This document shows, piece after piece, positions 1 through 64,000 of a stretch of 64,000 nucleotides of DNA. The stretch is taken from positions 1,481,912 to 1,545,911 of the forward strand of contig NZ_LT985808.1 in the NCBI RefSeq assembly GCF_900291465.1, given 5' to 3'. Numbering within the stretch: position 1 is the stretch's first letter; each line of letters begins with the position of its first letter. The DNA is from Bacteroides sp. Marseille-P3684. Its GTDB lineage: Bacteria > Bacteroidota > Bacteroidia > Bacteroidales > Bacteroidaceae. A program made the position numbers and the translations under genes. The notes beneath the pieces are model-generated. The model was given only the letters and a program-made list of their open reading frames with translations, did no database searches and was not told the origin of the DNA.

Positions 1-1
1 G

Positions 2-211
2 GTGTATAAGGAACTTGAACGGGTCATCAGAGAAGTCGGCATGAAGATGAGCGTTGACAAGGTTCTTGAAATCGCCAAGACAATAACGACGCTCAGAATA
101 AGGCTGCCCAACGGCTCGGTATATACTGAGACTCTATTCACAACACCACAGCAGGAGACCATCAAACCATTGTTGGAGGCATTAGATCAAGACAAAAATA
201 AAGCAGGGTGA
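2..211 (+). mobile_element. 3' end of an insertion-sequence transposase (partial)
   Basis: An open frame enters from the left window edge and stops at 209-211; about 69 C-terminal residues are visible. The stretch around residues 15-35 (MSVDKVLEIAKTITTLRIRLP) resembles, from memory, the C-terminal end of IS1634/IS4-superfamily DDE transposases found in Bacteroidales; the catalytic residues lie outside the window. The element's end appears to lie about 10-15 bp after the stop, because from about position 225 the opposite strand carries the interrupted AraC gene. The other end of the element and any target duplication are not visible. Family assignment is by recollection of the C-terminal pattern, so moderate confidence. 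Confidence 0.6.
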
Positions 212-221
212 CGCATTGTCA

Positions 222-447
222 AAGTCAGGAAAAACACGGTGTTGTCTGTCACCGGATATTCTTTGAAATCGACGTAGTGCATTCCTGTTCCTTTCTTGAA
301 CCATATTATCTGATAGAAACTGTGAATATGCGGTTCAAAGGGATGCTGCCCGTTGTTTGCAAAGAAAGCGGGAAGCTCTATCATCTCAAATTGTGCGCCC
401 GATGGTTGATGCGGAGTCAAGTCATATCGTGTAAATACATCTTTCAT
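222..447 (-). pseudogene. AraC-family regulator N-terminal domain, truncated by the insertion sequence
   Basis: The minus-strand frame from an ATG at 445-447 encodes about 74 residues of an AraC-type sensory (cupin) domain: a short N-terminus, then EPHIHSFYQIIWFKKGTGMHYVDF, shown here only as the characteristic H-x-H...G-x-G-x-H/Y pattern, then VTDNTVFFL. The cupin is cut after that point: the next residues belong to the end of the insertion element (junction near 221-226) and no helix-turn-helix domain follows. A minus-strand TACCTTTG promoter element (453-460) sits immediately upstream of the ATG, so a transcript would be almost leaderless. The intact gene probably regulated the divergent gene at 637 and perhaps the AEC transporter; that is inference from position. 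Confidence 0.7.
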
Positions 448-452
448 GCCTG

Positions 453-460
453 CAAAGGTA
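453..460 (-). promoter_or_regulatory. Bacteroidetes -7 element TACCTTTG before the truncated AraC gene
   Basis: The plus strand reads CAAAGGTA, the reverse complement of TACCTTTG, matching the Bacteroidetes -7 consensus TANNTTTG. It ends only a few bases before the ATG at 447, implying an unusually short leader. No clear -33 TTTG was found at the usual 19-21 bp spacing. Confidence 0.4.
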
Positions 461-600
461 GCACGTTCCACGTCCGCATAATAGGACAAACGGGAATAAT
501 CATGGTAAATTAGGGTATGCAGAGTGCGGTATGGATAGAAGATTCCCAAAATTACCATTCATTGTCTGAAATGTGCACCACTCATTCTGATGTACCCGTC

Positions 601-608
601 TATTTTTG
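601..608 (+). promoter_or_regulatory. -7 element TATTTTTG for the gene at 637
   Basis: TATTTTTG fits TANNTTTG and lies 28 bp before the ATG at 637, a typical Bacteroidetes leader length. No convincing -33 TTTG is seen. Confidence 0.4.
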
Positions 609-636
609 TGACGTCAAACTTAAAAAAACAATAGAT

Positions 637-942
637 ATGGCAAAAGGAAACAATGTTGGTGCATTTCTTGAAATCACCATGAAGATTAACGAGAATGACC
701 GCGCTGCGGCTGCGGCAGTGTACACGAAGTATCGCCAACCGTTCTTGGATGACATTGAAGGTGCACACTGCAAGCATCTCTTGGTGCGCGGCGAGGATGT
801 GCAGGTTCTCCACGGTTTTGCATCGGTGGCAGATGCGGAAAACTACCTGAAGTCCGACCTGTTCACGCAAGACGTAGTGGTTGAGTTGAAGCCTTACTTC
901 CAGTCCGAACCGGATGTACGGATTTACAGCGTGGTAGGCTAA
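637..942 (+). CDS. small dimeric alpha/beta-barrel (antibiotic biosynthesis monooxygenase-like) protein
   Basis: A 101-residue cytosolic protein. The start at 637 was preferred to an upstream ATG (517) because the extra N-terminus would overlap the promoter element and has no recognisable character. The pattern FLEITMKINENDRAAAAAVY, a central helix, then HGFASVADAENYLKSDLF and a final strand fits the ferredoxin-like ABM/dimeric alpha-beta barrel fold, in which ~100-residue chains pair to form a barrel. Members range from quinol monooxygenases to proteins of unknown role; no catalytic residue can be assigned here. It is divergent from the broken AraC gene and upstream of an AEC transporter. 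Fold assignment is moderate; function is not known. Confidence 0.65.
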   Translation: MAKGNNVGAFLEITMKINENDRAAAAAVYTKYRQPFLDDIEGAHCKHLLVRGEDVQVLHGFASVADAENYLKSDLFTQDVVVELKPYFQSEPDVRIYSVVG

Positions 943-1033
943 ACGCCGTACCTTTATCTAAAAGTGGTCCGCCGGGCGATAGGTTTTCATATCCGTCCGT
1001 CGGACTTTTTGTGGAATATAAAGACTGTCATAC

Positions 1034-1948
1034 ATGATTGGAATAATCACACAGATTGCAATCGTATTCATCGTGATTGCCATTGGATATGCTGCCAACA
1101 AGCTGAAAGTACTTGATGAAGGGTTCAACCGGAAACTTTCCAAGCTGGTTATCTTGATAGCCTGTCCTTGTCTGGTGCTGTATTCGGTCATGGGGGAAAG
1201 CGTACCGCAACGAGGACTGATACTCCCATTGCTACTGATAGGACTGCTCTCTCATACCCTGCTGTTGACTGTGGGTGTTCTGTTGCCTCGTTTGTTCTGC
1301 CGATGCCCCATACGGAGAGGAATTTACAGTTTTATGATTGCGTTCAGCAACATCGGTTTTATTGGCTATCCCGTCGTAGCCGCCATTTTCGGGATACACG
1401 CCTTGTTTTATGCGTCCATATTGATGCTTCCCTACACCTTGTTCGCTTTTACGGCTGGAATCTATTTCGTGTCTGGAGGAAAAGAAGGAGTCCGTTTCGA
1501 CTACCGTGTGCTGCTGTCGCCCATGATGGCAGCATCTCTGCTTGCCATTGTCATGGTCTGCACGGACATGACCGATGTACCCGTTCTCATCTTTCGCCCG
1601 TTGCAGTTGGTTGGTGGCATCACCGTGCCCGTAGCATTGCTCGTCATCGGGTCATCGCTGGCCGAAGTGCCGTTCCGTGGCATCTGGATACACAAGTCGT
1701 TGTATGCCGTTTCATTCCTGCGCCTGCTCCTTCTTCCCCTGCTGATATACTCATTGGCAGCCGCGTTGCATTTTGACAAGTCCGTAAACCAAATCAATAC
1801 GGTGCTGATGGGCATGCCCGTCTCAACCTACGGCACAATGTTCTGTTATAAAGCGGACAAGGATGGCACTTTGATGACTTTGGGGATCTGCCTTTCCACC
1901 GTGCTGTCCATCGTCAGCATACCGCTACTTGCCCGGCTGATTTTGTGA
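1034..1948 (+). CDS. AEC (auxin efflux carrier) family transporter
   Basis: A 304-residue inner-membrane protein with about eight to ten hydrophobic helices spread evenly over the chain, starting MIGIITQIAIVFIVIAIGYA. The first helix followed by the segment with LSKLVILIACPCLVLYS, and the final segment PVSTYGTMFCYKADKDG, are typical of the AEC/BASS-like superfamily (TC 2.A.69), whose bacterial members include malate and other carboxylate transporters. Length matches the family (about 300-320). The substrate cannot be deduced. It stands 91 bp after the small barrel protein in the same direction and could share its transcript. No clear Shine-Dalgarno sequence; the chosen ATG directly precedes the first membrane helix. 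Confidence 0.85.
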   Translation: MIGIITQIAIVFIVIAIGYAANKLKVLDEGFNRKLSKLVILIACPCLVLYSVMGESVPQRGLILPLLLIGLLSHTLLLTVGVLLPRLFCRCPIRRGIYSFMIAFSNIGFIGYPVVAAIFGIHALFYASILMLPYTLFAFTAGIYFVSGGKEGVRFDYRVLLSPMMAASLLAIVMVCTDMTDVPVLIFRPLQLVGGITVPVALLVIGSSLAEVPFRGIWIHKSLYAVSFLRLLLLPLLIYSLAAALHFDKSVNQINTVLMGMPVSTYGTMFCYKADKDGTLMTLGICLSTVLSIVSIPLLARLIL

Positions 1949-2286
1949 GGATGAATAAGAATATAAGAGCTGTTCAGCCGAATTTTCTTACTTTTATATA
2001 TTGACATCAACTATTGCAAATTATGAAGCTTGGAATTATCAGACGTATGCAGACCGAAGACTTCCATATTTTCCATTTGAACTCATCCTTTTATCTATCT
2101 ACGTTCCAGGTGGTCTGGCATTAAGCGCCTGCGTGCACTGAAGTGTGTCGCTTCGCTTCGTCCCATGACAATCCGGTGCATACGTTGGAACGCATTGAAC
2201 TGTTAACATTATGTAAAATAAGCGCAGCTCATGCAGTATCCGTCTGTTTGTCCGCTCTTATCAAGACAAAACATATGGAGTGGTGT
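1949..2286. other. intergenic region with a gene relic
   Basis: 338 bp between the AEC transporter and the sigma-factor fusion. Besides the short relic at 2023-2124 there is no convincing promoter or terminator: no good TANNTTTG box with a -33 partner was found. The upstream in-frame extension of the sigma ORF (from 2143) runs through part of this stretch but has no conserved character. Confidence 0.5.
2023..2124 (+). pseudogene. N-terminal relic of a CGGC-domain protein
   Basis: A 33-codon ORF begins MKLGIIRRMQTEDF, which closely matches the usual opening of CGGC-domain (metal-binding) proteins, MK(V/I)GIIRCMQTED(M/F)CPGTTDF, as I recall it. After residue 14 the similarity ends at once and the frame closes at 2122-2124; even the first conserved Cys is replaced by Arg. 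I read this as the leftover of a deleted gene. The match is short, so chance or a small independent peptide cannot be excluded. Confidence 0.4.
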
Positions 2287-3795
2287 ATGGACAAACGTAA
2301 GTTGGTAGAACGATGTCAGGAGGGCGACAGGCAGGCATTGGGCTTGCTCTATCGGAATTATGCAGACCGGATGCAAAAGGTGTGTGCCTGCTATGTACAT
2401 GATGAACAAGCCGTGCAGGATATTCTGCATGATGGCTTTATCATTATCTTCTCCTCCATTGCCACGTTACAGTCGCCTGATAAGCTGGAGTCCTGGATGG
2501 GGACGATTATGCGTAATCTGGCACTTCGCTATCTCAAGCAGGATAAGACCGACCCTACCATCTCGTTGGATGAGCTAAGTGACGAGGAAGACCTGGGACT
2601 CACGACGTCCGATGATAATCTCCCGACCTATGAAAGCATGCTCCAACTCATCGAGCGTCTGCCTGAAGGGTATGGCAAGATATTCAGGCTCTCCGTGCTG
2701 GAAGGGCTGTCACATAAGGAAATCGGTGCTTTGTTGGGAATAGCTCCTCACTCGTCTTCCTCGCAACTGTCGAGGGCGAAGGCACTGTTGCGTAAACTTC
2801 TCTCGACGTATCGGTTCTTCGGACTGTTGCTCATCCTGTTGATTGTCATTCTCTTCCGGTTGTATCGAGTGGCGGAAGAGCATCCTGCGGAGTCGGAAGA
2901 TGTATGGGTCAGCGGAAGCCAACAGAACGGGGACAAACCGGAAGTCTCCCTTTCGGCAGATACATCCCGTCATGTACCGGTTCAGCTGGTGGATGCCCGT
3001 GAGCATTCCGCGATGGAAGTCACTGAACAGGCGCCCCATCCGTCCCAGGTATTACCTCGTAATCCTGTCCGGCACGAAGAGGATACCCTTCCTGTACAGA
3101 AGCGGCGTGAGTTGCTTCCTCCCGATGAAGATGCGCATTCTCATGGCTGGCGTCCCTCTTACGGACAGCCGCGTAAGCGTGGAGGCTGGTCTCTGGCTTT
3201 ATCCTATGTGAACGGAACGGGACAGACCAATCTTCAGCAAAAGTTGCTTCCTGGTGGCATAGGCTCTGCATTGCCGACAGAGGTGGTGGAGAAAGCCCAT
3301 CACCATGTTCCGCTGACGGTGTCGCTGGCCGTTCAAAAGCGATTCAACCACTCGTGGAGTCTCGAAACCGGTGTGCAATATACCTACCTGCATTCCGATT
3401 TCACACTTGCTGATGACGTGTACACAGAACGTGTACAAAAGCTTCACTATCTGGGAATCCCCTTGAAGGGGACATTGACTTTGTGGCGCAACAACAGGTT
3501 CTCCCTTTACACTTCTGTCGGGATGACACTTGAAATTCCAGTGAAAGCTTCCGGTGAGGAATTTGTCTTTGAAGGGAACCGGCAGGTCCAGCGGAACTCC
3601 TATCCATTACACCCTTCCTGGCAATGGTCCACCCATTGGGGACTCGGTCTTCAATACCAGCTGACTCCGAAGTTGGGACTTTATGTGGAGCCGGGGTTGC
3701 ATTACTATCTGAAGAATGGCGACGGGATAGAAACACTCCGCACGGAAAAGCCTTTTGAGTGCCTGCTTCCTGTCGGGATACGCTTTTCATGGTGA
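2287..3795 (+). CDS. ECF sigma factor fused to a transmembrane helix and an outer-membrane beta-barrel-like domain
   Basis: A single 502-residue frame (start at 2287; an alternative ATG at 2275 adds four residues). Residues about 10-85 look like sigma region 2 (LGLLYRNYADRM..., QDILHDGFIIIF, WMGTIMRNLALRYL), about 118-170 like region 4 (IERLPEGYGKIFRL, LEGLSHKEIGALLGI, SSSQLSRAKALL). A hydrophobic helix follows directly at 177-192 (FFGLLLILLIVILF), then a charged Pro-rich linker (193-298), then from 299 alternating beta-strand segments ending in an aromatic C-terminus (GIRFSW), like the PorT/OMP_b-brl family. In Bacteroidetes a barrel of this kind is usually carried by a separate anti-sigma partner; here no anti-sigma segment is seen. 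The architecture implies N-in membrane tethering. It could be a sigma released by proteolysis, or a permanently anchored one; that is inference. No frameshift is seen. Confidence 0.75.
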   Translation: MDKRKLVERCQEGDRQALGLLYRNYADRMQKVCACYVHDEQAVQDILHDGFIIIFSSIATLQSPDKLESWMGTIMRNLALRYLKQDKTDPTISLDELSDEEDLGLTTSDDNLPTYESMLQLIERLPEGYGKIFRLSVLEGLSHKEIGALLGIAPHSSSSQLSRAKALLRKLLSTYRFFGLLLILLIVILFRLYRVAEEHPAESEDVWVSGSQQNGDKPEVSLSADTSRHVPVQLVDAREHSAMEVTEQAPHPSQVLPRNPVRHEEDTLPVQKRRELLPPDEDAHSHGWRPSYGQPRKRGGWSLALSYVNGTGQTNLQQKLLPGGIGSALPTEVVEKAHHHVPLTVSLAVQKRFNHSWSLETGVQYTYLHSDFTLADDVYTERVQKLHYLGIPLKGTLTLWRNNRFSLYTSVGMTLEIPVKASGEEFVFEGNRQVQRNSYPLHPSWQWSTHWGLGLQYQLTPKLGLYVEPGLHYYLKNGDGIETLRTEKPFECLLPVGIRFSW

Positions 3796-3884
3796 AAATG
3801 TGTGCTGCCCGTGCAGTCTTTCAGACGGTGTGGTATCTACAACAAAGAAGACGCGATGGAGTGTCTTTGTCAAAATCATACCGT

Positions 3885-4658
3885 ATGCAAAAACGTCATC
3901 AGGATAGAAACACCTATTTCAACGAGCTGGCTGTCACGAGTGAAGCCTGTTTCCTGCCCTATATCCGGCAGTGGCATGTTGTGGAAAACGGAACGGACGT
4001 GTTGGAGGTCGGCTGTGGGGAAGGCGGCAACCTGCTCCCTTTTGCCCGGATGGGTTGTCATGTCACAGGTGTGGATTTGTCCGTGCGTCGCATCGAGGAG
4101 GCAAGAAGCTTTTTTGGGCAAGCCGGAGCAAAAGGGGAATTTATTGCCGGGGACATCCTTGAAGTGTCGGGGTTAGAGCATCGTTTTGACGTCATCCTCT
4201 GTCACGATGTCTTGGAGCATGTTGCAGACAAGAACCGCCTGTTGCTTCGTCTGGCAGGCTTTCTGAAAACGGACGGCATCCTGTTTATGGCTTTTCCGGC
4301 CTGGCAGATGCCTTTCGGGGGACATCAGCAGATAAGCCGGAACCGTATACTGGCACATCTGCCTTTTATCCATCTGCTTCCGTTACCCCTCTATGAAGGG
4401 GTGTTGCGACTCTTTGGAGAAGATGCAAAGACCATTCGGGAACTGTTGTCTATCTGGCGCTGTCGGGTGACCATCGAGCAGTTTGAATCCCTGCTGCAAC
4501 CGGTCGGACTCACTGTTGTCGACCGGCAGTTGTGGCTCATCAATCCTCACTATGAGGTGAAATTCAGGCTGACTCCTCGCAGGCTTCATGCCCTGTTGTC
4601 CGCAATTCCTCGCGTGCGGAACTTCCTTAGCAGCAGTTGCTTCTATCTATTGAAATAA
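3885..4658 (+). CDS. class I SAM-dependent methyltransferase
   Basis: A 257-residue soluble protein. Motif I is clear (VLEVGCGEGGNLLPFARMG, residues about 37-55), followed by the acidic end of strand 2 (VTGVDLS) and the motif around ILCHDVLEHV then LKTDGILFMAFP, as in methyltransferases of the Methyltransf_11/23 kind. The start at 3885 (MQKRHQDRN) was chosen because an in-frame extension to 3759 would overlap the end of the sigma fusion and lacks conserved character. The C-terminal half contains HQQISRNRILAHLPFIHLLP and a region typical of small-molecule or lipid methyltransferases; the substrate is unknown. It lies 89 bp behind the sigma fusion and may be co-transcribed. Confidence 0.8.
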   Translation: MQKRHQDRNTYFNELAVTSEACFLPYIRQWHVVENGTDVLEVGCGEGGNLLPFARMGCHVTGVDLSVRRIEEARSFFGQAGAKGEFIAGDILEVSGLEHRFDVILCHDVLEHVADKNRLLLRLAGFLKTDGILFMAFPAWQMPFGGHQQISRNRILAHLPFIHLLPLPLYEGVLRLFGEDAKTIRELLSIWRCRVTIEQFESLLQPVGLTVVDRQLWLINPHYEVKFRLTPRRLHALLSAIPRVRNFLSSSCFYLLK

Positions 4659-4695
4659 TTCCTTTCCCGGGCTTGCGTCCCCGTCAGCGAATAAA

Positions 4696-4753
4696 GAAAG
4701 CCCGTTGCAGTCGGTGTGTGTCGGCAGGACACAACGCCGTGCAACGGGCTTTC
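4696..4753. terminator. bidirectional terminator between the methyltransferase and mscL
   Basis: Arms GAAAGCCCGTTGCA (4696-4709) and TGCAACGGGCTTTC (4740-4753) are perfect complements, 14 bp, with about 30 bases between them. A and T flanks on the two sides allow use by both convergent genes. Confidence 0.85.
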
Positions 4754-4783
4754 CTATGGGTACGCTATGACTGAAGGACAAGC

Positions 4784-5224
4784 TTATTTCTTGTTCTGTT
4801 CTTTCAGCAAATCTCTGATTTCGGTCAGCAAGGTCTCTTCCTTGGAAGGAGCAGGAGGAGCGGCAGGTGCAGCGGGAGCTTCTTCCTTCTTTTTCGACAA
4901 TTTGCTGATGGTGCGAATCACGACAAAGATGGACAGGGCAATGATGAGGAAGTCAACCACATTCTGGATGAAGGTTCCGTAGTTGAGCATGACGGCTGCT
5001 GCCACCTCATTCCCGTTTTCCACTACGGCAGGTTTCAGCTCGATGGCGAGTTCTTTGAAATCCGCACCTCCCAGCAGAAGGCCAAGGGGAGGCATGATAA
5101 TGTCAGCCACCAATGAAGAAACAATCTTACCAAAGGCACCGCCGATGATGACACCGACTGCCATGTCTACGACATTACCTTTCAAGGCAAAGTCTTTGAA
5201 GTCTTTTAAAAAACCACTTTTCAT
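4784..5224 (-). CDS. mscL: large-conductance mechanosensitive channel
   Basis: 146 residues, matching the family length. The N-terminal amphipathic helix ([21 protein letters not shown]) leads into TM1 with the pore constriction segment [24 protein letters not shown], a periplasmic loop ([12 protein letters not shown]), TM2 ([20 protein letters not shown]) and a C-terminal helix bundle after an Ala/Pro-rich linker. The start at 5224 begins directly before the amphipathic helix; an upstream extension to 5323 is not plausible. MscL homopentamers release solutes during hypo-osmotic shock. It is monocistronic, closed by the terminator at 4696-4753. Confidence 0.95.
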
Positions 5225-5360
5225 ACAACTTGATATCTTTAATTGAGTTAAGTTCCACAGGTACCTGTTGTCCGTTGGAATATACGGTTGCGAAAGTAAT
5301 GAAAAAACGTTTCCGATGTTCACATCTGTCTGTCAAATGCACATTTGCGTGTCATTTTTG

Positions 5361-6230
5361 TCAGCGACGGTCCGCTCCCCACATCATTTTCTCACGCAGG
5401 GTGGTGAAGAAGGAGTGCCCCTTCTGCTGCACCAGCTTGATGGTGTAGGGGGCGCGGCGCAGGGTGAGCCGGGTACCCTCGTGCATGCTTTCGCTCCGTC
5501 CGTCTACCGACACGAGGAAGTTATGGCTGCGGCTTTCGATGTCGAGGGTGATTTCGCAGTCGTCGCGGATGACGACGGGACGCATGTTGAGGCTGTGCGG
5601 TGCGACAGGGGTCAGTGAGAGGATGCCCGATTGCGGCACCATGATGGGACCTCCCACACTAAGCGAGTACGCGGTCGATCCGGTGGGCGTAGCCACAATC
5701 AGTCCGTCGGCCTGATAGGTGGTGAGGAACTGTCCGTTGACACTGGTGTGGATGCTTATCATCGACGAGCTGTCGCGTTTCAGCACCGAAACTTCGTTCA
5801 GGGCAAAGGGGTAGCCCTTCAGCTTGTCCGGCTGACTACTGATCTGGAGCAGCTTGCGCTCCTCCACATGGAAGTCTCCCTGCACGATGCGCTCGAAGGC
5901 AGATTCAATCTCTTCGGGCATGATGTCCGCGAGGAAACCGAGGCGTCCGGTGTTGATGCCCACGATGGGTATATCCTTGTTGCCAATGCGGCTTGCCGCT
6001 TTCAGAAACGTGCCGTCTCCACCCATGCTGATGGCAAGGTCCGCCTGGAAATCTCCGTTCTCGAAGATACCATCCGGCTCGAAGGGGAGGCCCAGTTCCT
6101 GTTTGACGAAGTGATAGAAGGAAGCGTCGATGAACAGGTTGCAGTCCAGACGTCGCAACGTGTTCAGCAGTCTCTCGATGTGCGAGGCTTTTTTAGTCTG
6201 GTATGTATTTCCGAAGAGGACGAATCTCAT
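5361..6230 (-). CDS. nadK: NAD kinase
   Basis: 289 residues. The NAD kinase signature GGDGT is at 70-74 ([14 protein letters not shown]), followed by [13 protein letters not shown] and, further on, the NE-x(n)-S/T segment ([17 protein letters not shown]) and the [16 protein letters not shown] motif that binds the nucleotide. It phosphorylates NAD+ to NADP+ in the cytosol, here the likely sole NADP source. It is divergent from pdxJ with about 200 bp between; the two genes are commonly neighbours in Bacteroidales. The start gives the expected MRFVLFGN beginning. A minus-strand TATCTTTG box at 6392-6399 is a possible promoter. Confidence 0.95.
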
Positions 6231-6391
6231 AAGTCGATTTTCTGTTTTGTTGGGTTTATTTGTGTGGGGACTTCAAATTTATTTTGACACGAACCCCCTT
6301 ATGGGTTAAAAACTCCAAACCTGCGGCTTATCTTTCCGATGCAAAAGAAGTCTTTTCAGCAGAAACTATTACTTTTGCAATAATTTGGTTG

Positions 6392-6399
6392 CAAAGATA
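6392..6399 (-). promoter_or_regulatory. -7 element TATCTTTG in the nadK/pdxJ divergent region
   Basis: The plus strand reads CAAAGATA. On the minus strand this is TATCTTTG, matching TANNTTTG, but it lies 160 bp from nadK and has no visible -33 partner, so it is a weak call. Confidence 0.3.
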
Positions 6400-6428
6400 C
6401 ACTTTTTTTAGAATAGACTATTGATACA

Positions 6429-7145
6429 ATGACAAAGTTGAGTGTAAACATCAACAAAGTTGCCACCCTGCGCAATGCCCGGGGAGGCAATAATCCTGAT
6501 GTAGTAAAAGTGGCGTTGGATTGCGAGTCGTTTGGTGCCGACGGCATCACGGTACATCCGCGTCCCGATGAGCGGCATATCCGCCGCACCGATGTGTTTG
6601 ACTTGCGTGGAGTGCTCCGTACTGAATTCAACATAGAAGGATATCCGAGCAAGGAGTTCATCGATCTGGTCCTGCGTGCCAAACCGACCCAGGTAACCCT
6701 GGTCCCCGACAAGCCCGATCAGCTGACGTCGAATGCCGGGTGGGATACGAAGACTAACCTCTCGTTCCTGACCGATGTCCTCGATACCTTCAGCAAAGCC
6801 GGCATCCGTACGTCTGTCTTTGTCGGGACGGAACTCGAGATGCTCGACTATGCGGCAAAGGCAGGAACCGACCGGGTGGAACTTTACACCGAGCCTTATG
6901 CGTCGCTCTATCCGAAAGACCGTGAACAGGCAGTAGCTCCCTTTGTGGAAGCTGCACGCCGGGCACGTTCGCTGGGACTGGGACTGAACGCGGGGCACGA
7001 CCTGAGTCTGGAGAACCTGGCTTACTTCCATGCACAGATTCCTTGGCTCGACGAGGTGTCCATCGGTCATGCACTGATTTGCGACGCCCTTTATCTGGGA
7101 CTGAAAACAACCATAGAAGAATATAAAAAATGCTTGCGCTCATGA
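6429..7145 (+). CDS. pdxJ: pyridoxine 5'-phosphate synthase
   Basis: 238 residues, the normal PdxJ size. [20 protein letters not shown] at the start contains the N-terminal strand and phosphate/loop region; the segment [14 protein letters not shown] carries the catalytic His/Arg residues, and [15 protein letters not shown] the C-terminal phosphate-binding loop. It condenses 1-deoxy-D-xylulose 5-phosphate with 3-amino-1-hydroxyacetone phosphate to form pyridoxine 5'-phosphate. It is the first gene of a tight run; its last 16 bp overlap the start of exbB, suggesting translational coupling. Its substrate is the product of dxs, also in this window. Confidence 0.95.
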
Positions 7146-7864
7146 ATTTAGCACTTGTTTTGGCACAGGCTGCCCAAGGGGTGGCTTCGGCTGTGAGTTC
7201 TGATAACCCCGTGTTGACCCCTGTGACGGTTGCCGAACCGGAGATGAATCTCTGGGACATGGCGCTGAAGGGTGGCTGGATCATGATTGTCCTGGCTGCC
7301 CTGTCGGTGTTGTGCGTCTACGTCTTCTTCGAACGTTGGGCGGTTATCCGCAAGGCGGAAAAGGAAGACCCTCTCTTTATAGAACGCATGCGCGACTATA
7401 TCCAAAGCGGAGAGTTGAAGTCTGCCATCAACTATTGCCGCATGACCAATACGCCGGCTGCCCGGATGATTGAGAAGGGCATCATGCGTATCGGACGTCC
7501 GGTAGCCGATGTGCAGGCTGCCATCGAGAATGCCGGAAACATCGAAGTAGGCTTGCTGGAACGTCGCCTGCCGGTCATCGCTACGGTGGCAGGAGGTGCA
7601 CCGATGTTGGGCTTCCTGGGAACCGTGACCGGTATGGTGACTGCCTTCTGGGACATGGCGAATGCCGGGAACAACATCGACATCACCCTGTTGTCAAGCG
7701 GTATCTATGAAGCCATGATTACGACGGTCGGTGGCCTGATTGTGGGTATTCCCGCCCTGTTCGCCTACAACTACCTGGTGGCGAAGGTCGATACCGTGGT
7801 AAACAAGCTGGAGGCAAAGACACTCGCCTTCATGGACCTGCTCAATGAACCCGTTAAAGAATGA
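7130..7864 (+). CDS. exbB: MotA/TolQ/ExbB proton-channel protein
   Basis: 244 residues. A first hydrophobic segment near 49-68 ([20 protein letters not shown]), a cytoplasmic domain, and two helices at about 145-170 ([27 protein letters not shown]) and 185-210 ([23 protein letters not shown]) match ExbB/TolQ, including the conserved GFLGTVTG segment. With ExbD it forms the proton-driven motor that energises TonB. An N-terminal extension with a signal-like helix is present, as in many Bacteroidetes ExbB. The start at 7130 overlaps the end of pdxJ; a second ATG at 7142 is possible. Confidence 0.92.
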
Positions 7865-7870
7865 CGGCCT

Positions 7871-8284
7871 ATGGCACTGAAACGTAAAACACGCATTGCG
7901 GCGACCTTCAGCATGGCGTCAATGACCGACATCATCTTCCTGTTGCTGATCTTCTTCATGATCACGTCGACGATGGTGTCGCCCAATGCCATCAAGGTGC
8001 TCTTGCCGCAAGGCAAACAACAGACGTCGGCGAAACCCCTCACGAGGGTCATCATCGACAAGGAACTGAACTATTATGCAGGCTTCGGCAATGAGGCGGA
8101 GATGCCTGTCACCCTCGACGAGCTGCCCGGTTTCCTGAAAGAGTGTGCCGAGCGTGAGCCGGAAATGTATGTGGCACTCTACGCCGATGAGTCCGTGCCT
8201 TACGGGGAAATCGTGCGGGTGCTCAATATAGCAAACGAGAACCAATATAAAATGGTGCTGGCCACGCGCCCGCCCGAGAAATAG
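7871..8284 (+). CDS. exbD: ExbD/TolR biopolymer transport protein
   Basis: 137 residues with one N-terminal membrane helix. The segment ASMTDIIFLLLIFFMITSTMV (residues about 16-36) contains the conserved Asp of ExbD/TolR that carries protons across the membrane. The rest is the periplasmic domain (VIIDKELNYYAG, YVALYADESVPYGEIVRVL). It begins 6 bp after exbB and ends 3 bp before tonB, so the three are surely one transcript and one complex. Confidence 0.92.
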   Translation: MALKRKTRIAATFSMASMTDIIFLLLIFFMITSTMVSPNAIKVLLPQGKQQTSAKPLTRVIIDKELNYYAGFGNEAEMPVTLDELPGFLKECAEREPEMYVALYADESVPYGEIVRVLNIANENQYKMVLATRPPEK

Positions 8285-8287
8285 CCA

Positions 8288-9130
8288 ATGAAGAACAATC
8301 GTCTACAAGGAATCATAGGTACGGTGGTGGTCCACCTCATCATCCTGCTCATCCTGTTTGTCGTGACCTTGCATGCTGCGACACCGGACGAGGAGAGCGG
8401 TGTGCCCGTGATGCTGGGGAGTGCCGAGCTTTCGCAAGGAGATGCCGACCCTTACACCCTGACCGAAGTGGATGTGCTCGACGAGCTGCAACCGGAGACG
8501 GCACCGGCAGACCCTTCCGTGGAAACGCCTTCCGAACAGGAGATGCTGACCCAGGACCTGGAAGAAACGGTAGCCATGAAACCGCAGAAAAAGCCCGTCA
8601 AACCCAAGACCGAGGTGAAGACTCCGCCCAAGAAGCAACCGGAGCAACCCAAACAACCCACGAAGACACCTGAACAGATTGCTGCCGAGAAACGTGCTGC
8701 CGCTGAAAAGGCTGCAGCCGAAGAAGCTGCCAAGAAGATTGCCGGAGCTTTCGGCAAAGGTTCCAGCATGGGCAACCGTGGTACGGGTACGACAGGAAGT
8801 GGTGTCCAGGGAAGTCCGACGGGGAACAGCAATACCGGCAAGTCGACCGGTGTAGGCGGTGTGGGCAGCTGGGACCTGAACGGACGTTCGCTGACCGGTT
8901 CACTTCCCATCCCCGTGTACAACGTGCAGGATGAGGGACGTGTCGTGGTGACCATCGTGGTCAATCCCTCCGGAAGAGTCATCAGCACCAGCATCAACAA
9001 ACGCACCAATACGGTGAGCACCGCTTTGCGGCGTGCAGCTGAAGAGGCGGCACGCAAAGCCCGCTTCAATGTCACCGATGGTGTGAACAACCAGACCGGT
9101 ACAATCACTTACTATTTTAAATTGAGATAG
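8288..9130 (+). CDS. tonB: TonB-family energy transducer
   Basis: 280 residues with the classical TonB layout: an N-terminal inner-membrane helix (GIIGTVVVHLIILLILFVVTL, 9-29), a long Pro/Glu/Lys-rich periplasmic spacer (about 65-130) with a Lys-Ala-Glu helix, a Gly/Ser/Thr-rich segment, and a C-terminal domain (about 195-280; GRVVVTIVVNPSGRVISTSI, ITYYFKLR). It passes ExbBD energy to outer-membrane receptors, of which Bacteroidales have many (SusC-type). The C-terminal domain is of the TonB_C kind but compact. It lies between exbD and the DJ-1 gene with 2-3 bp spacing. Confidence 0.9.
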   Translation: MKNNRLQGIIGTVVVHLIILLILFVVTLHAATPDEESGVPVMLGSAELSQGDADPYTLTEVDVLDELQPETAPADPSVETPSEQEMLTQDLEETVAMKPQKKPVKPKTEVKTPPKKQPEQPKQPTKTPEQIAAEKRAAAEKAAAEEAAKKIAGAFGKGSSMGNRGTGTTGSGVQGSPTGNSNTGKSTGVGGVGSWDLNGRSLTGSLPIPVYNVQDEGRVVVTIVVNPSGRVISTSINKRTNTVSTALRRAAEEAARKARFNVTDGVNNQTGTITYYFKLR

Positions 9131-9132
9131 CT

Positions 9133-9684
9133 ATGGGAACTATTTATTTGTTTTTGGCTGAAGGCTTCGAAGAAGTGGAAGCCTTGTCAGTGGTCGACAT
9201 CGTTCGCCGCGCCGGACTGTCCATCAAGACTGTTTCGGTGACGGGACAAGAAACCGTGACCAGTTCGCACGGAGTGAATATCAAGGCCGACATGCTGTTT
9301 GATGCGGAGGCCATCTGCCAGGATGCCGAAATGCTGGTACTTCCCGGTGGGCTGCCCGGTGCAACCAATCTGGCTGCCCATGAGGGACTGCGCAAGGTCC
9401 TCCTCGGATTCTGTGCGGCTGGACGTCCGCTGGCTGCCATCTGTGCCGCTCCGATGGTCTACGGACAGTTGGGCTTGCTGAAAGGCAAGAACGCCACGTG
9501 CTATCCCGGCTTCGAGAAATACATGGAAGGGGCACATGCCACCGGTGCCATGGTCGAGCAGGACGGCAACTTCATTACCGGTAAAGGACCGGGAGCTGCC
9601 TTCGACTTCGGCTTTGCCATCGTGACCAAGCTCGCAGGCAAGGCTAAAGCGGACGAAGTAAAAGCCGGAATGTTGCTCGCATGA
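9133..9684 (+). CDS. DJ-1/PfpI family protein (YajL/ThiJ-like)
   Basis: 183 residues, the DJ-1 length. The [12 protein letters not shown] segment gives the conserved acidic residue and [17 protein letters not shown] the oxyanion region; Cys104 in [12 protein letters not shown] is the redox-active nucleophile on the elbow. DJ-1/YajL proteins act in oxidative-stress protection and are reported as deglycases or chaperones; the true substrate is unsettled. The gene sits in a run of housekeeping genes (tonB before it, ispD after it with a 4-bp ATGA overlap), which speaks for constitutive expression. Confidence 0.9.
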
Positions 9685-10352
9685 AGAAGTATGCAATCAT
9701 AGTGGCTGGAGGCAAGGGGCTGCGCATGGGGACCGAGGTCCCCAAACAGTTTCTCCCCATCGGGGGGAAGCCTGTGCTGATGCGTACCCTGGAGGCTTTT
9801 CATGCCTATGATGCTGCAATGGACCTGATTGTGGTACTGCCCGTCGACCAGCAGGCATACTGGGACGGGCTGTGCCACGACCAGGGCTTTGCTGTGCCTC
9901 ATCGGGTAGCAGATGGCGGAGCGACCCGCTTTCATTCGGTACGGAACGGACTGGCGTTGGTCGGTGATGACGGACTGGTTGCTGTGCACGACGGGGTACG
10001 TCCCTTTGTGGCACGTGAAGTCATTGAGGCTTGTTTCCGTGAGGCGGACTTGCGTGGTGCCGTTGTCCCCGTGACCGATGTCGTGGAGACGGTGCGTCGG
10101 GTGACACCCGAAGGCAGCGTGACGGTCAACCGTGCCGACTACAAGCTGGTGCAGACTCCCCAGGTGTTCCGCACCGCACTGTTGAAGCGTGCCTACCGCC
10201 AACCTTACTCCGAGAGATTTACAGACGATGCTTCCGTCGTGGAAGCAATGGGTGTGTCCGTCGCATTGGTGCCGGGCAACCGTGAGAATATTAAGATAAC
10301 CACTCCATTTGACATTCGAGTAGCAGAAGCCTTGACGGGATGTTCGATTTAA
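9681..10352 (+). CDS. ispD: 2-C-methyl-D-erythritol 4-phosphate cytidylyltransferase
   Basis: 223 residues. The nucleotide-binding start [28 protein letters not shown], the segment VHDGVRPFV, and [11 protein letters not shown] are diagnostic of IspD. It transfers CMP from CTP to MEP, the third step of the MEP isoprenoid route. It overlaps the DJ-1 gene by 4 bp and recG by 13 bp. dxs and ispF are elsewhere in the window. Confidence 0.95.
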
Positions 10353-12436
10353 CTTCGCGTGATATCATGTATTTGCCGGGCGTAGGCCCTCAGCGGGCAG
10401 CTGTCCTCAACAAGGAGCTGTCCCTCCATTCCCTGCACGACCTGCTCTACTATTTCCCTTATAAATACGTCGACCGCAGCCGTCTCTATTACATCCATGA
10501 GATTGACGGCAACATGCCTTATATCCAGTTGAAAGGAGAAATCCTCAGCTTCGAGACCTTCGGCGAAGGGCGCCAGCGCCGGTTGGTGGCTCACTTCTCC
10601 GACGGGACAGGTGTGGTGGACCTCGTGTGGTTCCAGGGCATCAAGTACCTCCTGGGGCGTTACAAGGTACACACGGAATACATCGTCTTCGGGAAGCCGA
10701 CCGTCTTCAACGGGCGCATCAATGTGGCCCATCCCGACATCGACCCTGCCGAGGGACTGGTGTTGTCGAACATGGGGATGCAGCCCTACTACAACACCAC
10801 GGAACGCATGAAGCGGGGCGGACTGAACTCCCACGCTCTCGAAAAGCTCACCACCAATCTCTTTGCCCTCCTGAAGGAACCTCTGCCCGAGACGTTGCCT
10901 GCCTGGATGGTGGAGAAGCATCACCTCATGTCACTCGACGAGTCTCTCCGCAACATCCATTTCCCTCGTACTCCCGAGTTGCTCCGGCGTGCCCAATACC
11001 GCCTGAAGTTTGAAGAGCTGTTCTACGTGCAGCTGGGCATCCTGCGTTACGCGAAGGACCGGATACAGAAGTACCACGGCTTTGTCTTCAGTCGGGTAGG
11101 AGAGGCATTCAACACCTTCTACAGCCGGCACCTGCCTTTCGAACTGACCGGAGCACAGAAGCGCGTCATCAAGGAGATACGCCGCGACATGGGCAGCGGA
11201 CGTCAGATGAACCGCCTCCTGCAAGGTGATGTCGGCAGTGGAAAGACCCTTGTGGCACTGATGAGCATGCTCATTGCCCTGGACAATGGTTACCAGACCT
11301 GCCTGATGGCACCTACGGAAATCCTGGCTTCGCAGCACTGCGAGACCATCCGTCAGTTTTTGGGAGACATGCCCATCCGTGTAGAGCTGCTGACGGGCTC
11401 GGTGAAGGGAAAGAAACGTGAAGCCATCCTGAAAGGGGTGACGCTGGGCGAGGTACATATATTAATAGGTACGCATGCCGTGCTGGAGGACACGGTCAAC
11501 TTCGCCTCGCTGGGGATGGTGGTCATCGACGAACAGCATCGCTTCGGCGTGGCGCAACGTGCCAAGCTATGGGGGAAGAACACCCGTCCGCCTCACGTGC
11601 TCGTGATGACGGCGACCCCCATTCCGCGTACGCTTGCCATGACGCTCTATGGTGACCTGGATGTGTCCGTCATCGACGAACTGCCTCCCGGACGCAAACC
11701 TATCCGCACCATCCATCAGTTTGACAACCGACGGGCAAGCCTCTATGCCTCCATCCGCAGTCAGATAGAAGAGGGACGTCAGGTGTACATCGTCTATCCG
11801 CTCATACAGGAAAGCGAGAAGATGGACATCAAGAACCTCGAAGAGGGCTATGAACACATCTGCGCCGAGTTCCCGGAATACAAGGTCAGCAAGGTGCACG
11901 GCAAGATGAAACCCGCCGACAAGGATGCCGAGATGCAACGCTTCGTCACCGGTGAGACGCAAATCATGGTGGCTACAACGGTCATCGAGGTCGGTGTGAA
12001 TGTGCCCAATGCCTCGGTGATGGTCATCGAGAATGCCGAACGCTTCGGACTCTCGCAGTTGCATCAGTTGCGCGGACGTGTCGGTCGGGGAGCCGACCAG
12101 TCCTATTGCATCCTCGTGACGGGTTACAAGCTGACGGAGGAGACGCGCAAACGCATTGAAATCATGGTCAACTCCAACGACGGCTTCGAGATAGCCGAAG
12201 CAGACCTGAAGCTTCGTGGTCCCGGTGACCTGGAGGGGACGCAGCAGAGCGGTATCACCTTCGACCTGAAGATTGCCGACATTGCCCGCGACGGCCAGCT
12301 GTTGCAGTTCGTCCGTGAAATCGCACAGGGAGTGATTGACGCTGACCCTGCCGAGAACCGCCCCGAGAATGCCGTGCTGTGGTCCCAACTCCGTGCCCTC
12401 CGCAAGACCAATGTCAACTGGGCAGCCATCTCTTGA
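10340..12436 (+). CDS. recG: ATP-dependent DNA helicase RecG
   Basis: 698 residues, full length. The N-terminal wedge/OB domain (about 1-240) starts [16 protein letters not shown]; helicase motifs follow: Walker A GDVGSGKT near 295-302, [15 protein letters not shown] near 395, [16 protein letters not shown], and the C-terminal motifs [13 protein letters not shown] and [10 protein letters not shown], then the RecG-specific TRQ-type region with [27 protein letters not shown]. RecG reverses stalled replication forks and branch-migrates Holliday junctions. It closes the pdxJ-recG gene run. Its last 23 bp overlap, tail to tail, the end of the hydrolase gene on the other strand. Confidence 0.96.
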
Positions 12437-13445
12437 AGAACGCTTCAATCCGGTCGAACGGAATGATGTCCATCCGGTCGTACAAGTCGGTATGACTCGC
12501 ACCGGGAATAATCAGCAGTTCCTTGTTCTCTCCTTTCAATTTGCCGAAAGCCTCCTGTGAGGCCGGAAGCGAATAGGCCTTTTCCCCATGCACGATAAGT
12601 ACGGCGGAACGGATTTCGTCAGCATGGTCAAGCAGGGAGAACGTGAGGAAAGGCAGATCGGCTATCTTCTCCCAACCTCCGTTGGAGTTCACCGAACGGG
12701 GGTGGAAGCCGCGCGAAGTCTTGTAGTAATCCCGGTAATCTTTCATGAAGTCGGGCGCATCATCAGGCAGGCTGGCAGGTACGCCGCCGCTGCGTTCGTT
12801 GGTTCGTCCGGCAAGGAGGTCGGCAGTACGCTGTTCGTTGAGTTGCCGGCGCATTTCATACCTCTGCTCTTTGTCGTACGGGTCGAATGCTCCCATTGTG
12901 GATGAAACGGTGGCTTTGATGCGGGTATCCTGTACGGCTGCATTGATGCTGATGCCTCCGAAGCCACAGATTCCCAGAATACCTATACGCGCTCTGTCTA
13001 CTTCCGGCTGGAGCAGGAAGAAATCCACTGCTGCACTGTAATCCTCGGTGTAGATTTCACCCGATGAGATGTAACGGGGTTGTCCGCCGCTTTCCCCGCT
13101 GAACGACGGGTCGAAGGCTAGTGTGATGAAACCCCGTTCGGCAAGGGTCTGCGCATACAGCCCCGACGCCTGTTCCTTGACTGCTCCGTAAGGGCCGCAG
13201 ACAGCAATTGCCGGTAATTGCCCTATATGGTTCCTGGGGATATACAAGTCACCGACCAGGCGGATGCCGTAACGGTTGGTGAAGCTGACTTTCTTGTGGT
13301 TCACTTTGTCACTGAGGGCAAAGGTCTTGTCCCATTCGGGAGTGTCGATGTATTTCGTTTCCATGTTGCTTGCAATGTTTTGTCCTGCGCCTGCCAGCGA
13401 TACCAGCGACAGGCAGCAGGAGATGAAAATAGAAAAATAGTTCAT
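12414..13445 (-). CDS. secreted alpha/beta hydrolase (dienelactone hydrolase/YcjY type)
   Basis: 343 residues with an N-terminal signal peptide (YFSIFISCCLSLVSLAGA). The alpha/beta-hydrolase fold shows in PAIAVCGPYGAVKEQ, FDPSFSGESGG and the nucleophile elbow GILGICGFGGIS, where the nucleophile position is Cys rather than Ser, as in dienelactone hydrolase-like proteins. The Asp/His partners are probably in AVLIVHGEKAYS and PGASHTDLYD. The substrate is unknown; related proteins are annotated as esterases. The Cys next to the cleavage region is not a convincing lipobox, so periplasmic is more likely. It is directly followed by no gene on its strand (its end overlaps recG) and preceded, 6 bp away, by the aldo-keto reductase, so the two are probably one operon. 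Confidence 0.8.
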   Translation of the reverse strand: MNYFSIFISCCLSLVSLAGAGQNIASNMETKYIDTPEWDKTFALSDKVNHKKVSFTNRYGIRLVGDLYIPRNHIGQLPAIAVCGPYGAVKEQASGLYAQTLAERGFITLAFDPSFSGESGGQPRYISSGEIYTEDYSAAVDFFLLQPEVDRARIGILGICGFGGISINAAVQDTRIKATVSSTMGAFDPYDKEQRYEMRRQLNEQRTADLLAGRTNERSGGVPASLPDDAPDFMKDYRDYYKTSRGFHPRSVNSNGGWEKIADLPFLTFSLLDHADEIRSAVLIVHGEKAYSLPASQEAFGKLKGENKELLIIPGASHTDLYDRMDIIPFDRIEAFFKRWLPS

Positions 13446-13451
13446 TTGCTG

Positions 13452-14300
13452 TCAATCGTGAATTTTATGTAGCCCGATGCCCTTTACTGTTGCCAGGTCC
13501 ATGTCGTCATAAATCGGGCTTTTCCCCGTGTCAAGCCCTGCGATGGCATCCATCTCTTGTTTCGTAAGCGTAAAATCCAGGATGTTGAAGTTCTCGCTCA
13601 TTCGTTCCTTGCGTACCGTCTTGGGGATGACCACCACATTGCGCTGGTTCAACCAGCGGAGAACGACTTGTCCTACTGTTCGCCCGTGTTTCTCTGCGAT
13701 GGCTTTCAGCACGGGATTGTTCCAGATGTCATTTTGTCCTTCTGCAAAGGGTGCCCATGCCTCATGCTGGATGGCCTCTTTCTGCAAGAATGCGTTGGCG
13801 GCCTGCTGCTGGAAGAACGGGTTCGTCTCAATCTGGTTCACGGCTGGCTTCACCTCATTGTGCAGGAAGAGGTCTTGCAGACGTTCGTTGGAGAAGCTCG
13901 TCACGCCGATGGCGCGGATCAGTCCTTCCTTGTAAAGCCGTTCGCAGGCTCTCCATGCCGCATAATAATTGCCGTAAGGCTTGTGCAGCAGGTACAGGTC
14001 GATGTAATCAAGCCCGAGCAACCGCAATGACTTGTCAAAGGCACGGAGTGCATCCTCGTATTCATAGTCTTGCACCCACAATTTGGTGGTGATGAATAAA
14101 TCCTCGCGCTTGATGCCGCTCTGCCGGATGGCATTACCCACTTGTGCCTCGTTGAAATAAGAAGCAGCCGTGTCGAACATCCGATAACCCACCTCGATGG
14201 CATCGCTCACGGCACGTTCTGTTTCCCGTTCAGGAATCTGGTAAACGCCGAACCCGATGGCAGGCATCATCACGCCATTGTTCAATCTTACATCTTTCAT
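13452..14300 (-). CDS. aldo/keto reductase
   Basis: 282 residues, typical of the AKR5-like 2,5-diketo-gluconate reductase group. The start MKDVRLNNGVMMPAIGFGVYQI is standard; catalytic residues are visible as Asp and Tyr in FDTAASYFNEAQVGNAI, Lys in ITTKLW and His in LYLLHKPYG; the cofactor region VVIPKTVRKERMSEN lies near the C-terminus. It reduces carbonyls with NADPH. It is expressed with the downstream hydrolase and is divergent from an AraC regulator, which is therefore the likely controller. Confidence 0.92.
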   Translation of the reverse strand: MKDVRLNNGVMMPAIGFGVYQIPERETERAVSDAIEVGYRMFDTAASYFNEAQVGNAIRQSGIKREDLFITTKLWVQDYEYEDALRAFDKSLRLLGLDYIDLYLLHKPYGNYYAAWRACERLYKEGLIRAIGVTSFSNERLQDLFLHNEVKPAVNQIETNPFFQQQAANAFLQKEAIQHEAWAPFAEGQNDIWNNPVLKAIAEKHGRTVGQVVLRWLNQRNVVVIPKTVRKERMSENFNILDFTLTKQEMDAIAGLDTGKSPIYDDMDLATVKGIGLHKIHD

Positions 14301-14400
14301 AGACTTGGAGTTTTAAGTTCTGATGCAAAATTACGGAGTCCTGAGGGTTCCAGGCTTACATAAATTGGGGCAACATTTTCACTATTCGTGGTCTTTTGCC

Positions 14401-14408
14401 TATTTTTG
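14401..14408 (+). promoter_or_regulatory. -7 element TATTTTTG for the AraC gene
   Basis: TATTTTTG fits TANNTTTG, 28 bp before the ATG at 14436. A TTTC at 14377-14380 stands 20 bp upstream as an imperfect -33. Confidence 0.5.
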
Positions 14409-14435
14409 CGGATAAACGGACAGGGAGGTTCAGTG

Positions 14436-15254
14436 ATGGACAATACGAAATTTGACGGAATCATTTTTGCCGATACGTGGCAGGAACTTAACACCTTGCA
14501 GTATGCGGGAAGGGTTATTCACATCCTTTGCCGGAAAGGCAATATGGGGCTGACCTTCCAGGATACCCATTATAACATTTCTTCCGGCGATTACGTCATC
14601 CTGCCCAATGCGGCACTGGCATCCGGCTTCTCTGCGTCCGATGATTTTCAAGGCATCCTGATGAGCCTCTCGGAAGCCTTCGTTACCTCCATTGCCATTC
14701 GCAGTAACTATGGCATCATCGGGCATCTGTCACTCCTGCGGAATCCGGTCATGAAACTTTCCGAACGGGACTTCCGGACCTGTGAGACTGCCTTGCAATA
14801 TCTCCGTGTACGCATGGAAGATGAACAGCATTTTTTCCGTGAAGAACTGTTGGGCAGTCTGCTGACCGCACATATCCTCGACCTTTATGACATTCATGCA
14901 CGCAGCCACAAGGAGCTGCAGGTGTCGGAGCGCATTTCCTCTCTGTTGCGGAAGTTCATCGAGCTGCTGTATAACGGTGCGTATATCCGGAACAGAGACC
15001 TCGAATATTACGCGTCACGCCTCTGCGTCACGCCACACTATCTGTCGGAACTCTGCAAAAAGGTAAGTGGTGAGCCGGCATCTTACTGGATTGACCGTTT
15101 CACGATGCAGGAAATCACCCGTCTGCTTCGGCAGAAAGAGCTTCCGCTGACGGAGATTGCAGAGCGGATGAACTTCTCTTCCGTGTCTTATTTCAGTCGG
15201 TATGTGCAGAAGCGGCTCAGTCTGCCGCCATCGGAATACAGGAAGAACTGCTGA
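14436..15254 (+). CDS. AraC-family transcriptional regulator
   Basis: 272 residues: an N-terminal cupin-like sensor (about 1-165) and a C-terminal double helix-turn-helix (about 175-272) with LEYYASRLCVTPHYLSELCKKVSGEPASYW, a segment I mark only by its position, and the second HTH with LTEIAERMNFSSVSYFSRYVQKRLSLPPSEYR. The start at 14436 has a purine-rich GGGAGG 6-14 bp upstream; an ATG at 14388 would make the N-terminus overlap the promoter. It is divergent from the aldo-keto reductase-hydrolase pair, so it probably controls that pair in response to a small molecule. Confidence 0.9.
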   Translation: MDNTKFDGIIFADTWQELNTLQYAGRVIHILCRKGNMGLTFQDTHYNISSGDYVILPNAALASGFSASDDFQGILMSLSEAFVTSIAIRSNYGIIGHLSLLRNPVMKLSERDFRTCETALQYLRVRMEDEQHFFREELLGSLLTAHILDLYDIHARSHKELQVSERISSLLRKFIELLYNGAYIRNRDLEYYASRLCVTPHYLSELCKKVSGEPASYWIDRFTMQEITRLLRQKELPLTEIAERMNFSSVSYFSRYVQKRLSLPPSEYRKNC

Positions 15255-15295
15255 CGGTATGTCCGGACTTCCATGAAAAAAAAGATGGATGATTG

Positions 15296-15327
15296 TTTGG
15301 TTTATATTATAAACTAGTCTATATTTG
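15296..15327 (+). promoter_or_regulatory. promoter with a palindromic operator in its spacer
   Basis: TTTG (15296-15299), a 20-bp spacer, and TATATTTG (15320-15327) match the Bacteroidetes consensus. The spacer starts with GTTTATATTATAAAC (15300-15314), a perfect 7+1+7 palindrome, exactly where a repressor would block polymerase. The word TTTGGTTTATA recurs at 15377-15387, after the leader terminator. The nearest candidate regulator is the winged-helix protein at 16012. Confidence 0.65.
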
Positions 15328-15337
15328 TCTCCAAAAG

Positions 15338-15368
15338 AAGCAAGCAAAGGCGCCGGCTTGCTTTTTTT
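15338..15368 (+). terminator. intrinsic terminator-like hairpin in the leader
   Basis: Arms AAGCAAGC (15338-15345) and GCTTGCTT (15356-15363), loop with the inner GGCGCC, then a run of seven T (15362-15368). It is only about 10 bp downstream of the expected start site of the promoter at 15296-15327 and 50 bp before the gene at 15419. It may end the AraC transcript or act as an attenuator. Confidence 0.7.
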
Positions 15369-15418
15369 AAGGAGAATTTGGTTTATAAAATAAAGTAATT
15401 TAAAAATGAAGAAGACGT

Positions 15419-16015
15419 ATGAAAGACAAGAAAATCAATGAGCGCGAAAGTCTGGAACTCATCTCTGAAATGATAAGTCGGACGAAGCAGGGAATTGCCA
15501 TGAAACAGGATTACAATCGGTTTCTGCTTTATGGTTATGCCGTGGTAATAGTGGCGTTGGTCCTTTGGTTACTGATCCGTGTGACGGGAGACGGGCGGTT
15601 TATGTTCGGATGGTTTGCTCTGTTTTTGCCTTATCTGTGGCACATGGTGGCTGATAGTCGGAAGGAGAAACACGTGGTTACTTATGTGCAGAGTATGGTT
15701 GAAAATGTATGGAAGGTTATCGGCAGTTTGTTTGGATTGACCATATTGGCTTTGCTCTGCGTTGGTTGGGGAATGGGACGGATTGACTTTGCACTCATGA
15801 TGCCTCTTTCGCTCATTTACGCAGGCATTGGTATGGCAATGACCGGATTGGTCATCCGAGAGTCCGGATTTGTATGGACGCCCCTGGTAGGATTGGGGGT
15901 AGCTGCCTATATGCTGGTAGCATCTCCTGTCAATGACTGGAATTTGTTGTTCGGAGCTTCATTCCTGGTATTCATGGTGATACCGGTGCATGTAGCCAGA
16001 AATAAAGTGAAGTGA
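15419..16015 (+). CDS. predicted membrane protein paired with a winged-helix regulator
   Basis: 198 residues. A charged cytosolic N-terminus (KDKKINERESLELISEMISRTKQGI) is followed by six hydrophobic segments in three pairs (about 38-55, 63-77, 98-117, 122-145, 153-167, 174-190). I do not recognise a catalytic motif. Similar membrane proteins in Bacteroidales are encoded directly ahead of a one-domain winged-helix regulator, as here (overlap GTGA at 16012-16015), and are annotated as hypothetical. Translational coupling suggests the regulator and the membrane protein act in one response, perhaps to membrane or peptide stress; this is inference only. Confidence 0.7.
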   Translation: MKDKKINERESLELISEMISRTKQGIAMKQDYNRFLLYGYAVVIVALVLWLLIRVTGDGRFMFGWFALFLPYLWHMVADSRKEKHVVTYVQSMVENVWKVIGSLFGLTILALLCVGWGMGRIDFALMMPLSLIYAGIGMAMTGLVIRESGFVWTPLVGLGVAAYMLVASPVNDWNLLFGASFLVFMVIPVHVARNKVK

Positions 16016-16305
16016 TTATAAAAGAGCTGGACCCTTTGTTGCACTCCCAACTCCGTCTTGCCATTGTTTCGTTGCTGCTGTCGGTGGAAGAAGCCGATTT
16101 CAGTTATCTGAAGGAGCATACGGAGGCCACGTCGGGCAATCTCAGCATTCAGATAGACAAGCTTTCCGCGGCGGGTTATATCGAGGTGCGTAAGGAGATT
16201 GTGGGCAAGAAGCCTCGCACGTCTTGTAGGCTGACCGAGCGAGGGAGGGAGGCATTGGCGGAATACGTTGCTGCCTTGAAGGAATATCTTGGCGGAGTGT
16301 TGTAG
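16012..16305 (+). CDS. winged-helix DNA-binding transcriptional regulator
   Basis: 97 residues, one domain. LDPLLHSQLRLAIVSLLLSVEEADFSYLKE, then TSGNLSIQIDKLSAAGYIEVRKEIVGKKPRTSCRLTERG contains the recognition helix and the wing; it resembles the HTH_34/ArsR-MarR-like winged-helix proteins. The start is GTG overlapping the stop of the preceding gene. The GTTTATATTATAAAC palindrome in the shared promoter is a candidate binding site for it, giving autoregulation. A dimer with 7-bp half-sites would fit. Confidence 0.85.
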   Translation: MIIKELDPLLHSQLRLAIVSLLLSVEEADFSYLKEHTEATSGNLSIQIDKLSAAGYIEVRKEIVGKKPRTSCRLTERGREALAEYVAALKEYLGGVL

Positions 16306-16321
16306 CTCCACCAAGCGTAGT

Positions 16322-16374
16322 AGAGATGTGCCGGACTGCATAAAGAGGAGTGTACGGCACATCTCTGTGTTTTT
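16322..16374 (+). terminator. terminator after the winged-helix regulator
   Basis: Arms AGAGATGTGCCG (16322-16333) and CGGCACATCTCT (16355-16366) pair perfectly over 12 bp, followed by GTG and a T run at about 16370-16374. Confidence 0.85.
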
Positions 16375-16410
16375 GTCTGTTTGCATACTGAAAGCAATTC
16401 CTCCTTTTTC

Positions 16411-16960
16411 CTTGACGGATTTCCCGAAAATCCTCTTTTCAGCTAACGCGTACTTTTGAAAAATCGGGCAAAGTAGGCTTTTTTAGGAATATTCATGCGA
16501 AACAGACTGCATGGATATGTAGAAGAGCGGGCAAAAATGAATAATTATACTGCGAAACAATATTGTTTGGGAGGTCAAACACTTGTGTTTGGTGCGTCAA
16601 ACAATATTGTTTGACGAGTGAAACAATATTGTTTCATCCGTCGAAGTCAAATGTTCGGAGGGTAGAAGACTTGATTTATGAATTTGAAACTCTGTTTTAG
16701 GAATATTCACCTCTGGTTTGTTCCCGGAAGCGTTCAATATGGATGTGTGAAATGGAACGGTTTATTTCCCATCCGTCTTTCTTTCGGATGCCTACAAGGT
16801 GATTTGGTGATATTCTTGACGGCAGACGGACGGATACGGCAGCAAACTGTATTTTGCGAATCGCCTGAAATTTCATTTTTTGCGCACAGCCTCGCATTTG
16901 GACCTAAAGAAGGATATTGTAGAGCGGTTCGTTTGACACTTTGACAATTTGATATTTTGC
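16411..16960 (+). repeat. dispersed intergenic element, copy 1 (palindrome array plus conserved flanks)
   Basis: One of three related intergenic elements. It has, in order: CTTGACGGATTT (16411), CTAACGCGTACTTTTG (16443-16458, with a TACTTTTG promoter-like box), a palindrome array (16554-16657), the block TATTTTGCGAATCGC (16850-16864), and an end block around CGTTTGACACTTTGACA (16930-16946). The 16-bp block CTAACGCGTACTTTTG is identical in copy 3. The spacing from the array to the TATTTTG block is 215 bp here, 194 and 192 in the others. No protein of consistent frame is shared by all three, so I treat it as a non-coding repeat. It precedes a lipoprotein gene. Confidence 0.75.
16554..16657. repeat. 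phased palindrome array, copy 1
   Basis: Four 16-bp palindromic units start at 16554, 16576, 16598 and 16620, exactly 22 bp apart: GAAACAATATTGTTTG, CAAACACTTGTGTTTG, CAAACAATATTGTTTG, GAAACAATATTGTTTC. Six-bp spacers vary (GGAGGT, GTGCGT, ACGAGT). A fifth degenerate unit, CGAAGTCAAATGTTCG, keeps the register at 16642. Confidence 0.9.
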
Positions 16961-17208
16961 AACTGAAGGACATGTTGTCTGTGAAAAAACAAGGATGAGG
17001 TCTAGTGACCGGGATGAATTTATGTTCTAAAACATGTGTATGGTGCTTGGAATAACCTCTTATGATACTTATACTTGCAGTCGGAACTTCGATTCGTGCT
17101 GTTGATATTCTCAGGAGCAGGTTGTGTTGCTCCAACTTTCTCAAGCCACATTCGCGTTGACAAAAATAGCGAGTTAACAATACAAGTCTCACCTTAAAAA
17201 TTTATCGT

Positions 17209-17607
17209 ATGAAAAAACTACTATCCATGTTGTGTACGTCGGGCGTACTTCTGTTTGTGGCATGCCACAGCGACCAGACCAAAGAAACACTCACAGCTGC
17301 TGATGAACAGCAACAGACCACCGAGGCGAACTTCCTCAAGTTATCGTTGGACGAGTATCAGCATCTTTCTCCTGCTGAGAAAGAAGCACGTCGCAGTATC
17401 TTTAAACTGGGGCAGTATGTGCTGCTGGACAGTGTCAATCATTGTTATAAACTGACAATCAGCAAGGAGGAAGCTGTCAAGCAAGATATTCCGGCAGCAG
17501 ATTATGATTCCTTTGTTGCAGAAATGGAGAAGGCGAATCAGACTATTCAGGAATACATGAAAGCCGGGAAGTCTATCCAACTCACAGACCCACAGAAGAA
17601 GGAGTAA
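17209..17607 (+). CDS. small lipoprotein of unknown function
   Basis: 132 residues with a type II signal peptide: KKLLSMLCTSGVLLFVAC, with the lipobox FVAC putting the lipidated Cys at 19. The mature part is charged and mostly helical (TAADEQQQTTEANFLKL, SLDEYQHLSPAEKEARRS, then AEMEKANQTIQEYMKAGK), with no known domain that I recognise. It is alone on its transcript, preceded by repeat copy 1 and ended by the terminator at 17647. The mature part contains no cysteine pattern beyond one in HCYKLTI. Confidence 0.75.
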   Translation: MKKLLSMLCTSGVLLFVACHSDQTKETLTAADEQQQTTEANFLKLSLDEYQHLSPAEKEARRSIFKLGQYVLLDSVNHCYKLTISKEEAVKQDIPAADYDSFVAEMEKANQTIQEYMKAGKSIQLTDPQKKE

Positions 17608-17646
17608 GTGAGAGAGGATGGGTTGTTGGTTTGAGGGGTTTGTATT

Positions 17647-17703
17647 CAAGAGCAAGGCTGTGTGCCATCGGTTCACCAGAACCGGCACACAGCCTTGCTC
17701 TTG
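17647..17703. terminator. bidirectional terminator between the lipoprotein and the Ca2+ ATPase
   Basis: Arms 17647-17666 (CAAGAGCAAGGCTGTGTGCC) and 17684-17703 (GGCACACAGCCTTGCTCTTG) are perfect complements over 20 bp with a 17-base loop. It separates two convergent genes. Confidence 0.9.
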
Positions 17704-17740
17704 TTTCATAATGCTTTCCGGCAAATTCCCCGGAAGCATT

Positions 17741-20401
17741 TTATCTCTTCTTCTGGCACAGACGGAGCAGTTCGCCAATCCACAGCACCGGAGAAGTGGC
17801 GGCTAGCAGGATGCCCCAGGTCTTCAGGTCAAGCGGAACGGTGCGGAACACTTCGCCACCGAACTGCACGATGATGAACTGCCCGATGAGGATGATGGCA
17901 GCCACACCTACCAGCACGTAGGACTTGCCCAAGTGACCGAGTGCGGAGTGTGTCGTGCCGAATACACGGGCGTTGAACAGATTCCAGAATTGCAGCAGGA
18001 CGAACACTGTGAAGAAGATTGTCAAGTCGTGAATACTCATGTCGCCATCCATGCCCAGCCAGTAGTACAGACCCAGGAGGATGAGGATGAAGGCGATGCC
18101 CGTACCTATAATATTATGGTACATGCCCCGGTTGATGATGAAGTCGCTCTGCTTGCGCGGCTGCTCTTTCATCACGTCCGCACTGGGCGGGATGGATGCC
18201 AGTGCCAGAGCTGCGAAGGTGTCCATGATGAGGTTTACCCACAACATCTGCGTCACCGTGAGCGGAATGACGTCGCCCATGAAGCTTCCGGCAAGCACGA
18301 TGAACATGGCAATGAGGTTGATGGTGAGCTGGAAGGCGATGAAGCGTTGGATGTTCTTGTACAGCGAACGTCCCCACATCACGGCAGTCCCGATGCTGCG
18401 GAAGGAGTCGTCGAGCAGGGTGATGTCGCTCGCCTCCTTTGCTACCGAGGTTCCCGTACCCATGCTCAATCCCACCTGGGCGTGGTTCAATGCCGGGGCA
18501 TCGTTGGTGCCGTCTCCGGTTACTGCCACGACAGCCCCTTTCTGTTGGAGCAGCTGGACGAGACGTTGCTTGTCTGTCGGTCTTGCACGCGACATGATTT
18601 TCAGGTCCATCACACGGTCCAGTGCCTCTTCGTCGCTCAGGGCTGCGAAGTCGGTACCCGTGATACGGTTGCGTTCCGTGTCTTCCGGTTTCCACAGACC
18701 GATCTGACGAGCTATCTCGGTTGCTGTTCCCGGTGTGTCTCCCGTCACGATTTTCACACGGATGCCTGCATCCTGGCATTGACCTACGGCAGCCGGTACA
18801 TCCGGACGGATGGGGTCGGAGATGGCGACGATGCCGAGGAAGATGAATGCTCCTCCGGTAGCGAGGGTGGCACAGTCGGTCGGTTCACCGGCATCCACCA
18901 CACGGTAGGCAAATCCCAGCGTACGCATCGCCATGTTCTGGTAGGCGAGGAGCTGCTTGTCGATGCCTGCCTGTGCCTGTGCCATCGGTGCCGTTCCGTC
19001 GGGAGTGGCGATGAGGGCACACTTTTTTGCCACGATTTCAGGAGCACCCTTTATGTAGAGAATCCGTTTGCTGGACGCCGAATCAACCAGCGTAGCCATG
19101 AACTTGCGTTCAGTGGAGAACGGCAGCTGGTCGACAGTCTTGGCGGCATGGCGCAGCGAGAGGTAGTCCTGTCCCTGAGCCTGCATCCACAGCAGGAGGG
19201 CGATTTCAGTCGGATTGCCTACCCCTTTCACGTTGTCGCCCTCTTCTTCGAGGTAAGCCGTGGAGTTGGCGGCAATGCCTTCAGCCACCAGTCGGCTGGC
19301 ATCCTGAGTCATGTCGAGTTTCTGTCCGTCGAGCACTTCGAACCTGGTTTCGTAGACCTGCATGCGGTTCTGCGTCAGCGTACCGGTCTTGTCGGTGCAG
19401 ATGACCGTCACGGCACCCATGGTCTCGCAGGCATGCATCTTACGCACCAGGTTGTTGGTGGCAAGCATGCGGCGCATGTTCAGCGCCAGGCTGAGGGTGA
19501 CGCTCATGGGCAGACCTTCGGGGACGGTCACCACGATGAGGGTCACTGCCATCATGAAGTTGTGGAGGACGATTTTGGCAATCTCCAGGTATTCCGTTGT
19601 TCCGTTGACGGTGTGTGCAGTCAGGTAACTGTGCAGCTCGTGCCAGGTAAAGCCGATGAAGGCGAGTGCCGCAACGACGAACCCGACTTTCCCGATGAGG
19701 TTGGCAAGCCGTTCAAGCTGGATGTTGAGCGGTGTCTTCTCGTTTGATTCTTCCGTTGCCTGACGCGCCACCTTTCCGATTTCCGTTGCATCGCCGACGT
19801 GGAGCACCTGCATCACGCCATGTCCGTCGACAACGGTCGTGCCGCGCATCACATGGTTGGAGGGGTAGGTTGCTTCCTTGTCGAAGTGGGCGGGGTCGGT
19901 GGTCTTTTCCACCATCGGTTCACCCGTGAGGCTTGACTCGTTGACCTGCAGCGAGGTCGCCTCCAGCAGTTCACCGTCGGCAGGAATCTCTTCGCCGTTT
20001 TCCAGCATGACGATGTCGCCCACGACGATGTCCTTGCGGGGCACTTCATGGACACTTCCGTTTCGGATGACACGGACGAGCGTCTCCTCGTTGGTGGCAT
20101 TGAGCAGGTCGAACTTCTTGCCGGCATCATACTCGAAGTAGAAGCCGATACCCGTAGCCAGGAAGATGGCGACGATGATGCCGATAGACTCGGCAAACTC
20201 TCCTTCGATGAATGAGATGATGAGTGAGAAGACGGCGGCTACAAGCAGCACGCGAATGATAGGGTCGTTGAATTTTTCCAGGTAAAGTTTCCACATCGGG
20301 GTGCGGGGCGGAGGTGTGAGGAGGTTGTTGCCATGTTGGGCACGGCTCTCTTCCACCTGACGGTCATCGAGTCCCCGGTGTTTGAATTGGGATGTTGCCA
20401 T
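17741..20401 (-). CDS. calcium-translocating P-type ATPase (PMCA-type)
   Basis: 886 residues, ten membrane helices expected. The phosphorylated Asp337 lies in CTDKTGTLTQN; the transport-site motif in TM4 is VPEGLPMSV (294-300), as in type IIB Ca2+ pumps; the actuator domain carries SLTGEP (157-162); the hinge TGDGTNDAPAL and MGTGTSVAKEASDI are further on. Bacterial relatives export Ca2+ from the cytosol using ATP. It is monocistronic, with TAATTTTG at 20439-20446 (minus strand) as a likely -7 box. A substitute of monovalent-ion transport is unlikely, given the motif, but not excluded. Confidence 0.93.
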   Translation of the reverse strand: MATSQFKHRGLDDRQVEESRAQHGNNLLTPPPRTPMWKLYLEKFNDPIIRVLLVAAVFSLIISFIEGEFAESIGIIVAIFLATGIGFYFEYDAGKKFDLLNATNEETLVRVIRNGSVHEVPRKDIVVGDIVMLENGEEIPADGELLEATSLQVNESSLTGEPMVEKTTDPAHFDKEATYPSNHVMRGTTVVDGHGVMQVLHVGDATEIGKVARQATEESNEKTPLNIQLERLANLIGKVGFVVAALAFIGFTWHELHSYLTAHTVNGTTEYLEIAKIVLHNFMMAVTLIVVTVPEGLPMSVTLSLALNMRRMLATNNLVRKMHACETMGAVTVICTDKTGTLTQNRMQVYETRFEVLDGQKLDMTQDASRLVAEGIAANSTAYLEEEGDNVKGVGNPTEIALLLWMQAQGQDYLSLRHAAKTVDQLPFSTERKFMATLVDSASSKRILYIKGAPEIVAKKCALIATPDGTAPMAQAQAGIDKQLLAYQNMAMRTLGFAYRVVDAGEPTDCATLATGGAFIFLGIVAISDPIRPDVPAAVGQCQDAGIRVKIVTGDTPGTATEIARQIGLWKPEDTERNRITGTDFAALSDEEALDRVMDLKIMSRARPTDKQRLVQLLQQKGAVVAVTGDGTNDAPALNHAQVGLSMGTGTSVAKEASDITLLDDSFRSIGTAVMWGRSLYKNIQRFIAFQLTINLIAMFIVLAGSFMGDVIPLTVTQMLWVNLIMDTFAALALASIPPSADVMKEQPRKQSDFIINRGMYHNIIGTGIAFILILLGLYYWLGMDGDMSIHDLTIFFTVFVLLQFWNLFNARVFGTTHSALGHLGKSYVLVGVAAIILIGQFIIVQFGGEVFRTVPLDLKTWGILLAATSPVLWIGELLRLCQKKR

Positions 20402-20438
20402 TGTGTAGTGTTTATTAGAATAGTTATAACAAGATTGG

Positions 20439-20446
20439 CAAAATTA
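20439..20446 (-). promoter_or_regulatory. -7 element TAATTTTG for the Ca2+ ATPase gene
   Basis: The plus strand reads CAAAATTA; the minus strand TAATTTTG fits TANNTTTG, 38 bp before the ATG at 20401. No clear -33 was found. Confidence 0.45.
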
Positions 20447-20592
20447 AGCCATTTCACGGAATATGAGGTAAGAAAGGTCCGGAAAAAGCAATAATCCCGA
20501 CAAAAGGATGCCGGGTGGGGAGGAATGTTACAAAACTGTTTCAAAGGTGGAAGCGTCTCCCGTCAGTCCCGTGACGGAAGGCGTGAAGGAAT

Positions 20593-21345
20593 TTACGATT
20601 TCCCCGGTACGTACTTGACGGGCTTCAGTTCCTGCGTATCCGTCACCTGATGATGGATTTTGAAGGTGGGGAAAGACATCTTCCGGCTATTCCCCGGTGT
20701 ATAGATGCACAGGATGCCGCTATAGGCTGCCGAGGTGACAGTGGTGTCGCGGAGGAAACAGAGGGTATGTCTGTCACTGGACTCTGTAGTGGTGTAGGTG
20801 ATGTCAAAATAGCCCAGGCTGTCGCGTTGGACGTGGAGGCGGACCTTCGGCGAGGTGTTTCCGCGCATGAAGGCTTCGCTTTGGGCGAGCAGGCGGATTT
20901 TCTTTCCGGTCTGACAGTAGAAATAGATGCAGTCCTTTGCACCGCCAATCTGGAGGAAATAGCCGTTGAGCGGACCGTTCAGGTCAGCGGAAGTCGACAT
21001 CAGGTAGAGGCGTGCATGATTACGAGCGGAAGGGTTGAAGGAGCAATTCACCTGCATGACCCATCCGGTACGGTCGGGAGTACGGAGCGGCGTGTAGAGA
21101 CAGGCACTTCCGGTGCGGAGGCTGTCGTTGAGGCGGATAGTCCCGTTGTCCGTCAGACGGAATTTTCCAGTCTCTCCCTGCCATGAGAGCGTGTCATAGG
21201 CTGTTGCTTCCTCAATGACTGCATGCCAGCCGGTATCTTCCGTCGGTGATGCTTCCTCCGGTTCTTCCATGAATACCGGAGGCGTGCATTGGATGAAAAT
21301 GAGCGCAACCACGCCCAGCATAAGGAGAAAACAGGTCTGTTTCAT
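20593..21345 (-). CDS. lipoprotein with a beta-sandwich-like domain
   Basis: 250 residues. The start at 21345 gives a lipoprotein signal peptide (KQTCFLLMLGVVALIFIQC, Cys20); an in-frame extension to 21492 is not plausible. The mature part has the Bacteroidetes pattern W-x-G-x-x-G-x-F-R-L...NGTIRLND...LYTPLR...W-x-M-Q-V-x-x-x-FNPS...R-x-Y-L-M-S...GYFLQIGG, which I recall from the N-terminal beta-sandwich domain of lamin-tail and surface proteins, but here it stands alone. Surface or periplasmic location is likely. The binding target is unknown. Confidence 0.65.
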   Translation of the reverse strand: MKQTCFLLMLGVVALIFIQCTPPVFMEEPEEASPTEDTGWHAVIEEATAYDTLSWQGETGKFRLTDNGTIRLNDSLRTGSACLYTPLRTPDRTGWVMQVNCSFNPSARNHARLYLMSTSADLNGPLNGYFLQIGGAKDCIYFYCQTGKKIRLLAQSEAFMRGNTSPKVRLHVQRDSLGYFDITYTTTESSDRHTLCFLRDTTVTSAAYSGILCIYTPGNSRKMSFPTFKIHHQVTDTQELKPVKYVPGKS

Positions 21346-21378
21346 GGCTCTCAAAGTGTCAGGTAAAGATGTCAGTGA

Positions 21379-21386
21379 CAAAGGTA
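21379..21386 (-). promoter_or_regulatory. -7 element TACCTTTG for the lipoprotein at 21345
   Basis: The plus strand reads CAAAGGTA, the reverse complement of TACCTTTG, 34 bp before the ATG. Confidence 0.45.
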
Positions 21387-21522
21387 ACACTTCTTTTAAG
21401 AACCTGGACTTTCTATCTTGAATCTTTTCTCCTTTCTTTCTTGGCAGTTTATTTGGAAACCTCGGATTATTTAAGCTTTTTTGCACGTCCAAATTTTAGT
21501 TTCACTCTTTAATAACTACCTA

Positions 21523-22923
21523 ATGACTGCTGTAATTGTTCTTCTCTTCGTTGCGGGCTATGCCTGCATTGCGCTGGAACATGGCTTGAAAGTGAACAAA
21601 GCCGCCGTAGCGCTTGTGATGAGTGTTGTGTGCTGGGTCCTCTACATGTCTTTCTGTGACGTCTATGTCCCTCGTTTCTACGCGGATGAGTTTGCCGCTT
21701 TCTCGGCATCGGCCGCAGAGGGAAGTCTGCTCGACAGAGCCCGCGCTTTTGCCAACGAGCACCTGTTGCTGCGCCATCTGGGCGACACCTGTGAGATTAT
21801 CTTCTTCCTCATGGGCGCCATGACCATTGTGGAGACCGTGGATGCCAACGGAGGCTTCAACTTCGTCCGTGACCGTCTCGGCGCACGGAGCAAGCGTGCC
21901 CTGTTGTGGCGCATTGTCATCATGACCTTTTTCCTGTCCGCCCTCTTGGATAATCTCACGACCAGCATCGTGATGATCATGGTGCTCCGCAAGCTTGTCA
22001 CCGATCACAAGGACCGCATGGTCTATGCCGCGATGATTATCCTTGCCGCCAACAGTGGAGGCGCCTTTTCTCCCATTGGCGATGTGACCACCATCATGCT
22101 TTGGATCAAGGGCAATGTGAGTACGCTCGGTGTCATAGCCGAGGTGTTCCTGCCTTCGGTCATTTCGGTCATTGTCCCCCTGCTGCTCATTCAGGGTCAG
22201 CTGAAGGGCGAACTTCGTCCGGTGGCAGACGACCCGTCAGCCTGTCCCTCTTATGATTTCTCAGCCAAGGAACGTCAGTGGGTGTTCTGGTTGGGTGTCG
22301 GCGGACTGGTGATGGTCCCTGTCTTCCGTACGCTGACGGGACTTCCTCCGTTCATGGGCATTCTGCTGGTGCTCGGCATCCTGTGGTTGACGACAGAATT
22401 CTTCTATGCACGCAAGCCCAATGTGGAAGGTTCGTGCATGCAGCGTATGGGCAACCTGCTGTGCCGCATAGACCTTGCTACCCTTCTTTTCTTCCTGGGC
22501 ATCCTGATGACGGTGGCAGTGTTGAGCGAAATCGGTGTGTTGAGCGAGTTCGGACGTTGGCTGGAAGAGGCGTCGGACAATAACGCCTACCTGGTGACCG
22601 GCATCATCGGCATTGTGTCGTCGATTGTGGACAATGTCCCCTTGGTGGCAGGTTGCATGGGCATGTATGAGATTGCTCCCGCCACGGTGACTGACCCTGC
22701 TCTGCTGAACTTTGTGCAGGATGGTACGTTTTGGCAACTCCTTGCCTACTGTGCCGGTGTGGGTGGCAGCATCCTCATCATCGGAAGTGCAGCAGGTGTC
22801 GTGGTGATGGGACTGGAAAAGATCACCTTCGGCTGGTACCTGCGTCGCATCTCCTGGCTGGCACTTGCCGGTTATCTGGCAGGCATCGCCGTCTATTGGC
22901 TGGAAAAGCAATTGTTCTTCTGA
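21523..22923 (+). CDS. nhaD: NhaD-type Na+/H+ antiporter
   Basis: 466 residues from the ATG at 21523 (an extension to 21481 adds 14 residues without character). About twelve hydrophobic helices; the ion-transporter superfamily signature is seen in LGDTCEIIFFLMGAMTIVETVDANGGF, LSALLDNLTTSIVMIMVL and NSGGAFSPIGDVTTIMLWIKG, with NIVDNVPL-like SSIVDNVPLVAG in the second half. This pattern distinguishes NhaD from the CitMHS and ArsB relatives. It exports Na+ in exchange for H+ and would work beside complex I in Na+/pH balance. It is divergent from the lipoprotein at 21345, and followed by a terminator. Confidence 0.9.
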   Translation: MTAVIVLLFVAGYACIALEHGLKVNKAAVALVMSVVCWVLYMSFCDVYVPRFYADEFAAFSASAAEGSLLDRARAFANEHLLLRHLGDTCEIIFFLMGAMTIVETVDANGGFNFVRDRLGARSKRALLWRIVIMTFFLSALLDNLTTSIVMIMVLRKLVTDHKDRMVYAAMIILAANSGGAFSPIGDVTTIMLWIKGNVSTLGVIAEVFLPSVISVIVPLLLIQGQLKGELRPVADDPSACPSYDFSAKERQWVFWLGVGGLVMVPVFRTLTGLPPFMGILLVLGILWLTTEFFYARKPNVEGSCMQRMGNLLCRIDLATLLFFLGILMTVAVLSEIGVLSEFGRWLEEASDNNAYLVTGIIGIVSSIVDNVPLVAGCMGMYEIAPATVTDPALLNFVQDGTFWQLLAYCAGVGGSILIIGSAAGVVVMGLEKITFGWYLRRISWLALAGYLAGIAVYWLEKQLFF

Positions 22924-22950
22924 AGCCAGACTTCCTGAAATAACTTACAT

Positions 22951-22987
22951 AAAACGCGGATGGCATCATCGTGTCATCCGCGTTTTT
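22951..22987. terminator. bidirectional terminator between nhaD and yciH
   Basis: Arms AAAACGCGGATG (22951-22962) and CATCCGCGTTTT (22975-22986) pair over 12 bp with a 12-base loop; T and A tails stand on both sides, suiting the convergent genes. Confidence 0.9.
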
Positions 22988-23017
22988 ACAATTTTTCGGT
23001 TAGGAAGTCATGCGAGT

Positions 23018-23356
23018 TTACCGGGTACGGACATACCCCTCTTTCTTCAGAAGCTCCACCACCTTGTCCCGCAGTTCGCCCTGGATGATGATTTCCCCGT
23101 CTTTGGCAGCACCACCTACGCCACAACGTGTCTTCAGCAGTTTGGCCAGTTCCTTCAGGTCTTCCTCCGTTCCGGCGAATCCTTTTACGACGGTTGCCGT
23201 CTTTCCACCCCGGTTCTTCTTTTCGATAAATACCCGCAGGTTCTGTTTTTCCTTCTCCAATGTTTCCGGCTCCTCTTCACCTTCCGTTCCGTAGGCGAAA
23301 TCAGGGTTGGTGGAGTAGACTATGTTCAGCCGGTCTTTCCAATCGTTTTTCTTCAT
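23018..23356 (-). CDS. yciH: SUI1/eIF1-like translation initiation protein YciH
   Basis: 112 residues. The C-terminal SUI1 domain is clear: RVFIEKKNRGGKTATVVKGFAGTEEDLKELAKLLKT followed by GVGGAAKDGEIIIQGELRDKVVELLKKEG. Bacterial homologues resemble eIF1 and are thought to affect start-site choice; in most bacteria they are not essential. The N-terminal 35 residues are acidic and probably unstructured. A minus-strand TATCTTTG at 23382-23389 lies 26 bp before the ATG. Confidence 0.9.
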   Translation of the reverse strand: MKKNDWKDRLNIVYSTNPDFAYGTEGEEEPETLEKEKQNLRVFIEKKNRGGKTATVVKGFAGTEEDLKELAKLLKTRCGVGGAAKDGEIIIQGELRDKVVELLKKEGYVRTR

Positions 23357-23381
23357 AGGGGATTGTTGTTGGTTTGGGGTA

Positions 23382-23389
23382 CAAAGATA
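23382..23389 (-). promoter_or_regulatory. -7 element TATCTTTG for yciH
   Basis: The plus strand reads CAAAGATA. The spacing to the ATG at 23356 is typical; no -33 TTTG is obvious. Confidence 0.45.
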
Positions 23390-23585
23390 AACAGGCTATT
23401 TGTAAATTGTGAACGATGATAGAAAACAAATGCGGCTCTTTCAACGCTAAGCACGTATCTGTAAACTTCTATAGAAGGATATTCAGCTTCCAGCATCCGG
23501 CAAAACGAGCCGGAAAGAGTGCCTTTGCCAATTAAATTCGATATGTTTTCCCTTTATTGCTCGGTGTATTATGGAAATATTTCTG

Positions 23586-23593
23586 TAATTTTG
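23586..23593 (+). promoter_or_regulatory. -7 element TAATTTTG for rex
   Basis: TAATTTTG fits TANNTTTG and lies 39 bp before the rex ATG at 23633. Confidence 0.45.
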
Positions 23594-23632
23594 CGTGCCA
23601 TATACAATTTGAGAACAAAAAACGAACGGGTT

Positions 23633-24292
23633 ATGAGTACCTCTTTGCTACGCGATTTCGATAAAGTGCCGGAGCCTACGCTCCGCCGTCTGCCGTGGTA
23701 TCTGTCCACGGTGAAGCTGTTGAAGGATAGGGGGGAGCAATATGTCTCTTCTACTCAGATATCTAAAGACATCAATGTCGATGCCTCGCAGATAGCCAAG
23801 GACTTGTCGTATGTCAAGGTCACCGGGCGTACCCGCGTGGGGTATGAAATCGATGGATTGATTCGGGCGTTGGAAGCATTCCTGGGATTCACCAACATGC
23901 ACAAGGCGTTCCTTTTCGGAGCCGGAAGTCTGGGACGTGCCCTCTTGGGAGATTCCGGTCTGCACCAGTTCGGACTGGAGATCGTGGCAGCCTTTGATGT
24001 CAATCCTTCCGTCGTGGGAACGGAAGTGGGCGGAGTGCCTATTTTCCATACGGACGACTTTGCCCGGAAGATGCAGGAGTACCGGGTGGATATCGGTATC
24101 CTGACCGTACCCATCAATATTGCCCAGCAAGTGACTGACGACATGGTGGCAGGAGGCATCAAGGCGGTGTGGAACTTTACGCCCTTCCGCATCCGGGTGC
24201 CCGAGAACATCGTCGTGCAGAACACCTCCCTTTACGCCCACCTGGCAGTGATGTTCAACCGGTTGAATGTAAATCAGATGTTAAATAAGTAA
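23633..24292 (+). CDS. rex: redox-sensing transcriptional repressor Rex
   Basis: 219 residues. The N-terminal winged helix (about 10-80) contains TLRRLPWYLSTVKLL and SSTQISKDINVDASQIAKDLSY; the Rossmann domain begins at AFLFGAGSLGRALLG, followed by IVAAFDVNPSVVGTEVGGVPI; the C-terminal swapped helix ends with VMFNRLNVNQMLNK. Rex dimers sense the NADH/NAD+ ratio and repress fermentative or respiratory genes. The start at 23633 follows a purine-rich region; the 38-residue in-frame extension from 23519 is not conserved. It is followed by the FAH gene, probably on the same transcript. Confidence 0.95.
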   Translation: MSTSLLRDFDKVPEPTLRRLPWYLSTVKLLKDRGEQYVSSTQISKDINVDASQIAKDLSYVKVTGRTRVGYEIDGLIRALEAFLGFTNMHKAFLFGAGSLGRALLGDSGLHQFGLEIVAAFDVNPSVVGTEVGGVPIFHTDDFARKMQEYRVDIGILTVPINIAQQVTDDMVAGGIKAVWNFTPFRIRVPENIVVQNTSLYAHLAVMFNRLNVNQMLNK

Positions 24293-24349
24293 TTCAGCTT
24301 TCGCAAGCTCACGTTGCAGTGGGGCGCGAAACTTAAATAAGGAACAATC

Positions 24350-24967
24350 ATGAAGATTATAGCTGTCGGGATGAACTATGCGGCACACAATCAGGAGTTG
24401 CATGCCGGCATGGCACTCCCCAAAGAACCGGTTATCTTTCTGAAGCCGGACTCGGCTTTGCTCAAGGATGGCAAGCCGTTTTTTATCCCCGATTTCTCCA
24501 ATGAGATTCATTACGAGACGGAGCTGGTCGTGCGCATCAGCCGCCTGGGCAAGAACATCTCCGAACGCTTTGCACACCGTTATTATGATGCCGTCACTGT
24601 GGGCATCGACTTCACGGCACGTGACTTGCAGCGCCGTTTCCGCGAGGCGGGCAATCCGTGGGAGTTGAGCAAGGGGTTCGACAATTCCGCCGTCATCGGT
24701 ACGTTCGTTCCGATGGAGTATTTCAAGGACATTCAGAACATCCGTTTCCACCTCGACATTGACGGGAACACGGTGCAGCGTGGTTGCACCTGCGACATGC
24801 TGTTTACCGTAGACCGGATTATAGCCTATGTGAGTCGGTTCATGACGCTGAAGATGGGCGATTTGCTCTATACCGGTACTCCCGTGGGGGTAGGTCCCGT
24901 CAGCATCGGACAGCATTTGCAAGGCTATCTGGAAGGGGAACGGGTGCTTGACTTCTACGTCCGTTAG
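24350..24967 (+). CDS. fumarylacetoacetate hydrolase (FAH) family enzyme
   Basis: 205 residues. The metal-binding acidic residues are in FSNEIHYETELVVRI and the downstream VGIDFTARDLQ; the substrate loop GNPWELSKGFDNSAVIGTFV and the final LKMGDLLYTGTPVGVGPV are typical of the YcgM/FAHD1-like acylpyruvase and oxaloacetate decarboxylase group. It acts on 2-oxo-acid compounds with Mg2+ or Mn2+. The exact substrate is not deducible. It stands 57 bp after rex and 35 bp ahead of ispF, in one direction. Confidence 0.88.
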   Translation: MKIIAVGMNYAAHNQELHAGMALPKEPVIFLKPDSALLKDGKPFFIPDFSNEIHYETELVVRISRLGKNISERFAHRYYDAVTVGIDFTARDLQRRFREAGNPWELSKGFDNSAVIGTFVPMEYFKDIQNIRFHLDIDGNTVQRGCTCDMLFTVDRIIAYVSRFMTLKMGDLLYTGTPVGVGPVSIGQHLQGYLEGERVLDFYVR

Positions 24968-25002
24968 ACAAAGATTCAGAAATTCACAAAACTTATAGAC
25001 AG

Positions 25003-25482
25003 ATGAACATACGTGTAGGATTCGGTTTCGACGTACATGCTTTGGTTCCCGGACGCGAACTGTGGTTGGGAGGCATACGTTTTGAACACGAGTTGGGATT
25101 GTTGGGGCATTCGGATGCCGACGTACTGATACATGCCATTTGTGATGCCTTGCTGGGAGCAGCCAACATGCGTGACATCGGTTATCATTTTCCGGACACG
25201 GCAGGCGAGTTCAAGGACATAGACAGCAAGGTCCTGTTGGCAAAGACTGTCGGTCTCATCGCCTCAAAAGGCTACCGCGTGGGCAACATCGATGCCACGG
25301 TCTGTGCCGAACGTCCCAAGCTGAAAGCACGCATCCCTGAGATGCAGGAGGTGCTGGCACGGGTCATGGGAGTGGAGACCGACTGTGTGTCCATCAAGGC
25401 CACGACGACCGAGAAACTGGGTTTCACCGGACGGGAAGAGGGCATCTCGGCTTATGCCACTGTCTTGATAGAGAAAGCATAA
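25003..25482 (+). CDS. ispF: 2-C-methyl-D-erythritol 2,4-cyclodiphosphate synthase
   Basis: 159 residues, standard for IspF. Zinc ligands are in FGFDVHAL and GHSDADVLIHAICDALLGA; DIGYHFPDT and TTTEKLGFTGREEGI complete the signature. It converts CDP-ME-2-phosphate to MEcPP with release of CMP. It follows the FAH gene with 35 bp between and closes the run. Confidence 0.95.
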   Translation: MNIRVGFGFDVHALVPGRELWLGGIRFEHELGLLGHSDADVLIHAICDALLGAANMRDIGYHFPDTAGEFKDIDSKVLLAKTVGLIASKGYRVGNIDATVCAERPKLKARIPEMQEVLARVMGVETDCVSIKATTTEKLGFTGREEGISAYATVLIEKA

Positions 25483-25512
25483 GGTTGGGAGCGGCTGTTG
25501 CCTTCCGTCCTG

Positions 25513-25980
25513 TCATTTGTGCTTCTCTTCTCCGATGATGTTCTGGATGTCCTGCAGACTCATGCGTCCGGTGATGACTATGAGGGTGAACTCCTTGGGC
25601 TCGTCCGCCAGGACGACAAACTCGTTGATGCCGTTGGAGTGCTTTTTCAGGAGGATGTCCACCTTCTCCCCATCGTCGCGTACACGTACCAGTGACTCAT
25701 AGCCGTGTTTGGGGGTAAAGCCGGTCACAGCCTCACGTAGCTTTTGGATGACAGGAGCCTTTTCGCTGTTGAGCACCTGGAGGCTTTCCAACTTTTGTCC
25801 GATGCCTTCCAGCTGCAATCCATCGACCTTGATGTCACTCATCATGCTGAACATGGCTTTGGAAACATAGACCGATGTGACGCCCTCCATCTCCGAGAAG
25901 CGGTCAAACAGATTTTCCTGGGCGTAGGTGACGAAAGAGCAGAGCCAGAGCAAGGCTCCGAGTATATACATGCGTTTCAT
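25513..25980 (-). CDS. DUF4252 protein (second of two at this sigma locus)
   Basis: 155 residues with a Sec signal peptide (RMYILGALLWLCSFVTYA, cleavage before QEN). The mature part has the DUF4252 pattern: FDRFSEMEGVTSVYVSKAMF, then SLQVLNSEKAPVIQKL, GYESLVRVRDDGEKVDILLKK and LIVITGRMSLQDIQNII. DUF4252 proteins are periplasmic and of unknown function, common in Bacteroidales beside ECF sigma factors. Its start overlaps the end of the anti-sigma gene by 4 bp, so it belongs to the operon read from 27478 down to 25513. Confidence 0.85.
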   Translation of the reverse strand: MKRMYILGALLWLCSFVTYAQENLFDRFSEMEGVTSVYVSKAMFSMMSDIKVDGLQLEGIGQKLESLQVLNSEKAPVIQKLREAVTGFTPKHGYESLVRVRDDGEKVDILLKKHSNGINEFVVLADEPKEFTLIVITGRMSLQDIQNIIGEEKHK

Positions 25981-26507
25981 TGTGGTAGTTGTTTGATGTG
26001 GTTCAATTGTTCGATTACTTGTTCATGGGCTTTCTCTGTGGTTTGGCTGGCGGTCTGTACGCCTTCCATTCCCCGCCGGAGTCCGTAGGCGAGGATGGAG
26101 AGTGCCTTTTCGGTTTCTCGCTGTGCCTCTTCCGGAGTGGCGCACGTGTCTTTCGGGGTGGGCGGTTGTGCCGGACGCAGGAAATACACTCCCGTACTCA
26201 CGAGCAGGCATATCATGGCTGCCATGCCGAGCAGGCGTCGCCAGTGGATAACGGGGCGGTGGAAATGCCGTTCCGTCTCGTTTTCCTCCAGCCGGTCGAT
26301 GAAAGCCGACAGCCGTTCCTCCATGCCTTCGGGGACTTCAGGAAGGTTCTCCTCCGTCAGCTGACGGAACATGTCACGGTCAGCATGCAGGGCAGGAGGC
26401 ACATCGGTCCGTGCAAAGTATTTCTTCAAGGTCTGTTCTTCTTCGGCAGTGGTCTCTCCTGCATAGAAGCGTGCCAGGAGCTTTTCGATATCATTGGGTA
26501 GCATCAT
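25977..26507 (-). CDS. putative anti-sigma factor with one membrane helix
   Basis: About 176 residues from the ATG pair at 26504-26507. The cytosolic N-terminal part (NDIEKLLARFYAGETTAEEEQTLKKYF) matches the FecR/anti-sigma-like beginning often seen in Bacteroidetes; one hydrophobic helix (LLGMAAMICLLVSTGVYFL, about 97-115) leads into a short periplasmic tail. It is translated together with the sigma factor (its start lies inside the last 17 bp of the sigma gene) and would hold it inactive. No zinc-finger (H-x3-C-x2-C) is visible. The later C-terminal domain of FecR is absent. Confidence 0.8.
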   Translation of the reverse strand: MMLPNDIEKLLARFYAGETTAEEEQTLKKYFARTDVPPALHADRDMFRQLTEENLPEVPEGMEERLSAFIDRLEENETERHFHRPVIHWRRLLGMAAMICLLVSTGVYFLRPAQPPTPKDTCATPEEAQRETEKALSILAYGLRRGMEGVQTASQTTEKAHEQVIEQLNHIKQLPQ

Positions 26508-27003
26508 GGTCCATCCGTTTAAATTGTTCACGTATCTTTTTGCGGGCACGGGAGAGGAGCACGCGGATGTTGGTCGCATTCAGTCCCGTCGCCTGTTCAA
26601 TCTCTTCAAAGGAGCAATCATTGACGTCGCGCAGCCACATGACCCGTCGTTGCTTGTCGGGCAGTTGGTTTATGAGGCTTTTGGCATGCTCCGCTTCGTC
26701 GTGCAGCTCGGTGGTGTGTCCCGGTGAGTCGTCGGTTGCCAGTGTCACCTCTTCGGGCGTACAGGTGTCGGTGTCGTGTATGTTCCTGCGCATCCAGTCA
26801 AAGCAGAGGTTCTTCACCAGCATCACACCATAAGCTTCCGCGTTTTCGACTCCCTCCAGTTCGTTCCGCCTGTTCCATAGTTTTGCGTAAGCCTCCTGCA
26901 CGAGGTCTTCCGCATCCTGTGTGTTGCCCGTCAGACGGAAGGCCGTGTGGTAAAACCGTTTATGGCAGGGGAGGAACCGACGTTTGAACTCAGTGGTGTC
27001 CAT
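26491..27003 (-). CDS. ECF sigma-70 family RNA polymerase sigma factor
   Basis: 170 residues. Region 2 shows as HKRFYHTAFRLTGNTQDAEDLVQEAYAKLWNRR with the DAEDLVQE core motif; region 4 as INQLPDKQRRVMWLRDVNDCSFEEIEQATGLNATNIRVLLSRARKKIRE. The start at 27003 overlaps the end of the upstream DUF4252 gene. It has no additional domains, in contrast to the fusion at 2287. The operon order DUF4252-sigma-anti-sigma-DUF4252 suggests a stress response with the DUF4252 proteins as outputs or sensors. Confidence 0.92.
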   Translation of the reverse strand: MDTTEFKRRFLPCHKRFYHTAFRLTGNTQDAEDLVQEAYAKLWNRRNELEGVENAEAYGVMLVKNLCFDWMRRNIHDTDTCTPEEVTLATDDSPGHTTELHDEAEHAKSLINQLPDKQRRVMWLRDVNDCSFEEIEQATGLNATNIRVLLSRARKKIREQFKRMDHDATQ

Positions 27004-27478
27004 GCTTGTGTCCCGTTTGTTCGTTGACCACCCGGGCAAAGTCGTCTCTGTTGAAGCGTCCCTTAATCTGCACCAGGGTACAATCTTTCTCCTCGCTGTA
27101 GGCAATCAGCAGTTCGCGGATTACCTTGTTCTTGATGCGTGCGTAGATGTGCACCTTTTCGCCGTCATCGTTCACACGTACCATGGTTTCATATCCTTTG
27201 TGCGCCAGTGCCGCCACTCTCCGGTCAAAACGGCGCTTCACACCAGCGGAACATTTCTCCATGTCGAGTACGCGGACGGTCCTTACCTTCTTGGCGAATT
27301 GTTCCTCCGGTTCATTGCCCATGAAGAGTTTGCCCATTGCCGTCACGATTGCCGGGATTTTGACATATTCGGCATTCCGTTCCCTCTTGAATTCATCGAA
27401 TAAAGCGTCGGCTTGTGCCAGGGCAGGCATGCCGAGGCAGAGGAGCAACAAGGTCAGGATGTATGTTTTGATGTGCAT
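26990..27478 (-). CDS. DUF4252 protein (first gene of the sigma operon)
   Basis: 162 residues with a clear signal peptide (KTYILTLLLLCLGMPALA, cleavage before QADA). The mature chain shares the DUF4252 pattern with the protein at 25513 (FDEFKRERNAEYVKIPAIV, VRTVRVLDMEKC, GYETMVRVNDDGEKVHIYARI, CTLVQIKGRFNRDDFARVVNE) but is distinctly diverged, so the two are old paralogues. The C-terminus is His-rich (TGHKHGHH), a possible metal-binding tail. Its last 14 bp overlap the sigma factor start. Confidence 0.85.
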   Translation of the reverse strand: MHIKTYILTLLLLCLGMPALAQADALFDEFKRERNAEYVKIPAIVTAMGKLFMGNEPEEQFAKKVRTVRVLDMEKCSAGVKRRFDRRVAALAHKGYETMVRVNDDGEKVHIYARIKNKVIRELLIAYSEEKDCTLVQIKGRFNRDDFARVVNEQTGHKHGHH

Positions 27479-27515
27479 GGTGTCTTTTTTAGGTTTTAAA
27501 TCTGAATGAACGGTT

Positions 27516-27529
27516 TGAAAGCACTTTCA
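27516..27529. promoter_or_regulatory. palindrome TGAAAGCACTTTCA upstream of the sigma operon
   Basis: A perfect TGAAAG-CA-CTTTCA palindrome 38 bp before the DUF4252 start, inside a longer imperfect one (GAATGAA at 27504-27510 and TTCATTC at 27526-27532). It is a candidate operator or ECF-dependent promoter; no TANNTTTG is present here. Confidence 0.35.
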
Positions 27530-27604
27530 TTCTTATAGACGCAAGTCGTGCGCAAGTTGTTACATTGATGAGCCGATTTTTTATTGGAGCGTCCGGACGA
27601 GGCG

Positions 27605-28366
27605 TCAATGGTCGGGTGTCTTGGTCTCCGGATGCCGGGTTGCACTCAGCTCAATCCGTTCCCACAGCCAGCGGGGAATCAGTCGCCACAATGCCACCAG
27701 CATCCGGTAACGTCCGTCAATGATGACGACACGCTGACGATGGGTGATGGCGCGGAAGATGCGGCGTGCGACGTCGGCCGGTCGCATCAGCATCGGGTAA
27801 TGTCCGCCTTTGAGCAAGTCCGTGTCAACGAAACCCGGACGTATGTCCGTGAAGGAGATGTTCAGGTGCTGGGTGCGGGAGAGTTGGGCAAGGGCTTCCA
27901 GGTAGGTGTTCTGATAGCGCTTGGTGGCAGAATAGGCAGGGGCAGGTCCGAGACCCTTTGTCCCGGCGATGGAGCTGACGACGGCAATCTGTCCGCCTTC
28001 GCCACGTTCCTTGAAATAGTTGAATGCTGCCGTCATCATCCGGGTGAAGCCTTCCACATTGGTACGTACGGTGGCAAGTTCGGTGTCGGCGTCCAGCCGG
28101 GGATTCTGAAACCCGATGCCGGCAACATGCAGGTAGACCTCCATGCCACCCATTTCGTCGATGAGGCTGTGCAAGGTATCGGCGGCATTTTCGTGACAAA
28201 TGTCCATCGTCCGTGTGAACACACGTCCCGGAGCCAGTAGACGGAAGCCTTCAAGCAACTCGCTGCGACGTCCGGTAAGCCCGACTGTCCATCCGTCGCT
28301 GATGAACTGAAGCGCCGTCTCTCTGCCGATGCCCGAGGTAGCGCCCGTGATGATGATGCGTTTCAT
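27605..28366 (-). CDS. short-chain dehydrogenase/reductase
   Basis: 253 residues from the ATG at 28366. The Rossmann TGATSGIGRETAL motif (about 6-18), the middle NxAG-like segment VAGIGF, the catalytic Ser in VVSSIAGTKG and YxxxK as AYSATKRYQ are all present. The C-terminal part (RRIFRAITHRQRVVIIDGRYRMLVALWRLIPRWLWERIEL) resembles that of SDRs acting on lipophilic substrates, with an amphipathic end that might touch membranes. The substrate is unknown. A TAACTTTG box (28397-28404, minus strand) lies 30 bp before the ATG. Confidence 0.88.
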   Translation of the reverse strand: MKRIIITGATSGIGRETALQFISDGWTVGLTGRRSELLEGFRLLAPGRVFTRTMDICHENAADTLHSLIDEMGGMEVYLHVAGIGFQNPRLDADTELATVRTNVEGFTRMMTAAFNYFKERGEGGQIAVVSSIAGTKGLGPAPAYSATKRYQNTYLEALAQLSRTQHLNISFTDIRPGFVDTDLLKGGHYPMLMRPADVARRIFRAITHRQRVVIIDGRYRMLVALWRLIPRWLWERIELSATRHPETKTPDH

Positions 28367-28396
28367 AACCAGTGATAAGTATAGCAATTACGTCGG

Positions 28397-28404
28397 CAAA
28401 GTTA
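28397..28404 (-). promoter_or_regulatory. -7 element TAACTTTG for the SDR gene
   Basis: The plus strand reads CAAAGTTA. It fits TANNTTTG at the normal distance from the start; no -33 partner at standard spacing. Confidence 0.4.
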
Positions 28405-28546
28405 ACCGATTTGTGCCAAAGGCAGATACCGGTGCAGGGACTGAATGTGGCTGCTGACGGCTGTGGTGATAAAATGTAAATAGGATGGTTGATATTTTGC
28501 GGATAATATTCTTTAATGAGGCTGCAAATCTTTTATTGAAATAACT

Positions 28547-28576
28547 TTTGCTATCAAAATGTAAGTAGTATATTTG
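28547..28576 (+). promoter_or_regulatory. promoter of aspA
   Basis: TTTG (28547-28550) and TATATTTG (28569-28576) with an 18-bp spacer, close to the Bacteroidetes optimum. The leader to the ATG at 28699 is about 115 bases and holds a small stem CTGTCA-CC-TGACAG (28640-28653). Confidence 0.7.
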
Positions 28577-28698
28577 CCGCATCATCAGCAGATGATGACA
28601 AGATATGGATTGTTCAACTTCCGCAGGCATGTCCTGACCCTGTCACCTGACAGCGGGACGTGTGCGAAACTTAAGTAGATTATATAAACCTTACTAGT

Positions 28699-30126
28699 AT
28701 GACAACAGACAGTAAAACCCGTGTGGAACACGATTTGCTGGGCAAGCGTGAACTGCCCGCCGATGCACTCTATGGCATCCAGACTTTGCGTGGAGTGGAG
28801 AACTTCTCCATCAGCCGTTTTAAACTCGAATACTATCCGGCTTTTATCAACGGACTGGCTTACACCAAGCTGGCGGCTGCCGAGGCGAACCACCAGCTGG
28901 GGCTGCTCACCGACGAGCAGTATGCCGGCATCAAGGCTGCGTGTGAAGACATTGTAGCAGGCAAGTATCACGAGGAATTTCCGGTTGACATGATTCAGGG
29001 TGGCGCAGGTACGAGCACCAATATGAATGCCAATGAGGTGATTGCCAACATTGCGCTGTTGCACATGGGACACAAGCCCGGAGAGTATGAATACTGTTCG
29101 CCGCACGACCATGTGAACCGTTCCCAGTCGACGAACGACGCTTATCCTACTGCCATCCACATGGGACTGTATGCCAGCCATCTTGCTCTGTTGCCCCACT
29201 TGGAGGCATTGATTGCCGAGTTCCGTAAACGGGGCGATGACTTTGCCAACATTGTCAAGATGGGTCGTACGCAGTTGGAGGATGCCGTCCCCATGACACT
29301 CGGGCAGACCTTCTACGGCTTTGCCAGCATCCTTTCCGACGAACTGCTCCACCTGAATGAAGCTGCTGCCGACTTCCTGACGGTGAATCTGGGAGCTACC
29401 GCCATCGGTACAGGTATCTGTTCCGAGCCGGGATATGCCGAGAAGGCTGTGGAGGCATTGGCACGCATCACCGGCTGGAAGGTTCAGCTGGCGAAGGATT
29501 GGGTCGGCGCAACGTCGGACACTTCCTGCATGGTGGGTTACATGTCGGCATTGAAACGTGTGGCAGTGAAGATGAGCAAAATCAGCAATGACCTCCGTCT
29601 GTTGGCCAGCGGACCGCGTTGTGGTTTGGGCGAAATCAACTTGCCTGCCCGTCAGCCCGGGTCGTCCATCATGCCGGGTAAGGTCAATCCGGTCATTCCG
29701 GAGGTAGTCAGCCAGGTAGCCTTTAAGGTCATTGGCAACGAGCTGTGTGTGACGATGGCGGGTGAGGCCTCGCAGATGGAGCTGAATGCCATGGAACCTG
29801 TCATGGCACAGTGCTGCTTCGAGTCGGTAGACCTGATGTGCAACGCCTTTGATACGCTCCGTACCCTGTGCGTGGAAGGCATCACGGCAAATCCCGAACA
29901 TTGTCAGGCGGAGGTGCGCAACAGCATCGGTATCGTTACGGCTCTGAATCCCTACATCGGTTACGACCATTCCACGAACATTGCCAAGAAAGCCTTGGAG
30001 ACTGGACGCAGTGTCTATGACCTCGTGCTGGAGGAGGGCATCCTGACTCAGGAAGACCTGGATACCATCCTTGACCCGAAAAATATGATTCGGCCCGTGA
30101 AGCTCGATATCCGGGCTAGAAAATAA
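28699..30126 (+). CDS. aspA: aspartate ammonia-lyase
   Basis: 475 residues, the family length. The N-terminal VEHDLLGKRELPADALYGIQTLRG, the substrate segment GAGTSTNMNANEVIAN, and the signature GSSIMPGKVNPV with the mobile loop are all visible; TCGQTFYG-like TLGQTFYGF is present. It converts L-aspartate to fumarate and ammonia; in Bacteroidales it feeds fumarate respiration, matching the aspartate aminotransferase and Rex in the window. Fumarase class II is the alternative, but VEHDLLGK and 475 residues favour AspA. Confidence 0.93.
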   Translation: MTTDSKTRVEHDLLGKRELPADALYGIQTLRGVENFSISRFKLEYYPAFINGLAYTKLAAAEANHQLGLLTDEQYAGIKAACEDIVAGKYHEEFPVDMIQGGAGTSTNMNANEVIANIALLHMGHKPGEYEYCSPHDHVNRSQSTNDAYPTAIHMGLYASHLALLPHLEALIAEFRKRGDDFANIVKMGRTQLEDAVPMTLGQTFYGFASILSDELLHLNEAAADFLTVNLGATAIGTGICSEPGYAEKAVEALARITGWKVQLAKDWVGATSDTSCMVGYMSALKRVAVKMSKISNDLRLLASGPRCGLGEINLPARQPGSSIMPGKVNPVIPEVVSQVAFKVIGNELCVTMAGEASQMELNAMEPVMAQCCFESVDLMCNAFDTLRTLCVEGITANPEHCQAEVRNSIGIVTALNPYIGYDHSTNIAKKALETGRSVYDLVLEEGILTQEDLDTILDPKNMIRPVKLDIRARK

Positions 30127-30154
30127 GCGAAGACTGTCTTTCCCAAATGCTGGA

Positions 30155-30203
30155 GAAGGGTACATCGAAATGAGCATCGTGCTTGTTGGGATGTACCCTT
30201 TTC
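30155..30203 (+). terminator. terminator after aspA
   Basis: Arms AAGGGTACATC (30156-30166) and GATGTACCCTT (30190-30200) pair over 11 bp, followed by TTTCTTTTT. Confidence 0.85.
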
Positions 30204-30238
30204 TTTTTGGGACGTATCGGCTTTAGAAGGAAAAACAC

Positions 30239-30246
30239 TACTTTTG
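30239..30246 (+). promoter_or_regulatory. -7 element TACTTTTG for the sugar kinase gene
   Basis: TACTTTTG fits TANNTTTG and lies 48 bp before the ATG at 30295; -33 is not clear. Confidence 0.45.
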
Positions 30247-30294
30247 CTTCGGCTAACCCTGTCTTTGGCCAAATCATTAGGTTTTGAGACAATC

Positions 30295-31173
30295 ATGAAT
30301 AATCTCGTTATTGGAATGGGAGAGGCGTTGTGGGACGTCCTTCCCGATGGAAAGAAACTGGGCGGTGCACCCGCCAACTTCGTCTATCATGCCGCTCAGT
30401 TCGGACTCGACAGCTGTGTGGTGAGTGCCGTCGGCGATGACAAGCTCGGGCATGAGCTGCTCGACGGCTTGCAGAGTCGGGGCGTACGTTGCCTGATCGA
30501 GCAGGTGCCCTATCCCACAGGGACGGTGCTGGTGGAACTCGATGAGGCGGGTATCCCGTGCTACACCATCAAGGAGAATGTGGCGTGGGACAACATCCCC
30601 TTCACGCCGCAGCTGGAGAGCCTGGCACGGCAGACACGGGCTGTCAGCTTCGGTTCGCTTGCCCAGCGCAGTGTCGTTTCGCGGGAGACCATCAACCGGT
30701 TCCTGGACCTGATGCCGGAGGGAGACGACCGCCTGAAGATTTTCGATGTGAATCTGCGCCAGAGCTTCTACACCAAGGAGGTGCTGTGCAACTCGATGCG
30801 CCGGTGCAATGTGCTGAAGATAAACGATGAGGAACTCGTTGCTGTGAGCCGCATGTTCGGCTATCCGGGCATAGACCTGCAGGACAAGTGTTGGCTGCTG
30901 ATGGGGAAATACAACCTGAAGATGCTCATCCTCACCTGTGGGGTGAACGGGAGCTATGTCTTCACGCCCGGCCACTGTTCGTTTGTCGATACGCCGAAGG
31001 TCGATGTGGTGGATACGGTGGGAGCCGGAGACTCCTTTACGGCAGCCTTCGTTTCGTCCGTGCTCCTGGGACGTTCGGTGGATGAGGCACACCGGCGTGC
31101 CGTGGAAGTGTCGGCGTATGTATGTACACAGCATGGCGCCATGCCGCTCCTGCCGGAGTCACTGACCCGGTAG
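30295..31173 (+). CDS. PfkB-family carbohydrate kinase (fructokinase-like)
   Basis: 292 residues. The start MNNLVIGMGEALWDVLPDGKKLGGAPANFVYHAAQFG is characteristic of bacterial fructokinases; the C-terminal DTVGAGDSFTAAFV motif holds the catalytic Asp and anion hole. It phosphorylates a hexose or a related sugar with ATP; fructose is the best guess by N-terminal pattern. It lies between two terminators as a single-gene unit. An upstream extension to 30244 overlaps the promoter element. Confidence 0.9.
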   Translation: MNNLVIGMGEALWDVLPDGKKLGGAPANFVYHAAQFGLDSCVVSAVGDDKLGHELLDGLQSRGVRCLIEQVPYPTGTVLVELDEAGIPCYTIKENVAWDNIPFTPQLESLARQTRAVSFGSLAQRSVVSRETINRFLDLMPEGDDRLKIFDVNLRQSFYTKEVLCNSMRRCNVLKINDEELVAVSRMFGYPGIDLQDKCWLLMGKYNLKMLILTCGVNGSYVFTPGHCSFVDTPKVDVVDTVGAGDSFTAAFVSSVLLGRSVDEAHRRAVEVSAYVCTQHGAMPLLPESLTR

Positions 31174-31208
31174 CTGAAAGTCCCAAGAACCGGTTTGGCT
31201 TGAAACGG

Positions 31209-31249
31209 AAAGCCCGCCACGGATGCCTGATGACTCCGTGGCGGGCTTT
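31209..31249. terminator. bidirectional terminator between the sugar kinase and the aminotransferase
   Basis: Arms AAAGCCCGCCACGGA (31209-31223) and TCCGTGGCGGGCTTT (31235-31249) are perfect over 15 bp with an 11-base loop. Confidence 0.92.
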
Positions 31250-31272
31250 GCTTATCGTACGGGTTGCCTTAT

Positions 31273-32466
31273 TTATTTCAGTTTGGCAAGTGCCTCCTTG
31301 ATGCGGCGCATCGCCTCGACAATGTTCTCATCGGAAGTGGCATAGCTCATACGGATGCACTCGGGAGCACCGAAGGCGCCACCGCCCACACATGCTACGT
31401 GTGCCACCTCGAGCAGGTACATGGCGAGGTCGGCTGCATTCTCAATCTTGCGTCCGTCAGCCTCCTTACCGAAGTAGAAGTCGCACTTGGGGAAGAGGTA
31501 GAAAGCTCCTTGCGGTACGTTCACCTCGAAGCCCGGAACCTCCTTGGCAAGCTTGACGATGAGGTCGCGGCGGCGTTCGAATGCCTGACGCATCTTCTCC
31601 ACCTCATCCTGCGGTCCGGTGTAGGCAGCCTCGGCAGCCTTCTGCGACACGGAGCAAGGTCCGGAGGTATATTGTCCCTGCAGCTTGTTGCATGCCTTGA
31701 TGACCCATTCCGGTCCGGCAGCGAAACCGATGCGCCAGCCTGTCATGGCATAAGCCTTCGACACACCGTTGATGATGATGGTGCGGTCGTGTACCTCGGG
31801 GAACTGTGCGATGCTCTCATGCTTGCCCACGTAGTTGATGTGTTCGTAAATCTCGTCGGCAATGACATAGACCTGCGGATGCTTGGCGAGGACTTCGGCA
31901 AGTCCCTTCAGCTCCTCCTTCGTGTAGACCGAGCCGGTCGGGTTGGACGGAGAGCAGAGGATCAGCGCCTTGGTCTTCGGCGTGATGGCAGCCTCAAGCT
32001 GTGCAGGGGTCATCTTGAAGTCCTGCTCGATGCCGGCACGGACGATGACGGGCGTGCCGTCGGCCAGTTTCACCATCTCGGTGTAGCTCACCCAGTAGGG
32101 AGCGGGGACGATGACCTCGTCTCCTTCGCCCACCAGGGCCATGATGACGTTGCACACACACTGCTTGGCACCGTTGGAGCAACTGATTTGGTTGGCAGTG
32201 TATTCCAGATTGTTCTCATGCTTCAGCTTGGCAACAATGGCATTGCGCAGGGCAGGATAGCCGGGGACGGGAGAGTAGCGGGAATAGTTCTCGTCGATGG
32301 CTTTCTTGGCGGCTTCCTTGATGTGGTCGGGGGTGTTGAAGTCGGGTTCACCCACGCTGAGGTTGATGACATCGATGCCTTGCGCTTTCAGTTCATTGCT
32401 CTTTTGCGACATGGCCAGTGTTTCCGAAGGGGAAAGGCGGTTCAAACGATCTGATAGTTGGTTCAT
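31273..32466 (-). CDS. aspartate aminotransferase (class I PLP-dependent)
   Basis: 397 residues. The usual fold-type I landmarks: INLSVGEPDFNTPDHI, SNGAKQCVCN, ALILCSPSNPTGSVY, VIADEIYEHI, and the PLP lysine in IINGVSKAYAMTGWRIGF. The subgroup pattern (VGEPDFNTP, YSPVPGYPALR) is that of Bacillus-type 1b aspartate aminotransferases, not the E. coli Ia type. It links oxaloacetate and aspartate with glutamate. Prephenate aminotransferase activity, known in this subgroup, is possible. The start at 32466 leaves 49 bp to the BI-1 gene end. Confidence 0.9.
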   Translation of the reverse strand: MNQLSDRLNRLSPSETLAMSQKSNELKAQGIDVINLSVGEPDFNTPDHIKEAAKKAIDENYSRYSPVPGYPALRNAIVAKLKHENNLEYTANQISCSNGAKQCVCNVIMALVGEGDEVIVPAPYWVSYTEMVKLADGTPVIVRAGIEQDFKMTPAQLEAAITPKTKALILCSPSNPTGSVYTKEELKGLAEVLAKHPQVYVIADEIYEHINYVGKHESIAQFPEVHDRTIIINGVSKAYAMTGWRIGFAAGPEWVIKACNKLQGQYTSGPCSVSQKAAEAAYTGPQDEVEKMRQAFERRRDLIVKLAKEVPGFEVNVPQGAFYLFPKCDFYFGKEADGRKIENAADLAMYLLEVAHVACVGGGAFGAPECIRMSYATSDENIVEAMRRIKEALAKLK

Positions 32467-32515
32467 TTTTCTTCTATATGTTTAGTTGTTAGTATAAAAG
32501 CGATTCGCAGGTCCC

Positions 32516-33217
32516 TTATCCTCTGCGGTCTCCGAGGAAACGGAGCAGGTAGAGGAAGAGGTTGATGAAGTCGAGATAGAGCGTGAGTGACCCCAGGAGG
32601 GCTATCTTCCGGGTGGAGTCATTCACTTCCAGTCCTTCCTGTAACAGCATGCGCTTGATTTTCTGGCTGTCGTATGCCGTCAGTCCGACGAAGACGAGCA
32701 CGCCGATGCCGGAGACGATGAGGCTCATCAGGCTGCTTTGCAGGAACAGGTTGACCAGTCCGGCAATGATGAGTCCGATGACCGCCATCAGACAGAGGTT
32801 GCCCAGGGAGGTCAGGTCACGCTTGGTGAGGTAGCCGTAGACGCACATCACGCCGAAGGTGCCGGCAGTGATGAAGAAGGTCGAGGCGATGGACGATGCC
32901 GTGTAGAGCAGGAAGACGCTCGACAGCATGGCACCGTTGAGCAGGGAGTAGATGATGAACATCAGGGTTGCCGTGGTGAACGAGATGCGGTCGATACGTG
33001 CCGACAGATACCACACCAGTGCCAGCTCGGCAATGATGAGTCCGAAGAAGGTCAGCTTGCTGCTGAAGATGAGGCTGAGGAGCGTCGGAGACTCGGCAAC
33101 CAGCATTGCCATGAAGCCGGTGATGACCAACGCCATCGCCATCCAAAGATACACTTGGCGGAAGAGCGACAGCTGCGCGCTCCGCTCATAGGAACGGGTA
33201 ATCGTGTCCATAGTCAT
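32516..33217 (-). CDS. Bax inhibitor-1/YccA family membrane protein
   Basis: 233 residues with seven hydrophobic helices and a short basic N-terminus (SYERSAQLSLFRQVYLWMAMALVITGF). The last helices with LIVSGIGVLVFVGLTAYDSQKIK and ALLGSLTLYLDFINLFLYLLRFLG carry the conserved Asp pair of the TMBIM/YccA family, whose characterised bacterial member acts as a pH-sensitive Ca2+ leak and YccA interacts with FtsH. The physiological role here is unknown; the Ca2+ ATPase elsewhere in the window offers a loose context. Confidence 0.92.
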   Translation of the reverse strand: MTMDTITRSYERSAQLSLFRQVYLWMAMALVITGFMAMLVAESPTLLSLIFSSKLTFFGLIIAELALVWYLSARIDRISFTTATLMFIIYSLLNGAMLSSVFLLYTASSIASTFFITAGTFGVMCVYGYLTKRDLTSLGNLCLMAVIGLIIAGLVNLFLQSSLMSLIVSGIGVLVFVGLTAYDSQKIKRMLLQEGLEVNDSTRKIALLGSLTLYLDFINLFLYLLRFLGDRRG

Positions 33218-33246
33218 TGTTTATGTTTGATTTAGTGAATGGTCGC

Positions 33247-34461
33247 TCATTTGGTAAAGTGCAACGTGTGTCCCATGCGGTCCTTTTTGGTGTGCAGGTA
33301 ACGCTCGTTGTACGGGTTGGGAGTGATTTCCACGGGGACAATCTCCGTGATTTCCAGTCCATAGGCTTCCAGTCCGACACGCTTCACGGGGTTGTTCGTG
33401 ATGAGACGCATCTTGTGGATGCCTATCTCGCGCAGGATTTGTGCACCCACGCCGTAGTCGCGTTCGTCCGCCTTGTGTCCCAGGCAGATGTTGGCGTCCA
33501 CGGTGTCCATGCCTCCCTCTTGCAACTTGTAGGCTTTCATCTTCTCCATCAGCCCGATGCCGCGTCCTTCCTGGTTGAGGTAGACCACGGCTCCCTTGCC
33601 GGCTTCATCAATCATGCGGAGTGCCTTGTGGAGCTGTTCGCCGCAGTCGCAACGGCGTGAGCCGAAGATGTCGCCCGTGGCGCACGAAGAGTGGACACGC
33701 ACGAGGACGGGGTCGTCAGCCTTCCATTCGCCCTTGATGATGGCGATGTGTTCCAGTCCGTTGCTCTTCTGACGGAAGGGGATGAGGCGGAAGTGTCCGT
33801 ACTCCGTCGGCATGTCCACCTCCACACCTTTCTCCACGATGGATTCCTCCCGCAGGCGGTAGGCGATGAGGTCGGCGATGGAGATGAGCTTCAGTCCATG
33901 CTCGTCGGCGAAATGCCGCAGCTCGGGCAAGCGTGCCATGGTGCCGTCCTCGTTCATGATTTCCATGAGGGCGGCAGCCGGATAAAGTCCTGCCAGGCGT
34001 GCCATGTCGATGCTGGCTTCCGTGTGTCCTGCCCGGCGGAGCACTCCTTTGTCCTGTGCATACAGCGGGTTGACATGTCCCGGACGTCCGAAGGTCTCAG
34101 GCTTCGAGGAAGGGTCGGCAAGGGCACGGATGGTGGCTGCACGGTCATGGGCGGACACGCCGGTGGTGCATCCGTCGAGCTTGTCGATGGTGACCGTGAA
34201 CGGGGTGCCCAGCATCGAGGTGTTCTCGTCCACCTGATGGGGCAGCTCCAGCTCCTTGCAGCGGGAGATGGTGATGGGGGCACAGAGCACACCGCGGGCA
34301 TATTTCAGCATGAAGTTTACCTGCTCCGGGGTGATGGTCTGGGCGGCGACAATCAGGTCGCCCTCATTCTCGCGGTCTTCATCGTCGACCACGACGACAA
34401 ATTTGCCTTCGCGGAAGTCGGCAATTGCCTCTTCTATCGAGTCGAGTTTAATCTTGTCCAT
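33247..34461 (-). CDS. ribBA: bifunctional 3,4-dihydroxy-2-butanone 4-phosphate synthase/GTP cyclohydrolase II
   Basis: 404 residues with two catalytic domains. The N-terminal RibB part (about 1-205) has [19 protein letters not shown] and [13 protein letters not shown]; the C-terminal RibA part (about 210-404) has [24 protein letters not shown] with three zinc Cys, [16 protein letters not shown], and [16 protein letters not shown]. It supplies both precursors of riboflavin. Transcription probably starts before the lptF-like gene upstream, only 23 bp away; I see no FMN riboswitch in that gap. Confidence 0.95.
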
Positions 34462-34484
34462 AAGCTTATCAAGAGTTATGTGGT

Positions 34485-36398
34485 TTAGTTCAATTCTTCC
34501 GAGCGGATGCGCTCCTGGAGATTACGGCTCGTCGTGATGATTTGCCGTAGGTCCTTGTTCAGCCGCAGACCGAACCGCCAGACGCGGATGTAGAAGAACA
34601 GGCCGACCGGTACGACGAGACCGACGAGCATGTTCAGCCAACGGTTGCTGAAGGGACTCGTGTGGGCATCGGTGATGAGCACGGGATAGGTGCTGGCGAT
34701 GCGGAGCACCATGTGGTCCTTCGAGTTGGCAAGTTCTTCGACGAGCGTTTCCAGCCGGTTGCTCAGTTCGCGGATACGCGTATCTTTTTCGTTGTTGGTG
34801 AACAGGCGTGCATAGTTGGGCAGACGGTCGAGCCGGTGTGTGCGCATGTAGTCCTCGCACTCCGCGCAGAGGGCATCCAGGTCGGTGTCGATGCGGCGGT
34901 AGTCGGGGTCCTCGATGATGACTTCCTTCTTGAACAGGTGGCGTTGGGTGCGGATGCCCAGCAGCTTGCGGATGGTGGCCATGTAGACGTCGGCATTGAA
35001 CACGCCGGAGTCACGGGTCGCCTTGTAGGTGAAGAAGATGCCCAGGGGAAGTGTCACGAACGTACTGATCCATGTCCCGAACCAGATTTCCCAGCTTCCG
35101 TTCTTTGCCGCCCGTTCGCCCATGCTGTTGATGATGTAATAGATAAGGAAGATGATGATGGACACCACGACCGGCATGCCCAGTCCGCCCTTGCGGATGA
35201 TGGCTCCCAGCGGAGCACCGATGAAGAAGAAGATGATGCATGCCAGCGAGAGGGTGAACTTCTTGTTCATCTCCACCCAGTGGCGGCGGATGATGTTGTT
35301 GCCGTCCTTCATCGTCAGCGACTTGATGGAGAGGTCGCTGTCGGTCATCTCCACCTTGCGCTTGGCTTCCGTGTAGACCTGTTCGAGGGTCGAACGGCTG
35401 GACACGGAGAGCAGGCTGTCCATGTTCAGGCGGGTCAGGGCGTCGGTCTTCATCTGTGTGGAGTCAAAGCGGGTCAGCTCGACCGTCGCATAGGCACGTT
35501 GCATGGCGTCGTCATAGTAGCCGCGTCCGATGCTGTCATAGCGCAGGTTGAGCGAGTCGATGTCGTGGTTCAGCTTTTTGATGCCTTTGAACTCGGGGTT
35601 GACCGTCAGGAAGCTTCCGTCCTGCATGCTGAAGTTCGAGTCAAAGTCGATGAGCGTGTGCTTGCTCACGAAGGATTCGCGCCGGTAGGGCACGTTCTGT
35701 GACATGCTGCTCTGCTGACGCAGGTTCTCAAACTGTTCGCCGTTGTAGAGATGGAGGTACAGGTGCTTCTTGTCTGCGGTGGTTTCGAGCCGTCCCGAGT
35801 CGGCAACGATGATGTGTGCATTCTCAAATCCGTCGGAGAAGTTGTATATCATCACGTTGTAGAGCATGCCTGTCTTCTTGTCCTTCTGACGGACGTAGAG
35901 GTTGTATTTCACGCCCTTGTTTTCCTCTCCCAGCTGGTAGAACGAGCTCTCGGGGATGTCCAGTTCGGGCGATGTCTGCGTCATGGAGTAGATGAGCGTG
36001 TAGAGCTTCAGCTGCGCGTTCGGTCCCGTGACGTTCTGGAAATAGAAGGACAGGGCGGCAATGAACGTGGTGAAGATGATGAGCGGACGCATGACCTTCG
36101 TCAGCGGAATGCCTGCCGCCTTCATGGCTATCAGCTCAAAACGTTCGCCGAAGTTACCGAATGTCATCAGGGAGGCGAGCAGCACGGCAAGGGGTGCCGA
36201 GGTCGGCCAGAGGGCGAGTGCCGAGTAGTAGAAAAACTTGGCAAGAACGATGAGGTCCAAGCCTTTGCCCACCATGTCGTCAACCCGCTTCCACAAGAAC
36301 TGCATCATGAAGATGAACAAGCAGATGAAGGTGGTTCCGATGAACAGGAGGACAAAGCTTTTAATGACAAATATATCTAACTTTTTTATCCGTAGCAT
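34485..36398 (-). CDS. LptF/LptG-family lipopolysaccharide export permease
   Basis: 637 residues, longer than the proteobacterial proteins (~360) but normal for Bacteroidetes. Three N-terminal helices ([70 protein letters not shown]), a large periplasmic domain (about 125-350), and three C-terminal helices ([23 protein letters not shown]..., [18 protein letters not shown]). A further cytosolic part and a last helix ([20 protein letters not shown]) follow. It moves LPS or LOS from the inner membrane with LptB. F and G cannot be told apart. Upstream TACTTTTG is at 36502-36509. Confidence 0.88.
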
Positions 36399-36732
36399 TT
36401 CGGTAGATTAAACAGCGTATGTTTGGGCGATTGCCTTGATATTCAGTCCGGTCCCCGCTGCTTGGAGGACAGCCCGACGAAGTCAGGGCAATTCTGAAAT
36501 GCAAAAGTAGTACAAAAACGGATTGCGTAAGGGATGTTTTGAAGATTTTTATAGAATAAGTGTGCTTCTGTTCCGCGTATGCCCGACTCTGCTTTCAGCC
36601 GACGGGGTGGGGATGCAGAATCTCATGCCCGTACGGACAAGGCAACAACAGAAGCCTTGTCTGCCTGTGGACTCGTCAGCCTGTCAGCCGGGACTTGAGC
36701 TTGCGGAGGGCGGAACGGCACTCCGCACCGGT
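36399..36732. other. intergenic region between lptF/G and the START-like gene
   Basis: 334 bp. It holds the lptF/G promoter element (36502-36509) and a hairpin GACAAGGC/GCCTTGTC (36636-36643 and 36654-36661, 10-base loop) that could end the START-like transcript although no T run follows. Nothing else recognised; the ORFs across it show no conserved pattern. Confidence 0.5.
36502..36509 (-). promoter_or_regulatory. -7 element TACTTTTG for the lptF/G-ribBA unit
   Basis: The plus strand reads CAAAAGTA. The minus-strand TACTTTTG fits TANNTTTG, 104 bp before the ATG at 36398, implying a long leader. Confidence 0.45.
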
Positions 36733-37119
36733 TCATACGCCGTAGACACTCCGCAGGGCTTCGAACTGCATGTCCCACAGTTCCTTCTGCTCGTCTTCTT
36801 CACCCGGCTCGGCAAAGTCGGTAATTTCCAGCATCAGGTCGTTGGTCAGCTCGTCATTGGTGAGCTTCATTTCGAAGAAGCATCCCGGTTCGTCTTCATC
36901 TTTCCAGCGGAAGCGGATGCAGCATCCCGGTTGGATATAGAGGATGGTTGCCTGTCTCGTCTCCTCCTCACCCCACTGGAAGGTGCAGAGCTTGTGTACA
37001 ATCGTCACTTTGTCGGCGAACCATCCCTGCAAGCCCGAGGCTGTGCTGATGGCATTCCAAAGCACTGTGGCCGAAGCTGATGCCATCGGGTATTCGCAGT
37101 GTATCTTCTGTTTTCTCAT
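36733..37119 (-). CDS. START-like (SRPBCC/AHSA1-type) domain protein
   Basis: 128 residues from the ATG at 37119 (RKQKIHCEYPMASASATVLWNAISTASGLQGWFADKVT...). The helix-grip pattern, with two W-rich segments (LQGWFADKV, CTFQWGEEETRQATIL) and a final amphipathic helix (ELWDMQFEALRSVYGV), fits Bacteroidales START-like proteins. These bind hydrophobic ligands in a cavity; the function is not known. The longer in-frame extension to 37398 runs through repeat-rich DNA and has no conserved residues. Confidence 0.8.
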   Translation of the reverse strand: MRKQKIHCEYPMASASATVLWNAISTASGLQGWFADKVTIVHKLCTFQWGEEETRQATILYIQPGCCIRFRWKDEDEPGCFFEMKLTNDELTNDLMLEITDFAEPGEEDEQKELWDMQFEALRSVYGV

Positions 37120-37325
37120 AGAACTCTGAATTGTGTTTGTAATTGATGTTTCACAAGTCCGACTGTTGCCGAAGCTTGCGAACGTTGAATTTGTAATTTT
37201 GGCGGGCAAGATAAGCATAGTTTTATAGATGGAGAAATGTAGGGCGTGATTTTTTGCTAAGCTTTCCAAACGCGCCTGTCTTTTGAGCTCGGATGGGTCC
37301 TTCTTGTTCCCACCTTTCCGCCTTC

Positions 37326-37590
37326 CGCAAGTCGTCACTGACTCTATGCGCAAACTGCTGTCCTTCCTTGCGTAAGTCTTCACCACCCCCTTGCGCATCC
37401 CCTTTATGACGTCTTGCGCATCTCATCGTACCGAGAAGCGCAAGACGATGGTGTCACTTCGCGCAAGAGACAGTGGCAAGATGCGCATCTCGGGAACAGG
37501 GATTAAGTACAGAGTGACAGTGGGTTGCTGGGAATGCCGGTCGTGAGAAGCGCAAGCGGTAGTGCCGGGATGCGCATCCCGGTAGTTTGA
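37326..37590. repeat. cluster of TGCGCA-centred palindromes
   Basis: About ten copies of [T/A]TGCGCA[A/T] or AGCGCAAG within 270 bp. Three form strong palindromes: a 14-bp stem with one mismatch at 37411-37446 (GTCTTGCGCATCTC ... GAGAAGCGCAAGAC), AGATGCGCATCT at 37479-37490, and CCGGGATGCGCATCCCGG at 37565-37582, which is perfect. They could be a REP-like relic, a cruciform or a protein-binding region. Confidence 0.65.
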
Positions 37591-37846
37591 CGCGGGGAAA
37601 GGGGGAGATGGAATAGGGTATTTTGCAATCCGCAGATGCCAGTTTGGAGATTATGGCAGGCGCAGTAGCCGGATGGCCAGTAAGGGAACGTGAAGGTACG
37701 TGTTTTCTTTGGTAAAAACAAGGAATCCGGATAATTGCAGTTACTTCCCGCATGTGTTTGTGTAACGCTGTCGGGAATACCTGTTCGATAAGATGCCTGT
37801 TTGTCAATACTTTGAAATTTTTCTTTCAAAAAACTTCTCGGAATGC

Positions 37847-37877
37847 TTGCAGGGAATGGAGAAAACATCTACCTTTG
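37847..37877 (+). promoter_or_regulatory. promoter of the tRNA gene
   Basis: CTTG (37847-37850), a 19-bp spacer, and TACCTTTG (37870-37877) agree with the Bacteroidetes consensus apart from one base in -33. The tRNA begins 21 bp later. Confidence 0.7.
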
Positions 37878-37897
37878 CAACCGCAATCGAGAAAGAT

Positions 37898-37971
37898 GGC
37901 GGGATAGCTCAGCTGGTTAGAGCGCATGATTCATAATCATGAGGTCCCCGGTTCAATCCCGGGTCCCGCTA
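37898..37971 (+). tRNA. tRNA-Met (anticodon CAT)
   Basis: A complete cloverleaf of 74 bases: acceptor GGCGGGA with TCCCGCT (one G-T pair at the first position), D-arm GCTC...GAGC, anticodon stem CATGA/TCATG around TTCATAA with CAT at 37932-37934, T-arm CCCGG-TTCAATC-CCGGG, discriminator A at 37971. CCA is not encoded. CAT could also be the Ile2 tRNA with modified C34; the overall sequence looks like elongator Met. The lack of an initiator-type mismatch at position 1-72 is judged with caution. Confidence 0.93.
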
Positions 37972-38067
37972 CAAGAAAGACTTAAGACTGTTGAGTGGCT
38001 TCCACACTTGATGGTCTTTTTTTATTATCATACTCCAAAATCCGGGAGCCGCAGACTCTCGTACATC

Positions 38068-38694
38068 ATGAACATACAGAAAATCAAAGACGAATTTATT
38101 GAACTCCTGCGTTCAACGGAGCGCGATGGAGTGGACAGTGTGATTGAAGAGCTGGAAGAGGCAGGCTTCTTCACGGCTCCTGCGTCGGCCGGTCACCACT
38201 TGAACACCGAAGGCGGATTGGCACAACACTCGGTCAATACCTGCCGGGCTGCACTTGCCGTGTGGGAAGGTATGAAAACCTTGGAACCGACTCTGGAAAA
38301 GGAAGTCGGACGAGACAGTGTCATCATCGCCAGCCTGTTGCACGATGTGTGCAAAACGGATATCTACGTACGTTCTGTGAAACGGCGGAAGAATGCCCTG
38401 GGGATGTGGGAAGACAGTGAAGGGTATAAGGTCTCCTATAAGAATTTCCCGATGGGACACGGGGAGAAGTCAGTCATCCTGTTGCTTTGCTACGGACTGG
38501 AGATGACCGATGCCGAGATGCTGGCCATCCGTTGGCACATGGGTGCATGGGGAGTCAATATGAACAGTTTTGAGGACGAGCGTTGCTATGATACGTCCCA
38601 AAAGCTTTATCCGTTGGTTTCCATCGTGCAGACTGCCGACCATCTGGCTGCAAGCATCATGGAGCGCAGCGGGGAAGAGCAGGACGAGTTGTAG
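38068..38694 (+). CDS. HD-domain hydrolase
   Basis: 208 residues from the ATG at 38068; the upstream frame to 37939 overlaps the tRNA and is rejected. The metal-binding residues of the HD superfamily are visible: His in LAQHSVNTCRAAL, the HD pair in IIASLLHDVCKTDIY, and a further His in AIRWHMGAWGVN, with a final Asp in SIVQTADHLAASI. It probably hydrolyses a nucleotide or a related phosphate, cytosolic. The gene follows the tRNA closely, 96 bp, in the same direction. Confidence 0.88.
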   Translation: MNIQKIKDEFIELLRSTERDGVDSVIEELEEAGFFTAPASAGHHLNTEGGLAQHSVNTCRAALAVWEGMKTLEPTLEKEVGRDSVIIASLLHDVCKTDIYVRSVKRRKNALGMWEDSEGYKVSYKNFPMGHGEKSVILLLCYGLEMTDAEMLAIRWHMGAWGVNMNSFEDERCYDTSQKLYPLVSIVQTADHLAASIMERSGEEQDEL

Positions 38695-38782
38695 ACGATA
38701 AGTACGCTCCTTTGCTTTTGCAACTTTTGCCAAACGCCGGAACGAAATTGCGCCAAACGCAGGAATGCCGAATTTTTGTTTG

Positions 38783-38790
38783 TATATTTG
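38783..38790 (+). promoter_or_regulatory. orphan -7 element TATATTTG
   Basis: A perfect TANNTTTG match 89 bp after the HD gene, without a clear -33 partner and without a gene on the plus strand ahead of it; the next plus-strand signal is the terminator arm at 38902. See the small-RNA finding. Confidence 0.35.
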
Positions 38791-38901
38791 CATGTGAACC
38801 AATGAATCATGTAAATTGTAATGTCCTATGGATTGTGGGAGTGCAGGCTGTTTTCAGGACGTGTCTGATCTCCTGATACGGAGGGATTAGTTCAAGAAAT
38901 A

Positions 38902-38972
38902 AACACAAGGAGGGTGTGTCTGGAAAGGAGCAAGCTTGAAGCTTGTCCGAGCAGACACACCCTCCTTGTGTT
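38902..38972. terminator. bidirectional long-stem terminator
   Basis: Arms at 38902-38921 (AACACAAGGAGGGTGTGTCT) and 38953-38972 (AGACACACCCTCCTTGTGTT) are perfect over 20 bp. An inner stem CAAGCTT-G-AAGCTTG (38931-38945) lies in the loop. It terminates the lipoprotein operon (minus strand) and possibly the HD gene or a small RNA on plus. Confidence 0.88.
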
Positions 38973-38988
38973 CTTTAATCCCGTCGGG

Positions 38989-39987
38989 TTATTTTCCGCT
39001 GAACACCATGCGGGTCTCAGCATCCTTTCCAGCACCTGTGCCGCTGACGGTCATTTCCACACGGGTCTTTTCATTCTCCATGGTCAACAGCAGGTCGAGC
39101 CGTTGTCCGGCAACAGCGGACGCCAGCATGTAGTCCTCACTGTCATTTTCCAGACTGCCGGCTTTCCATTGGTCTGCCAACGCCTGTTCTTCGGACGTGA
39201 GCGACTGTCCGTCTGCTACTCGGTAATCGTATGCCGTGGCGGTGAAGCCGTCAAAGCTTTCCAGGTAAAGGGCACGCTGGAGAAGCCGGCGGACAATCCG
39301 GTCTATCTGGGTGGTGCTGGGTGCACAGACGTAGACTATTTCCTCCAGCGTTCCGGTGGTGCTGAAACGGAAGCTGACCGTCCGCGAAGGTGAAAGTCCT
39401 ATGCTTGTGCCGCCTAACGAGTTGCCTGACTCGGTGGCATAGTTGAGTGAACCGTAGTGGTCTTTTTCGCTGACGGTGAGTGAGCCGTCCGCCTCTTCCT
39501 GTAACGTCTTGTAGTAAGTGAGGTTGCGCTGTGTCTCGGCCTTGCTCTCGCCCCAGAAGTTGTTGCGTATGTCAGTGGGAACCACCTCGACGGTGAGCTG
39601 CTGTTCGGCACTGAACTCCTGTCCGTCGCTGCCCAAGGCAGTCATGCGGCAGACCAGGGTATGGCTGCCTGCACTCAAGCCGCGCAGGTAGTAGGTGGAA
39701 CGTCCGTTCTGTGTCTCATAAGAGTCGCCGGAAGCGGCGGAAAGCGTTTCCACTTCGTTCTGTTTCCAGATGAACTTTTCCGAGACCAGGTTGCTGCCCG
39801 ACTTCACGTCGCACTGTGCCGTGAACGGCTGGTAAGCTCCGATGACCGGACGGTCCAGGCTGATGGTGCCGATGCTTCCTGCCGTGGAAGTCAGGGTGTC
39901 ATCGTCGTCGGATGAAGAACAGGCGGTGAAGCCGAGGGAGCCTGCGGCAAGCAGGCACAGGGTGGTGTACTTGAGTAAGTGTTTCAT
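38989..39987 (-). CDS. lipoprotein with a PKD/Ig-like N-terminal region
   Basis: 332 residues with a lipoprotein signal (KHLLKYTTLCLLAAGSLGFTAC, Cys23) followed by an acidic SSSDDDD stretch typical of surface-exported Bacteroidetes lipoproteins. The region about 40-135 has an Ig/PKD flavour (TISLDRPVIGAYQPFTAQCDV, YYLRGLSAGSHTLVCRMTA). The C-terminal half has helices and strands without a familiar motif (DYRVADGQSLTSEEQALADQWKAGS). It ends an operon of two lipoproteins. Role unknown; partner of the protein at 39995. Confidence 0.7.
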   Translation of the reverse strand: MKHLLKYTTLCLLAAGSLGFTACSSSDDDDTLTSTAGSIGTISLDRPVIGAYQPFTAQCDVKSGSNLVSEKFIWKQNEVETLSAASGDSYETQNGRSTYYLRGLSAGSHTLVCRMTALGSDGQEFSAEQQLTVEVVPTDIRNNFWGESKAETQRNLTYYKTLQEEADGSLTVSEKDHYGSLNYATESGNSLGGTSIGLSPSRTVSFRFSTTGTLEEIVYVCAPSTTQIDRIVRRLLQRALYLESFDGFTATAYDYRVADGQSLTSEEQALADQWKAGSLENDSEDYMLASAVAGQRLDLLLTMENEKTRVEMTVSGTGAGKDAETRMVFSGK

Positions 39988-39994
39988 TGTGCGG

Positions 39995-41281
39995 TTAGTC
40001 TGTGATGTGAATGTTCAGTTGGATGTTCAGTTCCAGCAGGCTGAACAGGGGTGAGGTGAGTTCCTGCGGAATGCTGGAGACAAAAATCGACAGGCTGTGG
40101 TCTCCTTCCTCCGAGGAGGTTCCCGGAGTCAGGGGTTCGGCGAGCCAGAAGCGTGCCACGGGACGGAAGCTGTCGGCGTTGCATCCTTCCAGCTCATCGA
40201 GCAGGAGGGGAACTTCTCCCATACCGGTCGATTCGATGTTCGGGGTCAGTCCGATGCGGGCGAGGTGGGTGAAGAGGTCTTCCCCGATGCCATAGTCAGC
40301 CAGCACGTCGGTCAGCTCATAGTTGTAGTCCGAGTTCCCTTCCGCCAGTGCAGCATTGGCTTCTGCCGCCGAGATGCGGAGGTCAAGAGGAATGTTGTTC
40401 GGGCAGTAGCTGACGGGCAGGCTGAGGCTCTTGGTGGTGTTGCCGAAGTCCGTCAGCTTGATTTGGCATTCAGAAGAGGCGTGTTTGACGTTGCCTTCCG
40501 TCAGTCCGGTCCAGACGGGAGCGCTGGTGACCGGGGTGAACGAGAGGTAGTGGGCGGTGTAGACGGTAGTGGTGTCGGCTGTCAGTTCCTCCTTGTTGAC
40601 CGTAGTCTGTATGGTGGTGATGTACTGACGGCTGTAGTGCCATTCGACTCCCAGGCTGTTCTTGTAGGCATTCACGTCGACAAAGAGGATGTAGGGGTTC
40701 ACGGCGCCTTTGCTGTTGAGCAGGTTCTGCACGGTGGCATAGCCGAAGTTGACTCCTTCATCCACGGTGGGGACAATCTCGATGGGCACGCCCGACGAGC
40801 TGACTTGTTGCGCCACTCCGGCAGCGTCGGTGTAGTTCACGACGAGGTGCAGGTCGGAGACATTGCGGAAGTTCGCTTCGCCCTGTGTGCGGACGGTTGC
40901 GACCCATTGTCCTTCGAGCACTTCTCCGTTCTCGTTCTTTGCCGGTTCCACATTCTCCAGGGTGTAGTAGTCCGATGGCGTTACGTAGGATGCGCGTGTG
41001 TCGGAGACGTCGGTCTTGTCAAAGCGGAAATAGGTGTCGCTGTCCTGCACGTCGAGCTGCACATCGTCTTTGGTCAGTACGACACTGCTGGGATTGACGC
41101 GGAAGCGCAACTGGAAGGAATTTCCCTTGACGATGGTTCCTCCTGCTTCGTCGAGCATCACGATACTGGACGGTACGGGTTGTTGCAGTGCCGAGACGTC
41201 GTCTTTCCAGTCGTCGTCGGAGCATGCTGCCAGCATCCCGCAGAACGCCAGCAGGCTGAAAGCTGTCTGGTAAAGTTTCAT
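39995..41281 (-). CDS. surface lipoprotein (BACON/DUF1735-like N-terminus)
   Basis: 428 residues with a lipoprotein signal (KLYQTAFSLLAFCGMLAAC, Cys20) and an acidic SDDDWKDD following it. An N-terminal beta-sandwich begins near 38 (SSIVMLDEAGGTIVKGNSFQLRFRVNPSSVVLTKDDVQLDV). A central domain has VEWHYSRQYITTIQTTVNKEELT, and the C-terminus ends in a hydrophobic LLELNIQLNIHITD. The first gene of a two-gene operon with the protein at 38989 (7 bp apart). Such pairs are seen at surface glycan or cell-envelope loci, but no SusC/D or glycosidase is nearby. Confidence 0.65.
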   Translation of the reverse strand: MKLYQTAFSLLAFCGMLAACSDDDWKDDVSALQQPVPSSIVMLDEAGGTIVKGNSFQLRFRVNPSSVVLTKDDVQLDVQDSDTYFRFDKTDVSDTRASYVTPSDYYTLENVEPAKNENGEVLEGQWVATVRTQGEANFRNVSDLHLVVNYTDAAGVAQQVSSSGVPIEIVPTVDEGVNFGYATVQNLLNSKGAVNPYILFVDVNAYKNSLGVEWHYSRQYITTIQTTVNKEELTADTTTVYTAHYLSFTPVTSAPVWTGLTEGNVKHASSECQIKLTDFGNTTKSLSLPVSYCPNNIPLDLRISAAEANAALAEGNSDYNYELTDVLADYGIGEDLFTHLARIGLTPNIESTGMGEVPLLLDELEGCNADSFRPVARFWLAEPLTPGTSSEEGDHSLSIFVSSIPQELTSPLFSLLELNIQLNIHITD

Positions 41282-41357
41282 GAGTTGTGTTTGTGTTTTT
41301 TAGTTTGATACATTGTGCTGACTCCCCAAGTCCGGGGGACAGGCTGTGTTTGCCGCG

Positions 41358-41365
41358 CAAAGATA
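41358..41365 (-). promoter_or_regulatory. -7 element TATCTTTG of the two-lipoprotein operon
   Basis: The plus strand reads CAAAGATA; minus-strand TATCTTTG lies 77 bp before the ATG at 41281. Confidence 0.45.
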
Positions 41366-41474
41366 GCCGCTTCCGTCCGCAGTAGGGGGCAGGAAGTCTG
41401 TGATTCTGTTATTATAAGGTATAGAAACTACCCTAATAGACCCTAAAAAGAGCCGTTAAGAGTGTGCTTATGGA

Positions 41475-41523
41475 AAGAGGGTGTGCCAATCGGAGCGGAA
41501 GGCTCGTCATGGCACACCCTCTT
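41475..41523. terminator. terminator of the nuo operon
   Basis: Arms AAGAGGGTGTGCCA (41475-41488) and TGGCACACCCTCTT (41510-41523) pair over 14 bp with a 21-base loop, 27 bp after the nuoN stop. Confidence 0.85.
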
Positions 41524-41549
41524 GGTGTTATCAGGCTATGCCGGGGCGA

Positions 41550-42971
41550 TTACATGCCGAAGGCATAGAGATTGAGTCCGTCGTAGATGGCGCTCACCAG
41601 TCCGAGAGCGATGATGCCGGCTGTGCACAGCGCAAGGCTGAGCTTGGTGCTGCAGTCGCTGCTGAAGGCAGCAATCGGCGCATCGTTGGGGGTGATGTAC
41701 ATTGCCTTGACAATCTTCAAGTAGTAGAACAGGGAGATGATGGTGTTGAGCAAGGCGATGAATACCACGAGATAGAATCCTGCGCTGAAGGCGGAAGCAA
41801 AGATGAAGAACTTGCTGAAGAAGCCTGCGAACGGCGGGATACCTGCCAGTGAGAAGAGAGCCAGCGTCATGAGGAAGCTCAGCTTCGGGTTGGTCTGGTA
41901 GAGTCCGTTGTAGTCGCTCATGTCTACCTTGCCGGCCTTCTGCTCGATGACGTTGATGACGGTGAAGGCAGCCAGGTTGGCAGCGATATAGACGAGCACA
42001 TAGAACACGAGCGAAGTCATGCCCAGCTCATTGCCGCCGATGACACCCAACATGATGTATCCGGCTTGTGAGATACTGCTGAATGCCATGAATCGTTTCA
42101 GGTTCTCCTGTTTCAGCGCCATGAGGTTACCCAGGGTGATGGTGATGATGATGACGGCGTAGAGCAGTGTCTGCCATTGTTCCACCATCGGTCCGAAGAC
42201 CTTCATCAGGATGACCAGCAACGTGAAGGCTGCGGCACCTTTGGAAACGACGGAGAGGTAGGAGGTCACTGCCGTCGGAGCACCCTGATAGGTATCGGCG
42301 GTCCACAAGTGGAACGGCACGAGGGAGAGCTTGAAGCCCAGTCCGGCAAAGAAGAACACCAGGGCGAGGATTTGCATCGGGGTGCCTTCGAGCATGGTCG
42401 GGATGTCGTTGAAGTAGAGCGTGCCCACTGTTCCGTAGACGAACGAGATGCCGTAGAGCATCAGACCCGATGAGAACATGGCGTTCATGATGTATTTGGC
42501 TCCGGCTTCAGCCGATTCGTGTTTGTATTTGTCCATTGCCACGAGGCAGGCCATCGGGATGGATGCCAGCTCCAGTCCGATGAAGAACATCAGGAAGTTG
42601 CCGGCGCTCATCATGAAGTTCATACCCAGCAGCGTGCAGAGGGTGAGCACGTAGAACTCACCTTCCTTGTGTCGTGTGTCGTCGCGGCGGAGCCAGTTCT
42701 TGGCTTGCAGGAACACGAGCAGCGTGCCGATGGAAAGGATGGTCTTCATGATGTTGGTCATGGCGTATGACTGGTACATCCCGCCGAAAAGCTCGACGTC
42801 TTCTCCCGGACAGATGTTCAACAGAGTGTGGATGCCCAACAATACGCAGGTCAGGGCATGGAAGCCGCGGCGCTCCTTGCCTTCGGTGAACAAATCGTAA
42901 AGGAAGACGATAAGTATCAAGGCCATGAGGCTGACTTCCGCTCTCATATCAAAAAATTGAAGATAGTTCAT
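41550..42971 (-). CDS. nuoN: NADH-quinone oxidoreductase subunit N
   Basis: 473 residues, about fourteen membrane helices. The antiporter-like core is seen in [42 protein letters not shown] (conserved Lys in a broken helix), and [20 protein letters not shown]. The last gene of the nuo operon; with M and L it makes the proton-pumping arm of complex I. Confidence 0.95.
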
Positions 42972-42984
42972 AGTAACTTTTTAA

Positions 42985-44475
42985 TTAGAGGTTGGATAGA
43001 TGGGCACTTAATATGTTGGTAACACTGTCGTGGAGCATGTCGCTCACCCAGAACGGAGCCAGACCGAGTCCGGCTACGGCTACGATGAGGCAGATGACGG
43101 CGAGGCGTTCGTCCCAAGTAGCATCAGTCAGGTGCAGATGGTGCGGGTCCTTGCAGGTGCCGTAGAGAATCTTGCCTACCACACGCAGGATATAGACTGC
43201 GGTGATCACGATACTCGTACATGCGATGATGGTACATACGCGGTGGAAGGTGTCCGTGTTCTGGAACGAACCGACGAACACGGTCATCTCGGCAATGAAG
43301 CCGCTCAAGCCCGGAAGACCGAGGTTGGCGAGACCGGCAATCACATAGCCTACGCTGAGGAACGGCATGATTTTCATCAGTCCGCTCATCTGACGGATGT
43401 CACGGGTGTGGGTACGTCCGTAAATCATACCGATGAGGGCAAAGAAGAGGGCGGTCATCAAACCGTGGCTCAACATTTGCAGGATGGCACCCGTGCAGCT
43501 CGTGCGGGTCATCATCAGCAGGGCGAAGAGCACCAGACCGCAGTGTGACACGGACGAGTAGGCGTTGATGTACTTCAAGTCGGTCTGTACTACCGCACTG
43601 AAGGCACCGTAAACGACACTGATGGTCGTCAGCACGAGGAAGATCCAGCCCAGCTCCTGAGTAGCCTCAGGCATCAGGTACATGGCTACACGGAAGCAGC
43701 CGTAACCTCCCAGCTTCATCAATACACCGGCGTGGAGCATGGACACGGCTGTCGGCGCCGAAGCGTGACCGTCGGGGCTCCATGTGTGGAAGGGGAACAA
43801 GGCACCCAGCACGCCGAAACCGAGGAAGGTGAGGGGGAAGAAGATGCGCTGCATGTCCATGGGGATGTTGTGCAGGGCGGCAATCTCAAGCACGTTCATG
43901 GTCTGTGCACCCGAGCCGTAGTAGATGCCCAGGATACCGATGAGCAGGAAAGCCGAGGCTCCCATCAACATCAGGGTCAGCTTCATGGCTGCATATTCCT
44001 TGCGTCCGCTGCCCCATACGCCGATGAGCAGGTACATCGGGATCAAGGCAACCTCGTAGAACATGAACATGGTGAACAGGTCGGTAGAGATGAAGAAGCC
44101 GAACACACCGAGCGAAAGCAGGGTGAACCAGAGGAAGTATTCCTTGGTGAGCGGCTTCAGCTTCCAGGAAGCAAATGTTCCGGTGAACACGATGATGGCG
44201 GACAGCAGCAACATGGCTACCGAGATGCCATCGACACCGATGGAGTAGCAGATGTGCAGCGGTGCATACCACATGTAGCTGTCGGTGTAGAGCATTTCCT
44301 CGGTGGCTCCCGCATGGCGCAGCCCGAGGTAGTCCACGGTGAGGTAGATGGCCACCAGCAGCAAGGCGGAAGAACCGGCCACCATCACCCCGCGAACTTG
44401 GTTAAGGTTGCGGCTGATCCACAACCCCAACAGCATCAACAGCGGGATTAGTACGAAAAGACTTAGTATATTCAT
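42985..44475 (-). CDS. nuoM: NADH-quinone oxidoreductase subunit M
   Basis: 496 residues. The signatures FTLLSLGVFGFFISTDLFTMFMFYEVALIPMYLLIG and FPFHTWSPDGHASAPTAVSMLHAGVLMKLGGYG, with the key Glu in the first and Lys in later helices, match NuoM. The ending LSAHLSNL is 13 bp ahead of nuoN. Confidence 0.95.
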   Translation of the reverse strand: MNILSLFVLIPLLMLLGLWISRNLNQVRGVMVAGSSALLLVAIYLTVDYLGLRHAGATEEMLYTDSYMWYAPLHICYSIGVDGISVAMLLLSAIIVFTGTFASWKLKPLTKEYFLWFTLLSLGVFGFFISTDLFTMFMFYEVALIPMYLLIGVWGSGRKEYAAMKLTLMLMGASAFLLIGILGIYYGSGAQTMNVLEIAALHNIPMDMQRIFFPLTFLGFGVLGALFPFHTWSPDGHASAPTAVSMLHAGVLMKLGGYGCFRVAMYLMPEATQELGWIFLVLTTISVVYGAFSAVVQTDLKYINAYSSVSHCGLVLFALLMMTRTSCTGAILQMLSHGLMTALFFALIGMIYGRTHTRDIRQMSGLMKIMPFLSVGYVIAGLANLGLPGLSGFIAEMTVFVGSFQNTDTFHRVCTIIACTSIVITAVYILRVVGKILYGTCKDPHHLHLTDATWDERLAVICLIVAVAGLGLAPFWVSDMLHDSVTNILSAHLSNL

Positions 44476-44576
44476 ATTGTTTTAGTTCTTTGTTTAGTGG
44501 ACAAGGTCTCAGTTGACCGACGGACGGAGAGGACTGTAGGTCCCTGGACGGTCCGTCAGCTTGTTCCCTCGTTTCC

Positions 44577-46469
44577 TTATATTAATAACAACATAAGCGT
44601 GAATACCAATGCGCCGGCCAGGAACCAGATGCAGTAGGTCTGGATGCGTCCGCTCTGCATGCCGCGTACCTCGTCTGCTGCGGCTTGTGCGCTCCAGGCA
44701 GAGAAGTTGAAGAACTGGTCGATGACATGACGGTCCCACCAGGCAAGCGGGGTGGAGATGCAACGGAAGATAATCTTCTTCGTGACGAACATCCAGATTT
44801 CATCCATGTAGAAGCGACGGTAGGCGGCACGGTGCAACGTCTTGAACGTAGCTGCCAGACGGTCGGCAATGGGCTGTTGTTCTTTCAGGTACATGATGGT
44901 AGCAAGTGCGATGGCAACGATGGCGATGCAGACACTCGTGATGGCGACTTGGGCGTCAAGGTGAATGTCGTATGACTGTCCGTTGCTGCTCACGAAGTGA
45001 CCGAAGGGGATGAAACCGGCCACGCAGGTCACTGCTGCCAGGAAGATGAGCGGGAAGCTCATGGATACGGGGGCTTCGTGGGGCGTGTGATGAGCGTGAA
45101 GCTCCTTGTTCTCCTTGCCCCAGAAGATGCCGTAGTAGAGGCGGAACATGTAGAAGGCGGTCATTCCGGCGATGAGGCTCATCATCCAGCCGACAACCGG
45201 ACTGAACTGGAAGCAGGCTGCCAGAATCTCATCCTTGCTGAAGAAGCCGCTGAACGGCGGAATGCCGGCGATGGCAAGGCAGGCAATCAGGAACGTGATG
45301 TGGGTGATGGGCATGTACTTGCGCAGACCTCCCATGGCGGACATCTCGTTGCTGTGGACGGCATGGATGATGGCACCGGCACCCAGGAAGAGCAAGGCCT
45401 TGAACATCGCGTGGGTGAACAGGTGGAACATACCGGCCATGTAGCCCAGACCCTCGTGTGTGTCAGCACCGATGCAGACACCCAGGGCAACCACCATGAA
45501 CGCAATCTGCGAGATGGTCGAGAAGGCGAGCACACGCTTGATGTCGGTCTGCACGCAAGCCACGGCAGCGGCATAGAAGGCGGTGAGCACACCCAGATAG
45601 GCAATCCAGTGGAGCACTTCGGGAGCATAGACGATGAAGATGGGGAACATGCGGGCTACCAGGTAGACACCGGCAACAACCATGGTTGCGGCATGGATGA
45701 GGGCGCTGACAGGAGTCGGACCTTCCATGGCGTCGGGCAACCAGATATGCAGCGGGAACATGGCACTCTTACCGGCACCACCGACAAACATCAGGCCGAG
45801 AGCCCAGGGAATCATGCCGCCGGCAGCGATGAGCAACTGCTGTTCCGGTTCGAAGGTGAACGTGCCGGCATAGTAACCGTAGATGAGGATACCGATGAGG
45901 AAGCCCAAGTCGGCAAAACGGGTCACGATGAATGCCTTCTTGCTGGCTGCGATGGCTTCAGGCTTGGTGTAGTAGAAGCCGATGAGCAGGTAGGAAGATA
46001 CACCCACCAACTCCCAGAACACATACATCTGGAAGATGTTCGTGGCAACGACGAGTCCCAGCATCGAGAATGAGAAGAGGCTCAGGAAAGCGTAGTAGCG
46101 CTGGAAGCCCACTTCGCCTTTCATGTAGCCGAACGAGTAGATGTGCACCATCAGCGACACCGTCGAGATGACGATGAGCATCATCACCGAAATCGGGTCG
46201 AGCAGGATGCCCATGTCGATGTGCAGGTTGGTGGTGAAGGGCAGCCATTCGAAGTTCCACGGCATCAGCTTGGCAAATGTGCCGTCGGCCGAACGCCCGC
46301 CACTGAAATACAGGTAAGCCGTCAGATAAGAGAGCACGGCGACAATGCCCAGCACGGTCGTGCCGATGGCTCCTGCCACTTTATGCTTCATACGCATACC
46401 GGCCAGTCCCAGCACCAGGAAACTGAGCATGGGAAGAAGTAATATGAGTATCGTATAGTTAAAATCCAT
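44577..46469 (-). CDS. nuoL: NADH-quinone oxidoreductase subunit L
   Basis: 630 residues. Antiporter helices (GMIPWALGLMFVGGAGKSAMFPLHIWLPDAMEGPTPVSALIHAATMVVAGVYL) carry the conserved Lys. The C-terminal long lateral helix that crosses M and N is represented by the region after 540. The gap to nuoM (101 bp) holds a small GACGGAC/GTCCGTC hairpin (about 44518-44558), perhaps a processing or partial termination site. Confidence 0.95.
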   Translation of the reverse strand: MDFNYTILILLLPMLSFLVLGLAGMRMKHKVAGAIGTTVLGIVAVLSYLTAYLYFSGGRSADGTFAKLMPWNFEWLPFTTNLHIDMGILLDPISVMMLIVISTVSLMVHIYSFGYMKGEVGFQRYYAFLSLFSFSMLGLVVATNIFQMYVFWELVGVSSYLLIGFYYTKPEAIAASKKAFIVTRFADLGFLIGILIYGYYAGTFTFEPEQQLLIAAGGMIPWALGLMFVGGAGKSAMFPLHIWLPDAMEGPTPVSALIHAATMVVAGVYLVARMFPIFIVYAPEVLHWIAYLGVLTAFYAAAVACVQTDIKRVLAFSTISQIAFMVVALGVCIGADTHEGLGYMAGMFHLFTHAMFKALLFLGAGAIIHAVHSNEMSAMGGLRKYMPITHITFLIACLAIAGIPPFSGFFSKDEILAACFQFSPVVGWMMSLIAGMTAFYMFRLYYGIFWGKENKELHAHHTPHEAPVSMSFPLIFLAAVTCVAGFIPFGHFVSSNGQSYDIHLDAQVAITSVCIAIVAIALATIMYLKEQQPIADRLAATFKTLHRAAYRRFYMDEIWMFVTKKIIFRCISTPLAWWDRHVIDQFFNFSAWSAQAAADEVRGMQSGRIQTYCIWFLAGALVFTLMLLLI

Positions 46470-46505
46470 AATCTTATTGTTTAGAATGTATAGACCACAG
46501 CGGTG

Positions 46506-46817
46506 TTAACCCTTTAGTTCATCAATGTTGTCCGTCTGGATGTTGCGGATGTTCCGGTAGATATTGATGATGATGGCAATGGCGACAGCCGTCTCTGCGG
46601 CAGCAATACCGATGCCAAACAAGGCAAAGAAGTGACCCTCGAAGACGTCGGGGAACAGGTAGCGGTTGAACACGGCGAAGTTGATGTTCGTGGCGTTCAG
46701 GATGAGTTCCACCGAGATGAGGACAGCCAGAAGGTTCTTACGGGTAAAGAAACCGTAGATGCCTGCAAACAGCATGATGGTGCTGACAACCAGATAATAT
46801 ACTACATGTATGTCCAT
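46506..46817 (-). CDS. nuoK: NADH-quinone oxidoreductase subunit K
   Basis: 103 residues, three helices (YLVVSTIMLFAGIYGFFT, LLAVLISVELILNATNINFAVF, GHFFALFGIGIAAAETAVAIAIIINIYR). The conserved Glu pair in VSVELILN and AAAETAVAI is present. Matches family length. Confidence 0.95.
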   Translation of the reverse strand: MDIHVVYYLVVSTIMLFAGIYGFFTRKNLLAVLISVELILNATNINFAVFNRYLFPDVFEGHFFALFGIGIAAAETAVAIAIIINIYRNIRNIQTDNIDELKG

Positions 46818-46829
46818 AAGTTCCTCCTT

Positions 46830-47342
46830 TTATCGTTTACGTGCAATTAACAAACCTCCGATCATACATGCCAGCAGCAGCACACCTGCCACCTCGAAGG
46901 GCAGGACATAGCCATACTTGTCAGAGCTGATGAGTGCATGACCGATTTCCCGCATGGCGATTTCACCGCTGTCGGGGATGACATTCAACGCAAAGCCGTT
47001 GGTCCAGATGAGGAACAGCACCAGGGCTGCACCGATGATGATGGTGAACAGGGCTGCCACCAGCTTGCTGCGTCCGATCTTCAGATTGATGCTCTTGTCC
47101 GAGTTGGTCAATAAGATGGAGAATACATACAAGACGACGATACCGCCGGCATAGACCATGAGCTGCACGGCTCCCAGGAAGGTGTAGCCCAAGATGAAAT
47201 ACATAGCCGCCGTACCGAAGAGCACGAACAGCAGGTAGGTTGCTGCGCGCAGGATGCTTCCGGTCGTAACCGTCATCACCGAGAAGACGCTCATCAGGAT
47301 GGCGACCACGTAGAATACTGTTTGTTGAAGTGTTATATCCAT
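46830..47342 (-). CDS. nuoJ: NADH-quinone oxidoreductase subunit J
   Basis: 170 residues, five helices, including the distorted TM3 segment FLGAVQLMVYAGGIVVLYVFSILLT typical of NuoJ. The C-terminal half is short, as in other Bacteroidetes. Follows nuoI with 6 bp. Confidence 0.93.
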   Translation of the reverse strand: MDITLQQTVFYVVAILMSVFSVMTVTTGSILRAATYLLFVLFGTAAMYFILGYTFLGAVQLMVYAGGIVVLYVFSILLTNSDKSINLKIGRSKLVAALFTIIIGAALVLFLIWTNGFALNVIPDSGEIAMREIGHALISSDKYGYVLPFEVAGVLLLACMIGGLLIARKR

Positions 47343-47348
47343 ATCATT

Positions 47349-47819
47349 CTACTTTTTTACAACTGACGAACCTTCGTGATTGAGCTTCTGCAACAGCTTC
47401 TCGCGTTGGAACACGGCGTTCTCGAAGTCGTTGCTGAAGCGGATGGCATCGTGCGGACAAGCATTCACGCACAGTTCGCAGAACATGCACGAGCCCAGGT
47501 CGTACTCATAGTTAACCAATACTTTTCTTTTCTTGCCGTCTTCGCCTTCCACCATCTCGGAAGTCACCTTGATGGTGCCGTTGGGGCAGGCCATCTGGCA
47601 CAGACCGCAGGCAACGCAGCGGTGCTGGTTGTTCTCGTCGTGAGGCATGACCAGCGTGCCACGGTGGCGCTCAGGGATGTGCAGGGTGGTGTGGCGGTTT
47701 TCAGGATATTGCTCCGTGACATTCTTGCGGAAGTATACACGGATGGAGGTGCGCATACCAATCAGCAGGGTCTTGAGTCCTGAAAAATATCCATTGATGT
47801 AATTACTGAATTTACTCAT
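47349..47819 (-). CDS. nuoI: NADH-quinone oxidoreductase subunit I (2 x 4Fe-4S)
   Basis: 156 residues. Two tetranuclear iron-sulfur motifs are seen, CVACGLCQMACPNG and CMFCELCVNACPHDAI; these hold clusters N6a and N6b, connecting the donor side to NuoB. An N-terminal helix is typical. It lies between nuoH and nuoJ. Confidence 0.95.
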   Translation of the reverse strand: MSKFSNYINGYFSGLKTLLIGMRTSIRVYFRKNVTEQYPENRHTTLHIPERHRGTLVMPHDENNQHRCVACGLCQMACPNGTIKVTSEMVEGEDGKKRKVLVNYEYDLGSCMFCELCVNACPHDAIRFSNDFENAVFQREKLLQKLNHEGSSVVKK

Positions 47820-47844
47820 TGTCTTTTTCGTTTGTTAGTTTGCT

Positions 47845-48945
47845 TTAAAATACCAGACCGGACACCTTGAGCACGACCATCAGCACGAGCAACAGCAGGG
47901 AGGTCGGCATCAGGTATTTCCACTCGAATGTCAGCACCTGGTCGATACGCAGACGGACGAAAGTCCACTTGATCCACATCAGAAGCCATACCACGAAGAA
48001 GGTCTTGCCGAAGAACCAGACGAAGCCGGGGATGTAGTCCATCACGTTGTTGAAGGCGTCAAGGCCTGCCACATGCAGAGGCATCCAGCCACCCAGGAAG
48101 AGGGTCGATGCAAAACCGGCAGTGATGAACAGGTTCAGGTATTCGGCCAGATAGAAGAAGCCGAAGTGCAGACCGGAGTACTCGGTGTGGTAACCGGCGA
48201 GCAACTCCTGCTCGGCTTCAGCCAGGTCGAACGGACCGCGGTTGGCCTCGGCATTACCGGCAATGAGGAATACCACGAAGGCAAGGATGGCGGCGATGTG
48301 CCCCTTGAAGATGTTCCAGCCGTTGGCCTGTCCCTCGACAATGCCGCTCAGGCTGGTCGTTTCGCTCAGCACCACCATGGCCAGCACGATGATGCCCATG
48401 GACAGCTCGTAGCTGATAATCATGGCACCACTACGTACGGCACCGATCATGGTGTACTTGTTGTTACTTGCCCAACCTGCCAGCAGGATACCTACCACGC
48501 CGATGGACGAGGCTGCCAGCACGAAGAGGATGCCGATGTTCATGTCGAGCACCTGGGCGCCCTTGTTCCAGGGAAGGCAGGAGAAGGTCAGGATGGATGC
48601 CAGGATGACGAGGTAGGGGGCCAGGTCATAGAGCAGGTGGTCAGAGTTCTTCAGACGGATGATTTCCTTCGTCAGGATTTTCAGTACGTCGGCAGGAACC
48701 TGCATCAGACCGCCTTTTCCTCCCACACGGTTCGGGCCGATACGGCATTGGAACGCCGCGCAGACCTTACGCTCCATATAAATCAGTATGATAGCGAGGA
48801 CGGCATAGAGAGCCACGAGAACAACACCGATTACCACGCACTCCAGGAAGATGGCCAGCGCCTCGGGCATCACGCTGCATAGGGCGTCGTGAATCCAGCT
48901 GGTAACGGGTTGCAAGCTATAATAGTCTAAAAATGAATTATTCAT
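47845..48945 (-). CDS. nuoH: NADH-quinone oxidoreductase subunit H
   Basis: 366 residues, about eight helices. ERKVCAAFQCRIGPNRVGGKGGLMQVPADVLKI, with its IGPNRVG motif, and NRGPFDLAEAEQELLAGYHTEYSG, with the acidic residues of the quinone funnel (E-channel), are diagnostic. It forms the quinone chamber with NuoB and NuoD. Confidence 0.96.
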   Translation of the reverse strand: MNNSFLDYYSLQPVTSWIHDALCSVMPEALAIFLECVVIGVVLVALYAVLAIILIYMERKVCAAFQCRIGPNRVGGKGGLMQVPADVLKILTKEIIRLKNSDHLLYDLAPYLVILASILTFSCLPWNKGAQVLDMNIGILFVLAASSIGVVGILLAGWASNNKYTMIGAVRSGAMIISYELSMGIIVLAMVVLSETTSLSGIVEGQANGWNIFKGHIAAILAFVVFLIAGNAEANRGPFDLAEAEQELLAGYHTEYSGLHFGFFYLAEYLNLFITAGFASTLFLGGWMPLHVAGLDAFNNVMDYIPGFVWFFGKTFFVVWLLMWIKWTFVRLRIDQVLTFEWKYLMPTSLLLLVLMVVLKVSGLVF

Positions 48946-48971
48946 TGTTCTGTTATTAACGGTTGGTCAAT

Positions 48972-50591
48972 TTATCTGTCAATGTCAGGGATTACAAGGT
49001 CGATACTTGCACCAATCACAATCAGGTCGGCAATCTTCCATCCACGGCAGGCTTTGTCGAGGGTGTGTACCAGCGGCAGGCAGGCCGAGCGGTAGTGCAG
49101 ACGATAGGGGCTCTTGTCTCCATGGCTCTCAAGGATGACATCGAACTCGCCACGGCTCGTCTCCACTGACTGGGAGTAGATGCCTTCCGGCACGCGGATG
49201 ATGGGTTTCGTCTTCACGCGGTATTCGCCTTCAGGAATGTTGTCGATGAGCTGTTCGATGATGTGGAGCGACTCCATGATTTCGTCCATACGCACCATGT
49301 AGCGGGCGAAGCTGTCGCCTTCCGTGCGGAGGATTTCCTTGAATTCCACCTTGTCATAGACACCGTAGGGGTGGTGCTTGCGTACGTCGTTGCTCCAGCC
49401 CGATGCACGTCCCGTGCCTCCGGTAGCGCCGTAGCTGATGACATCCTCACGGCTCAGCACGCCCACACCCTTCATACGGCTGGTCACGATGACGTTGCCG
49501 GTGAAGATTTCGTGGTACTCATGCACGATGCCGCGCATATGCTTGATGAACGCTTTCACCTTCTTCTGGAAGTCGGGATGCAGGTCGGCCTGCACACCGC
49601 CGATCATGTTGTAGTTCTGGATGAGGCGTCCGCCGGTGGTCTCCTCGAAGATGTCGAGCACCATCTCACGTTCGCGGAAGCCGTAGAAGAACGGGGTGAA
49701 GCCACCCATGTCGAGCACCAGACAGGAGAAGTAGAGCAGGTGGGAGTCGATACGTTGCAACTCGTCCATGATGGTACGGATGTACTTCGCACGCTCGGAA
49801 ATCTCGATGCCGGCAGCCTTCTCGATGCACATGCACAGGGCATGGCGGCTCTGGTGTGCGCTCAGGTAGTCCAGACGGTCGGTCAGGGCGAGTGTCTGCG
49901 GGTAGGTGAGGCTCTCGTTCATCTTCTCGATGCCGCGGTGGATGTATCCGCAGACCGGGTCTACACGCTTCACCGTCTCACCGTCGAGGGAGATACGCAT
50001 ACGCAGCGCTCCGTGGGTTGACGGGTGTTGCGGACCCATGTTGATGACAAACTCTTCGGGGGCGAAAACGACGTTCTTTCCGCAGATGAGTTCACCCTTG
50101 GAACCCAGCTCGTAGGTCGGTGCCACGTCGTCATCCTCCTCGTTGGTCATGTTGAGCGGGTTGGACTTCATGTCATAATCCTTGCGGAAGGGGTAGCCCA
50201 CCCAGTCTTCGCGCAGGAAGAGGCGGCGCAGGTCGGGGTTGCCCGTGAAAATGATGCCAAAGAAGTCGTGTGCCTCGCGCTCCTTGATTTGTGCGGTTGC
50301 CCACAGGTCGCAGACACTGGGGATGACCGGATTCTCCCGGTTGTCAGTCTCTGTGCGCAGGGTGATGCGGCGGTTCGAGGTGGTCGACTCCAGGTAGTAG
50401 AGTGCTCCCAGGGTCTCGCCCCAGTCCATGCCCACGATGTCGCGCATGAAATCCATGGCGTCTTCCGGGTCGTGACGCAAGGCTTCGGCAAGCTTGCGGA
50501 ATGAGGCCAGAGGCACGACAGCCACCGTGTCACCCTGTTCGGTGAACGTCACTTCCGGCACAATCTTCAAAATCTTATCTTTTATATCCAT
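48972..50591 (-). CDS. nuoCD: fused NADH-quinone oxidoreductase subunit C/D
   Basis: 539 residues. The first part (about 1-165) is the 30-kDa NuoC domain with EREAHDFFGIIFTGNPDLRRLFLREDWVGYPFRKDY; a linker with acidic residues follows; the rest (about 185-539) is the NuoD 49-kDa domain, with INMGPQHPSTHGALR, VCGYIHRGIEKMNE and, near the end, CRGWKIADLIVIGASIDLVIPDIDR. Such C/D fusions are known in Bacteroidetes and also E. coli. It sits on the quinone-reduction module. Confidence 0.96.
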   Translation of the reverse strand: MDIKDKILKIVPEVTFTEQGDTVAVVPLASFRKLAEALRHDPEDAMDFMRDIVGMDWGETLGALYYLESTTSNRRITLRTETDNRENPVIPSVCDLWATAQIKEREAHDFFGIIFTGNPDLRRLFLREDWVGYPFRKDYDMKSNPLNMTNEEDDDVAPTYELGSKGELICGKNVVFAPEEFVINMGPQHPSTHGALRMRISLDGETVKRVDPVCGYIHRGIEKMNESLTYPQTLALTDRLDYLSAHQSRHALCMCIEKAAGIEISERAKYIRTIMDELQRIDSHLLYFSCLVLDMGGFTPFFYGFREREMVLDIFEETTGGRLIQNYNMIGGVQADLHPDFQKKVKAFIKHMRGIVHEYHEIFTGNVIVTSRMKGVGVLSREDVISYGATGGTGRASGWSNDVRKHHPYGVYDKVEFKEILRTEGDSFARYMVRMDEIMESLHIIEQLIDNIPEGEYRVKTKPIIRVPEGIYSQSVETSRGEFDVILESHGDKSPYRLHYRSACLPLVHTLDKACRGWKIADLIVIGASIDLVIPDIDR

Positions 50592-50599
50592 AGCTCCTA

Positions 50600-51187
50600 T
50601 TAATCTTCTTCTGGTTTGGGTTGTTTACGGTTAACACCGCCAAAGAAATGTTCCAGCTTGATTTTGCGTTGCAGCTGCATCAGGCCATAATAAAAAGCCT
50701 CGGGGCGCGGCGGACATCCCGGGATGTAGACATCCACAGGGACAATCTGGTTGATGCCGTCGACCACGTGGTACGAGTTCTTGAACGGGCCGCCCGAGAT
50801 GGTGCATCCGCCCACGGCGATGACATATTTCGGTTCGGCGAGCTGGTCATACAGACGTTTCATCAACGGTGCGCAGCGGTGGGTGATGGTTCCCATGACG
50901 AGCAGCACGTCACCCTGACGGGGGGAGTTACGGGTTACCTCGAAACCGAAGCGTGCCATGTCATAGCGGGCAGCACCCAGTGCCATGAACTCGATGGCGC
51001 AGCAGCTCGTTCCGAGCAGGAATGACCACACGGAGTTGCTTCGTCCCCAGTTGATCAGGTCATCAAGTTTCGACACGGCAACGTTCACGCCCTGTTCACG
51101 AAGTTCCTCGACCATGTGCTCCAGGTAGTCGTTGTTCTTGAACTCCTCATACTTCATGGAGCGGATTTTCGGCTGTTTCATTCCCAT
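50600..51187 (-). CDS. nuoB: NADH-quinone oxidoreductase subunit B
   Basis: 195 residues. The N2 cluster Cys residues: the tandem pair in LLGTSCCAIEFMALG, and singles in VAVGGCTISGGPF and YIPGCPPRPEAF. The last electron carrier before quinone. Start overlaps the nuoA end by 10 bp. A further in-frame ATG lies 6 bp downstream. Confidence 0.96.
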   Translation of the reverse strand: MGMKQPKIRSMKYEEFKNNDYLEHMVEELREQGVNVAVSKLDDLINWGRSNSVWSFLLGTSCCAIEFMALGAARYDMARFGFEVTRNSPRQGDVLLVMGTITHRCAPLMKRLYDQLAEPKYVIAVGGCTISGGPFKNSYHVVDGINQIVPVDVYIPGCPPRPEAFYYGLMQLQRKIKLEHFFGGVNRKQPKPEED

Positions 51188-51528
51188 TTGAGCGCTCCTT
51201 TCTTCCAGGCGTATGCCAGGCCTAAGATTAATACTACTAAGAAGAAGATGACACTTACCAGGCCATAGATTCCCACTTCACCCACGACAACTGCCCAGGG
51301 AAAGAGGAACACTGTCTCGATGTCGAACATCAGGAACAGGATGGCGAACAGGTAATAACCAACCTTGAACTGCATTTGCGAACGTCCACGTGTGGGTAAA
51401 CCACATTCGTAGGCCTCGCCTTTCTGGGCATTGAACGAGCGCGGGCTGATAAGCTTTGCCACGATCATGCCGGCAGCTACCAAGGCAATTCCGGTTAAAA
51501 TTGCGGTAATTAATAATGTAAAAGACAT
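51178..51528 (-). CDS. nuoA: NADH-quinone oxidoreductase subunit A
   Basis: 116 residues, three helices. SFNAQKGEAYECGLPTRGRSQMQFKVGYYLFAILFLMFDIETVFLFPWAVV matches NuoA, with the conserved ECG and FDIE motifs. It opens the operon nuoABCDHIJKLMN. Confidence 0.95.
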   Translation of the reverse strand: MSFTLLITAILTGIALVAAGMIVAKLISPRSFNAQKGEAYECGLPTRGRSQMQFKVGYYLFAILFLMFDIETVFLFPWAVVVGEVGIYGLVSVIFFLVVLILGLAYAWKKGALKWE

Positions 51529-51939
51529 GTTTTAATTATTAGGTTATTTGATTTATGTTGCAATGAAAATAAAGACGTTGCTTGTGTCTGCCGGGGCTAA
51601 ATCAAGAGCCGGCAGAAGAGAAGGGTCGGAGCCGGACGAGGGGTGCTGCGGAAAGGGTTGGAGGTAGTAGAGTGAGAGGGGCGGGCACCCGTGTCACGGC
51701 AAGTTCGTCCGTCAGCATGGAACAGCCGGGTGACAGGACGTATGCTTCTGTTGTAAAAACTGTTTGGTGTAAGAGGATTGTGCTTGATAGAGAGGTCGGG
51801 AGTAGAGGGGCGGGAAGGTTGGGTGAAGGGTATGGCAGACAGCCTCCCTATTGAATTGCCCAAAAAGAGCACCAATAGGAAAAAGGGTAAAACCAACATT
51901 TTCCAGCCTTTGACCATCTCTACTACTACTTTTGAGCCG

Positions 51940-51947
51940 CAAAGATA
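51940..51947 (-). promoter_or_regulatory. -7 element TATCTTTG of the nuo operon
   Basis: The plus strand reads CAAAGATA; minus-strand TATCTTTG is more than 400 bp from the nuoA ATG, which would mean a long leader. It is the best TANNTTTG match in this strand and region. Confidence 0.4.
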
Positions 51948-52146
51948 GTCACTAATATTGAATAAGCCCACGAATTTTTTCGTTTTTTTTAACCACGCCG
52001 GAAGATTGCTTCCCGTGTCCCGCACCTTCTCTCCTGGGGCGTCACGGACGCCTTTCCTTCCGTCCCTTGGTGTGCTCTTTTTTCATCCGACGTCTTTTTC
52101 TGCGGATGGGTGGAAATGACAAAAAGAAGTCATTTCCGTGCTTTTG

Positions 52147-52680
52147 CTTGACGGATTTCGTCAAACGTCTCTTTGTGGCTAACTCACATTGGACGATTTG
52201 CCGACAAACTAGCAGGCAATTGCTAAGAAAAGCAAACAAAACACCGGGAAAATGCCCTTCATTTTAGAAAACTATACACTTCGTTTTCGGAAGATTGACA
52301 AAACGTGCCCGGAACAATATTGTTTCGCGAGCCAAACAATATAGTTTGCCGCGTCAAACAATATAGTTTCCCCCTCCAAACACGATTGTTTCATGCCCGG
52401 AAGTCAAATCTTTGGAAGATGGAAGTAAAAAGTTCCGAGTTTCATTCGCTGGAAGGAGTGTGCTGTCAATAATTCGGATGGTAATAAAAAGCATGTATCT
52501 CTCCCGTGTTCGTTGTGAGAATGCTGCTGTTTCGCTGACAGACGAGCTTCCGTGCAACGAAAACAGCCGTAGCCGTGTCAAGTTGTATTTTGTGAATCGC
52601 TCCAGAATGCCTTCTTTGCGTTCCAACTCGTCCTTTGGTGCAAGAAATGCCTCTGTGGATGCCTTCGTTTGACATTTTGA
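52147..52680 (+). repeat. dispersed intergenic element, copy 2
   Basis: The same order of modules as copy 1: CTTGACGGATTT (52147), a diverged GGCTAAC block (52178), the palindrome array (52311-52414), TATTTTGTGAATCGC (52586-52600), and CGTTTGACATTTTGATA (52666-52682). The 3' flank also shares CTTTGGTGCAAGAAATGC-like words with copy 3. In the region just after the array, AAGTCAAAT...GGAAG is shared with copy 1. It precedes the lipoprotein at 52803. Confidence 0.75.
52311..52414. repeat. phased palindrome array, copy 2
   Basis: Five 16-bp units start at 52311, 52333, 52355, 52377 and 52399 with an exact 22-bp period: GGAACAATATTGTTTC, CAAACAATATAGTTTG, CAAACAATATAGTTTC, CAAACACGATTGTTTC and a degenerate GGAAGTCAAATCTTTG. 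Spacers are GCGAGC, CCGCGT, CCCCTC, ATGCCC. Units are more degenerate than in copies 1 and 3. Confidence 0.88.
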
Positions 52681-52762
52681 TAGTTGGGTAAGAAAACAGT
52701 TGGGCACGAAGCGGCGAGTGAAGAAAAGGATATTTTCAGGCAGGAGCTTCTCCGAAAAACAC

Positions 52763-52770
52763 TACCTTTG
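52763..52770 (+). promoter_or_regulatory. -7 element TACCTTTG for the lipoprotein at 52803
   Basis: TACCTTTG fits TANNTTTG, 32 bp before the ATG at 52803. Confidence 0.5.
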
Positions 52771-52802
52771 CATGCATGCCTTACTTTAACAAGACAGAAA
52801 TC

Positions 52803-53738
52803 ATGAAAAATATACTTCGGAGGATACGGTGCGGTCTGCTGTGGGGCGGGTTGCTTGCCTGCACGGGTTGCAACCAGGAGGTCTTTGTAGACCGTATTGC
52901 TCCGGCTGAAACACATTTCACGCTGGACGGCAACGGAGACACGCTGGTCATCGATTTTCCATCGGAAGACTGGAGCGTGCTCGATGTGACGTCGGAGTCG
53001 GGCAAGTCGCTCATCAGCTTTGTCAGTGGTGACAATGGCGGTCCGGTAACGAAGATGGAGGACCGGGAACGGCTGGAGTTCAGCCTTGGGGGACTGTTGG
53101 ATTGCGCTGTTGTGCGCGACGAAGGACGTCGGCTGGTCGTGATGCTCGGTGAGAACCTGTTACAGGAGGATTATCGGATGGACATCCATGTGGGCAACGA
53201 CTATGTGGACATCCCGCTGGAGTTCCGTCTGACACTGGGCGAACCTTACCGGGTGGACAGTGTGGTGTACCGGCTTGAACCGGATTCACCATGGACGGAG
53301 GTACGCGAGGGCGAGGGACTGGTGGTCTATAATCAGTCCGCCGACACCATCCGTCAGCAGCTCGTCATCTCGGGAAAGAATCGGAGCCGGGGAAGGTTCA
53401 GCGTAGTGTCGGATGGCAATGTATCCTGGCTTTCCGGAACAGAACTGGAGGTTCCCGACAGCGTGTCAGGCGGAAGGCTGGTCTTCAGCGGAATGAAGTT
53501 GCCGTTTTCCCTGAGCGAACAGCCGTTGCCTCTCTCCGTGCCTGACCGGATAAAAGTCGTCAGCATCGCTCCCAATGAACATGTACGCATCATCCCCCTC
53601 CTCGATTACAGCCTGTTCAACGCATCCTATACCGTCCATGCATCCCATCCGCGCAACGGCAGAAGACGGAGCCTCAGTGGCATGTATCGCGGAACGTTGT
53701 TCACAGGAAGTGATTATCATATAAAAATACCGTTGTGA
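52803..53738 (+). CDS. lipoprotein of unknown function (paired with the PagL-like gene)
   Basis: 311 residues; lipobox ACTGC gives the lipidated Cys after an N-terminal signal (KNILRRIRCGLLWGGLLACTGC). The mature protein is mainly beta strands: repeats of the kind THFTLDGNGDTLVIDFPSEDW, GRRLVVMLGENLLQEDYRMDIHVG, PYRVDSVVYRLEPDS and KVVSIAPNEHVRIIPLLDYSLFNASYTV. I do not recognise a family; there is a weak likeness to BACON-type beta-sandwich repeats. It is translationally coupled to the next gene (GTGA overlap at 53735), so it may assist that outer-membrane enzyme. Confidence 0.7.
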   Translation: MKNILRRIRCGLLWGGLLACTGCNQEVFVDRIAPAETHFTLDGNGDTLVIDFPSEDWSVLDVTSESGKSLISFVSGDNGGPVTKMEDRERLEFSLGGLLDCAVVRDEGRRLVVMLGENLLQEDYRMDIHVGNDYVDIPLEFRLTLGEPYRVDSVVYRLEPDSPWTEVREGEGLVVYNQSADTIRQQLVISGKNRSRGRFSVVSDGNVSWLSGTELEVPDSVSGGRLVFSGMKLPFSLSEQPLPLSVPDRIKVVSIAPNEHVRIIPLLDYSLFNASYTVHASHPRNGRRRSLSGMYRGTLFTGSDYHIKIPL

Positions 53739-54946
53739 AAAAGTCTCTTTCCCTTATCTTGAATTTCCGGATGCTGACGGGGCTGTTGCTGTCCTTCGGT
53801 CTGTCTTCCCCGCTTCTGTCGCAAGAGCAGGTGTCGGTGGCAGACAGTCTGCGTCCGCGCATCACCCACCGTCTCGGTGTAGACCTGCGGACGGGCTATG
53901 TGGCTCCTACCGAAACATTCTTTGAAGACGATAACTTGGCAGGCAAGCCCATACGCACGGCCTTGTCCACCCACCTGAAATATGCCTTCCGTTTTGCTCC
54001 CCACACCCGTCTGGGGAAACTCTATCCGCACGCTTATCAGGGCATCGGTGTGGCATACAACACCTTCTTCAACGCACGGGAGGTAGGCAATCCGTTGGCT
54101 GTCTATGTCTTTCAGGGTTCGCGGATGGCGAGTCTTTCCCGACGTCTGTCGCTCGACTATGAGTGGAACTTCGGGGCATCCTTCGGCTGGAAACCCCATG
54201 ACGAGGAGACCAACCCGAAAAATACGGTCGTCGGCTCACGTATCAATGCGTATATCAATCTGGGGGTATTCCTCAACTGGCAGCTTCCTTCCTCATGGAA
54301 CCTCACGGCAGGTATCGACCTGACCCACTATTCCAACGGAAACACCCGCTATCCCAATGGTGGGGTGAACACGATGGGGGCACGCCTGGGAGTGGTGCGT
54401 TCGTGGGGTGAAGAAGAGCAGACGGAAGGAGGAGAACCGGCACCGGTGTTCCGGCCTCACTGGTCTTACGATGTGTTGCTTTATGGAGCAGCCCGCACGC
54501 GTGGACTGGACTGGGAAGGGTCATCTTACCTGCTTCCCGGCAAGTTCGGTATCATCGGTCTCAACGTGGCACCCATGTATCATTTCACGAAGAACCTTGC
54601 TGCAGGCATCTCGCTCGATGGACGTTGGGATGAGGGAGGCAACCTGAAGGAACACCTCGCAGGCATTGGTCCGGGCGATGACATCAAGTTCTACCGTCCG
54701 CCGTTCCGCGAACAGATTGTCGTGGGACTTTCCGCCCGGGGAGAATGGACGATGCCTGTCTTCTCGGTCAACGTAGGCGTCGGTTACAATTGTTACCGTC
54801 ATGGCGATGATGCCAAAGGTCTCTACCAGGTGCTTGCCTTGAAGGCCTTTTTCACCCGGAGCATCTTCCTGCATGTAGGCTATCAGCTACAGGACTTCCA
54901 CGACCCCAACAACCTGATGCTCGGCATCGGGTACAGGTTCCATTGA
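53735..54946 (+). CDS. PagL-like acyloxyacyl hydrolase (lipid A deacylase family)
   Basis: 403 residues with a signal peptide (up to about 30, ending LSSPLLSQ) and a predicted outer-membrane barrel ending in the aromatic motif GIGYRFH. The segment GIDLTHYSNGNTRYPNGGVNTMGARLGV carries the His198 and Ser200 of the PagL-type catalytic motif (H-x-S-N) in the family PF09411-like pattern. Known PagL removes the 3-O acyl chain of lipid A; this Bacteroidetes form is longer and untested. Start GTG overlaps the preceding stop. Together with the lipoprotein it forms an envelope operon. Confidence 0.78.
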   Translation: MKKSLSLILNFRMLTGLLLSFGLSSPLLSQEQVSVADSLRPRITHRLGVDLRTGYVAPTETFFEDDNLAGKPIRTALSTHLKYAFRFAPHTRLGKLYPHAYQGIGVAYNTFFNAREVGNPLAVYVFQGSRMASLSRRLSLDYEWNFGASFGWKPHDEETNPKNTVVGSRINAYINLGVFLNWQLPSSWNLTAGIDLTHYSNGNTRYPNGGVNTMGARLGVVRSWGEEEQTEGGEPAPVFRPHWSYDVLLYGAARTRGLDWEGSSYLLPGKFGIIGLNVAPMYHFTKNLAAGISLDGRWDEGGNLKEHLAGIGPGDDIKFYRPPFREQIVVGLSARGEWTMPVFSVNVGVGYNCYRHGDDAKGLYQVLALKAFFTRSIFLHVGYQLQDFHDPNNLMLGIGYRFH

Positions 54947-56401
54947 TCAGTGTTTCTTCCAGAAGCTCGGGCTGAACAGCAGCAGGACGGAGAACAGTTC
55001 CAGACGTCCGATGAGCATCAGGAAGGAACAGCCCCACTTGGCTGCATCGGGCAGGTTGTTCCATGAATACGCCGGACCGCAGTTGCCCAATCCTGGACCT
55101 ACGTTGCCCAGGCTCGACACCGTGATGCCGAATGCCTCCATGAACCCGACACCCAACGTCAGCATGAACACCCAACCCACAAGGATGATGCCGATGTAGG
55201 CGAAGAAGAAGGCGAGCAGGGTCGTCTTGATTTCGTTGGAGATGACCACTCCGCTGATGCGTAGCGGGAGCACGGCGTTGGGATGGAGCATGTGGCGAAA
55301 CTGGTTGCGTACAATCTTGAACAGCATGGCCAGGCGGATGGACTTCATGGCTCCGGTTGTCGAACCGGCGCAGGCACCGACCATCATGGCGATGCACAAC
55401 ACCAGCCAGGTGCAGGAAGGCCACAGCATGTAGTCGGCCGTTCCGAATCCTGTCGTGGTCTGTGCCGTGGCAACCTGGAAGGATGCAAGACGGAAGCTCT
55501 CCTCCAGTCCCATCGGTGTGTCTACCAGCAGAGCGATGGTGATGAACAGTGTGAACACCGAGTAGCTCCCGATGTACCAGCGGAACTCCGTGTCCTTCAG
55601 CAGGCGGACGGGCTGCCGCTTCAGGATGGCGACATAGAGCAGGGTGAAGTTCACGCCCGAGATGAGCATGAAGAGGGTTGTGATGTACTCGATGTAGGGT
55701 GAGTTGTATGCCATGAGGCTGCTTTGCTTCACCGAGTAACCGCCGGTGGCGGCAGTCGACATGGCGGTGCACAAGCTGTCGAACCAGGGCATGTCGCCCA
55801 ACAGCAACAAGGCTCCGTGGGCAAGGGTGATGATGAGGTAGATGGTCCATATCCATTTCGCCGTCACGTCGAGGCGGGGATGGAGCTTGCTGTGTGTCGG
55901 ACCGGTGGTCTCGGCAGCAAAGAGCTTCATGCCGCCTGACCCGAAGATGGGCAGTACGGCAATGGTGAAGAACACGATGCCCAATCCGCCGAACCACTGT
56001 GTCAGGCTGCGCCAGAACAGGATGCCGTGAGGCAACGATTCGATGTTGTCAAGCACGGTGGCACCGGTGGTGGTGAAGCCGGACATGGTCTCGAAGAAGG
56101 CGTTGGCGACACTCTCGGTGTAACGCCCGAAAAGGAAGGGGAGCATGCCCAGCAAGCTGAACAGCACCCACGAGAAGGTGACGATGATGTAGCCGTCCTT
56201 GCGGTTCACCTTCTTGTCGGCATCATGTCCGATCCAGAACAGGATGAGTCCGATGAGGCAGGTGATGCCTGCCGAGGCGAGGAAGGGCACGAGGTCGCTC
56301 TCCCCGAAACAGATGGGAAAGATGGAGCAGCCCAACAGGAGAATCGCTTCCAGGAAGAGGAGGATTCCCAGTATCTTTGCCACAATCTTATAGTTTATCA
56401 T
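54947..56401 (-). CDS. trkH: TrkH-family potassium uptake protein
   Basis: 484 residues. Four P-loop-like repeats can be seen through segments such as FFETMSGFTTTGATVLDNIESLPHGILFWRSLTQWFGGLG, TAATGGYSVKQSS, QTTTGFGTADYMLWPSCT and SLGNVGPGLGNCGPAYSW, each followed by a membrane helix. It makes the K+ pathway of the Trk system, with TrkA as the regulatory partner. It begins 12 bp after trkA ends (reading on the minus strand) and they are clearly one operon. Confidence 0.95.
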   Translation of the reverse strand: MINYKIVAKILGILLFLEAILLLGCSIFPICFGESDLVPFLASAGITCLIGLILFWIGHDADKKVNRKDGYIIVTFSWVLFSLLGMLPFLFGRYTESVANAFFETMSGFTTTGATVLDNIESLPHGILFWRSLTQWFGGLGIVFFTIAVLPIFGSGGMKLFAAETTGPTHSKLHPRLDVTAKWIWTIYLIITLAHGALLLLGDMPWFDSLCTAMSTAATGGYSVKQSSLMAYNSPYIEYITTLFMLISGVNFTLLYVAILKRQPVRLLKDTEFRWYIGSYSVFTLFITIALLVDTPMGLEESFRLASFQVATAQTTTGFGTADYMLWPSCTWLVLCIAMMVGACAGSTTGAMKSIRLAMLFKIVRNQFRHMLHPNAVLPLRISGVVISNEIKTTLLAFFFAYIGIILVGWVFMLTLGVGFMEAFGITVSSLGNVGPGLGNCGPAYSWNNLPDAAKWGCSFLMLIGRLELFSVLLLFSPSFWKKH

Positions 56402-56413
56402 TTGGGTGTACGC

Positions 56414-57757
56414 TTAAATAAAGAATTTTTCAATCTTCTGCATGGTCATGCCCGTGCAGAACACCACGACGTGGTCACCTGCCTGAAGCTGGGTGTTACC
56501 GGTTACGAGGGCGCCCGTCCCCTGACGGATGACACCACCGATGTTGATGCCCTTGGGCAGTCCGCAGTCCTTCACCGGATGCTTGGTGATTTTCGACCCT
56601 TCCTTCACGATGAACTCAGCCACGTCGGCATTTGCCACGGTGAGACACTTCACGTTGGTCACGTCGGCATCGAGCATCATCTGGTAGATGTGGCTGGCGG
56701 CAATCATCTTCTTGTTGATGATGGTGCCGATATCCATGCCCTCTGCCATGCTGATGTATGCCATGTTCTCCACTTCCGCTACGGTCTTGCTGACGCCCGT
56801 CCGTTTGGCAGCCAGGCAGGCGAGGATATTGGTTTCCGCACTGCCGGTGAGTGCTACGAACGCTTCGGTGTTTTCGATGCCTTCATCCATGAGGAGGTCC
56901 ATGTCACGGCCGTCGCCGTTGATGATCATCACGCGGTCGTTGTCGATGAGCTCGGTGAGGCGGTGGCAGCGTTCGATGTCTTTCTCGATGATTTTCACCT
57001 TCATGTATTCGGGTGCCATCTGTGCCGTGCGGACGGCAATGCGGCTTCCGCCCATGATCATGACGTTGCGGACGTCCTTGTAGTCGTCTTTTCCGGCTAT
57101 CTGACGGATGTAGGGGATGTACTTCTTCATGGTCATGAAGTACACGAGGTCCAGCTCCTGCAAGGTGTCGTCACCGCGGGGGATGATGGTGTGCATGCCC
57201 CGCTTGATGGCAACGATGAGGAAGGGGGTGGACCGGGTGTCCAGCTGATGGAGAGGAATGTCGAGTATGTGTGCCGTGCGGCGCAGCTTGACGGCGATGA
57301 GCACCAGTTCGCCACCGTCGACCTCCCACCACTGGCGGATCCAGCTCATCTTGATGGCGTCCACGATTTCGCGGGCGGCAAGCATTTCAGGGTAGATGAG
57401 TGAGTTGATGCCGATGTTGGCAAAAAATTCCTGATGTTTGGGTTGCAGGTATTCGGCGTTATCGATGCGTGCTACGGTCTTTTTGGCGCCCAGGCTGTGT
57501 GCCAGCAGGCAGGAAGTCATGTTGCGACTCTCGTCGGGAGTGACACCGATGAACAGGTCGGCGTTGGGTACGTTGGCTTCTTTCAGTCCGGCGATGGAGA
57601 GTGAGGAGGCATTGACGGTCATCAGGTCGAAATTGTCTTCCAGCTGACCCAGCTTTTCTTCATCCGTATCCATGAGGATGATGTCCTGCTTCTCTCCGGA
57701 TAACATTTTTGCCAGGTGAGTTCCCACTTCCCCGGCTCCGGCAATGATTATTTTCAT
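56414..57757 (-). CDS. trkA: Trk system potassium transport regulator TrkA
   Basis: 447 residues with two RCK halves. The first has KIIIAGAGEVGTHLAKMLSGEKQDIILMDTDEEK (Rossmann), the second NVMIMGGSRIAVRTAQMAPEYMKVKIIEKDIERC; each is followed by a TrkA-C subdomain. It binds NAD(H)/ATP and gates TrkH. The upstream region contains repeat copy 3, in the same orientation. A TATCTTTG box is at 57792-57799. Confidence 0.95.
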   Translation of the reverse strand: MKIIIAGAGEVGTHLAKMLSGEKQDIILMDTDEEKLGQLEDNFDLMTVNASSLSIAGLKEANVPNADLFIGVTPDESRNMTSCLLAHSLGAKKTVARIDNAEYLQPKHQEFFANIGINSLIYPEMLAAREIVDAIKMSWIRQWWEVDGGELVLIAVKLRRTAHILDIPLHQLDTRSTPFLIVAIKRGMHTIIPRGDDTLQELDLVYFMTMKKYIPYIRQIAGKDDYKDVRNVMIMGGSRIAVRTAQMAPEYMKVKIIEKDIERCHRLTELIDNDRVMIINGDGRDMDLLMDEGIENTEAFVALTGSAETNILACLAAKRTGVSKTVAEVENMAYISMAEGMDIGTIINKKMIAASHIYQMMLDADVTNVKCLTVANADVAEFIVKEGSKITKHPVKDCGLPKGINIGGVIRQGTGALVTGNTQLQAGDHVVVFCTGMTMQKIEKFFI

Positions 57758-57791
57758 ACTTTAAATCCTTAGTCTGTGTCTTTTTGCGTGG

Positions 57792-57799
57792 CAAAGATA
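57792..57799 (-). promoter_or_regulatory. -7 element TATCTTTG of trkA-trkH
   Basis: The plus strand reads CAAAGATA; minus-strand TATCTTTG is 34 bp before the ATG at 57757, the usual distance. Confidence 0.5.
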
Positions 57800-57949
57800 A
57801 CCTATTTCATACTATATAAAAGCTTTTTGCTTTCTTTTTTTGCAATCTCGGCTTGACAATCCGGCGGTTTGCATGGGAGGGATGTCCGGTTGCTTCGCAA
57901 GGGGCTGTCTATCGATTGACGGCGTTCCGGGCAGGTCTTCGCATGGTGT

Positions 57950-58500
57950 CAAAGTGTCAAAACGTCAAACGAATCGTCTGAGAGTGCCCTTCCTCGCACC
58001 CGAAGACGAGTCGGTGAGCAAAGAAGCGATTCTGGAGCGATTTGCAAAATACACTTTGTCGGGAGATGGCAAACATCGCTTTCAGAGCGCAGTGAGATAT
58101 TCCCTGTAAGTGACTTTGTGGTGCGTGCGGTTTCAGAATATGGTGCGATTTAATAGTTGGAAAAGTGATGCGTCCGCGTTCTTTTTGGAGAGCAGTTGTC
58201 AGAAATTATTCTTCCGTTTTCTCTTTTCCTTACATCGACGGACGAAACAATATTGTTTCATCGGTCAAACAATATTGTTTCACGTCCCAAACACAAGTGT
58301 TTGACGACTCAAACAATATTGTTTGGCGCGTGAAAAACAAGTGTTGGATACTAAGAAACGTGAAATGAATGGGCGCTTCAGAAGTTTAGTGTGAAGCAGA
58401 ATTAACCTTTCTTCGCTAGTTTGCTCGATTTTGCAAAAGTACGCGTTAGTTGAAAAGGTGGATTTGGTAAATTGTGTAAGGAGAATTGCTCTTTTGGCTC
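57950..58500 (-). repeat. dispersed intergenic element, copy 3 (inverted)
   Basis: On the minus strand the modules come in the same order as in copies 1 and 2: CTAACGCGTACTTTTG (58449 down to 58434, identical to copy 1), the palindrome array (58347 to 58244), TATTTTGCAAATCGC (58052 to 58038), and CGTTTGACGTTTTGACA near 57971. The array-to-TATTTTG distance is 192 bp. The next gene downstream in this orientation is trkA. Confidence 0.75.
58244..58347. repeat. phased palindrome array, copy 3
   Basis: Units start at 58244, 58266, 58288, 58310 and 58332, again exactly 22 bp apart: GAAACAATATTGTTTC, CAAACAATATTGTTTC, CAAACACAAGTGTTTG, CAAACAATATTGTTTG and a degenerate GAAAAACAAGTGTTGG. Spacers are ATCGGT, ACGTCC, ACGACT, GCGCGT. 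Differences between palindrome halves are often compensated, e.g. CACAAGTG in place of CAATATTG. Confidence 0.9.
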
Positions 58501-58638
58501 TCGGTTTGTCAACGGGAATGTGTAGGGGGAAAGGGGAATGTGTGGGAGTGGCGGAGCGGAAAAACAGGACACGGGCGATGCAGAGGCTGGGCTTGCGCCC
58601 TGTATCGTCCGTGTCTATCATCTTTGGACCGATGCCGG

Positions 58639-60549
58639 TCAGCGTTGCAGTTCGGCAAGGAGTGCGTCGCGGATGCCTTCCTTGTCGATGCCGCAGAGGT
58701 GGCGCAGGATGTCGACGGCGCCATGCTCGATAAAGCGGTCAGGAATGCCCAGCCGGCGGACGTGTGGTGTGTGGTCATGGTCCGCCATGTACTCCAATAC
58801 GGCACTGCCGACGCCGCCCTTCAGAATACCGTCTTCCACGGTGACGATGCGGTTGAACCGACGGGCGACCTCCTCCAACAGTTCTTCGTCGAGCGGCTTG
58901 GCAAAGCGGAGGTCATAGTGCGCGATGCTGACGTCCGGATGTGCCTGTTCGACCTCGGCAATGGCGTCGGCTGCGGCATTGCCCACAGCACCGATGGAGA
59001 GCACGGCGAGGTCGTTGCCGTCTTTCAGGCGTCTGCCTTTGCCCACCTCGATGGCTTCGAGCGGACAGTGCCAGTCGGTGAGTCTTCCGCGTCCGCGAGG
59101 GTAACGGATGACGAACGGTCCCTGGTTAGGCAGCTGGGCGGTGTACATCATGCGCCGCAGTTCGTGCTCGTCATACGGGGCAGCAATCGTCAGGTTGGGG
59201 ATGGGACGCAGGTAGGCAAGGTCGAACGCTCCGTGGTGAGTCGGTCCGTCTTCACCGACCAGTCCGGCACGGTCAAGGCAGAACACGACGTTGAGGCGCA
59301 GCAGGGCGACATCGTGAATGATGTTGTCATAGGCACGTTGCATGAAGGAGGAGTAGATGTTGCAGAAGGGCAGCAGTCCGTCCTTTGCCATTCCTCCGGA
59401 GAAGGTGACGGCATGTCCCTCGGCAATGCCTACGTCAAAGGCACGGTCGGGCATGGTGTGCATCAATATGTTCATCGAGCATCCGCTGGGCATGGCAGGT
59501 GTGACGCCCATGATGCGGGGATTCTGTTCGGCAAGCTCCACGAGTGTCTTTCCGAACACGTCCTGAAACAGGGGCGGCAGTCCGTCGGTGCACTGCACGA
59601 GGCGTTTGCCGGTTTTCGGGTCGAAGAGTCCTGGAGCATGCCAGATGGTGGCCTGTTCTTCCGCCGGAGCGAAGCCCCGTCCCTTGACGGTGCGGACATG
59701 CAGCAGCTTGGGGCCCTTCATGTCTTTCAGGGTGTTGAGCGTACGCACCAGTTCGGTCACGTTGTGTCCGTCGACAGGACCGAAGTAGCGGATGTTCATG
59801 CCTTCAAAGATGTTCTGTTGTTTGGAGAGGACCGACTTGAGACTGTTGTTGAAGCGGATGATGCTCTTGCGGGTACGTTCATTGAGCAGCCCCAGGTCGC
59901 CGAAGAGTTGCGAGAGCCGGTAACGCAGCCGGTTATACTTGTCGTTGGTGTTGAGGTTCAGCAGATACTGACGCATGCCCCCCACACTGTGGTCGATGGA
60001 CATGTCGTTGTCGTTGAGGATGATGAGCAGGTCGTTGGGGGTTGAAGACGCATTGTTCAACCCTTCGAAAGCCAGTCCGCCGCTCATGGAACCGTCGCCG
60101 ATGACGGCAACGATGTGGCGGTCGGTCTCTCCCAGACGCTTGGCACTGACAGCCATGCCCAGGGCAGCCGAGATGGAGTTGGAGGCATGTCCGCAGGCGA
60201 ACGTGTCATATTCACTCTCTTCGGGTGAGGGGAAGGGGCGGATACCTTTATATTTGCGGTTGGTGGAAAACATCTCCTTGCGTCCGGTGAGAATCTTGTG
60301 TCCGTAAGCCTGATGGCCCACGTCCCACACCAAGCGGTCGTAGGGGGTGTTGTAGACATAGTGCAGTGCGACGGTCAGTTCCACCACACCCAGACTGGCG
60401 GCGAAGTGTCCCGGGTTGCACGAAAGTTCGTTGATGATGTCTTGGCGTAATTCACGACACACCTCAGGCAGTTGGTCTAGGTTGAGCCGGCGTAGGTCTG
60501 CCGGATAGTGTATGGCGTCGAGCAGCGTGTATGTGTTCTCCTTACTCAT
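58639..60549 (-). CDS. dxs: 1-deoxy-D-xylulose-5-phosphate synthase
   Basis: 636 residues from the ATG at 60549; the longer frame to 60690 is not supported because Dxs proteins begin near [16 protein letters not shown]. The TPP-binding motif is at [18 protein letters not shown]; the glutamate of the transketolase-type active site is within the [23 protein letters not shown] segment. It condenses pyruvate and glyceraldehyde 3-phosphate; the product feeds the MEP pathway, thiamine and pyridoxal 5'-phosphate. It stands alone, ~130 bp from repeat copy 3, divergent from the GSCFA gene. Confidence 0.96.
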
Positions 60550-60737
60550 CGTTGTTAGTCTCTTACTTAAAACCTCGTAGGCGTTCCACGGTGTGCGCAG
60601 TGGATTCGGCGGACGGGAAGTCACCTCGTTCACTACACCTTGGGCTTGCGAAAGTTGGATAATAATCGGCAAAAATATATAATTACTCACTAAGATGCGT
60701 ACTTTTGCGGTGGATTTTTAGCCCTCGGAGGAATATG

Positions 60738-61757
60738 ATGAACTTCAGAACGAAAGTAGAATTGCCCGCCGGCATCCTGTCCGTCGGTTATCAGAACCGG
60801 CTGATGTCGCTGGGTTCGTGCTTTTCCGAACACATTGGTAACCGTCTGTCGGATGCCAAGTTCGCGTGTGATGTCAATCCGTTTGGCATCCTTTACAATC
60901 CCTTTTCGATTGCCCGTGCGCTGGAGACGTTGCTGGACGGACGCCTGTATGACGAGACGTCGCCCGAGCTGTTCGTCTCCAAAGACGGATGGTGGCACAG
61001 CTTCATGCACCATTCGCGCTTTTCCGCTTCGTCCCGGGATGAATGCCTGAGTCTGATCAACGGAAGGCTGAGCCGGGCGATGGAGGCATTGCCGTCGCTG
61101 GACTTCCTGCTCATCACCCTGGGCACGTCGTATGTGTACTGCCTGAAGGGAGAAGACGGTGGTGCGGCCGACCCGTTGGAGCAGGTGGTGGCAAACTGCC
61201 ACAAATTGCCGGAGAGCCGTTTCGTGCGTCTGCGGGTCAGTCCCGATGCTGTCGTCCGGAGACTGGGTGCGGTCATCGGACGGCTCTTGGAACGTCGTCC
61301 CACGTTGCAGGTCCTGTTCACCGTCAGTCCCATCCGTCATGCCCGCGACGGATTCCATGCCAACCAGCTCAGCAAGTCGGCTCTGCTCCTGGCGGTGGAC
61401 GAACTCTGTGCGACCTGTCCCTGCTGCCACTATTTCCCTGCCTATGAGATTGTGCTCGACGAGTTGCGCGATTACCGTTTCTATGCCGACGACATGTTGC
61501 ATCCCTCTCCGTTGGCTATAGATTATGTATGGGAATGCTTCACTGACGCCTGCCTGACAGCGGAAGCTCGGTCGGTGATGGCTGAATGTCAGGAGATAAG
61601 ACGGGCTTTGGAACATCGTCCGTTTCATCCGGAAGCCCCTCAATACAAGAACTTTTTAACACAAATAGTGTTAAGGATAAACCGTCTTACAGAAAAATGT
61701 CCGACCTTAGACTTCAAAAAGGAATTGGAATTATGCCATACACGATTGAATCAATAA
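60738..61757 (+). CDS. GSCFA domain protein
   Basis: About 339 residues. The GSCFA motif is visible (RLMSLGSCFSEHIGNRL, near 21-37), followed by VNPFGILYNPFSIARALE, FLLITLGTSYVYCLKG and the His/Asp region FTVSPIRHARDGFHANQLSKSALL; this is the SGNH-like GSCFA family (PF08885), whose exact role is unknown. The start was set at 60738 since GGAGGA at 60727-60732 is well placed; 60735 is another ATG. It overlaps murF-alr by 25 bp, suggesting a role with cell-wall synthesis. Confidence 0.88.
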   Translation: MNFRTKVELPAGILSVGYQNRLMSLGSCFSEHIGNRLSDAKFACDVNPFGILYNPFSIARALETLLDGRLYDETSPELFVSKDGWWHSFMHHSRFSASSRDECLSLINGRLSRAMEALPSLDFLLITLGTSYVYCLKGEDGGAADPLEQVVANCHKLPESRFVRLRVSPDAVVRRLGAVIGRLLERRPTLQVLFTVSPIRHARDGFHANQLSKSALLLAVDELCATCPCCHYFPAYEIVLDELRDYRFYADDMLHPSPLAIDYVWECFTDACLTAEARSVMAECQEIRRALEHRPFHPEAPQYKNFLTQIVLRINRLTEKCPTLDFKKELELCHTRLNQ

Positions 61758-64000
61758 GTCACCAGATAGGAGCCGAACGTTTCGGTAACAAGAAGGCCCG
61801 GATCGATTGGATTCTCACCGACAGCCGTTCGCTGTGTTTTCCTGAAGAAACCCTGTTTTTCGCCCTGCGTTCGAAGCGTAACGACGGACATAAATACATC
61901 ATTGACCTCTATAACCGCGGTGTGCGCAACTTTGTGGTGTCGGAGCTTCCCGGTGCGTGTGAGGACTTCCCCGGAGCCAACTTCCTGCGCGTCGTAAGTC
62001 CGCTGAAGGCGTTGCAGCACCTCGCCGAACTGCACCGCAAGGAGTTCGATGTCCCCGTGGTGGGCATCACCGGAAGCAACGGGAAAACCGTGGTGAAGGA
62101 ATGGCTCTACCAGCTCATCTCGCCCGACAAGAACGTGACACGCTCCCCACGGAGCTACAATTCGCAAATCGGTGTTCCGCTTTCCGTGTGGCTCATGAAC
62201 GAGCAGACTGAAGTGGGCATCTTCGAAGCCGGCATCTCCGAAATGGGAGAGATGGATGCCCTGCGCACCATCATCAATCCGACCATCGGCGTACTGACCA
62301 ACATCGGCGGCGCCCATCAGGAGAACTTCTTTTCGTTGCAGGACAAGTGCAGCGAGAAGCTGTCGCTCTTCAAGGATTGCGACGTCATCATCTATAACGG
62401 TGACGACGAATTAATCTGTGACTGTGTGGCAAAGACCATCCCTTCCGCCCGTGAAATAGCGTGGTCGCAAAAGGACGACGAGAAACCCCTCTACATCCGT
62501 TCCATCAAGAAGGACGATACCGGGACGACGGTCAACTACCGCTACCTCGGTATGGAGAACAGTTACCGGATTCCTTTCATTGACGACGCGTCGGTGGAAA
62601 ATTCGCTCAACTGTCTGGCTGTGTGCCTTTACCTGATGATATCGCCCGAGGACATTGCCGTCCGCATGGCACGGTTGGAACCGGTAGCCATGCGCCTCGA
62701 AGTGAAGGAAGGCAAGAACGGATGTACGCTTATCAATGACAGTTATAATTCAGACCTGGCTTCGCTCGACATAGCACTCGACTTCATGGCACGGCGTACC
62801 GACACGAAGGGGCGCAAGCGTACGCTGATCCTTTCCGATATCCTGGAGACGGGACAGAGTGCGACCTTCCTCTATCGCAAGGTGGCGCAGCTGGTGCAGA
62901 ACCGCGGTATCGAGAAAATCATCGGGGTAGGTCCCGACATCTCGGCTGCTGAGGCACGTTTCCCGATGGAGAAGTATTTCTTCCCCGACACTGCCTCCCT
63001 GCTGGCATCCGACGTGTTTGCGTCCCTGCGTAACGAAGCCATCCTGGTAAAAGGTTCGCGCAAGTTCCACTTCGATGAAGTGTCGGAACAGCTGGAACTG
63101 AAGGTGCATGAGACCATCCTCGAAATCAACCTGAACGCCATGGTGGACAACTTGAACTACTACCGCAGCTTCCTGATGCCCGACACGAAGATGGTGTGCA
63201 TGGTGAAGGCGTCCGCCTACGGTGCCGGGTCCTATGAGATAGCCAAGACCTTGCAGGACCACCGGGTGGACTATCTGGCCGTTGCCGTGGCAGATGAGGG
63301 GTCCGACCTGCGTAAGGCGGGCATTACGGCGTCCATCATCATCATGAATCCCGAGATGACGGCGTTCAAGACCCTGTTTGACTACAAGCTGGAGCCGGAA
63401 GTCTACAGCTTCCATCTGCTCGATGCGCTGATCAAGGCTGCCGAGAAACAGGGCATCACCAACTTCCCCATCCACATCAAGCTCGACACCGGGATGCACC
63501 GTCTGGGATTCATGCCCGAGGAGATTCCTGCCCTTATCCGTCGGTTGAAGAGCCAGACGGCTTTGTTGCCCCGTTCGGTGTTCTCCCATTTCGTGGGGAG
63601 CGATTCACCACAGTTTGATGACTTCACCCGTCAGCAGAATGAAATCTTTGCCAAGGCTTCTGCCGAGTTGCAGGCGGCATTCCCCCATAAAATCCTGCGC
63701 CACATCTGCAATTCGGCAGGGATTGAACGTTTCCCGCGTGCCCATTACGACATGGTACGTCTCGGCTTGGGACTCTATGGCATCAATCCGGTGAACAATG
63801 CATTTATCCATAATGTCAGCACCCTGAAGACCACCATCCTGCAAATCCACAATGTTCCTGCCGAGGACACCGTGGGCTACAGTCGGCGTGGTGTGTTGAC
63901 CCGTCCATCGCGCATTGCAGCTCTCCCTATCGGATACGCGGACGGGCTGGACCGTCACTTGGGTTGTGGGCATGGCTATTGCCTGGTCAACGGGCAGAAA
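61733..64000 (+). CDS. murF-alr: MurF-alanine racemase fusion (partial at window end)
   Basis: 756 codons visible without a stop; the usual length is about 820. The MurF part (about 1-460) shows the ATP loop VVGITGSNGKTVVKEW at about 109-122, then SQIGVPLSVWLMNE and GISEMGEMDAL. The second part is alanine racemase: the PLP Lys492 in MVCMVKASAYGAGSYEIA, IHIKLDTGMHRLGFM, and VGYSRRGV with the second catalytic Tyr. MurF adds D-Ala-D-Ala to UDP-MurNAc-tripeptide; the racemase makes D-Ala, so the fusion links supply and use. Such fusions are known in Bacteroidetes. The start ATG lies within the end of the GSCFA gene. The C-terminus is outside the window. Confidence 0.95.
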   Translation, partial: MPYTIESISHQIGAERFGNKKARIDWILTDSRSLCFPEETLFFALRSKRNDGHKYIIDLYNRGVRNFVVSELPGACEDFPGANFLRVVSPLKALQHLAELHRKEFDVPVVGITGSNGKTVVKEWLYQLISPDKNVTRSPRSYNSQIGVPLSVWLMNEQTEVGIFEAGISEMGEMDALRTIINPTIGVLTNIGGAHQENFFSLQDKCSEKLSLFKDCDVIIYNGDDELICDCVAKTIPSAREIAWSQKDDEKPLYIRSIKKDDTGTTVNYRYLGMENSYRIPFIDDASVENSLNCLAVCLYLMISPEDIAVRMARLEPVAMRLEVKEGKNGCTLINDSYNSDLASLDIALDFMARRTDTKGRKRTLILSDILETGQSATFLYRKVAQLVQNRGIEKIIGVGPDISAAEARFPMEKYFFPDTASLLASDVFASLRNEAILVKGSRKFHFDEVSEQLELKVHETILEINLNAMVDNLNYYRSFLMPDTKMVCMVKASAYGAGSYEIAKTLQDHRVDYLAVAVADEGSDLRKAGITASIIIMNPEMTAFKTLFDYKLEPEVYSFHLLDALIKAAEKQGITNFPIHIKLDTGMHRLGFMPEEIPALIRRLKSQTALLPRSVFSHFVGSDSPQFDDFTRQQNEIFAKASAELQAAFPHKILRHICNSAGIERFPRAHYDMVRLGLGLYGINPVNNAFIHNVSTLKTTILQIHNVPAEDTVGYSRRGVLTRPSRIAALPIGYADGLDRHLGCGHGYCLVNGQK

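Follow-up and report, generated by a model that had tools for sequence, protein, structure and literature searches.

The three palindrome arrays in the window, by which we mean the whole 64-kb stretch of DNA analyzed here, are real and represent a broader class of palindrome arrays with phased units. Cooperative binding of predicted dimeric proteins on one helix face is the most likely explanation for them. Rows with the same spacing and different words were found in related genomes, which suggests an undescribed DNA-organising system.

Geometry and symmetry of the arrays

A sequence-only reading of this DNA had placed three arrays at 16554, 52311 and 58244, each with a strict 22-bp period. 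All three were confirmed by their unit starts (Table 1), by Tandem Repeats Finder, which called a period of 22 for each, and by shuffling. The half-site pattern AAACANNNNTGTTT had 10 matches in the window against 0.03 expected, nine inside the arrays and one at 21329, and 10 matches were reached in none of 100 shuffles of the window. A window scan blind to sequence returned three arrays at period 22 and none at other periods from 16 to 40. The 4 to 5 units reported per array correspond, in each, to four good units followed by a degenerate fifth, with a unit size of 14–16 bp and spacers of 6–8 bp. CACTTGTG and CACAAGTG, previously treated as separate forms, proved to be one unit seen on opposite strands, whose centre (TT/AA) is not symmetric. 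The window also holds a ~70-bp self-inverted repeat at 38902–38972 (85% identity) that is unrelated to the arrays.

Table 1. Positions of the arrays and their carrier elements in the window
Feature	Position	Strand	Unit starts	Description
Array 1	16554..16657	+	16554, 16576, 16598, 16620; degenerate fifth at 16642	Four palindromes and one degenerate unit, period 22 bp
Array 2	52311..52415	+	52311, 52333, 52355, 52377; degenerate fifth at 52399	GGAACAATATTGTTTC first, then CAAACAATATAGTTT-type units; fifth degenerate
Array 3	58244..58347	-	58244, 58266, 58288, 58310; degenerate fifth at 58332	Four palindromes and one degenerate unit
Element 1	16384..16957	+		~570-bp dispersed repeat: left arm, array, variable stretch, right arm; homology to other genome copies
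Right-arm motif of element 1	16848..16871	+		TGTATTTTGCGAATCGCC type; genome position 1498759, +
Element 2	52115..52690 (ends approximate)	+		Right arm at genome 1534495, +
Element 3	57954..58520 (ends approximate)	- (reversed)		Right arm at genome 1539941, -; 57957–58053 matches 52584–52680 reversed

The 10 proteins encoded near the three arrays were assigned by Pfam to a P-type ATPase, an AraC regulator, two Nuo subunits, PagL, TrkA and Dxs, with three lacking a Pfam match, and no Rep gene was among them. Plasmid iterons have a period of ~22 bp and bind their protein cooperatively as direct repeats beside a rep gene. The arrays here differ in being palindromes at many chromosomal sites with no Rep among these 10 neighbors, and a 601-bp query found no similar DNA in plasmid sequences. 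CRISPR arrays combine 24–48-bp repeats with regularly sized, non-repetitive spacers, and the shorter units and spacers found here fall outside that definition. One tRNA was the only RNA family detected in the window at gathering thresholds.

The strict period claimed for the three arrays held across the genome. Among AAACA-type copies at distances of ≤40 bp, neighboring units lay 22 bp apart in 236 of 240 pairs, the exceptions being 23 bp in two, 18 bp in one and 29 bp in one. In most arrays the spacers vary in sequence, also as described, and the palindromes persist. Strict spacing within this element family is not special, because the ~190-bp stretch leading to the right arm of the carrier element hardly changes length either; the constancy would follow equally well from rare indels or from constraint on the element as a whole. 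The case for constraint on 22 bp depends on recurrence across species, not on the element family.

Paired substitutions had been taken as a sign of selection on symmetry, a claim that stood in part and is weaker than stated. Across 313 units and 8 column pairs, pair 7/10 was often changed on both sides (48 of 55 such units were complementary, mainly through one inherited variant), 10 of 16 such units were complementary in pair 8/9, and the other six pairs showed no complementary both-sided change. In Parabacteroides massiliensis, 9 of 15 units were mixed combinations of two half-site forms, and in G001, a genome of the same genus, 25 of 36 units were symmetric, a mild excess (Fisher p 0.04). 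These counts fit two half-sites that are read largely independently, and together they favor a dimer on duplex half-sites over a hairpin. Half-site alleles that combine freely, as in P. massiliensis, are what a dimer on duplex DNA would be expected to leave.

A dispersed element and a second palindrome family

All three window arrays sit within ~570-bp dispersed intergenic elements. The earlier description of 22-bp arrays in three intergenic elements was correct as far as it went; it had overlooked both the ~570-bp dispersed repeat as carrier and the other palindrome families with the same geometry. Window 16384–16957 matches further places in the genome, the best copies over its full length. 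A search of the genome with the right-arm pattern TGTATTTTGCGAATCGCCNGAGAA (≤3 mismatches) gave 89 places, 47 on the + strand and 42 on the − strand, against 0 for the control. The sequence around all 89 right arms was extracted for typing. Arrays of the AAACA-N4-TGTTT type were carried by 74 copies and GC-rich palindromes of the GTACGGACGCGTCCGTAC type by 12 (period 22 by reading in inspected copies), and three copies had no array; the last two counts come from an A/B/C typing in which C is the GC-rich type and whose poor A/B division was left unused. Element copies within sub-families diverge on average by 25–40%. A variable stretch of ~190 bp and near-constant length separates the last unit from the right arm. 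Measured from the start of the last unit in the 74 copies, this distance was 206–208 bp in 54, 205 or 209 bp in three, 227–231 bp in 12, in which the detected last unit lies one unit farther off, and ~10 bp away in five.

The right arm of many copies (e.g., window 16848–16957) can be read as a long imperfect inverted repeat, GCGAATCGCCYGAGAA ... TTCTCRGGCGATTCG, with its left half better conserved than its right half. Another dispersed GC-rich inverted repeat, GTAGGGGCGACCGGTCTGGTCGCCCGGTCC, lies just behind the right end of several elements (genome 945225, 1611469 and 1677160).

The 574-bp element had no match in 14 other same-genus genomes, and the two-unit AAACA pattern (≤1 mismatch) was absent from 60 other genomes, leaving this genome as the one in 61. 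At four syntenic sites that hold the element here, same-genus relatives were shorter by roughly 480–1100 bp, and at the cleanest site the relative's gap measured ~90 bp versus ~765 bp in this genome. Because relatives lack the element at these sites, it looks mobile. In viral contigs, neither the right-arm pattern nor the two-unit AAACA pattern was found, and a looser three-unit pattern gave three stretches of one repeat with identical spacers. The right-arm pattern also gave 0 matches in other genome contigs, a set from which this genome may have been excluded. The lone transposase noticed beside a right arm was IS1634, which was rejected as an autonomous partner. At right arm 965278 (−, L091), an IS1634-family insertion has its transposase immediately before the arm; other copies of the IS extend ~35 bp beyond the stop, so the IS had inserted into this C-type (GC-rich) copy.

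A second palindrome family in the same genome, AAGTATNATACTT, gave 126 two-unit matches at 22 bp (≤3 mismatches; control 0), and its arrays, among the matches listed, stand without the arms of the ~570-bp element. Eight of its arrays were inspected by reading: four have a core of these units with AAACAC-type units on both sides on the same lattice, two have no AAACAC-type units and two are intermediate. An array at 1.4438–1.4442 Mb has 17 AAGTATAATACTT units, among the matches listed, with almost identical spacers, and was apparently expanded by slippage.

The arrays could be internal parts of a mobile element only, as transposase or repressor binding sites or as inert cargo, with no use to the cell. 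Their position here inside a dispersed element with similar end words (TTGACA/TGTCA type, by inspection) and the four element-free syntenic sites in relatives agree with this, as does the BrickBuilt MITE of Porphyromonas gingivalis, which also holds a 23-nt repeat array according to the available sections of its description (PMC4596501). Against it, other species, and the AAGTATNATACTT family among the matches listed, have arrays that lack these arms, no autonomous partner was found, and no target-site duplication was established. The end words seen by inspection did not give a clean terminal inverted repeat. We consider this explanation possible but unlikely.

BrickBuilt and the REP/BIME repeats are the nearest named relatives of the arrays. 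In the available sections of its description (PMC4596501), BrickBuilt has 19 copies, each with a leader and a tail around a short-period array of 23-nt direct repeats with 0–6% indels and up to 22.8 units, and end repeats that resemble IS elements. The likeness lies in the order Bacteroidales, the intergenic position and the array between leader and tail. In contrast to those direct repeats (PMC4596501, same sections), the units here are 22-bp-period palindromes, mostly 4–5 per array, and the class extends beyond one species and one element; the word palindrome is absent from the text of that paper. Short repeats (3–31 bp) were left unannotated in the P. gingivalis genomes of PMC5771137, according to its available sections. 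The open-licence literature yielded no description of 22-bp palindromic arrays in Bacteroidetes, Bacteroides or Bacteroidales, which is a weak negative.

Recurrence of the 22-bp lattice in related genomes

Related genomes were scanned, blind to sequence, for chains of at least three palindromes with similar neighboring units at any period from 16 to 40. Arrays at 22 bp with other palindromes (AACGAACGTTCGTT, AACGCTTAAGCGTT, TGAACATATGTTCA and TTCACTCGAGTGAA) were found in four of five sampled genomes of the same genus and one of two of the same family. The totals over the window, G001, G006, G010, G011 and G023 were 21 arrays at 22, four at 23, two at 24, one at 21 and one at 18. Within the genus, G001 (400 kb) had four at 22 (AACGAACGTTCGTT), two at 23 and one at 24; G010 (120 kb) had one at 22; G011 (163 kb) had five at 22 and one at 23; and G006 (163 kb) had two at 22 and one each at 21, 23 and 24, those at 21 and 24 being AT-rich and that at 23 a plain tandem repeat. 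G023 (same family, 200 kb) had six at 22, including two whose spacers are identical or near-identical, and one at 18 that was scored twice. The scan returned no array in G009 (same genus, 140 kb), G026 (same family, 200 kb) or G065 (same order, 100 kb), and the 17 chains of G042 (same order, 62 kb) lay in a single AT-rich stretch, with none of them at 22. The E. coli K-12 control (200 kb) had none at 22 and one at 18, and five Markov simulations of 600 kb (G001 plus G023) produced no array at any period. Some scan matches have identical or near-identical spacers and are possibly plain tandem repeats (L252 and L255 at 22, L305 at 23).

Searched as two units with ≤3 mismatches, the G001 palindrome gave 22 matches among 15 same-genus genomes, all in G001 (control 0). 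Arrays with a 23-bp period and GGCACAAGTGTGCC-like palindromes were seen in G001 at L193:9503 and L198:17212, the latter flanked by inverted CCACTTTGTGCC / GGCACAAAGTGG.

The three-unit pattern AAACN6GTTT at 22 bp occurred in 33 stretches in ~85,000 species, 28 of which we take to be Bacteroidota and five to lie elsewhere. Four of the five outside Bacteroidota are tandem repeats with identical or near-identical spacers, as are some of the 28 (e.g., Tannerella and RUG11071). Two-unit matches in 12 of these genomes numbered 2 to 16 each (control 0–3), with 16 each in Parabacteroides massiliensis, Porphyromonas sp. COT-239 and Tannerella sp., 10 in Prevotella sp. UBA2746 and eight in Reichenbachiella; G431, G433, G434 and G436 had only 2–5 versus controls of 1–3. 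The AAAC half-site pattern was present in 2 of 393 genomes of the order, this genome included. The AAAC half-site was our choice, so these pattern counts are silent on other palindromes.

Spread of one array across genera, considered for L174 and this genome's own 148.7-kb array, was rejected, as L174 is 98.8% identical to a locus of this genome over 3,036 aligned bases. L174 lies on contig CALUGY010000033.1, which is filed under a Bacteroides MAG and matches this genome at 98.8% identity over 3 kb. No more two-unit AAAC matches were present in the rest of that bin, which may be mixed.

Irregular spacing in other copies, or symmetry lost in relatives, had been named as findings that would speak against function. 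In the arrays found, spacing was regular, with a few families at period 23 or 24, and it was the palindrome sequence that changed between species, not the symmetry. The original proposal of a dimeric protein aligned on one helix face is retained as the best reading, and the 22-bp period recurs elsewhere with unrelated palindromes.

Gene context, chromosome position and proposed role

Of the 47 stand-alone 22-bp arrays scored, 23 had convergent and four had divergent flanking genes, versus 47 and 52 of 205 background gaps drawn from G001 and G023 only (Fisher p 0.0006 for the convergent excess and 0.011 for the divergent deficit). The 47 comprised 25 loci of other Bacteroidota, the 11 of 13 G001 arrays amenable to scoring, three of six G023 arrays and eight arrays of the own second family. 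L174 was dropped because of its identity to a locus of this genome, and L210–L212 were left out with it as own species or genome, two of these arrays being counted through the own second family. Also left out were L167 (unassigned bacterium), L168 (edge), L162, L149, L160, L165, L176, L179–L181 and three G001 arrays with a 23- or 24-bp period, of which two lay in tandem gaps and one in a divergent gap. Adding these last three gave 23 convergent and five divergent of 50 (p 0.002 and 0.022), and removing own-genome arrays gave 18 and four of 39 (p 0.005 and 0.04). Genes were called with a crude codon score and some called gaps reached 2.5 kb, so the test was repeated with both gene gaps ≤500 bp, giving 17 convergent and two divergent of 35 (p 0.003 and 0.008). 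The ~570-bp elements, with 64 of 89 scored (nine convergent, 24 divergent and 31 tandem), showed no such 3'-end preference and did not differ from the background (p 0.16 and 0.08). The location of stand-alone arrays mainly at gene 3' ends, avoiding divergent promoters, speaks for a role in architecture, insulation or transcription blocking and not for promoter control.

Stand-alone arrays at convergent 3' ends would also suit RNA or cruciform hairpins acting as bidirectional terminators or 3' stabilisers, in which neighboring self-complementary units would form stems of ~16 bp with loops of 6 nt. Folding three arrays as RNA (four folds) gave values far below those of shuffles (z −5.2 to −6.9), but a low folding energy is inevitable for any repeated palindrome. 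Asymmetric units are uncompensated by their neighbors, with three same-orientation AAACATAGGTGTTT units in L146, mixed half-sites are common, and hairpins do not require a fixed 22-bp period over unrelated sequences. We judge hairpins to be an improbable explanation.

REP/BIME repeats are located at gene ends and are associated with gyrase and IHF. Convergent positions, at gene 3' ends, were seen for 23 of 47 stand-alone arrays versus nine of 64 large elements. In the available sections of PMC3733652, REPs are 20–40 bp long with a GTAG or CGTC end tag and occur as singletons, dimers and clusters. As with REPs (same sections), the arrays here are dispersed extragenic palindromes in high-copy families; they differ as loop-less 14–16-bp palindromes on a fixed lattice with no constant tag. 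Inspection of aligned units found no constant GTAG/CGTC end tag in AAACA arrays, and CGTC was present inside a C-type (GC-rich) array, not as a unit end tag. The arrays might, like REP/BIME in E. coli, serve as docking sites for a general factor of DNA topology or architecture (gyrase, IHF/HU), with sequence mattering little. They are palindromic, intergenic, present in many copies and at gene ends when stand-alone, and hypothesised roles of REPs include supercoiling, termination and stabilisation of mRNA (PMC3733652, available sections). This is very improbable in our view, as the strict lattice and the tightly conserved half-sites within a family imply sequence-specific reading, and each genome has several distinct palindrome families.

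We give an even chance to a reading in which the arrays are operators along which dimeric DNA-binding proteins line up on one helix face, serve in chromosome architecture or insulation, and have been spread in this genome by a MITE-like carrier. Each array would be a multi-operator site in which a dimeric, sequence-specific protein reads each 14–16-bp palindrome with one subunit per half-site (AAACA...TGTTT here). A period of 22 bp, about two helical turns, would set all dimers on one DNA face, so that neighbors could make contact and bind cooperatively. Within this genome and its relatives, further families have other palindromes on the same lattice, presumably read by related proteins with a diverged recognition surface. 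The AAACA arrays sit on the ~570-bp MITE-like element, which has multiplied, probably by transposition, to about 90 copies. The same lattice with unrelated palindromes is hard to explain without a partner protein of fast-changing specificity and fixed spacing. The lattice predicts a testable protein family and would open chromosome architecture or transcription insulation in a major phylum of the gut to study at the sequence level.

A broader reading, which we regard as doubtful, is a Bacteroidota chromosome-organising system in which every family of phased palindrome lattices has a fast-evolving dimeric protein of its own and different families mark different chromosome regions. Such a system would be a counterpart of MatP/matS and of SlmA or Noc, and we know of no factors like these in Bacteroidota. 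The matS/MatP, SlmA and Noc sites are short palindromes over part of the chromosome, occurring as single sites of one conserved sequence; here the sites are arrays, and no cognate protein was found. The reading draws on the distribution of two families in this genome, one avoiding the terminus and another dense there (among the matches listed). GC skew reverses at about 0.6 and about 2.4 Mb (sampled loci, 200-kb bins), placing the terminus at ~2.4 Mb. Only four of the 89 right-arm elements fall within 1.95–2.70 Mb (Poisson p 8e-5), an interval picked after viewing the data. Five of the 13 IS1634 copies (from 15 places above the cut-off, two copies being split) also fall there, so recent DNA turnover could explain the scarcity of old elements. 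Among the matches listed for 0–2.70 Mb, which were assumed complete to ~2.68 Mb, 17 of 35 exact AAGTATNATACTT-family arrays lie in the same interval (binomial p 0.012), and the two families differ there (Fisher p 3e-6, among the matches listed). The element family is depleted around the terminus, and the AAGTATNATACTT family, among the matches listed, is not.
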